Positions 1 through 6,874 of a stretch of 6,874 nt of DNA are shown here, one piece after another. The position numbers were made by a program, and so were the translations under genes. Source of the DNA: Patescibacteria group bacterium (GTDB lineage: Bacteria > Patescibacteriota > SOKK01); contig SOKK01000051.1 of the NCBI GenBank assembly GCA_004374725.1, forward strand, positions 1 to 6,874, written 5' to 3'. The notes beneath the pieces are model-generated. The model was not told the origin of the DNA. It worked only from the letters and a program-made list of their open reading frames with translations, and ran no database searches. Position 1 is the first letter of the stretch; every line of letters starts with the position of its first letter.

Positions 1-1587
1 TGGTACTTTGAGCGCTTTGATGTTGATATTCAAATCAATGAAGACTCTAACTTTCTGGTTCAAGAAACTCAAATTTTTAATTTCACTGGAAATTTTCATT
101 TTGTTACCCGAAATATTCTTAAAAGACGGTTAGATAAGATTACAAATGTACAGGTTTTGGAGGAGGATGGTACCCCACTTAAGAATGCTACCTACACGGT
201 AGATGAGGATAATGATTATGTTTATATCCGAGTTGATTTTAATCTTACAGATATAACAAAAACCTGGCTTTTTAGGTACCAGGTTTTAGGAGGAATTGGT
301 TATTTTGATACTTATGACGAGCTTTATTGGAATGCGGTTTCTTCGGAAAGGGAAGTTAAGATCAAAGAAAGTACGGTAAAGGTGACGCTTCCTACTAAGG
401 TTCCCAAAGAAGAGATGAAACAAGATCTTTTCACAGAAGCGGAGGAAAGCTCATTTAAGATTTTAGATCAAAGAACTTTCTTATGGGAAGCAAATGATCT
501 GCCAGCATATTCTAATTTGACACTTGTTTGCGGTTGGCCGAAAGGTTATGTTTTTGAACCGTTTACAAAATCAAAAGAGTTTCGTTTGATTATTGAAGTA
601 ATTGCTTTTGCAATTGTAATAGTCACTTTTGTTTTAATGCTGATACTTTGGCTTACAAAAGGACGCGATCGGGGCTTGAGAAAAACAATTGTTGCGCAAT
701 ATGAACCTCCGGACAAACTCTTGCCGGCAGAAATGGGAGTCTTGTTAAAAGAAAAGTTTGAGGCAAGGTTTATTACAGCGACTTTAATCAATTTGGCAGT
801 GAATGGTTATTTGAAGATTATTGAAAAAGAAAAGAAAGGTTGGATTGGAAAAGGTAAGTCTTATACTTTAGAAAAGCTAAAATCTAGCCAAAGCTTGAGT
901 GGTTATCAAAAGAAGATTTTTGAGGCTATTTTTGGAAGCAAGAAGAAAGTGCGACTCGATGAGTTGAAAAATAAGTTCTACCGTGAAATTGAAGATATTA
1001 AGGAAGAGCTTCGTAGTAATATTGCAAGAAGAGGTTATTTTGTTGCGGCTCCCTGGAAAGTAAGAACAACTTATTATCTACTCGCAGTTTTCTTAGGGGT
1101 AATTGGAATTGGTTTGATTTTCATGGACTTTTTGGGACACGGATGGCTGTCGTTAAGTTTCGTTACTTCAGGAATGATTGTCTTTTTGTTTGGGAGAAAG
1201 ATGCCTGCTCGTACAAAGGTAGGCTCCAGAGCTTATGAGCATGTTCTGGGTTTCAAAGAATACCTTCATACCGCGGAGCGCTTCCGTCTAAAAGTGATGA
1301 CGCCGGAAACTTTTGAGAAGTTTTTACCTTATGCCATTATTTTGAACGTTGAGAAACAGTGGGCAAGACGTTTTGAAAATATTTATCAAGACAGAAGTCC
1401 TAGTTGGTATGTTTCTTCTTCGAGAGGGTTTTCGGCCTATGCTTTGACCATTAGTCTAGGTTCGTTTAGTAACAATTTTTCAGCAACTGCCGCTTCGCGT
1501 CCCGGGGGTAGTGCTGGTTCTGGGAGTGGTTTTTCGGGCGGCTTCTCCGGCGGAGGCGGAGGCGGCGGAGGAAGTAGCGCGGGATAG
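1..1587 (+). CDS. DUF2207-family membrane protein, 5' end missing
   Basis: The frame is open from base 1 to the TAG at 1585-1587, giving 528 residues with the N terminus, presumably including a signal or anchor segment, outside the window. A TTG at 157 could mimic a start, but the upstream codons continue the typical DUF2207 beta-rich domain (FDVDIQIN..., then QIFNFTGNFHF), so the gene begins further upstream. Counting from base 1: predicted extracytoplasmic domain 1-195, membrane helix about 196-217, soluble region with a helix-rich segment (YEPPDKLLPAEMG, then LINLAVNGYLKI) about 218-355, two more helices about 358-377 and 381-398, then the conserved C-terminal block GFKEYL (from about 418), LPYA (442-445) and W453. 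The last 28 residues are almost all Gly and Ser, a usual end for this family. Molecular function is unknown; it is probably a surface or envelope protein. Confidence 0.85.
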   Translation, partial: WYFERFDVDIQINEDSNFLVQETQIFNFTGNFHFVTRNILKRRLDKITNVQVLEEDGTPLKNATYTVDEDNDYVYIRVDFNLTDITKTWLFRYQVLGGIGYFDTYDELYWNAVSSEREVKIKESTVKVTLPTKVPKEEMKQDLFTEAEESSFKILDQRTFLWEANDLPAYSNLTLVCGWPKGYVFEPFTKSKEFRLIIEVIAFAIVIVTFVLMLILWLTKGRDRGLRKTIVAQYEPPDKLLPAEMGVLLKEKFEARFITATLINLAVNGYLKIIEKEKKGWIGKGKSYTLEKLKSSQSLSGYQKKIFEAIFGSKKKVRLDELKNKFYREIEDIKEELRSNIARRGYFVAAPWKVRTTYYLLAVFLGVIGIGLIFMDFLGHGWLSLSFVTSGMIVFLFGRKMPARTKVGSRAYEHVLGFKEYLHTAERFRLKVMTPETFEKFLPYAIILNVEKQWARRFENIYQDRSPSWYVSSSRGFSAYALTISLGSFSNNFSATAASRPGGSAGSGSGFSGGFSGGGGGGGGSSAG

Positions 1588-1601
1588 AAAACGTAAAATT
1601 T

Positions 1602-1632
1602 AAAAGCTACCTTTTTTGAGAGGTAGCTTTTT
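1602..1632. terminator. Bidirectional intrinsic terminator between convergent genes
   Basis: A perfect 10-bp stem (AAAAGCTACC with GGTAGCTTTT) around a 10-nt loop lies 14 bases after the DUF2207 stop and 26 bases beyond the priA stop. The + strand ends in five Ts and the - strand in four, followed by more A/T, so it can serve both converging genes. Confidence 0.85.
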
Positions 1633-1657
1633 GGTGCTTAGATGGATCTATTTTTTC

Positions 1658-3793
1658 TTACAATAAGCTTTCAGGGTCAATATCAATCCTCCAACTTGGT
1701 GGAACAGCAGGAAGAAGTTTTCGGACGCCCTTGCCTTTGAGGATCAAGTAGTAGCGATACTGATCACCAACCTTAGGAATAAAGGCAGGGGTAGGACCAA
1801 TGATTTCTGCGTCTTCAAGACCGATTTTGTGCTGGAAGCGCGCCAGGTTTAATTTCAATTTTACTCCCACCTCAAAACATTTCTCTTCTTTTTTGGCTGT
1901 GTAAATCAATTTGATTAGCTGCCCGAAGGGGGGATAATTTAATTCGCGACGGTCTTTCAATTCCTTTGCTAAAAGTTTTTGATAATTATTTGTGACCAAT
2001 GATCGTAGCGCAAGATTGTTTGGGATATAAGTTTGAATAATTGTTCGTCCAGGGTTTTTCTTATTTTGAATTGCGATTAAAAATTGATTGAGGAGTTGAA
2101 AAGTTTTTTCTTGATTACGAAAGTCAGGAAGGTTTAAGAGAGTATCAGCATTCACAATTCCTAAAAAACTGACGTTTGGAAAATGGAGGAAGGATTGAAT
2201 CATTTTGGTGCCGATTAAGATATCGGCTTTTTTGTTCTGGAATTTTTGGTAGATGTTGAAGAAAACAGATTTCTTGCTTGCACTGTCTTTGTCAATCCTT
2301 AGAATTTTGGCTTTGGGAAAGTATTTTTTAATCTCTTCTTCAATCTTTTGGGTTCCTAGCCCGAGATAGTTTAAGTAGTGACTATAGCAATTGGGGCAGC
2401 GTTTGGGAGCCTCGACTTGATAGTAACAGTGGTGACAGCGGAAGAGTTTCTTTTGATCTTGGGTGTGATAGACCAGAGGGATGTCACATCTTGGGCAACT
2501 AACAACATGCCCACACTCGCGACAGATTACAAGCGTTGCGCTGCCGCGGCGGTTTAAGAATAGAACTGCTTGTCCTTTGTTTTGAAGAGTCGCATTTAAT
2601 GTTTCCAAAAACCCATCACTAAAAATAGAGCGATTGCCTTTGTGGATTTCAGTAGTAAGGTCAACTATTTCTGCACGAGGCTTTTTCTTGGGCGGAATTC
2701 TAATTAGATTATATTTTTTTCTCTGGGTTGCGTAGTAACTTTCAACGCTGGGATTGGCACTTCCTAGAATTACAGGAATTTTTCGAAGTTGGTTTAACAT
2801 CAAGGTAATTTTTCTGGCATGATAGCGTGGGCTTTGTTCTTGTTTATAACTTGAGTCATGTTCGTTATCTAGAATCACCAAGCCCAGCTTTTTAAAAGGG
2901 CAGAATAAACTAGATCGGGAGCCAATAATGATCTTTGCTTCACCGCTCTGGATTTTGAGCCATTGGTGCATTTTGTGGGAGCGGGAAAGTTTGCTGTGCC
3001 AGATTGCAACCTGGTCGGGAAAATAGCTTAAGAGTTGCTTAATTTTAGCAGGGGTAAGGCTTATTTCAGGGACAATAAGTAGAACTTGTTTATCTTTAGA
3101 AATTACTTTTTTGATTTGTTCTAAATAAATTTTATCTTTGGTATTTCCGCTCTGATCAAAAATTAAATAAATTGGATTGTGGGCAAGATTGATTTTAGGA
3201 AGATTTAAAGGTTCAGGAATTTTTCTCTGTTTAACCTCTTTTTGATAAATGGCGAGAGGATCAGGATATTGAATTTCTTCAACTCCTTTAACAAGATGAT
3301 TTTTTAACATCTGCTTTAAGAGATTTTCAGAAACGTTTGTCCGGCGGGCAACTTCTTTTACCGAAAATGTTCCAGGATTTTTTTTAAGAAAATCTAAGAC
3401 TTTTTCTTGTTTTGGAGATTTTGGTTTTCTTCTTGTTCCTCGGAGATAGTTAATTTTGTAAAGAGTTTTTCCGCGCACATAACGAGGAGTGATTGCTTTG
3501 ATTACAATCCCCAAGGCGCATTTATAGTACTGACTGATCAGTTCTGCAAGCTGGAATTGATTTTCATCTAAAAGGGAAGTGGGGAAGATAATTTTTTTAA
3601 TATTGCGTGTGCCTTCAATTTCTGTTTCTTGGGTGGTTTTTAAAACTACCCCTGTAACTATTTGCCTACCAAAAGGTACCTCCACCACTTGCCCTTTCCT
3701 TAATCTCCTTCGTAAGGTTTTGGGGATAGAATAAGTGAAGGTTTGATAGTTTGGCTGGGTTCTTCGGGTGACAATTATTTCAGCGTAGTTCAT
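1658..3793 (-). CDS. priA: PriA-like replication restart protein with degenerate helicase motifs
   Basis: 711 aa, close to the 732 aa of E. coli PriA. PriA binds stalled or repaired forks and starts primosome reassembly. Domains: N-terminal 3'-DNA-binding domain about 1-103, winged helix about 124-175, helicase lobe 1 about 205-370, lobe 2 about 390-595 holding the zinc-binding insert, and a C-terminal domain about 615-711. All eight zinc cysteines are present (424, 427, 433, 436, 453, 456, 466, 469). VPEISLTP (241-248), SSYKQ plus RYHARK (aromatic-rich loop, about 314-328) and LFLNRRG (411-417) are kept. The motor motifs are not: Walker A GVTGSGKT is DQSGNTKD (213-220), DEEH is DNEH (309-312), GSATPS is GSANPS (344-349), KGHHFP of motif V is SFLHFP, and QVAGRAGR of motif VI is lost (about 570-577). 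I checked motifs I and II codon by codon. The start matches the family N terminus, though no Shine-Dalgarno precedes it. Confidence 0.93.
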   Translation of the reverse strand: MNYAEIIVTRRTQPNYQTFTYSIPKTLRRRLRKGQVVEVPFGRQIVTGVVLKTTQETEIEGTRNIKKIIFPTSLLDENQFQLAELISQYYKCALGIVIKAITPRYVRGKTLYKINYLRGTRRKPKSPKQEKVLDFLKKNPGTFSVKEVARRTNVSENLLKQMLKNHLVKGVEEIQYPDPLAIYQKEVKQRKIPEPLNLPKINLAHNPIYLIFDQSGNTKDKIYLEQIKKVISKDKQVLLIVPEISLTPAKIKQLLSYFPDQVAIWHSKLSRSHKMHQWLKIQSGEAKIIIGSRSSLFCPFKKLGLVILDNEHDSSYKQEQSPRYHARKITLMLNQLRKIPVILGSANPSVESYYATQRKKYNLIRIPPKKKPRAEIVDLTTEIHKGNRSIFSDGFLETLNATLQNKGQAVLFLNRRGSATLVICRECGHVVSCPRCDIPLVYHTQDQKKLFRCHHCYYQVEAPKRCPNCYSHYLNYLGLGTQKIEEEIKKYFPKAKILRIDKDSASKKSVFFNIYQKFQNKKADILIGTKMIQSFLHFPNVSFLGIVNADTLLNLPDFRNQEKTFQLLNQFLIAIQNKKNPGRTIIQTYIPNNLALRSLVTNNYQKLLAKELKDRRELNYPPFGQLIKLIYTAKKEEKCFEVGVKLKLNLARFQHKIGLEDAEIIGPTPAFIPKVGDQYRYYLILKGKGVRKLLPAVPPSWRIDIDPESLL

Positions 3794-3803
3794 CTTGGTT
3801 ATT

Positions 3804-3827
3804 AAAACGGACCCCCTGGCCCGTTTT
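3804..3827 (-). terminator. Intrinsic terminator between the membrane-protein gene and priA
   Basis: As - strand RNA the stem is a continuous 10 bp (AAAACGGGCC with GGUCCGUUUU, one G-U pair) around the loop AGGG, closing in four Us. On the + strand the G-U becomes an A-C mismatch, which favours - strand use. It lies between the stop at 3845 and the priA start at 3793, so priA may need its own promoter or readthrough. The U tract is short, so termination may be partial. Confidence 0.6.
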
Positions 3828-3844
3828 TAGGCTAAATTTTTGTC

Positions 3845-4216
3845 TTATTTTTTTGTCAGGAAATAAAATTCAATCAGAATAATAATTGCAACAAACAAAA
3901 TTCCGTCCCACCAGGTTAAAAGATTGAGTGCTTGTAAAGCCAGGATTCCCACAAAAGCAAAGGCGACGAAGATTCCCTGGCGGAAGGAGATGTTAATATT
4001 AGCGTAGTAAAGTTCGTTATGACTGGCCCAAGTCCGGATGTAGAAGCCAATAATCGTGAAGGTGCCCGCGAGAGCAAAAAAGAAACTGACAAAAAAGCAA
4101 CTCAGAGCTAAAACCCTAGAAGTCTCGGGGCTGATATAGAGAATGGTAAGAATAAATGCAATCCAGCAGATAATGCTACTAGCACCAATTCCTAAAAGAT
4201 AACTTTGAAGTCGCAT
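3845..4216 (-). CDS. Small four-helix membrane protein, function unknown
   Basis: 123 aa, with four predicted membrane helices at about 7-29, 35-60, 80-100 and 103-120, separated by short turns. The longest loop (61-79, starting RTWASHNELYY) carries most of the charged residues. The motifs SFRQG (77-81) and LLTWWDGIL (99-107) followed by EFYF resemble, from memory, a conserved hypothetical family seen in Patescibacteria; I cannot name a function. It has its own extended -10 promoter at 4266-4275 and a terminator after it, so it looks monocistronic although it lies upstream of priA on the same strand. An AGGAGG stretch sits 17-18 nt before the ATG, farther than usual, and is paired in a hairpin (4233-4250). 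The composition, length and clean flanking signals make it a real gene. Confidence 0.8.
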   Translation of the reverse strand: MRLQSYLLGIGASSIICWIAFILTILYISPETSRVLALSCFFVSFFFALAGTFTIIGFYIRTWASHNELYYANINISFRQGIFVAFAFVGILALQALNLLTWWDGILFVAIIILIEFYFLTKK

Positions 4217-4232
4217 CTTGATCTTTCTTTAG

Positions 4233-4250
4233 CCCTCCTTTGTCGGAGGG
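4233..4250 (-). promoter_or_regulatory. 5'-leader hairpin enclosing a Shine-Dalgarno-like AGGAGG
   Basis: In the leader of the 123-aa membrane-protein gene, CCCTCC pairs perfectly with GGAGGG across the six-base loop GACAAA. The right arm with the preceding A contains AGGAGG, so the ribosome-binding site would be hidden in the folded state. The spacing to the ATG (17-18 nt) is longer than optimal, so the AGGAGG may not be the working site. There is no U tract, so this is not a terminator. Confidence 0.4.
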
Positions 4251-4265
4251 TACACTTTCGGGGTT

Positions 4266-4275
4266 ATTATAGCAT
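4266..4275 (-). promoter_or_regulatory. Extended -10 promoter for the four-helix membrane protein
   Basis: The - strand reads ATGCTATAAT: a perfect TATAAT (4271 down to 4266) preceded by the extended -10 TG one base upstream. No convincing -35 box is found at 16-18 nt spacing, which is acceptable for extended -10 promoters. Predicted start of transcription is near 4259, giving a leader of about 43 nt that contains the 4233-4250 hairpin. Confidence 0.65.
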
Positions 4276-4301
4276 AAGATTAAGGATTTTGGAGAAATGA
4301 A

Positions 4302-4330
4302 AACCCCACCTTCTTTGTATAGGCGGGGTT
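4302..4330 (-). terminator. Intrinsic terminator of the 79/68-aa operon
   Basis: As - strand RNA, AACCCCGCC pairs with GGUGGGGUU (9 bp, one G-U pair) across an 11-nt loop, followed by UU and then C. The stop codon of the 68-aa gene (4331-4329) overlaps the left arm. On the + strand the G-U becomes A-C, pointing to the - strand as the functional one. Confidence 0.75.
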
Positions 4331-4535
4331 ATTTTTCGGAGAAATCGGGGGTACAGGATAAAACTCCTTCAAATTTCCAGTTTCCGGGGTTTTCTTTGCG
4401 GTAAGCTTCCTCGGTTAATAATTTAACCGATTCTTTCCAAGAAAATCCCCTTTTTCTTCTGAGTGGGATTCGTCGGGTCTTAGTCCTAAGGAGCCCATTT
4501 TTCCTGATTGAAAATGTCACCTCGTAGTTATTCAT
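4329..4535 (-). CDS. Short basic hypothetical protein, 68 aa
   Basis: I do not recognise this protein. The start at 4535 (MNNYEVTF) is chosen because AAGGAAG (4550-4544) lies 8 nt upstream. A longer open frame to 4655 would overlap the preceding gene by about 97 bases and has no ribosome-binding site. The protein has a probable beta strand at 3-10, a strongly basic stretch (about 11-29, ten Lys/Arg), a likely helix at 33-48 (WKESVKLLTEEAYRKE), then a short hydrophobic segment (WKFEGVLS). Such a compact basic fold could bind nucleic acid or a partner protein, but that is only a guess. It follows the 79-aa gene by 23 bases and ends inside a terminator, so the two are probably co-transcribed. 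Confidence 0.65.
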   Translation of the reverse strand: MNNYEVTFSIRKNGLLRTKTRRIPLRRKRGFSWKESVKLLTEEAYRKENPGNWKFEGVLSCTPDFSEK

Positions 4536-4558
4536 GGTTGTCACTTCCTTAGTTAGGA

Positions 4559-4798
4559 TTACGAGGAAGAGATAGAGATTCTTTGGGATCCCTTCGGTTT
4601 TAGAGAGCGGAAACTGATTACCCGATGGAGCATGAGGCCTTCTCCTAGACACCACAAATGAGCTTCGCTTTGTGCTTTGTCTCCAATTTCAGGAATGGTG
4701 GTATTAGTAGAAAGGTCGGTAATGATGAAGTTTCTTCTTCGCTTTTCCCTCTCTTTGTTAAACACGCTAATGTAAACTCTTACGGTTATTGTAGCCAT
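4559..4798 (-). CDS. Short hypothetical protein, 79 aa
   Basis: I do not recognise this protein. The start is well supported: AAGGAGG (4815-4809) lies 10 nt before the ATG, and a promoter with TTGACA and an extended -10 lies upstream. The sequence begins with a probable beta strand (ITVRVYISVF, 4-13), then a basic run KEREKRRR (15-22), a second strand (NFIITDL), a polar loop, a helix-like segment around 38-55 (GDKAQSEAHLWCLGEG), and a Ser/Lys-rich tail. It is the first gene of a two-gene unit with the 68-aa protein and the two share a similar N-terminal arrangement. A + strand frame covers the same DNA, but it lacks translation signals. No function is proposed. Confidence 0.65.
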   Translation of the reverse strand: MATITVRVYISVFNKEREKRRRNFIITDLSTNTTIPEIGDKAQSEAHLWCLGEGLMLHRVISFRSLKPKGSQRISISSS

Positions 4799-4802
4799 AA
4801 GA

Positions 4803-4815
4803 GAGGTACCTCCTT
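4803..4815 (-). promoter_or_regulatory. Strong ribosome-binding site overlapping a palindrome
   Basis: AAGGAGG on the - strand (4815-4809), 10 nt before the 79-aa ATG, is a near-consensus Shine-Dalgarno site that fixes this start. Its last four bases fall in the perfect 10-bp palindrome GAGGTACCTC (4803-4812). The palindrome has no room for a hairpin loop, so any regulatory role is uncertain. Confidence 0.7.
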
Positions 4816-4840
4816 AATGTTAGATTGGAATTTGCTTTCC

Positions 4841-4852
4841 GTTTCTAGAAAC
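4841..4852. promoter_or_regulatory. 12-bp palindrome at the predicted transcription start: candidate operator
   Basis: GTTTCTAGAAAC is a perfect inverted repeat lying just downstream of the -10 box (4858-4863) of the 79/68-aa operon, covering the expected start of transcription near 4851. That is a classic position for a repressor site. No regulator gene is visible in the window, so its use as an operator is inference. Confidence 0.4.
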
Positions 4853-4857
4853 ACCCT

Positions 4858-4886
4858 AATCTAGCATATTCAAAGCAACCTGTCAA
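4858..4886 (-). promoter_or_regulatory. Sigma70-like promoter of the 79/68-aa operon
   Basis: On the - strand, a perfect -35 TTGACA (4886-4881), a 17-nt spacer ending in TGC, and a -10 TAGATT (4863-4858, four of six consensus bases). The upstream edge of the -35 touches the U tract of the terminator that ends the 144-aa gene, so the two units abut. Confidence 0.75.
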
Positions 4887-4911
4887 AAGAAAAGCCCCTT
4901 TCGCAAGGGGC
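4885..4911 (-). terminator. Intrinsic terminator of the 144-aa gene
   Basis: A perfect 7-bp stem (GCCCCTT with AAGGGGC, loop GCGA on the - strand; 4911-4894) is followed by TTTTCTTTT (4893-4885). It begins 7 bases after the TGA stop, a compact and convincing intrinsic terminator. Confidence 0.88.
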
Positions 4912-4918
4912 GGAGGGG

Positions 4919-5353
4919 TCATTTATTACTGTGCCAGATCGTCATGATCTCGCCGAAGATTTCGGTGGAGCAACCAATGATGACCATGTTGATCTCAGTA
5001 AGGAGAGGGTAAGGGTGATGAGTGCTCTCACGGACTAGTTCCTCGATCTGTTCCTCATTGAGTTCGTAGCGGTGCGCGGCTTCGGTGGGGAAGATTCGCT
5101 TGTTGACTTCTTTCCAAAAGTTCCGGAGATTGTCCGCTGAACGATTTATCCCGTTTTCTCCGACAATCTTAGCTATTTCTTCGTGGGAGGGAAATTTCTG
5201 GGGGTTAGTTGTTACCTCCACATTTGCGTTGTAGAAATACTTAAGAACAAGCAGCCCGAAGATATTTTGGGCGTTGATGTCGTGAACAAAGTCTTTTCTC
5301 TCAAACGCCTCGGCTAAGAAAGCCGGTACTACTCTTAACAATGAGGTAGGCAT
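4919..5353 (-). CDS. Hypothetical soluble protein, 144 aa
   Basis: I do not recognise this protein. It has excellent expression signals: AGGAGG (5366-5361) 7 nt before the ATG, a -35/-10 promoter just upstream, and a strong terminator after its TGA. No signal peptide or confident membrane helix is seen. The sequence is largely helical: about 8-19, 28-42 (AQNIFGLLVLKYFYN), 56-65 (HEEIAKIVGE), 72-88 (SADNLRNFWKEVNKRIF), and 98-110 (LNEEQIEELVRES), then a hydrophobic strand-like end (INMVIIGCS, 120-128). A histidine pair at about 111-112 is followed by PYPLL. By hand count 4921-5280 is about 47% GC, against about 34% in sampled parts of priA, hinting at separate origin or different selection. 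No catalytic motif is clear and I propose no function. Confidence 0.75.
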   Translation of the reverse strand: MPTSLLRVVPAFLAEAFERKDFVHDINAQNIFGLLVLKYFYNANVEVTTNPQKFPSHEEIAKIVGENGINRSADNLRNFWKEVNKRIFPTEAAHRYELNEEQIEELVRESTHHPYPLLTEINMVIIGCSTEIFGEIMTIWHSNK

Positions 5354-5406
5354 TCTTTCTCCTCCTGTTGGTTTTTAAAATTTCATTCCGTTTTCAGTAG
5401 GATACC

Positions 5407-5435
5407 ATCGTAGCATTACCAAGTGTTAGAGTCAA
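5407..5435 (-). promoter_or_regulatory. Sigma70-like promoter of the 144-aa gene
   Basis: On the - strand, a -35 TTGACT (5435-5430, five of six), a 17-nt spacer ending in TGC, and a -10 TACGAT (5412-5407, four of six). Predicted start near 5400 leaves a leader of about 47 nt with a strong ribosome-binding site. It lies back to back with the + strand promoter at 5457-5466. Confidence 0.72.
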
Positions 5436-5456
5436 TCTACCCAATTTATGTCTTTT

Positions 5457-5466
5457 ATGCTATAAC
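5457..5466 (+). promoter_or_regulatory. Extended -10 promoter of the AI-2E transporter gene
   Basis: ATGCTATAAC: extended -10 TG followed by TATAAC (five of six), with only a weak -35 match (TACCCA, 5438-5443). Predicted start near 5473 gives a short leader of about 19 nt before the ATG at 5492. It lies downstream of the GTG at 5423 and so argues against that earlier start. Confidence 0.55.
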
Positions 5467-5491
5467 TAAAGCGGAAACTTTAATCAAAACC

Positions 5492-6595
5492 ATGCCTCAA
5501 AAATTATTAAAAATTGATATTTCCTACCGCACTTTCCTGAAGGCGGCAGTCGTTTTTGCCCTGCTTATCTTTGCTTACCTTGTCCGGGAAGTTATTCTGG
5601 CTTTGGCAGTTGGATTAATCGTCGCTTCGGCCGTTAATCCTTTAGCGAACTGGTTTGAAAAACGGAGGATCCCCCGGGCTTTAAGTATTTTACTTGTCTA
5701 TGCTTTGATTATTTTAATCCTTGCCCTGGTTATCTTCTTGATTATTCCACCTCTTTCAAGCGAAATGGGTCAGTTGGCGGATAATATGCCAGGTTACTTA
5801 GAGGAAGTTAGCAACCGCTTTGATAAAGCCCAGGGATTTATAGAGCGGAATAATTTAGTTGATAATTTTGAAACTGCGATTGATCGGATTGGGGAGCAAT
5901 TAACAACAGTTGCCGGAAATGCAGTCAGTTCTACGATCGGTTTCTTTGGGGGATTGATTTCGGTAATCTTGATTATTTTCCTTTCTTTCTATCTTGTTGT
6001 GGAAGAACAACGGATCAAACGCTTCTTTGCCTTGATAATCCCTTCTAGAAATCGTAAGCAAATTGCACGTCTTGTCAATGGCAGCCAGAAGAAGATTGGG
6101 GCCTGGTTGAGAGGTCAACTGGTATTGAGTTTAGCGATCTTTTTGATTACATGGATAGTTCTTTCACTTCTGGGGGTAAAATATGCTCTAGCTTTGGCTT
6201 TAATTGCAGGGATCTTGGAAATCATTCCAATTATCGGGCCAGTTATTGCAGCGATTCCTGCAATTCTTGTTGGTTTATCGCAGTCTTGGTGGTTAGGTCT
6301 AATTGTTCTGGCACTCTATATTTTAATTCAGCAATTAGAAAATCATCTCCTGGTTCCCAAGATCATGCAGAAGGCAACAGGAATCAATCCGGTGCTGATT
6401 ATTTTAGGAATCTTAGCGGGAGCAAAACTGGGGGGAATCTTGGGGATGCTTGTGGCGGTTCCAATTATGGCCGGACTTTCGGTTTGGGTTTGGGAGTGGA
6501 TTGAAATAAAGAATAAGGGTAGAGGTCAGAGCTTGCCCCGAGCGAAGTCGAGGGGGTCAAAGGGTAGAGGTAAGAAATCTAGGCGGAAGAAATAA
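5492..6595 (+). CDS. AI-2E family transporter (UPF0118/PerM/TqsA-like membrane protein)
   Basis: 367 aa from the ATG at 5492. A GTG at 5423 would add 23 residues but lies upstream of the predicted promoter. The family includes the E. coli exporter TqsA and Na+/H+ antiporters; the substrate here cannot be read from sequence. Predicted helices lie at about 14-31, 34-50, 64-87, 148-170, 207-229, 231-262, 265-284 and 299-335, with a soluble stretch at about 88-145 between the third and fourth. Family hallmarks are clear: LRGQL (206-210), LEIIPIIGPVIAAIPA (242-257), QQLENHLLVPKIM (280-292) and GGILGMLVAVPI (314-325). No Shine-Dalgarno is seen. The C-terminal tail after 340 is unusually basic and carries a 15-residue in-frame insertion with a repeated KGRG (342-345 and 357-360). 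The DNA shows this comes from a bracketed palindromic element. Confidence 0.92.
   Translation: MPQKLLKIDISYRTFLKAAVVFALLIFAYLVREVILALAVGLIVASAVNPLANWFEKRRIPRALSILLVYALIILILALVIFLIIPPLSSEMGQLADNMPGYLEEVSNRFDKAQGFIERNNLVDNFETAIDRIGEQLTTVAGNAVSSTIGFFGGLISVILIIFLSFYLVVEEQRIKRFFALIIPSRNRKQIARLVNGSQKKIGAWLRGQLVLSLAIFLITWIVLSLLGVKYALALALIAGILEIIPIIGPVIAAIPAILVGLSQSWWLGLIVLALYILIQQLENHLLVPKIMQKATGINPVLIILGILAGAKLGGILGMLVAVPIMAGLSVWVWEWIEIKNKGRGQSLPRAKSRGSKGRGKKSRRKK
6515..6571. repeat. 33-bp imperfectly palindromic element bracketed by a 12-bp direct repeat
   Basis: AAGGGTAGAGGT occurs at 6515-6526 and again, perfectly, at 6560-6571. The 33 bp between them hold an imperfect inverted repeat: TTG (6533-6535) CCCCGA (6536-6541), loop GCGAAG, TCG (6548-6550), GGGG, then CAA (6558-6560). 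Its core GAGCGAAGTCGA resembles a short palindromic repeat I recall from many environmental genomes (memory, not checked). Element plus one 12-mer is 45 bp, 15 codons, so the frame is kept and it encodes QSLPRAKSRGS between two KGRG copies. This is consistent with insertion plus target duplication; replication slippage is the alternative. Confidence 0.75.
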
Positions 6596-6597
6596 TT

Positions 6598-6603
6598 TAT
6601 AAT
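6598..6603 (+). promoter_or_regulatory. Possible -10 box for the 48-aa zinc-ribbon gene
   Basis: A perfect TATAAT ends 8 bases before the ATG at 6612, which would give a nearly leaderless message. There is no TG extension and no -35 match at 17 nt (AAATCT), and the surrounding DNA is very A/T-rich, so it may be chance. The gene could instead be read through from the transporter 16 bases upstream. Confidence 0.3.
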
Positions 6604-6611
6604 ATATAGTT

Positions 6612-6758
6612 ATGCCTAATTTTCCATTCAAGGCAGAGAAGAACGGCTCAGCAAAACATATTCATGCTACTTGCGGTAAGAGATTTAATGCTTGGCAAGG
6701 AAAGTATTATCCGGTTTGCCCGATTTGTGGTAAAAGAGATGGCTCGGTGCAGTTATAG
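6612..6758 (+). CDS. 48-aa zinc-ribbon-like protein
   Basis: A 48-residue frame, MPNFPFKAEKN... ending ...GSVQL. The spacing of metal-binding residues suggests a single small zinc ribbon: His16 and His18, Cys21 in ATCGKRF, then CPIC (36-39) followed by GKR. The ligands are therefore probably one His, Cys21, Cys36 and Cys39. It is rich in Lys, Arg and aromatic residues. Small proteins of this kind often bind nucleic acid or ribosomal partners, but the role here is unknown. It starts 16 bases after the transporter stop and ends 31 bases before the probable recG, so it likely shares a transcript with one or both. No Shine-Dalgarno is visible. The zinc pattern and the tight fit between genes are the main support. 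Confidence 0.72.
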   Translation: MPNFPFKAEKNGSAKHIHATCGKRFNAWQGKYYPVCPICGKRDGSVQL

Positions 6759-6764
6759 ATAATG

Positions 6765-6781
6765 ATAGAAATTCTATTTTT
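6765..6781 (+). terminator. Weak A/T-rich hairpin before recG
   Basis: ATAGA and TCTAT form a 5-bp stem around AAT, followed by five Ts (6777-6781). The stem is short and nearly all A-T, so it may only slow the polymerase or be chance. It lies 8 bases before the recG ATG. Confidence 0.2.
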
Positions 6782-6789
6782 GGTTAGAG

Positions 6790-6874
6790 ATGCTAAAGAG
6801 TCTTGATCGATCAATTTCAAAGATTTATGGCGTAGGTCCCGCGTATGTGAAGCGTTTAAAGAAGTTAGGCGTTT
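6790..6874 (+). CDS. recG: Probable RecG helicase, N-terminal 28 residues only
   Basis: The ATG at 6790 opens a frame that runs off the window after 28 complete codons. Residues 13-28 (YGVGPAYVKRLKKLGV) form a helix-hairpin-helix-like motif, and the preceding MLKSLDRSISKI matches how RecG proteins begin: a pairing of (S/P)hxxhxGVG with hxxhxxLGI that normally leads into a DLL-YFP-RRY block. RecG is a DNA helicase that reverses stalled forks and branch-migrates junctions; its wedge domain and motor would lie beyond the window. No Shine-Dalgarno is evident upstream. Other proteins with an N-terminal hairpin motif cannot be excluded from so short a piece. Confidence 0.72.
   Translation, partial: MLKSLDRSISKIYGVGPAYVKRLKKLGV

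Follow-up and report, generated by a model that had tools for sequence, protein, structure and literature searches.

Probable repeated loss of the PriA motor, with the fork-binding shell kept, in Patescibacteria

Introduction

Can a PriA with a broken helicase motor still serve at abandoned replication forks, and is such a protein an accident of one gene or a recurrent state of its phylum? This question is raised by a priA-like gene in a stretch of 6,874 nucleotides (hereafter the window; contig SOKK01000051.1, assembly GCA_004374725.1) from a Patescibacteria group bacterium. According to the excerpt of PMC4504706 used here, the helicase motifs of PriA are well conserved, with Deinococcus-Thermus as a notable exception. 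This precedent, which a preliminary description of the window had invoked, is borne out by that excerpt: PriA of Deinococcus radiodurans has no ATPase activity and binds forks and DnaB directly, and no clear priB or dnaT homologue is reported for this bacterium (PMC4504706). According to the introduction of the same paper, E. coli remains viable when its PriA is ATPase-dead, and the mutant protein assembles primosomes (PMC4504706). On binding a fork, the cysteine-rich region of E. coli PriA swings and a lagging-strand pore is formed; a DnaB-loading assay employed PriA K230A variants (PMC10175261, in the part available).

With regard to Patescibacteria, no report of a motorless PriA was found in the literature searched, whose coverage leaves most subscription journals outside. 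A passage bearing out the actinobacterial precedent, also named in the preliminary description, was not found in that literature. priA is named among the genes of a figure on novel families (Fig. 4) in one paper, which speaks of it for the UBP6 phylum (PMC10849945, in the part available), and the main text of a Saccharibacteria genetics paper makes no mention of PriA (PMC10633639).

Results

A PriA with broken motor motifs

The gene occupies 1658..3793 with an intact frame of 711 codons, just as first described; it lies on the minus strand, which that description did not give, and the plus strand of the same interval contains 35 stops. Its product scores 522.3 bits against TIGR00595 (PriA, replication restart protein; cut-off 230.35), and it falls outside the RecG and Mfd families (recG 36.4 of 659.4 bits, mfd 41.9 of 800 bits). 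The features are as follows, where kept columns are those invariant in six motor-bearing PriAs and scored in six proteins, namely the window protein and its five closest relatives (hereafter the clan).

1658..3793, minus strand: priA-like gene for a motorless PriA, 711 codons, ATG start
3485..3751, minus strand: PriA 3' DNA-binding domain, kept, residues 15-103 (PF17764, 70.0 bits, cut-off 22.7)
3134..3157, minus strand: motif I (Walker A), degenerate, DQSGNTKD, residues 213-220, K219 kept (2/7 motor-invariant columns kept in the six clan rows)
2858..2869, minus strand: motif II (Walker B), degenerate, DNEH, residues 309-312 (3/4 columns kept, catalytic Glu lost)
2810..2854, minus strand: aromatic-rich loop region, kept, residues 314-328 (5/6 motor-invariant columns kept in the six clan rows)
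2747..2764, minus strand: motif III, altered, GSANPS, residues 344-349 (3/5 columns kept)
2387..2524, minus strand: cysteine-rich region, eight Cys kept, residues 424-469 (from the alignment; PF18319 24.5 bits, just below the cut-off of 26)
2180..2212, minus strand: motif V, altered, GTKMIQSFLHF, residues 528-538, KG lost (3/6 columns kept)
2057..2086, minus strand: motif VI, lost, QFLIAIQNKK, residues 570-579, arginines gone (1/7 motor-invariant columns kept)
1712..1930, minus strand: PriA C-terminal domain, kept, residues 622-694 (PF18074, 46.7 bits, cut-off 26.9)

The ATP- or DNA-contact roles of these motifs are those generally known for superfamily 2 helicases. Alignment with the E. coli structure 8fak and the six motor-bearing PriAs confirmed the changes read earlier from the letters alone (DQSGNTKD, DNEH, GSANPS, motif V without KG, and motif VI without QVAGRAGR), with QFLIAIQN standing at motif VI, as well as the retention of the aromatic-rich loop and of all eight zinc cysteines (424, 427, 433, 436, 453, 456, 466 and 469), which are invariant in the alignment with the clan. 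The clan also keeps motor-invariant columns of motifs Ia (5/5), Ib (1/2), Ic (4/5), IV (5/5) and IVa (3/4), and of three stretches of the zinc region (6/8, 3/3 and 2/3). All six rows have lost both neighbors of the Walker lysine (Gly before, Thr or Ser after), the arginines of motif VI and the catalytic Glu, which is replaced by Asn in the window protein only and by Asp in its five relatives. The same six rows retain the Walker lysine K219, on which the preliminary description was silent, together with G216, D309 of Walker B, and E311 and H312.

Judged from its sequence, the window protein is homologous to PriA but broken in its ATP motifs I, II (at the catalytic Glu), III, V and VI. The signature of an active SF2 motor (GxTGSGKT in motif I, DEEH in motif II, AGRAGR in motif VI) is absent, and PriA descent and broken Walker motifs, as in a PriA pseudohelicase, are present, without the exchange of the Walker lysine for Arg that characterizes the Deinococcus type. 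That the protein does not hydrolyze ATP is a strong prediction; that it does not bind nucleotide is a weaker one, because K219 and D309 are kept and may still allow binding. It has to be considered that ATP or ADP is bound through these two residues without turnover and that the protein grips the fork differently depending on its nucleotide state. The five residues retained throughout the clan speak for such a switch, but both neighbors of the lysine are lost in all six rows, motif VI is devoid of arginines and other motorless genes of the phylum show no P-loop pattern at the place of motif I, so that we regard it as unlikely.

Closest relatives and conservation of the lobes

A protein search covered 5.8 billion proteins; the 8000 candidates with the most words in common were scored, and the best 120 were listed. 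The five closest proteins among the matches listed (69-86% identity, 708-719 aa) carry the same losses as the window PriA; it had been noted beforehand that intact motifs in close relatives would speak for private decay, and all five are without them. When the 120 matches were scored by pattern for motifs I, II, V and VI, the six clan entries, the window included, had none of the four, 112 had all four and two had three. The relative at 86% is labelled 'Patescibacteria group bacterium', in agreement with the 'probable Patescibacterium' proposed from the sequence. The window genome is the sole member of its genus, family, order and class in the genome collection, and a scan of genome contigs for relatives gave one distant PriA (32% identity) from Oscillospiraceae.

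Neutral mutation of the window gene to 86, 72 and 69% identity introduced 6.2, 11.7 and 13.1 stops on average, and at each of the three divergences the frame was interrupted in all 200 runs. Chance is excluded, since the losses are found in six of six clan members and none of the neutral runs stayed open. The loss of the motor motifs, as read from these sequences, is not private decay, because the five closest proteins share it.

We also compared divergence rates between domains in groups of 2-23 sequences each. The rate of the helicase lobes relative to the C-terminal domain was 0.50-0.78 in eight motor-bearing families, 1.00 in the clan and 0.88-0.98 in six other motorless families; relative to the 3'-binding domain, the corresponding values were 0.58-0.76, 1.00 and 0.90-1.55, and the lobes were the faster part in four of the six other motorless families (1.06-1.55). 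In the seven motorless groups measured, the extra constraint on the lobes has disappeared or is strongly diminished. In the clan, mean identity was 0.73 and 0.74 for the lobes, 0.67 for the zinc region and 0.65 for the winged helix. That the clan lobes match the 3'-binding and C-terminal domains in conservation fits a scaffold, and some further relaxation of the lobes is visible in the other, older motorless families.

These data bear on the possibility of decay, in which a recent or private loss would be turning the gene into a pseudogene. In many genomes of the phylum, only short remnants or no clear match to PriA are seen, and the loss may therefore be an end point in the group. On the other hand, the motorless state with an open frame is common to six proteins with identities down to 69%, the neutral runs always gave stops and the clan lobes evolve no faster than the 3'-binding and C-terminal domains; decay of the window gene thus seems very improbable. 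Frames that stay open although the proteins differ by up to 31%, and the equal conservation of the lobes, both support the earlier view that the gene is maintained by selection.

The own genome and the neighboring genes

A second PriA in the same genome had been named as evidence against the interpretation. TIGR00595 gave three matches in the draft genome of the window, of which the protein search recovered the window PriA alone, and no second PriA was found in this draft; since it is 78% complete, a second copy may lie in the missing part. The draft contains one clear DnaB match and, incomplete as it is, no RecG match at E <= 1e-60. At the same threshold, 73 of 76 genomes searched had a RecG match when Mfd-sized frames were included. 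Outside Mfd-sized frames, 34 of 36 motorless and 38 of 40 motor-bearing genomes matched, some of them partially, and the idea that RecG replaces the motor according to the state of PriA was rejected.

In the window, a 5'-open frame of 528 aa at 1-1587 on the plus strand encodes a DUF2207 membrane protein with a glycine-rich tail, and an AI-2E family transporter (PF01594, 250 bits) is encoded at 5423-6595 on the plus strand. Two frames on the minus strand (3845-4216, 123 aa; 4919-5353, 144 aa) had no Pfam, NCBIfam or PADLOC match. No replication gene was found among the window neighbors with a family match, as might be expected if the protein had taken a new role outside replication restart, for example binding of branched DNA in recombination or DNA uptake. 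Such a role appears unlikely as well, since this is the sole PriA found in the draft, DnaB is present and the PriA domains used at forks are kept.

Motorless PriA across the phylum

We surveyed 379 genomes of the phylum. TIGR00595 at E <= 0.001 matched in 377 of them, related helicases included, and exceeded its cut-off in 138. Further PriA genes were found with a profile built from three clan members and 38 other motorless PriAs (alignment A3, 41 rows), and a PriA gene was read in 192 genomes. A motor was called by GK[TS] in motif I and DE in motif II: 112 genes (45 families) had the motor, 70 (41 families, that of the window included) were motorless and 10 were fragments or edge pieces. The last were left out, namely nine pieces shorter than 450 aa, two of which (G183 and G034) had motor motifs where readable, and a contig-edge piece with intact motifs II, V and VI (G187).

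The Walker A pattern of motif I (with G or E first) was present in all 112 motor genes. Misalignment as a reason for overlooking motif I was rejected, as G....GK[ST] occurred anywhere in only two of the 70 motorless genes (G071 and G171), past residue 365 and beside the zinc-segment cysteines, away from the place of motif I. GRxGR of motif VI was found in none of the 70. By a script count, the zinc segment had exactly eight cysteines in 46 motorless genes, more in 6 and fewer in 18; among the 112 motor genes, these numbers were 90, 11 and 11. The 3'-binding domain was matched by 39 of the 41 A3 rows (three being from the window clan), the C-terminal domain by 18 and the zinc ribbon by 10. The motorless PriAs of the phylum have a median length of 621 aa, and the A3 rows outside the clan are 19-67% identical to the first row.

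In the 187 unread genomes, two matches resembled full PriA (G022, E 6e-154; G261, E 3e-132), eleven genomes matched the motorless profile more weakly (E 4e-47 to 7e-21), and 174 gave no match to that profile under 1e-20. In these 174, PriA may be absent or too diverged to be seen.

Some unusual gene arrangements were also observed. In family f9 (G008, G029, G047, G065, G079 and G107; loci L297 and L298), PriA-like matches are split over separate frames: the later half (about 331-628 of the profile) lies in frames of about 312-333 aa and the earlier half in other frames of about 210-463 aa, on opposite strands in G029, on the same strand in G047 and in more than two pieces in G107. Eight genomes (G031, G037, G089, G137, G149, G195, G205 and G346) have PriA-like frames of 503-592 aa with zero zinc-segment cysteines by the script, perhaps a further stage of reduction. 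Family f63 mixes genomes with the motor (G105, G275 and others), without it (G233) and with only weak matches to the motorless profile (G134, G206, G299 and G375; E above 1e-9).

One loss or many

Of 80 genomes searched, 78 had RpoB, and 76 (40 motor-bearing and 36 motorless) entered an RpoB tree, two being omitted. On this tree, the motor state required nine changes, at least seven of them forced by the starred branches, with 10 separate motorless clades. A PriA tree of 88 rows, from which the motif columns were dropped and to which close motor-bearing relatives were added, required five changes, at least four of them forced by the starred branches, with five separate motorless clades. The clearest cases are G233, nested in a family with the motor that has support 100 in either tree, and G330, beside the motor-bearing G280 (support 99 in the PriA tree and 100 in the RpoB tree). 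AU tests rejected a single motorless clade (p 0.0004 for RpoB and p 0.009 for PriA), and together with the state changes on both trees they led us to reject a single origin of motorless PriA. An earlier PriA tree of 103 rows, also without motif columns, placed all 45 motorless rows on one side with support 94; it lacked the motor-bearing sequences nearest to G233 and G330.

The PriA motor was thus probably lost repeatedly in the phylum, because the AU tests reject a single motorless clade. The exact number of losses is unsure, since these are quick trees with one support test and long branches attract. Transfer of motorless genes would likewise make the RpoB and PriA trees disagree. The position of the clan differs between the 103-row and 88-row PriA trees, and on the RpoB tree no starred set places it.

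Discussion

Taken together, we consider it reasonably likely that Patescibacteria have repeatedly lost the motor of PriA while keeping its fork-binding shell, that restart widely proceeds there without an ATP-driven PriA, and that the window clan stands at the first stage of this process. In the phylum as a whole, the sequences surveyed point to a widespread and probably recurrent loss.

For the window protein itself, our preferred reading, which we hold to be probable, is that it serves as an ATP-independent platform that recognizes abandoned replication forks and recruits DnaB. The absence of ATP hydrolysis, fork binding, contact with DnaB and selection as a scaffold are all inferred from sequence, and fork reading and DnaB docking are modelled on PriA of D. 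radiodurans. Several observations weigh against this reading: K219 and D309 are retained, the zinc region and winged helix of the clan are less conserved than its lobes, the lobes outpace the 3'-binding domain in four of six other motorless families, the incomplete draft leaves room for a second PriA, and RecG, a candidate for a substitute motor, gave no match in it at E <= 1e-60. On such a platform, the 3'-binding domain would hold the end of the nascent leading strand, and the winged helix, together with the inactive helicase lobes, would grip the remaining arms of the fork. The single-stranded lagging template would be framed by the zinc region and the C-terminal domain, which would also offer DnaB a direct dock, by analogy with the binding of DnaB to Deinococcus PriA. 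Because there is no motor to unwind it, the nascent lagging strand would be left in place, and the action of the window PriA would be limited to forks whose lagging arm is already single-stranded or has been exposed by another helicase.

As a second case, larger than the first and recurring, Patescibacteria would demonstrate that selection on PriA centers on recognizing forks and recruiting DnaB, and that the motor can be dispensed with. These PriAs would also provide natural motor-free proteins for the study of DnaB loading without unwinding. Moreover, they are a warning for annotation: the cut-off of TIGR00595, named 'replication restart helicase', was exceeded by nearly 300 bits by the window protein in spite of its broken motor motifs.

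Finally, the window PriA can be compared with known systems. E. coli PriA (8fak, 6dcr, 6dgd; 4nl4 with ADP) shares the overall fold over nearly the full length, with 8fak matching the window protein at E 2e-94, and both have the cysteine-rich region and the aromatic loop; the E. coli protein has a working ATPase, whereas the motor motifs are broken in the window PriA. The motor-bearing PriAs of the same phylum (112 of 192) belong to the same family, with 29-45% identity among the rows listed, but they keep GK[ST] and DExx, and in eight families their lobes are more conserved than the C-terminal domain. The other motorless PriAs of the phylum have lost the motor motifs too, and are far more diverged and shorter than the window PriA. 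The nearest parallel is the PriA pseudohelicase of Deinococcus radiodurans, which, like the window protein, combines PriA descent with broken Walker motifs (PMC4504706, in the excerpt used). The Walker lysine is Arg in the Deinococcus protein, whereas it is kept in the window PriA, in which the glycine, the Thr or Ser, the catalytic Glu and the motif VI arginines are gone instead (PMC4504706, same excerpt). The Deinococcus case belongs to another phylum and comes with 17 aligned members and biochemistry (PMC4504706), while the present one, known from sequence, adds a probably recurrent counterpart in Patescibacteria.
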